Shown: positions 1-14,994 of the stretch, one piece after another
How the letters are laid out: each line of letters starts with the position of its first letter
Numbering within the stretch: the first letter of the stretch is position 1
Notes under the pieces: generated by a model
Database searches by the model: none
Told to the model about the DNA's origin: nothing
Seen by the model: the letters and a program-made list of their open reading frames with translations, nothing else
Translations under genes and position numbers: made by a program
Source: an uncultured Chloroflexaceae bacterium
GTDB lineage: Bacteria; Chloroflexota; Chloroflexia; Chloroflexales; Chloroflexaceae
Length of the DNA: 14,994 bases
Direction of reading: 5' to 3'
Assembly: GCA_937141995.1 (NCBI GenBank)
Contig: CAKZQX010000455.1
Span: 1 to 14,994 of the forward strand

Positions 1-1
1 G

Positions 2-64
2 CGCTTTCTGCATACCGTCTGGGGCGTGGGCTACAAGTTTGATCCCCTGGACAGGGAGCAGTAG
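2..64 (+). CDS. OmpR-family response regulator, C-terminal end only
   Basis: Twenty codons and a TAG stop are visible. The peptide RFLHTVWGVGYKF matches the last hairpin of the winged-helix DNA-binding domain of OmpR/PhoB response regulators (family pattern: T-V-R/W-G-V-G-Y-K/R-F). The receiver domain and most of the DNA-binding domain lie outside the window. A histidine kinase follows 68 bases downstream on the same strand, the usual regulator-kinase order, so the two are very likely partners. The target genes cannot be read from here. Confidence 0.85.
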   Translation, partial: RFLHTVWGVGYKFDPLDREQ

Positions 65-86
65 ACTGCACTGCAACCGGGTTTCG

Positions 87-127
87 GACTACAGACTCCG
101 GCATACGGCATACAGACTACGGTATAC
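87..127. repeat. Tandem 17-bp imperfect repeat in the regulator-kinase gap
   Basis: Two 17-mers, TACAGACTCCGGCATAC (90-106) and TACAGACTACGGTATAC (111-127), match at 15 of 17 positions with a 21-base period. Between and before them are further CATACGG and GACTACAG pieces. The tract fills the space where the kinase ribosome binding site should be. It looks like low-complexity intergenic repeat DNA, and no coding function is seen. Confidence 0.7.
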
Positions 128-132
128 ACAAC

Positions 133-1401
133 ATGCGTCTTTCTCTCTTTCTTGTGAGCAGTTTCATTGTTGCCTTCGCCCTGGCACTCTTACTGGCCGT
201 GGGCTGGATGGGCGCGCCCGCCGCCGATGTGCGTGATCTCATGCTCTACCTGGGGCTCTCGACGATGCTCTCGCTGGTGCTGGTGCTGCCAACACTGCGC
301 TGGCTGCGGGCCGGAGGTGGCCGACTGCTGCACAAACTGACCCTGACCTACATGCTGGGCATGGTCATCGCCGCATTCACGATTATCCTGACCGCCCGGC
401 TGATGTTCATCTCCCCGCATGATCGGCAACTGTTACTGCTGCTGCTGGCATTTACGGCGGTTGTGGCGCTGGCGCTGGGGATTGTGCTGGCAAATCTCCT
501 CAGTGCCAACATTACCCGCCTGCGTGACGGCGCGCACAAACTTGCCGCTGGACAACTGGACACCCGTGTCGAGTTGGGTGGCGGCGATGAACTGGCCGAC
601 CTGGCCCGCGATTTTAACCAACTTGCCGCGCAACTCGCCGCCGCCGCCCAGGAGCGCTCCCAGTTGGAGGAAGCACGCCGCGAGTTATTTGCCGCCATCT
701 CCCACGATCTGCGCACGCCGCTGGCATCGCTCCGCGCCATGACCGAAGCCCTCGACGATGGTCTGGTCAGTGATCCGGCGGTAACGCAGCGCTACCTGGC
801 AACCATGCGCAGCCAGATCAGTATGTTAAGCAGCCTGATCGACGATCTCTTTGAACTGGCCCGCCTGGAAGCCGGAGCGGTTCACCTGGAACGCGAACGT
901 ACCGCGCTGCAAGATCTGGTCAGCGATACGCTGGAGGGCATGCGCGCCGAGGCCCATCAGCGCGGCGTGGATCTATCGGGCGCAGTGGCGGCAGAGGTTG
1001 GCCCGGTCCTCGTCGCGCCGCAGAAGATTGAGCGGGTGCTTACCAACCTGGTGTTGAACGCCCTGACACACACGCCGGCAGGTGGCCGGGTGACGATTAC
1101 GGTGCGGCATGTCCTGCCGGACGAGCAGCCCACGCCGGAAAGCGGGGAAGCCAATCTGCTGGTTGAGGTCGCGGATACGGGGGAAGGCATCGATCCTGCC
1201 GACCTGCCGCATATCTTCGAGCGCTTCTACCGGGGCGAGAAGTCCCGTTCGCGCCGGACGGGGGGCACCGGGTTGGGGCTTGCCATTGCGCGCGGCATCG
1301 TCGCGGCGCACGGCGGGCAGATCCGGATCACCAGCCGGCCGGGTAGCGGTACGCGCGTCTGGTTTACGTTGCCGGGGGAGTATAACTTGTTGGAACGTTA
1401 G
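133..1401 (+). CDS. Sensor histidine kinase (HAMP, HisKA, HATPase)
   Basis: A 422-residue membrane kinase that should phosphorylate the response regulator encoded just upstream. Four hydrophobic stretches (about 4-26, 36-58, 70-93, 99-124) give a membrane-embedded input region with no large extracytoplasmic sensor loop. A HAMP linker follows at about 117-172. The dimerisation/phosphoacceptor segment holds SHDLRTP with the phospho-accepting His at 191. The ATP-binding domain shows an N box with N305 and N309, a G1 motif DTGEGI at 348-353, an F box (IFERFYRG) and a G2 motif GGTGLGLA at 377-384. All catalytic motifs are intact. The ATG at 133 is the only start that keeps the first membrane segment, but no Shine-Dalgarno sequence precedes it because a short tandem repeat occupies that spot. 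The last residues and stop codon fall in an ACGTT-type repeat piece. The ligand is unknown. Confidence 0.93.
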   Translation: MRLSLFLVSSFIVAFALALLLAVGWMGAPAADVRDLMLYLGLSTMLSLVLVLPTLRWLRAGGGRLLHKLTLTYMLGMVIAAFTIILTARLMFISPHDRQLLLLLLAFTAVVALALGIVLANLLSANITRLRDGAHKLAAGQLDTRVELGGGDELADLARDFNQLAAQLAAAAQERSQLEEARRELFAAISHDLRTPLASLRAMTEALDDGLVSDPAVTQRYLATMRSQISMLSSLIDDLFELARLEAGAVHLERERTALQDLVSDTLEGMRAEAHQRGVDLSGAVAAEVGPVLVAPQKIERVLTNLVLNALTHTPAGGRVTITVRHVLPDEQPTPESGEANLLVEVADTGEGIDPADLPHIFERFYRGEKSRSRRTGGTGLGLAIARGIVAAHGGQIRITSRPGSGTRVWFTLPGEYNLLER

Positions 1402-1408
1402 CACGTTC
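1390..1408. repeat. Isolated ACGTT-repeat piece over the kinase stop codon
   Basis: TTGGAACGTTAGCACGTTC has the same GGAACGTT/ACGTTC words as the array at 1701-1743. The TAG inside it ends the kinase gene, so the last residues (LLER) may derive from the repeat. Short and imperfect, so chance is possible. Confidence 0.35.
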
Positions 1409-1443
1409 TGGTGGTCAGTTCCGATATGGTTTGCCAGTGGTGG

Positions 1444-1814
1444 TTAGCTCTCGATGGGAGTGTCACCCGCTCCCGCATACACCTGCCGGAGATCGTCGGG
1501 AGTGCCGGCGGCCTTGATCCGGTCACGTATGGCCTGGAGCAGAGCAACCTCGGTGATGGGCTGAATCTCCGGCAGCAGTGCCAGCCCGTCATTGGCATCT
1601 TTTAACTCCAACCCCGGTTCGAGCCCCGCCGGTAGACCCTTCTTTATCCCAATCCGTTCAACACTGGTGACGTATGGCATCCGTTTTTCTTCCTCCCCAA
1701 ACGTTGGAACGTTGAAACGTTCCAACGTTCCAACGTTTCAACGCATAGAAACTCCGCCAGATAGGTTTCCAGCGCATCTTTCCACGGGCTGTCGTAATCG
1801 TCGGTGGTGGTTAT
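1444..1814 (-). pseudogene. Rpn/PD-(D/E)XK family protein remnant with deleted core
   Basis: Read on the minus strand, 1814-1749 encodes TTTDDYDSPWKDALETYLAEF, which resembles the N-terminus of Rpn-type recombination-promoting nuclease/putative transposase proteins. After an ACGTT-repeat block (1743-1701) a different frame encodes MPYVTSVERIGIKKGL and then GLALLPEIQPITEVALLQAI, which resembles the C-terminal tail of the same family, ending at a stop at 1444-1446. Full members are usually about 250-330 residues. Here the PD-(D/E)XK catalytic core is absent and the two ends are out of frame. The codon where a start is expected reads ATA (1814-1812), one base from ATG. The remnant abuts the TAA stop of the upstream minus-strand gene. 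Assignment is from remembered family sequence style. The gene is almost certainly dead. Confidence 0.7.
1701..1743. repeat. Array of 8-bp ACGTTNNA units
   Basis: Five consecutive 8-base units are seen: ACGTTGGA, ACGTTGAA, ACGTTCCA, ACGTTCCA, ACGTTTCA, followed by ACG. Because TTGGAACG and CGTTCCAA are reverse complements, the array is also partly palindromic. It sits exactly where the core of the Rpn-type gene is missing. Related words occur at 1390-1408 and 4020-4030. Confidence 0.85.
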
Positions 1815-2803
1815 GGCTGGTGCGTCTCTTGCCCGCGCACCGGAACGAACGCCCCGCCCCGGCTCAGGATGACCGCGCCCAGGCCCGCGCTGGCAAGCGT
1901 GTAGAAGAGAATGGCGCTCCCGGCAGGCGTGAGGATGCCCAGCAGCGTCAGTGGGAGCAGCAGCAGCAGTGTGCCCACAATCGTCGCCTGCCCCGACTGC
2001 CCATAGCGCGAGATGCGCAGGAGACGCCGGCCGGCAACCTGGGCCAGCGTTGCCAGACCGTAGATGTAAGGCAGTTGTAGCAGGAGCAGCAGCGCCAGAA
2101 TCAGCGGCAAACCAACCAGGGTCATTGCCAGCAGCGCTGAGAGTGGCAGCAGTAGGGCCGCTACCAGCAGCGTGGTCAGCAAGCCCAGCAGCAGTGAGCG
2201 CCATGGCATCGACAGCAGCGTTCGCCCGGCTCCCTCGGTGCGGCGCGGCCAGCGCCAGGCGCTGATACCGGCCAGCAGCAGTACAAATAGTGCCATGACA
2301 ACACTAAGAACTGCTCTGGGTAACGGGCCGGGCATACTTGATTGCGGACTTCCAAAGAGCGTGACCAGGCCGGCGACTGCTCCCGTTCCGGCGGTGGCTT
2401 CACTGCCGATAACCCGACCGGCGACCCGGGCAGTGTCAGGTTGCGCTAGCTGACCGCTCAGCGCCAGCACATGCCCGTCAACCCGGGCCGTGTCACCCAG
2501 TTTGATGGCACCGCCATAGCTCACAACATCCCCATGCACATGCCCGTTAATCGTTATCTGTCCACTCCAACTGGTCACATCCCCCAGCACCTCACCTTCA
2601 ACCAGAATATCCCGCCCGGTTGTGGCAAGATTACCCTGTACCTGTTGATCCGGAGGGACATGCAGCATATCGCCGGCTTCCTGGGCATGCGCCGCTCCAG
2701 GCAGCAACAGACTGAGAAGGATCAGGGCAATGAACATTGCCGGCAATCCTCCCCAAAATCGGGTGGTGCGGGGGTATGGGAGCGGTCTACGTCGTATGTT
2801 CAT
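1811..2803 (-). CDS. Bactofilin-like (polymer-forming) membrane protein
   Basis: About 330 residues when started at the ATG at 2803. That start has AAGG nine bases upstream, and it puts an Arg-rich n-region directly before a signal/anchor hydrophobic stretch ending AAHAQ. The exported part has short repeated beta-type segments: ILVEGEVLGDV, ITINGHVHGDVVSYGGAI, ARVDGHVLALSG, ARVAGRVIG. This is the pattern of bactofilin/polymer-forming cytoskeletal repeats. Several membrane segments fill the C-terminal half. It is the third gene behind an ECF sigma factor and a putative anti-sigma protein, so it may belong to the envelope-stress output of that module. An in-frame start 14 codons upstream (2845) is possible but has poorer support. 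Function beyond family resemblance is unknown. Confidence 0.75.
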   Translation of the reverse strand: MNIRRRPLPYPRTTRFWGGLPAMFIALILLSLLLPGAAHAQEAGDMLHVPPDQQVQGNLATTGRDILVEGEVLGDVTSWSGQITINGHVHGDVVSYGGAIKLGDTARVDGHVLALSGQLAQPDTARVAGRVIGSEATAGTGAVAGLVTLFGSPQSSMPGPLPRAVLSVVMALFVLLLAGISAWRWPRRTEGAGRTLLSMPWRSLLLGLLTTLLVAALLLPLSALLAMTLVGLPLILALLLLLQLPYIYGLATLAQVAGRRLLRISRYGQSGQATIVGTLLLLLPLTLLGILTPAGSAILFYTLASAGLGAVILSRGGAFVPVRGQETHQP

Positions 2804-2848
2804 TGTGCCCAACCTTACCTGATAATTGCATAACATCATCAGCAAAAC

Positions 2849-2868
2849 CTTTCGGTTGTAACCGAAAG
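2849..2868. promoter_or_regulatory. Perfect 9-bp palindrome before the bactofilin-like gene
   Basis: CTTTCGGTT, a two-base spacer and AACCGAAAG form a perfect inverted repeat 46 bases upstream of the chosen start. Only a weak T-run (GGTTTTG) follows on the minus strand. It may therefore be an operator or an RNA processing/attenuation hairpin rather than a full terminator. Role not determined. Confidence 0.5.
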
Positions 2869-2933
2869 TTAAAAAGTTCTTTTTTGGAATTTCCAGAGCT
2901 ACTTCCTAACGAACAAGCCGCGCCCGGTCTGGC

Positions 2934-3422
2934 TTACGCTTCCACTGGTTGTGCCAGCGATGTCTGCTGTACCAGTTGCCACCAGAGCCAGACCGCGCTC
3001 GCAACCAGCAGCACTCCAGGTAGTAGCAGCGTTACGCCCGGTGCAAACAGGACATGCACCAGGGGTTTGGCCGCCAGCACCAGCACCAGCACCAGTTGTC
3101 CCACCGCGCTGGTGACGCCACCAAGCAACTCGGCCGGGCCGCTGCTGTTAACCAGTACGCCCCAACTGCCCAGTATCAGCAATACCAGGAGGACGCTGAG
3201 CAGCATTCCTACCAGCACCCTGACGTGCCGCCGCCGTTGTCGCTCTGCCAGGGCTGCGGCCGCGGGTGGCTTATCCGGCAGGCGGGCCAGCACCCGCGCG
3301 GTCAGATCCGGTGGTGGGGCCACGGAGGTTGGCTGCCCATAGCGGGCCAGCAGACGGCGAATGGCTTCATCGGCCGTCTGCTCCTCGATAGCTGTCAACT
3401 CGTCATCGTTTCGGCGTTCCAT
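2934..3422 (-). CDS. Membrane protein, putative anti-sigma factor
   Basis: A 162-residue protein whose ATG lies 28 bases inside the end of the ECF sigma gene, preceded by GGAGAG five bases away. This tight overlap implies translational coupling, as is typical of sigma/anti-sigma pairs. The N-terminal 65 residues are hydrophilic and contain an acidic stretch and PPPDLTARVLARLP, a motif style common in cytoplasmic anti-sigma segments. Three hydrophobic helices follow (about 67-92, 105-127, 130-152). The His/Cys zinc-binding signature of ZAS-type anti-sigma factors is absent, so any sigma binding would be of a different type. The function is inferred from position and topology, as there is no strong family match. 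Confidence 0.6.
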   Translation of the reverse strand: MERRNDDELTAIEEQTADEAIRRLLARYGQPTSVAPPPDLTARVLARLPDKPPAAAALAERQRRRHVRVLVGMLLSVLLVLLILGSWGVLVNSSGPAELLGGVTSAVGQLVLVLVLAAKPLVHVLFAPGVTLLLPGVLLVASAVWLWWQLVQQTSLAQPVEA

Positions 3423-3976
3423 AGCGTCTCTCCATCGCTTCCCAGCGCCTCGGCCAGCATTTTGCGCCCGCGATGCAGGCGCGTCTTGACCGTGCTCTCG
3501 GTCAACCCGGTAATCTCAACAATCTCGTTGTATGCCAGATCATGCCAGTAGCGCAGGATCATCACCAGCCGATACTGTTCCGGCAACTGCTGTAATGCAT
3601 GCTGCACAATCTCCCGGCGCTCGCGTTGGAGCGCCCGGTGCTCCGGCCCTGCCTGCGAACTGGGCAGCCAGAAGGCGACATCATCCAGCGTCACCCAGGT
3701 ATGCCGGCGGCGACGTAGCCGATCAATACAGTGATTGGAACTGATGGTCAGCAGCCAGTTGACAAAGCGCCGGGAGGCGTCAAAGGTATCCAGGCGCGTA
3801 TACGCCTTCAGAAAAATCTCCTGCACCGCGTCTTCGGCCTCCTGCGCATCGTGCAGCATCCGGTAAGCCTGATTGTAGACAACCCCGGTATAGCGTTCTA
3901 CCAGTCGGGTAAATGCCGACTGATCACCCGCAAGGGCCTGGGTTACCCACCGAGCTTCATCGGCCTGCTGATCCAT
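3395..3976 (-). CDS. ECF-type RNA polymerase sigma factor
   Basis: A 193-residue sigma factor that directs RNA polymerase to its own promoter class. Region 2 spans about 20-90, with a DAVQEIFLKAYTRLDTF core-binding/-10 segment. Region 4 spans about 121-175, with LPEQYRLVMILRYWHDLAYNEI and a helix-turn-helix GLTESTVKTRLHRGRK that reads the -35 element. There is no region 1.1 or region 3, as expected for ECF sigma factors. The start is the ATG at 3976, with AGGTGGA ten bases upstream. An earlier in-frame GTG at 3991 lies inside that Shine-Dalgarno sequence and is rejected. The gene overlaps the putative anti-sigma gene by 28 bases, and a matching ECF promoter lies upstream. Confidence 0.93.
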   Translation of the reverse strand: MDQQADEARWVTQALAGDQSAFTRLVERYTGVVYNQAYRMLHDAQEAEDAVQEIFLKAYTRLDTFDASRRFVNWLLTISSNHCIDRLRRRRHTWVTLDDVAFWLPSSQAGPEHRALQRERREIVQHALQQLPEQYRLVMILRYWHDLAYNEIVEITGLTESTVKTRLHRGRKMLAEALGSDGETLWNAETMTS

Positions 3977-4003
3977 AGATTGCTGCTCCACCTAATAATG
4001 ATG

Positions 4004-4030
4004 TACGTAGGTCACTGTCCCAACGTTTCA
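4004..4030 (-). promoter_or_regulatory. ECF-type promoter of the sigma operon
   Basis: On the minus strand TGAAAC (4030-4025), 17 bases, then CGTA (4007-4004) fit the general ECF-sigma promoter pattern, known for example for SigW of Bacillus. The -10 element is 28 bases upstream of the sigma ATG, leaving a short leader with the Shine-Dalgarno sequence. This predicts that the sigma factor transcribes its own operon. Confidence 0.6.
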
Positions 4031-4176
4031 CTGCTCCACTGATTACGTGCATTTCAGGTTGCATCCGTCTCTGCTGCTTTGGAATGCTTCATTTCCTATC
4101 TTCCCTACAGGATCGGCAATATTATACGTCACTTGCACAACTAAGCAGCTTCGTGTACCATCCCTATTAACTCGTA

Positions 4177-4229
4177 CCCACCATTTACCGGGGGGTGGTG
4201 GCAAAGCCAGTGAGTGGGCGGCCCCCCGG
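4177..4229 (+). promoter_or_regulatory. Structured GC-rich leader before the small UPF0158-like gene
   Basis: Three stems are visible: CCCACC (4177-4182) with GGGTGG (4193-4198); CCGGGGGG (4188-4195) with CCCCCCGG (4222-4229); and TGGC (4199-4202) with GCCA (4206-4209) around AAA. The first two share bases 4188-4195 and cannot form together. The long stem ends 18 bases before the GTG start. This could be a regulatory leader. No known riboswitch class fits in full. Confidence 0.45.
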
Positions 4230-4247
4230 ACGCCCTGGGAGATAGCA

Positions 4248-4499
4248 GTGGCAGGCAGCTACAATCGAGACCAGATTCGTGCCGCGCTGGCCGAAACTGA
4301 TCCCAACTACAGCAACTATTTAGATCTGGAGAGCGGTAACGTCGTCAAGATTCATGATACTGACCCAAGCCCGGAAACTGAGCAGCTACGCAATCAGATT
4401 ATGGAGGGTTATGGCGACCGCTATCGCTACATTCCGGGCGGGAATCCCAGCCCCGGCGATGATGATGTCCAGTCCTGGCTCGAAGCGGAAGGGCTCTAG
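4248..4499 (+). CDS. Small acidic protein, UPF0158-like
   Basis: An 83-residue protein. The GTG at 4248 is chosen because GGGAG sits six bases upstream; the longer open frame to 4047 encodes a low-quality, Pro/Thr-rich leader and runs through the GC-rich hairpins. The visible core YLDLESGNVVKI, followed by EQLRNQI, DRYRYIPGG and a C-terminal DDDVQSWLEAEGL, resembles UPF0158 proteins, which carry LDLETGEV and DRYxxIP motifs and whose function is unknown. There is no signal peptide or membrane helix. It converges with the ABC permease gene, whose stop lies 94 bases away. The family assignment is moderate. Confidence 0.6.
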   Translation: MAGSYNRDQIRAALAETDPNYSNYLDLESGNVVKIHDTDPSPETEQLRNQIMEGYGDRYRYIPGGNPSPGDDDVQSWLEAEGL

Positions 4500-4592
4500 C
4501 ACCTCCATACCGGGCACGGGGTAGGCTTATCCAGACAAATGGCTTCGGATAGCAGGGGAGTCTTTTCCCTGTTGTCTTCCTGACCATTGTGT

Positions 4593-5858
4593 CTACTTTG
4601 TGTAAGGCTGGCCACTCGCTGCCGGTGGAGTAGCGCGACCAATCAGACCGGCCAGGACGACCATCGTCGTCACATAGGGCAGAATCTGTAAGAACTGCAC
4701 CGGCAGCGGGCTTCCGCCAACTTGAACCCCCAATATTTGGAAGCGCGTACTGAGCGCTTCGGCAAATCCGAAGAGCATTGCGCCGCCAAAGGCGCCAAAC
4801 GGTGTCCATTTGCCAAAGATCATGGCCGCCAGGGCAATAAACCCTTTCCCCGCCGTCATGCCATCATCGAATGTTCCTACGGTCTCCAGCGAAAACCAGG
4901 CTCCGGCCAACCCTGCAATCATGCCGCCGATGACGACATTCATGTAACGCGTGCGGTATACATTAATGCCCAGCGTATCGGCGGCCCGCGGATTCTCGCC
5001 CACCGCGCGTAACCGTAGCCCCCAGCGCGTTGAGAAGAGCACAATATGGGTGCCGATAACCAGCAGAATCATGGTATAAAAAATCGGTTTGTTGTTAAAC
5101 AAGATGTTACCGAGCAGCGGTGTATGTTCAGTGAACCAGGCGAATATCGGGCCAATGAGTGGAAGATCTGTCACCGTTGGTAAGGTGGTCCGCCCGCCCA
5201 ATGTTTCCACCAGGTAGCCCCGCCGCAGATAGCCGGTCAAACCAATCGCCAGGATATTGATCACCGTACCACTGATAATCTGGTCGGTCCTGAGGCTGAT
5301 CGAGAGCCAGCCATGCAGCAGTGCCGCTAACCCGCCAACAATGACCGCAAATAGCACACCCAGCCAGATATTGTTTGTCAAGACAAAGGCGGCAAAGCCA
5401 AAAGCCGCGCCCAGGAGCATCATGCCCTCGATGGCAATATTGATAACCCCCGAACGCTCACAGTAGATACCGGCGAGTGCGCCCAGCGCCAGTGGTGTTC
5501 CCAGGCGCAGTGTTTCCGAGATCATCGTCAATGCATTGGTCTGTTTACCCGCCGCCGCCGCAATCAGAATAGCCGGGAAGAGCAGAACCCCGCTGAACCA
5601 GAGCGGCCAGCTTGCCGTCCGTCCCTCTGTCCGAAAGAGCCCCAATCCGCCGGCAACCAGGTAGACCATCCCAATGATGAACATGGTCAGCGCGGTTGGC
5701 ACCTCCAGCACTGGCCCGCCGATACCAAAGAGCAGTCGCGTGAAAACCGGTTCCGGCGCACCGAGCCGGGAAGCATAGCTCACGATGATCAGCAGTCCGA
5801 TAAAGGCAAAAAAACCGGCAATAATCTGCTGGCGAGTGAACCCGCGACGTCTGGTCAT
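4593..5858 (-). CDS. ABC transporter permease, sugar/nucleoside type (YufQ/BPD_transp_2-like)
   Basis: A 421-residue polytopic inner-membrane protein. The core IYCERSGVINIAIEGMMLLGA and, later, LRAVGENPRAADTLGI are hallmark segments of the permease family (Pfam BPD_transp_2) that imports nucleosides or simple sugars with BmpA-type binding proteins. In the family, the ENPxAAxxxGI loop contacts the ATPase. Typical members are about 300-320 residues. This one has an extra N-terminal region of roughly 100 residues with two or three further hydrophobic segments. The start ATG has AAGGA ten bases upstream. Normally a sister permease, an ATPase and a binding protein sit next to it. None is visible, and the 576 bases upstream contain palindromic repeat elements. 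Substrate not determinable. Confidence 0.88.
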   Translation of the reverse strand: MTRRRGFTRQQIIAGFFAFIGLLIIVSYASRLGAPEPVFTRLLFGIGGPVLEVPTALTMFIIGMVYLVAGGLGLFRTEGRTASWPLWFSGVLLFPAILIAAAAGKQTNALTMISETLRLGTPLALGALAGIYCERSGVINIAIEGMMLLGAAFGFAAFVLTNNIWLGVLFAVIVGGLAALLHGWLSISLRTDQIISGTVINILAIGLTGYLRRGYLVETLGGRTTLPTVTDLPLIGPIFAWFTEHTPLLGNILFNNKPIFYTMILLVIGTHIVLFSTRWGLRLRAVGENPRAADTLGINVYRTRYMNVVIGGMIAGLAGAWFSLETVGTFDDGMTAGKGFIALAAMIFGKWTPFGAFGGAMLFGFAEALSTRFQILGVQVGGSPLPVQFLQILPYVTTMVVLAGLIGRATPPAASGQPYTK

Positions 5859-5940
5859 AGCTGCGCTTTCCTTCTAGCACCGGGGAGCAAGAGACGGGAC
5901 CAGGGTGATCTCTAAAGCCTGATTCAAACGGCTATCGGTA

Positions 5941-5991
5941 TCAGGATGTACGCGGTTTCCAGGTGCAGGCGTCTGTTGCTTCCGGCAGGGT
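5941..5991 (+). repeat. Left-end fragment of the palindromic TACGCGGT element
   Basis: CAGGATGTACGCGGT followed by a CAGGCGTCTG word matches the left end of the full element at 6102-6294 (CAGGACTTACGCGGT and CAGGCGTCTG). The similarity fades after about 50 bases, and no right end is seen. A truncated or decayed copy, lying in the upstream region of the permease gene. Confidence 0.6.
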
Positions 5992-6101
5992 AAGCAAATC
6001 CCTCTACGCGCCTATGTCCTGAATTTTCATGAATACACCGGCACTGTGCGATAGATAAATCATACCACACTCTTTGGTTTCAGTGTTCACCTCTATCTTA
6101 A

Positions 6102-6294
6102 CAGGACTTACGCGGTCGGTTCCAAACCAGGCGTCTGCCTGGAAAAATGGCCCGATTCGCCTGCGGCAGCGTGGTACTTTTTTATTCTTTTTCACAAAAA
6201 TGTTGCTCTCAGAGCAACATTTTTGTGAAAAAGATCCAGAATCTTCCGCCCTGCCGGAGGCGAAACCAGTTTCCCAAGGAGTGACCGCGTAACT
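6102..6294. mobile_element. Palindromic MITE-like element, copy A, with 12-bp flanking duplication
   Basis: A 193-bp element with ends CAGGACTTACGCGGT and ACCGCGTAACT, whose inner 9 bp (TTACGCGGT/ACCGCGTAA) are inverted repeats. Further in, TTCGCCTGCGGCAG pairs at 13/14 with CTGCCGGAGGCGAA. The centre is a hairpin with two perfect 23-base arms (6187-6209 and 6211-6233) around a single C. The element is flanked on both sides by CCTCTATCTTAA (6090-6101 and 6295-6306), a perfect 12-bp direct repeat that looks like a target-site duplication. No coding sequence is inside. It is non-autonomous, and the mobilising enzyme is not in this window. Confidence 0.8.
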
Positions 6295-6370
6295 CCTCTA
6301 TCTTAAGAGAACAAAGCTGCGACTTCTCTGGTTCTCTGTTCTCTGGCTAGCTGTTCGTTCTCCATGAACA

Positions 6371-6399
6371 GACGCTCTGTCACATCGTGACAGAGCGTC
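6371..6399 (-). terminator. Hairpin after the baeRF gene
   Basis: GACGCTCTGTCAC and GTGACAGAGCGTC form a perfect 13-bp stem with a three-base loop, 35 bases beyond the stop of the minus-strand gene. No real T-run follows, so it may be a weak or factor-assisted terminator or a 3'-end stabiliser. The stretch between it and the element at 6294 has only an 8-bp inverted repeat, AGAGAACA (6306-6313) with TGTTCTCT (6337-6344). Confidence 0.6.
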
Positions 6400-6434
6400 G
6401 TGATAGCGTTTATGCGGGTACGATTCGGTTCAGA

Positions 6435-7610
6435 TTAATAGCGAAATACCGCGGCAATCGCGCCCTTCTCCGGCACATCCTCCGCGTTGACGGCAAAGAC
6501 TGTACCGCTGTTCAGGAACGTATGCGCTGCCGCAAAATCCAGCAGATCTTCGTTGGTGGGACTGGCTTCCTGCTCCAGGTTAACCCTGTTCTGCGCCGGA
6601 TCAAACGTGCCCCACTGGTGTTCGCCCACGGCGACGAAGAGATGATTGACGCGCCCATTGTAGGCCGCCGGGACAATCTCCTGGATGTCGCTAGAGGCCA
6701 CCCCCTGCCCGGTAGCATTGCCGTAGTGCTCGGCGGCCACTTCCTGGGATTGCCGGAAGTAGGGCTCGACGACTTTCCATGCCTCGGCATGCAGTACTGT
6801 CGGTTCAAGGGTATCCGGGTTGCCCGTGACCCATCCGTCGAGAATATTGTTGTAGGAACTCGCATCCCGGTAGATTGGCAGCAGATGCTCAACGCCGGCC
6901 AGTACCAACGGTGCCTGCTCGTCGTGGAGCACCTCGTCCCACAGACCTTTATCGACCCGCTTGGAATAGCGCGTCAGATCACTATTCTCAAACGCCTGCG
7001 CCCCGGTTCCGAAGGCTACCGCCGGCCGTTTACCACCACCGGCACCGCCCCCTTTGACATTCGCTCCCGGCATTCCGGTGTAGAACTGCGACTGCTTCTC
7101 CGGGTCGTCATACTGGAGTGCCTCTTCAATATTCTTCGGTACATCTTCAAGTTCAACTTCGCAGACGCTGTAGCGCGTTCCCTGCAGTAGCCGAACCACA
7201 TTATGGCTGAAGGCCAGAATATAGAACCGGTCATTACTGTTGAATAACGACATCAGCGGCTTGATATGAAAGCGGTCGGCAATGACGACCAGTTCTTCAA
7301 CATTGAGCGGCAGCCGATAGGTTCGGAACATATTCGGCGCACAAAAAACAGCCAGACCTTCGCCCTGGTTTTGCCAGAAGGTCGCATCATCCAGCAGTTG
7401 GCGCACGGGTTCAAGCATATCTCGCGCTGCCTCAGGCCGCATCCCCCGCTCGGGCAACTGCTCCTCAGCCTGCCCCAGCAGATTCTTCAGCCGGATGGGA
7501 TCCTGCCGGGTCTCCGCGCCGCCCCGGTGTGTCGGCAAAAACAGCGACACACATGGTCCCCTGGCCTGTTCAATTAATGTTCTCAGTTCAGTCTTCGAGA
7601 GGATCTTCAT
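6435..7610 (-). CDS. baeRF (bacterial/archaeal eRF1-like) superfamily protein
   Basis: A 391-residue soluble protein. The N-terminal CVSLFLPTHRGG with QDPIRLKNLL, the central FYILAFSHNVVRLLQGTR, VLAGVEHLLPIYRDASSY and LFVAVGEHQWG, and the terminal GAIAAVFRY are the pattern I recall for the baeRF group. These are bacterial proteins related to the archaeo-eukaryotic peptide-release factor eRF1 (subfamily 3 or 7; the number is uncertain). A Gly-rich loop (VKGGGAGGGKRP) lies near residue 187. In eRF1 the equivalent middle-domain loop carries GGQ, and here no exact GGQ is present. The ATG has AAGGGG six bases upstream. It follows the exchanger gene by 68 bases and is probably co-transcribed with it. 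Ribosome-related activity is inferred for the superfamily and not shown. Confidence 0.75.
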   Translation of the reverse strand: MKILSKTELRTLIEQARGPCVSLFLPTHRGGAETRQDPIRLKNLLGQAEEQLPERGMRPEAARDMLEPVRQLLDDATFWQNQGEGLAVFCAPNMFRTYRLPLNVEELVVIADRFHIKPLMSLFNSNDRFYILAFSHNVVRLLQGTRYSVCEVELEDVPKNIEEALQYDDPEKQSQFYTGMPGANVKGGGAGGGKRPAVAFGTGAQAFENSDLTRYSKRVDKGLWDEVLHDEQAPLVLAGVEHLLPIYRDASSYNNILDGWVTGNPDTLEPTVLHAEAWKVVEPYFRQSQEVAAEHYGNATGQGVASSDIQEIVPAAYNGRVNHLFVAVGEHQWGTFDPAQNRVNLEQEASPTNEDLLDFAAAHTFLNSGTVFAVNAEDVPEKGAIAAVFRY

Positions 7611-7678
7611 AGTTTACCCCTTTGCTCTCATGATTTCCTGTAGAGCTTTTTGCAAGTTCCGTGCCGCGCCGCCGCGTT

Positions 7679-8719
7679 TTATGAAAAGAAGAGCAAGGCA
7701 AACGCGCCCAAATAGAGCACCAGGATCGTAAAACTCTCGAATCCGATATTCCCAATGCCCCGCTCCTGACGGCGGATCAAGCCCATCAGCAAGATACCGA
7801 CCAGCAGGCCAGTCAGTGCCATCAGGAAAATCTGCTGTTCGGTTATCGCGTGATAGATTGATCCCTCGCGGTAGGCCACATCCGATACGGCGACAAAGAG
7901 CGTGTCAAAGGCATTCCCCCCAATAATCCCGCTTACGGCCAGCGTAAGCGCTCCCTGCCGCACTGCCGATACTGAGGTGACCAGTTCCGGGAGTGAAGTC
8001 GAGATGGCGGTGAACAGACCACCCACCACGGTTTGTGAAAAGCCGGTGCTATCGGAAATTACCTCGCCGGTACGCCCGACAACCCAGCCGGCGGCGCCAA
8101 TAATTACGGCAAAGATGGCAAACCGCACCCACATTCCGACCAGGCTCTGGCGATGGGCAGCCTCCTCATCCGGCACGTCCTCTTCCGTTTTGGCGGTCTG
8201 GCGCGGTCGCCACATTGGTTCATTCCGGGCCTGTTGGACCATCTGCAACCCATAGACGTAGACAATAATCATAAAGGGCGATGCCGGGTTGACCCCCCAG
8301 ATATGAAATGGCGGGCTGCTTGTCGCCAGGATCGGAATTGCCAGCAGCGTAATGAGCAGCGTGCCCTGCATAATATTGGCAGCCGAGGCCGCCGCATGCT
8401 CCAGGTTGGCTTTGCGGTAGGCCGCGTCGGCGGCGACCAGGAAGACCGTCTGGACGGCAATCCCGCCCAGCGCATTACTGACCGCAAGTTCCGGGTAGCC
8501 ATTGGCCGCCGTTGTCACCGAGGTAATAATGCCGGGAAGCGAGGTACTCGCCCCCAGAAAGAGCGCGCCGGCAATGGCTTCACCCATGCCGGTGCGATCC
8601 GCCAGGCGGTCAACCAGTTCGGCCTGCCGCCATCCAATGACGCCGATAATGACGGCAGCAATAACAAACAGAATGATACTGGTAAGCAGAGACCAGTTTG
8701 CGGGGTTAAGTGCGGCGAT
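7679..8719 (-). CDS. Sodium/calcium exchanger (CaCA) family membrane protein with apparent ATC start
   Basis: About 346 residues with roughly ten membrane helices in two inverted halves. Two alpha-repeats are visible: GASTSLPG followed by ELAVSNALGG (about 56-82), and ISTSLPELVTS followed by SGIIGGNAFDT (about 239-272). In CaCA exchangers the Glu of each S-L-P-E motif binds the cation. Here the second repeat keeps it (E245) but the first has Gly (G63), so ion binding is probably asymmetric or altered. A hydrophilic acidic loop at about 170-190 links the halves. The best ribosome site, AGGAGGTG (8731-8724), is six bases from an in-frame ATC at 8719. The alternative upstream TTG codons (8773, 8812) have no such site, and 8812 abuts the lon terminator. 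The baeRF gene lies downstream. Confidence 0.82.
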   Translation of the reverse strand: MAALNPANWSLLTSIILFVIAAVIIGVIGWRQAELVDRLADRTGMGEAIAGALFLGASTSLPGIITSVTTAANGYPELAVSNALGGIAVQTVFLVAADAAYRKANLEHAAASAANIMQGTLLITLLAIPILATSSPPFHIWGVNPASPFMIIVYVYGLQMVQQARNEPMWRPRQTAKTEEDVPDEEAAHRQSLVGMWVRFAIFAVIIGAAGWVVGRTGEVISDSTGFSQTVVGGLFTAISTSLPELVTSVSAVRQGALTLAVSGIIGGNAFDTLFVAVSDVAYREGSIYHAITEQQIFLMALTGLLVGILLMGLIRRQERGIGNIGFESFTILVLYLGAFALLFFS

Positions 8720-8810
8720 GTGACACCTCCTGTGATGCTTCTTCTGTGTGGAAACCTGTCGGGATTGTAGCAAGTAGTGTGCCACACGTCGGTATGAGAG
8801 TATACCCAAC

Positions 8811-8850
8811 AAAAAACCCCTTCTGCAAGCAATAATTCTTGCAGAAGGGG
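8811..8850 (-). terminator. Intrinsic terminator of lon
   Basis: On the minus strand, CCCCTTCTGCAAG and CTTGCAGAAGGGG form a perfect 13-bp stem around an eight-base loop, directly followed by TTTTTTGTT. It begins 36 bases after the lon stop codon. A textbook Rho-independent terminator. Confidence 0.93.
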
Positions 8851-8886
8851 TGATCAGATAAACCGATATTCAGGCAAAACTACCGC

Positions 8887-11370
8887 TTAGTCCCCGGTTT
8901 TTACCATCTGCGGGGCCGGCTTCCCATTGTTGAGCGCAATCTTGAGCACCTCATCCATGGAGGAGACCGGAACCAGGTCAAGTTCCTGCTGCACCTTCTC
9001 TGGAAGATCGACGATGTCTTTGGTGTTCTCCTTCGGCAGGATAAACGTCTTGATGCCCGCCCGGTGCGCTGCCAGCGTCTTCTCCTTCAGGCCACCGATG
9101 CCCAGCACCTTACCACGTAGCGTTACTTCGCCGGTCATTGCCACATCGCGCCGCACTGGTTGCCCGGTCACGGCACTGATCAGCGCTGTCGTCAGCGTGA
9201 TCCCGGCGGAAGGTCCATCTTTGGGAATGGCACCCTCCGGCACATGGATGTGGAAGGCATGATCCTCAAAGTATTTTGGATCAACCCCAAACTGCTCGGA
9301 CCAGGCCCGGGCAAAGGACATGGCTGCCTGGGCACTCTCCTTCATCACATCACCCAGACGTCCCGTAATCTGGAGAGTCCCCTTGCCCCGCACCGGCAGC
9401 ACTTCAATGCTAAGAATATCACCACCGGCCTGCGTCCAGGAAACGCCCGTCGCTACCCCGATTTCGTCATTCTCCTGGGCCAGCCCAAAGGTAAACCGCT
9501 CCGGTCCCAGGTAGGTTGCAATGTCGTCTGTATTAATCGTGAACGAGAGCGCTGACTTTTTCGTTTCATCGGTCTCGTCGGTCGGTTGCTCCACGCCGTT
9601 GGGCGATTCCTCGTCACTGGCGGCGGCGACTTTGCGGGCCACCTTGCGGCAGACGCTTGCCAGTTCCCGCTCCAGGTTACGTACCCCGGCCTCGCGCGTA
9701 TACTCGCGCACCAGCTTCAGGATGGCCTCGTCGGTAAAAGTCAGTTGCTCCGCCTGCAGACCGTGGAACTCGCGCTGCTTGGGCACCAGGAAGCCCTTGG
9801 CGATACCCAGTTTCTCATCCTCGGTGTAGCCGCCGATCTCGATCACTTCCATACGATCCCGCAGCGGAGCCGGGATGGGCTCAAGCTGGTTGGCGGTCGC
9901 AATAAAGATGACCTTGCTCAGATCATACGGAATCTCCAGGTAGTGATCGCTGAAGGTGTTGTTCTGCTCCGGATCGAGCACCTCCAGCAGCGCCGAGGTC
10001 GGGTCGCCCCGGAAATCCATCCCGACTTTGTCAACCTCGTCCAGCACATAGACCGGGCTGTTCGATTTGGCCGTCTTCATCCCCTGGATAATCCGCCCCG
10101 GCATTGCCCCGATGTAGGTGCGGCGATGCCCGCGAATCTCGGCCTCGTCGCGCACGCCACCCAGGCTGGTCCGCACAAACTGGCGGTTGAGCGAGCGCGC
10201 AATCGAGCGCCCCAGGCTGGTCTTCCCCACGCCGGGAGGTCCAACAAAGCAGAGGATGGGCGACCGCATACTATTCCCGGCCAGCTTGCGCACCGCCAGA
10301 TACTCCAGGATACGCTCCTTGACCTTCTCCAGGCCATAGTGATCTTCGTCCAGTACCTGCTGTGCTTCGCCGATGCGGATCTCCGGGTGCTCCTCCTCGG
10401 CCCAGGGCAGATTGACGATCCAGTCCAGGTAGGTGCGAATCACCCCGGCTTCGGGACTATTCATCCCCTGCTGCGCCAGGCGCTTGACCTCGTGTAGCCC
10501 CTGTTCTTTGACATAATCGGGCGCATCCATCTCGTTGATCTTGCGTCGCAGTTCGTCAATCGGGTCATCGCTCTCTTCGTCTTCGCCCAACTCGCGCCGG
10601 ATTACGCGCATCTGCTCACGCAAGAAATATTCACGCTGGCTCTGGTCCAGCACTTCTTTCGTGTCCTGCTGGATCTTCTGGCGCAGCTTGAGCAGTTCAA
10701 TCTGGCGTGCCAGGATCAGATAGCCCTTGCGCAATCGCTCCGTCGGGTCAAGCGTATTCAGGATCTCCAGGCGATCACTGAAGTCAAACGCCGGGCCATA
10801 GGTGACAATATCGGCCAGATGCCCGGGGCGGTCGATCCGGTGGACAAAGGCGACCGCTTCCTGGGGCACTTCGCCCAGGTGATCGACAAACTCATCCACC
10901 TGCTGCTTGACCGTCTCCATCAGCGCCTGGATTTCCATACCGGCCACATCTGCATCGAAGATCGGCAAGCAGCGCACCCGGTAGAACGGTTCATTCTGAG
11001 TTGCATCCAGAATGTGCGCGCGGTATGCGCCTTCGAGAATGATCCGCACGGTACCGTCGGGCAACTTGATAAACTCTTCCAGTTTTGCAATTACACCAAT
11101 CGAGGGAAGTTGCTGCGTACTGTTATTTTTATACCCTTCGATTTCATTCTCCGAGACAAAAATAAGCAACACTTCACGCTCTTCTTCCCAGGCCCGCTCC
11201 ATCGCCCGGTACGATTTCCCCTGACCGACCTGCAGCGGTACAGTCATATGCGGCATGATTACCATCTCACCCAGGACCACCAGCGGCAGTTCGCGTTCAA
11301 ACCCGTCGGTGTCGATATCCTCCAGCGGTACTTCTTCATGTTCTTTGCGATCTAACATATTGTTACTCAT
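8887..11370 (-). CDS. lon: ATP-dependent Lon protease (LonA type)
   Basis: An 827-residue cytoplasmic AAA+ serine protease that degrades misfolded and regulatory proteins. The N-terminal substrate-recognition domain starts with ELPLVVLGEMVIMPHMTVPL. Walker A GPPGVGKTS has its Lys at 383, and Walker B reads YVLDEVDKVG. The proteolytic domain has PKDGPSAG with catalytic Ser 721, and GGLKEKTLAAHRAG with catalytic Lys 764, the usual 43-residue spacing. Length is normal. A hydrophilic Glu/Asp/Thr-rich insert (SDEESPNGVEQPTDETDETKK) sits between the AAA+ small domain and the protease domain and is probably a flexible linker. The ATG is preceded by GAGGAAG. It has its own sigma-70-like promoter, follows a MarR gene on the same strand, and ends in a strong terminator. 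The motif set is complete. Confidence 0.98.
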   Translation of the reverse strand: MSNNMLDRKEHEEVPLEDIDTDGFERELPLVVLGEMVIMPHMTVPLQVGQGKSYRAMERAWEEEREVLLIFVSENEIEGYKNNSTQQLPSIGVIAKLEEFIKLPDGTVRIILEGAYRAHILDATQNEPFYRVRCLPIFDADVAGMEIQALMETVKQQVDEFVDHLGEVPQEAVAFVHRIDRPGHLADIVTYGPAFDFSDRLEILNTLDPTERLRKGYLILARQIELLKLRQKIQQDTKEVLDQSQREYFLREQMRVIRRELGEDEESDDPIDELRRKINEMDAPDYVKEQGLHEVKRLAQQGMNSPEAGVIRTYLDWIVNLPWAEEEHPEIRIGEAQQVLDEDHYGLEKVKERILEYLAVRKLAGNSMRSPILCFVGPPGVGKTSLGRSIARSLNRQFVRTSLGGVRDEAEIRGHRRTYIGAMPGRIIQGMKTAKSNSPVYVLDEVDKVGMDFRGDPTSALLEVLDPEQNNTFSDHYLEIPYDLSKVIFIATANQLEPIPAPLRDRMEVIEIGGYTEDEKLGIAKGFLVPKQREFHGLQAEQLTFTDEAILKLVREYTREAGVRNLERELASVCRKVARKVAAASDEESPNGVEQPTDETDETKKSALSFTINTDDIATYLGPERFTFGLAQENDEIGVATGVSWTQAGGDILSIEVLPVRGKGTLQITGRLGDVMKESAQAAMSFARAWSEQFGVDPKYFEDHAFHIHVPEGAIPKDGPSAGITLTTALISAVTGQPVRRDVAMTGEVTLRGKVLGIGGLKEKTLAAHRAGIKTFILPKENTKDIVDLPEKVQQELDLVPVSSMDEVLKIALNNGKPAPQMVKTGD

Positions 11371-11423
11371 CGATACTTCCTCGCTTCTACAGGACGGTCG
11401 GGGGCCTGCGTGGTAGTGTAAAA

Positions 11424-11452
11424 ATGATATCCAGTGTATTCACAACGAACAA
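11424..11452 (-). promoter_or_regulatory. Probable housekeeping promoter of lon
   Basis: On the minus strand TTGTTC (11452-11447), 17 bases and TATCAT (11429-11424) fit the sigma-70 pattern, with five of six matches in the -10 element and three of six in the -35. It lies 53 bases before the lon start. No CIRCE-type or other heat-shock operator is seen. Confidence 0.5.
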
Positions 11453-11499
11453 CGCTACTCGGATGTCTCTTCAATGCCTTACATGTCTGTAAAATCAGT

Positions 11500-12018
11500 T
11501 TATGCCCAGCGGTGTGTGTCGCCCCGTTCTAATACCCGGAGCATACTGAGCAATACCTGGTCTAACAGACGGAGTAGCGTGTCAATATCCTCCGCGCCCA
11601 AATGTCCCAGCGCTGCCTGCATCTGTTCATGGCGTGCCTGCTTAATCTTAGCAATCAGTGAACTTCCCTGTGGCGTCACCACAACCATAACCTGCCGCCG
11701 ATCACGCACATGACGTGTTCGCTCAACAAGCTGCTTCTCCAACAGGCGGTCCACGATGCCGGTCAACGATGCGGCCGATTGTTGGGTTGCCTCGGCCAGA
11801 TCCGACATTTTGCAAGGATCTCTCATCTGATGCAGATGCAGGAGGCTGTAAAACTGTGGTAGCGTCATGTTAAAACGTTCTTCATCAAGCAGTTGCATAA
11901 ACTGGCGCTGACTGAGCCAGCTAATTTGCATTATGGCGCGCTCAATCTCTTCAAGATCGGCATGCTGAGTTCCATCTAGCGTAATCTGCGGATCTTCGTC
12001 CCGGTCTGGTGCGCCCAT
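11500..12018 (-). CDS. MarR-family transcriptional regulator
   Basis: A 172-residue dimeric winged-helix repressor/activator type. A helix-turn-helix at about 70-96 (MSDLAEATQQSAASLTGIVDRL) is followed by a wing with the family D-R pair at 106-107 and strand VMVVVTPQG. Helical N- and C-terminal segments would form the dimer interface. The N-terminal 20 residues (MGAPDRDEDPQITLDG) are an acidic extension. The ATG has GGGAGAG four bases upstream. A near-consensus promoter lies directly upstream. The lon gene starts 129 bases downstream with its own promoter, so co-regulation is possible but not shown. The ligand and target genes cannot be read from the sequence. Confidence 0.92.
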   Translation of the reverse strand: MGAPDRDEDPQITLDGTQHADLEEIERAIMQISWLSQRQFMQLLDEERFNMTLPQFYSLLHLHQMRDPCKMSDLAEATQQSAASLTGIVDRLLEKQLVERTRHVRDRRQVMVVVTPQGSSLIAKIKQARHEQMQAALGHLGAEDIDTLLRLLDQVLLSMLRVLERGDTHRWA

Positions 12019-12069
12019 GGAACTCTCCCTACAGCTATTGCTAGAGCCTATAAATATTCAATGTTGTTA

Positions 12070-12098
12070 AGTATATCATTCCTTAAGGGTTATGTCAA
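12070..12098 (-). promoter_or_regulatory. Near-consensus sigma-70 promoter of the MarR gene
   Basis: On the minus strand a perfect TTGACA (12098-12093), 17 bases, then TATACT (12075-12070). A short inverted repeat, TTAAG (12067-12071) with CTTAA (12082-12086), overlaps the -10 region and could be an autoregulatory operator (low confidence). A palindromic element begins four bases beyond the -35. Confidence 0.8.
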
Positions 12099-12101
12099 TG
12101 G

Positions 12102-12489
12102 CACAAGTTACGCGGTCAGTGTTCAAACTGGCTGTTTGACCAGATGAAAGCAGTTGTCGCCTGCGGCAGCATGATACTTTTTTTTCTTATTCACACAACA
12201 TGTGCATGAGATGCACATGTTGTGTGAATAACACGAGTTACGCGGTTGACATGCCAACCGGACGTTGACCCGATGGAAGCCGGCTTCGCCTGCGGCAGCA
12301 TGGTACTTCTTTTTCACAAAACATTTTGCACGTTGTGCAAAATGTTTTGTGAAAAAGATCTAAAATCTTCCGCCCTGCCGGAGGCGAACATGCCTTTTGC
12401 GTGACCCACCGCGTAACTTCTGTGAAAAAGAATGGAGTCTTCCATCCTGCGAAGGCGGCATCTGCTGTCGGGTCAATGACCAGGTAACG
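12102..12489. mobile_element. Palindromic element copy B, split by a nested copy
   Basis: The left part (12102-12231) begins CACAAGTTACGCGGT, continues through GCCTGCGGCAGC and ends with a hairpin of two perfect 21-base arms (12187-12207 and 12211-12231) around GAG. After the nested copy C (12232-12417), a decayed right part (about 12430-12489) follows, with TCTTCC, CTGCGAAGGCGGC and ACCAGGTAAC. These correspond to the right arm of the family (TCTTCC, CTGCCGGAGGCGAA, ACCGCGTAAC). Both outer flanks contain TGTCA, but this is too short to prove a target duplication. The element abuts the MarR promoter. The 12490-12554 stretch up to the acetyltransferase stop shows nothing recognisable. Confidence 0.65.
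12232..12417. mobile_element. Palindromic MITE-like element, copy C, nested in copy B
   Basis: A complete copy of about 186 bp. The left end is CACGAGTTACGCGGT and the right end ACCGCGTAAC(T), with perfect AGTTACGCGGT/ACCGCGTAACT inverted repeats. Inner arms are CTTCGCCTGCGGCAG and CTGCCGGAGGCGAA. The centre is a hairpin with perfect 23-base arms (12309-12331 and 12335-12357) and a GTT loop. The flanks TTGTGTGAATAA (12220-12231) and TTCTGTGAAAAA (12418-12429) match at 10 of 12, consistent with a 12-bp target duplication made when it inserted into the hairpin arm of copy B. Confidence 0.75.
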
Positions 12490-12554
12490 CGTGTCATAGT
12501 GACGGAGGATGTATTGATATAGTGTGCGGCGGCCATGCTCCCGCATACCAGAGA

Positions 12555-13106
12555 TCAGAGGTCGAATATAGTGTGGATCATCTGCTCATCGCTGGTGCTA
12601 CGCATCAACTGGAAACCCATTCCCCGGCAGATCCGCAGCATCGCCAGATTATCGGGGTGAATATCGGCCATAACCGCGCGGAGGTGTTCGTCCCGGCCAA
12701 CCTGGATCAGTCGCTGCATCAACTCTTTGCCCAGGCCGCGCCCGTGGCAGCGATCACTAACCACGATGCCAAACTCGGCCGTATCGGTCGCGTCAACTTT
12801 GCTGAGCCGACCAACCGCCAGAATGCAGGGCATCTGGGTCAATGGCTCCTGCTGCTCGACTACCAGTACCATATCACGGTCATAGTCAACATGGCAGATC
12901 CGCGCCAGCCGGGCCGGGGCGATGCGCTGGCGCAGGGCAATAATCTGGAAGTAGCGAAAGTAAACACTATGCTCGGACAGAGTCATGTGGAACGTCACCA
13001 GTAACGGCGCGTCGTCGGGGCAGATGGGCCGAATAAGCACCTCGGTACCATCCTTCATCGTCCACCGTGACACATAGTGTGTAGGGTAGGGGCGTGGCAA
13101 CAGCAT
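12555..13106 (-). CDS. GNAT-family N-acetyltransferase
   Basis: A 183-residue acetyltransferase using acetyl-CoA. The N-terminal YPTHYVSRWTMKDGTEVLIR, and later FHMTLSEHSVYFRYF, are the pattern of the GNAT domain found at the C-terminus of Pat-type protein lysine acetyltransferases, where it is usually fused to an acyl-CoA synthetase (NDP-forming) domain. Here it stands alone. The acetyl-CoA pyrophosphate loop is R-C-H-G-R-G-L-G (119-126), followed by a helix with LMQRLIQVGRDE. The ATG at 13106 has GAGGA nine bases upstream. A TACAAT -10-like hexamer lies about 55 bases upstream. No stop-free upstream region encoding a synthetase domain is present, so this is a true single-domain form. Whether the substrate is protein lysine or a small molecule is unknown. 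Confidence 0.87.
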   Translation of the reverse strand: MLLPRPYPTHYVSRWTMKDGTEVLIRPICPDDAPLLVTFHMTLSEHSVYFRYFQIIALRQRIAPARLARICHVDYDRDMVLVVEQQEPLTQMPCILAVGRLSKVDATDTAEFGIVVSDRCHGRGLGKELMQRLIQVGRDEHLRAVMADIHPDNLAMLRICRGMGFQLMRSTSDEQMIHTIFDL

Positions 13107-13323
13107 CGGCAGGTGTCCTCATGCCTGGTGTATGGCGTTTCGTACAGGTTCGCTTCTGATACTTATTGTACCAGGAAATGATGATGTAGTTTCGGCGGAA
13201 ACTATGGAGATGAGCAAGACAGCCCTGGTCGTGTACGCCGACAGTGGGGGGAGGCTGCTTCAACGCAGATGTCACCCTGTGCCCTTTACTGCGCTGACAA
13301 GCAGAGTGTCAGGATGAATGAAG

Positions 13324-13407
13324 TGGTGGGGATGGTGGGATTTGAACCCACACGCCTTGCGGCACATGCTCCTAAGGCATGCGCGTCTGCCATTTCGCCA
13401 CATCCCC
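13324..13407 (-). tRNA. tRNA-Leu(UAG), CCA encoded
   Basis: The acceptor stem GGGGATG (13407-13401) pairs perfectly with CATCCCC (13334-13328). The D arm starts GGCGAAATGGCAGACGC. The anticodon loop is CTTAGGA with anticodon TAG (13374-13372), which reads CUN leucine codons. A long class II variable arm (GCCGCAAGGC) and the T arm GTGGG-TTCAAAT-CCCAC are present. The discriminator base is A and the terminal CCA (13326-13324) is encoded in the DNA. Confidence 0.96.
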
Positions 13408-13422
13408 AGGCGGTTCATCTGG

Positions 13423-13451
13423 AGTATAGCATACGCGGTTGGCGATTGCAA
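13423..13451 (-). promoter_or_regulatory. Promoter of tRNA-Leu
   Basis: On the minus strand TTGCAA (13451-13446), 17 bases and TATACT (13428-13423), ending 16 bases before the mature tRNA 5' end. It is divergent from the promoter of the nucleotidyltransferase gene. Confidence 0.75.
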
Positions 13452-13487
13452 GAAGCAAATGCATTGATCATCTGGTCACATACCCGC

Positions 13488-13517
13488 TTGCCGATGCGTA
13501 GCGCCACATGCTATACT
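13488..13517 (+). promoter_or_regulatory. Promoter of the nucleotidyltransferase fusion gene
   Basis: TTGCCG (13488-13493), 18 bases and TATACT (13512-13517). It implies a leader of roughly 180 bases before the ATG at 13705, including the hairpin at 13593-13614. Confidence 0.5.
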
Positions 13518-13592
13518 AGGCACTAGATAAGGTTTTGCCCAACCGAACGAGCGTCAACGACGAGCAAAGAACAGGGTTTCATCATTGCCGTC

Positions 13593-13614
13593 GGGAGAGG
13601 TGTGTACCTCTCCC
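13593..13614 (+). promoter_or_regulatory. Hairpin in the nucleotidyltransferase leader
   Basis: GGGAGAGGT, a GTGT loop and ACCTCTCCC form a perfect 9-bp stem about 90 bases before the start codon. No T-run follows, so a simple terminator is unlikely. It could affect leader stability or translation. The rest of the 13520-13690 leader shows nothing recognisable. Confidence 0.5.
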
Positions 13615-13704
13615 ACATTCGTGTCTCCCGGTTTACGACTCGCAACCTTACATCATCCCGCCCATCTATCTGCATTGGCCTGTACCTGACAGAGGAGTCA
13701 CGCT

Positions 13705-14994
13705 ATGAAAGCGGTCGTTATGGCAGGGGGAGAAGGCACCCGCCTGCGTCCACTTACCATTAACCGCCCCAAACCAATGGTATCGCTGGTGGATCGTCCG
13801 GTGATTCATCATATTATCGAGTTGCTCAAGCTCCACGGGATTACCGATATTGTGATTACGGTGCAATATCTTGCTAATGTAATCCAGGATTATTATGGTG
13901 ATGGGAGCAACTATGGGGTGAATATCACTTATTCACTCGAAGAGATACCGTTGGGAACGGCGGGAAGTGTAAAAAATGCTGAACGGTTTCTCCAGGAGCC
14001 ATTTCTGGTTATCTCGGGGGATGCGCTGACCGATTTTAATCTTTCCCAGATTATTGATTATCACTTCAGTACCAAAGCCGCTGTGACAATGACGCTGACG
14101 CGTGTGCCCAATCCGCTGGATTATGGCGTGATTATTACCGACGAACAGGGTAATGTGCGGCAGTTTTTGGAGAAACCAAGCTGGGGCGAGGTTTTTTCCG
14201 ATACGGTGAATACCGGCATCTATGTGCTCAACCCCGATGTCTTTGAGTATATTCCCAAAAACAAATCGGTTGACTGGTCGAAGGATATTTTTCCGCTGAT
14301 GCTCAAGCAGGAAGAGAAGCTCATGGGCTATGTGGCCGAGGGCTACTGGACCGATGTCGGCACGATTGAGGAGTATATGCGCGCGACGGGGGATTATCTG
14401 GCCGGCAAGGTCAACCTGCCGCGTGTGGGCCAGCATATCGGCGGCGGCGTCTGGGTCGAGCGGGACGCCGAGATTGCCCCCGATGCGCAACTGCATGGGC
14501 CGATCTTCCTGGGGCATGGCACGAAGATCAAGGATGGTGTGATTATCCATGGGCCTTCAGTGATCCGGGATTATACCATCCTGGACAGTCGCGCCAATAT
14601 CGACCGCTCGATCATCTGGCGCAACTCGTATATCGGGGAGCGCGCCGAACTGCGCGGCGTGATTGTGCTGCGGCAGTGCAATATCCGCAGCCGGGCGGTG
14701 CTGTTCGAGGGTGTTGTCATTGGCGATGGAGTGCAGATTGGTAGCGGCGCGGTGATCCAGCCGAATGTCAAGATCTGGCCCAGCAAGGAGGTTGACGAGG
14801 GCGCAACCGTTACCAGCAGCATTATCTGGGGCAGTCAGGGTCGCCGGGTGCTCTTTGGGCGCTATGGCGTGACTGGCCTGGTGAATGTGGAGATTACGCC
14901 GGAGTTCTGTGCCCGGATCGGCGCGGCTTATGGCGCAACGCTGCCGCGCGGCTCGGTGGTGCTGGGCCGGCATCAGGACTGCGACATCCGCGTC
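13705..14994 (+). CDS. Sugar-phosphate nucleotidyltransferase / hexapeptide / phosphomannomutase-like fusion (3' end outside window)
   Basis: 430 codons are visible before the window ends. The N-terminal domain (1-230) has [13 protein letters not shown] with the nucleotide-binding GxGTRLRP and Lys 23 (RPKPM), then a substrate motif SGDALTDF and [20 protein letters not shown]. These make it a GDP-mannose or glucose-1-phosphate nucleotidyl transferase. About 250-370 is a left-handed beta-helix of hexapeptide repeats ([26 protein letters not shown]). From about 385 a phosphoglucomutase/phosphomannomutase domain begins ([19 protein letters not shown]). Fusions of this order, about 830 residues long, are common in Chloroflexota and Cyanobacteria. 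The ATG has AGAGGAG seven bases upstream. In the mutase part the usual G-R-D start reads LGRH. It probably supplies GDP-mannose or a related donor for envelope glycans. Confidence 0.9.

Follow-up and report, generated by a model that had tools for sequence, protein, structure and literature searches.

Results

Three hairpins in copies of a miniature transposable element

The window, by which we mean the whole 14,994-nucleotide stretch analysed here, is one contig (C455) of a draft genome of 5.42 Mb in 1122 contigs that is 86% (85.95%) complete; judging by the relatives of its Lon protein, the host would belong to the Chloroflexales. An earlier note had described three tips in the window, A, B and C, as pairing perfectly with themselves over 21–23 bases in spite of unlike inner sequences. 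DNA folding bore this out: each tip folds into a stem free of mismatches, closed by a 3-nt loop (z scores of −8.2 to −9.7, equalled by 0 of 200 shuffles). A repeat search of the window returned arms of B and of C that were 100% complementary and placed A within a palindrome whose 54-nt arms are 81% complementary. The tips did not qualify as intrinsic terminators, since neither copy A nor copy C has a T run, searched for by eye, behind its stem. The features are listed in Table 1.

Table 1. Coordinates of the element copies and tip hairpins in the window
Feature	Position	Strand	Description
Miniature transposable element, copy A (199 bp)	6101..6299	+	Ends ACAGGACTTACGCGGT / ACCGCGTAACTCCTCT; ATCTTA flanking each side
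Left target duplication of A, ATCTTA (6 bp)	6095..6100	.	Flush direct repeat of 6300–6305
Right target duplication of A, ATCTTA (6 bp)	6300..6305	.	Flush direct repeat of 6095–6100
Tip hairpin of A	6187..6233	+	Arms 6187–6208 and 6212–6233 (22 bp); loop TCA 6209–6211; DNA fold −22.7 kcal/mol, z −9.65
Left half of element copy B, with nearly whole tip	12101..12230	+	Start approximate, set by eye against the end consensus
Tip hairpin of B	12187..12231	+	Arms 12187–12207 and 12211–12231 (21 bp); loop GAG 12208–12210; DNA fold −22.5 kcal/mol, z −8.19
Element copy C	12231..12423	+	Ends ACACGAGTTACGCGGT / ACCGCGTAACTTCTGT; empty-site check; flanks GAATA / GAAAA, 4 of 5 bases alike
Conserved arm block to the left of the tip in C, with left side of the 13-pair mid-stem	12285..12308	+	Identical to the left-arm pattern used genome-wide
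Tip hairpin of C	12309..12357	+	Arms 12309–12331 and 12335–12357 (23 bp); loop GTT 12332–12334; DNA fold −24.0 kcal/mol, z −8.89
Conserved arm block to the right of the tip in C, with right side of this mid-stem	12368..12388	+	TTCCGCCCTGCCGGAGGCGAA
Element copy B, right half, pushed aside by C	12424..12494	+	End approximate, set by eye

Each tip forms the central hairpin of a miniature inverted-repeat transposable element (MITE) present in high copy number. Its left arm block matched the genome 496 times (265 + 231) at up to 3 mismatches, and a reversed control pattern 0 times. Among the 25 genomes searched, a genome of the same genus (G001) gave 34 + 39 matches and three others 1 or 2. Element length peaked at ~ 198 bp, with longer classes at ~ 220 and ~ 270 bp. 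The termini carry ACASGASTTACGCGGT, inverted, at either end, and flush direct repeats of 5–7 bp (56, 26 and 3 cases) surrounded 85 of 191 candidate end pairs, compared with ~ 2 for shuffled partners; the target consensus is roughly nAnTn. Terminal inverted repeats together with target duplications identify the family as a miniature transposable element.

Once copy C was removed, the left half of B and the stretch beyond C aligned end to end with other copies (for example, query positions 8–215 with C717). Copy C is therefore nested in copy B, and its insertion point is the outer edge of B's tip, whose final base (12231) is also the first base of C. The earlier note had taken B for a separate copy; its tip stands as described, whereas its anatomy has to be revised, B being the left half of an element interrupted by C.

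Several contigs of this genome (e.g., C33, C363 and C428) start or stop within element copies. The repeat probably breaks the assembly, which would make the copy number a lower bound. The outer arms consist of a few swappable modules, and left and right outer distances are weakly correlated (r = 0.14), so that the elements look mosaic. A second palindromic repeat, GTTGGAACGTT / CCAACGTTCC, lies in the window at 1389–1408 and 1699–1738, and resembling letters were seen within or beside the G001 elements L215, L232 and L234. Several G001 elements (e.g., L222, L229 and L247) have yet another repeat, CCCCATTCGGCTTCGCTCAGAGC... AGTCGAAGGGG or close to it, in their right arm. A tRNA gene is located at 13327–13407 on the minus strand of the window (Rfam RF00005).

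A 5–6 bp target duplication is also characteristic of the IS1634 family, as a passage of PMC2266710 has it. The genome contains seven PF01609 loci, two of them with element-like ends, and in none is the gene bracketed by such ends; PF13701 gave 0 matches. Thus, a mobilising partner transposase was not found among the PF01609 and PF13701 loci of the 86% complete assembly. A search for a Y1 transposase yielded 0 PF01797 matches in the same assembly, with the control ringing in 5 of 14, and on this count we rejected an identification of the elements as REPINs. Viral contigs queried with one exact 19-mer gave 0 matches. Among 35 related loci around lon, a MarR match was present upstream of lon in 24 and the GNAT gene, which lies on the other side of B and C, in 0, several of the loci being short there. 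Our literature searches turned up no account of this family of elements.

Tips pair within copies and differ between copies

The final set comprised 204 copies with arm blocks 45–75 nt apart, of which 184 had a loop of 3 nt with arms of at least 20 positions and 176 had full flanks. Copies were anchored on the arm blocks and not on the tip, with some loci originally fetched through palindrome or tip patterns. Of the 272 left-arm matches in the first set, we excluded 54 that lacked a right arm, in some cases because of contig ends.

Arms differed at 2.4% of positions within a copy and at 35.4% between copies (184 copies). The left arm of one copy also differed from the right arm of another by 35.4%, so a shared consensus is not the cause of the pairing. 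There were 140 distinct left arms in the 184 copies, a single 20-nt arm being common to as many as 10 copies. Pairing was perfect over 20 pairs in 134 of the 184 (137/202 in the wider count), and about one-third of the copies had at least one mismatch. A subset chosen by a left-arm rule irrespective of the tip (72 of the first 184) behaved likewise, with 53/72 perfect and a between-copy difference of 36%. The earlier note had proposed to test for near-complete identity within copies and low identity between them, and had named two observations that would speak against its view: a mere two or three tip types shared by all copies, and arms as mismatched as outer sequence. Neither describes the family, given the number of distinct arms and a mismatch frequency of 0.46 per 20 pairs in the tip against 1.52 per 13 pairs in a neighbouring stem.

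The stem ends abruptly. Counted from the loop (first set, 184 copies), pairing was 94–98% at positions 1–20, 80% at position 22, 52% at position 23 and 12% at position 26, and position 1 was a C in 165/184 copies.

The sister species G001 repeated the same pattern with tip sequences unlike those of the window genome. A tip hairpin was present in 26 of 52 arm matches; these were picked by hairpin score and are thus biased towards pairing, and one of them (L234) may be another repeat. Of these tips, 17/26 were perfect over 18 pairs (mean, 0.96 mismatches); they had 24 distinct arms and differed by 46% between copies. The three-base loops (n = 13) included TTC and GAA three times each and TAC and GTA twice each.

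Substitutions and length changes occur mostly in both arms together

To distinguish compensatory from single changes, as the earlier note had suggested, we scored departures from the consensus in the tip and in a 13-pair mid-stem that lies further out and served as an internal control. The tip had 816 paired, 80 one-sided and 9 both-sided but unpaired departures (184 copies). The corresponding numbers for the mid-stem were 7, 304 and 7 (204 copies), and the Fisher odds ratio for paired versus one-sided departures, tip against mid-stem, was 443. The tip has therefore preserved its pairing, unlike the neighbouring mid-stem. The span between the anchors TTCAC and GTGAA was odd in 126 and even in 8 cases (n = 134; lengths, 33–51). 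With a 3-nt loop, an odd span means that length changes occurred mostly in both arms together.

Independent contrasts between copies at a flank distance below 0.12 contained 168 paired, 24 single and 9 both-sides-unpaired differences. At distances below 0.06 (n = 11) there were 24 paired, 4 single and 1 both-unpaired differences, some of the paired ones resulting from a shifted register, and at distances below 0.03 (n = 6) 1 paired and 1 single. Contrasts rich in paired differences (e.g., C810 versus C668) likewise reflect in part a register shift from a paired indel. A one-sided tip change was retained in the contrast of C925 with C131. Paired differences in 20 close contrasts were spread along the stem (21 adjacent versus 19.5 expected), which lends no support to block-wise replacement of tips in close contrasts. 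Beyond a flank distance of ~ 0.1, tip and flank similarity were nearly unrelated, which may reflect rapid saturation of change or an additional exchange of entire tips.

The loop inverts

The frequencies of loop triplets were correlated with those of their reverse complements (r = 0.85), more so than with those of their reverses (0.38) or complements (0.30), and there was no bias of orientation (χ2 = 11.1, 12 df, p = 0.52). In 40 independent contrasts below 0.12 flank distance, 9 loops were inverted, 7 the same and 24 other. Exact inversion in 9/40, where ~ 2 are expected, has p = 1 × 10−4 (3 × 10−5 among the 33 changed loops). At distances below 0.03, 11 non-independent pairs comprised 4 same, 6 inverted and 1 other (chance, ~ 5, 4 and 91%), and 6 independent contrasts comprised 3, 2 and 1, respectively. 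The clearest inversion is that of C1120 versus C547, C844 and C970, which have identical stems, inverted loops, 3/135 flank differences and different host sites. In the same comparison, C617 had one further paired A:T/C:G difference.

Tip mismatches increase at most weakly with copy age

As a measure of age we used private changes, that is, arm-block flank changes absent from the 12 nearest copies. Copies with 0, 1, 2 and 3–4 private changes (n = 67, 65, 32 and 11) had 0.48, 0.40, 0.44 and 0.82 tip mismatches per 20 pairs, and the one copy with at least 5 had 0. Free decay would give 0, 0.89, 1.78 and 2.91, respectively. The overall ratio of observed to free-decay mismatches was 0.53 (95%, 0.36–0.74), and copies with at least one private change were well below decay. 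The measure is crude: copies without private changes already had 0.48 mismatches, and the same expectation was too low for the mid-stem (1.52 observed versus 0.56 expected per 13 pairs), which indicates that private changes miss part of the history. Distance to the consensus, a cruder measure of age, gave a weak rise of mismatches (Spearman 0.16, p = 0.03), with 2/8 perfect tips in the oldest bin. Tip mismatches thus increase with copy age at most weakly. Their persistence and weak rise suggest that correction is incomplete or weaker in old copies.

The spectrum of paired changes differs from that of the flanks

The spectrum was determined on the first copy set with ungapped flanks. Paired tip changes in contrasts up to 0.15 (n = 236) consisted of 140 A:T–C:G (59%), 47 transitions (20%), 36 A:T–T:A and 13 C:G–G:C changes. 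Contrasts with at most 3 paired changes gave 19 A:T–C:G, 4 A:T–T:A, 3 transitions and 2 C:G–G:C. Unlike flank changes, the prevalent A:T–C:G paired changes preserve the amino or keto class. Transitions made up 46–57% of the flank changes (392/860 in these contrasts) and 45/83 (54%) of the unpaired tip departures, or 19/41 within contrasts. The paired changes, with 20% versus 46–57% transitions, hence do not follow the supply of single-arm mutations, an expectation that is our own and not a published defining feature.

Discussion

We propose that the arms of the tips are kept complementary by quasipalindrome correction through replication template switching, a reading to which we assign a probability of roughly three in four. 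Once present, a stem of ~ 22 bp with a 3-nt loop would constitute a quasipalindrome. When replication stalls at the tip, the growing strand could change its template, either to the second arm or to the opposite strand of the hairpin, copy it and switch back. A mutation in one arm would thereby be erased or copied to the second arm, and the arms would stay complementary while drifting far from those of other copies. A switch onto the opposite strand would leave the loop inverted. We infer that the agent is template switching in the resident copy rather than the processing of a cruciform or a transposition step.

According to a passage in PMC8604942, template switching at an inverted repeat with a short spacer homogenises the arms, and an intermolecular switch inverts the spacer. 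Quasipalindromes of E. coli are described in a section of PMC7202029 as mutational hotspots via template switching, and part of PMC8794818 reports that, in RNA genes, template switching creates and may maintain stems, loop inversions being rare. Homogenised arms, paired changes and an inverted short spacer are the features that our data share with the process as presented in these sections (PMC8604942, PMC7202029, PMC8794818). What differs is that we see a standing pattern across many copies of one bacterial mobile element, and that A:T–C:G changes dominate among the paired ones.

The observations fit template switching apart from the spectrum. Ordinary mutations that were simply templated would keep their spectrum, so the A:T–C:G excess counts against it; published bacterial data are said, second-hand and in a passage of PMC8604942, to favour transversions in template switching. 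The tip might instead be diversified by a process of its own, confined to the hairpin, that writes A:T–C:G changes into both arms and flips the loop about half the time. We regard this as unlikely. If true, it would mean that a mobile element harbours a hairpin-confined mutational process, perhaps tied to its movement or replication.

The main rival to template switching is selection on the DNA hairpin: a transposase, a host protein or replication would need a perfect ~ 22 bp stem, such that unpaired copies are lost and compensated ones survive. The abrupt end of the stem and the prevalent C at its first position agree with this, and REPIN hairpins, too, often have compensatory changes, which a passage of PMC3116915 reads as a need for hairpin capacity. 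Selection of this kind does not, however, predict paired length changes or exact loop inversion about as frequent as identity in close copies; the at most weak rise of mismatches with age also speaks against it, as does the interrupted copy B, still perfect over 21 bp, although a single copy is little proof. The rival is weakened, and we hold it to be improbable. Selection on a hairpin in RNA transcribed from the element could invoke the strong covariation, the customary sign of structured RNA. Selection on one strand should favour G·T over A·C mismatches, and their near equality (30 versus 29 in 179 copies, with 5 copies having more than 5 mismatches excluded, and assuming one sense strand) argues against it. 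Paired changes are moreover mostly transversions, loops invert freely, and the only Rfam match at gathering score is to the tRNA elsewhere in the window. This explanation is extremely improbable.

Two further explanations were weighed. The earlier note had considered that the tip is regenerated as a fold-back at each copying event, one arm being templated by the other; in the form weighed here, this would happen only during transposition, and the tip would decay in place afterwards. Loop orientations that are mixed already in the closest copies would agree with such rebuilding. It predicts, however, a growth of mismatches with private flank changes, where we observed a nearly flat course, and the 5–7 bp target duplications indicate ordinary cut-and-join insertion. 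With mismatches in about one-third of the copies that rise at most weakly with age, regeneration solely at each copying event is disfavoured, and we consider it very unlikely. Alternatively, gene conversion between copies could move preformed tips around as cassettes, in either orientation. The near absence of a relation between tip and flank similarity beyond ~ 0.1, the weakly correlated outer arms and the arm common to up to 10 copies are in line with this; the 140 distinct arms among 184 copies and the scatter of paired differences along the stem are not, and conversion leaves the match of the arms within a new tip unaccounted for. We think cassette spread quite unlikely.

Templated correction of arm by arm is well supported by the inverted loops, by substitutions and length changes that come in pairs, and by the contrast with a neighbouring repeat that has next to no paired changes; of the readings offered in the earlier note this one stands. 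The new replication mode that the note raised as a possibility is not needed: known template switching predicts both homogenised arms and an inverted spacer, and nothing in the data demands such a mode.

The elements resemble the RAYT-associated REPINs, which a section of PMC3116915 portrays as high-copy extragenic hairpin units with an inner part that is variable yet self-complementary. They differ in having 5–7 bp target duplications and 16-nt terminal repeats, and a Y1 transposase was not found in the 86% complete genome. With bacterial MITEs mobilised by DDE transposases they have in common a size of ~ 200 bp, terminal inverted repeats and target duplications. They are distinguished from these by a long internal palindrome with a correcting tip, the partner transposase not having been found among PF01609 and PF13701 loci of the assembly. 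Loop inversion between paired stems is also seen in the minute inversions of chloroplast DNA hairpins, which occur at single loci and not in a mobile family.

The process proposed here is already known; the elements provide an unusually large natural sample of it, and their value lies in scale and built-in controls. Compensatory changes in hairpins are usually taken as proof of selection on structure. With hundreds of copies, a control stem, a second species and the orientation of the loop as a marker, mutation and selection become directly testable against each other, also for REPINs and palindromic repeats of other kinds. The family further cautions that covariation among bacterial repeats is no sure sign of a functional RNA.
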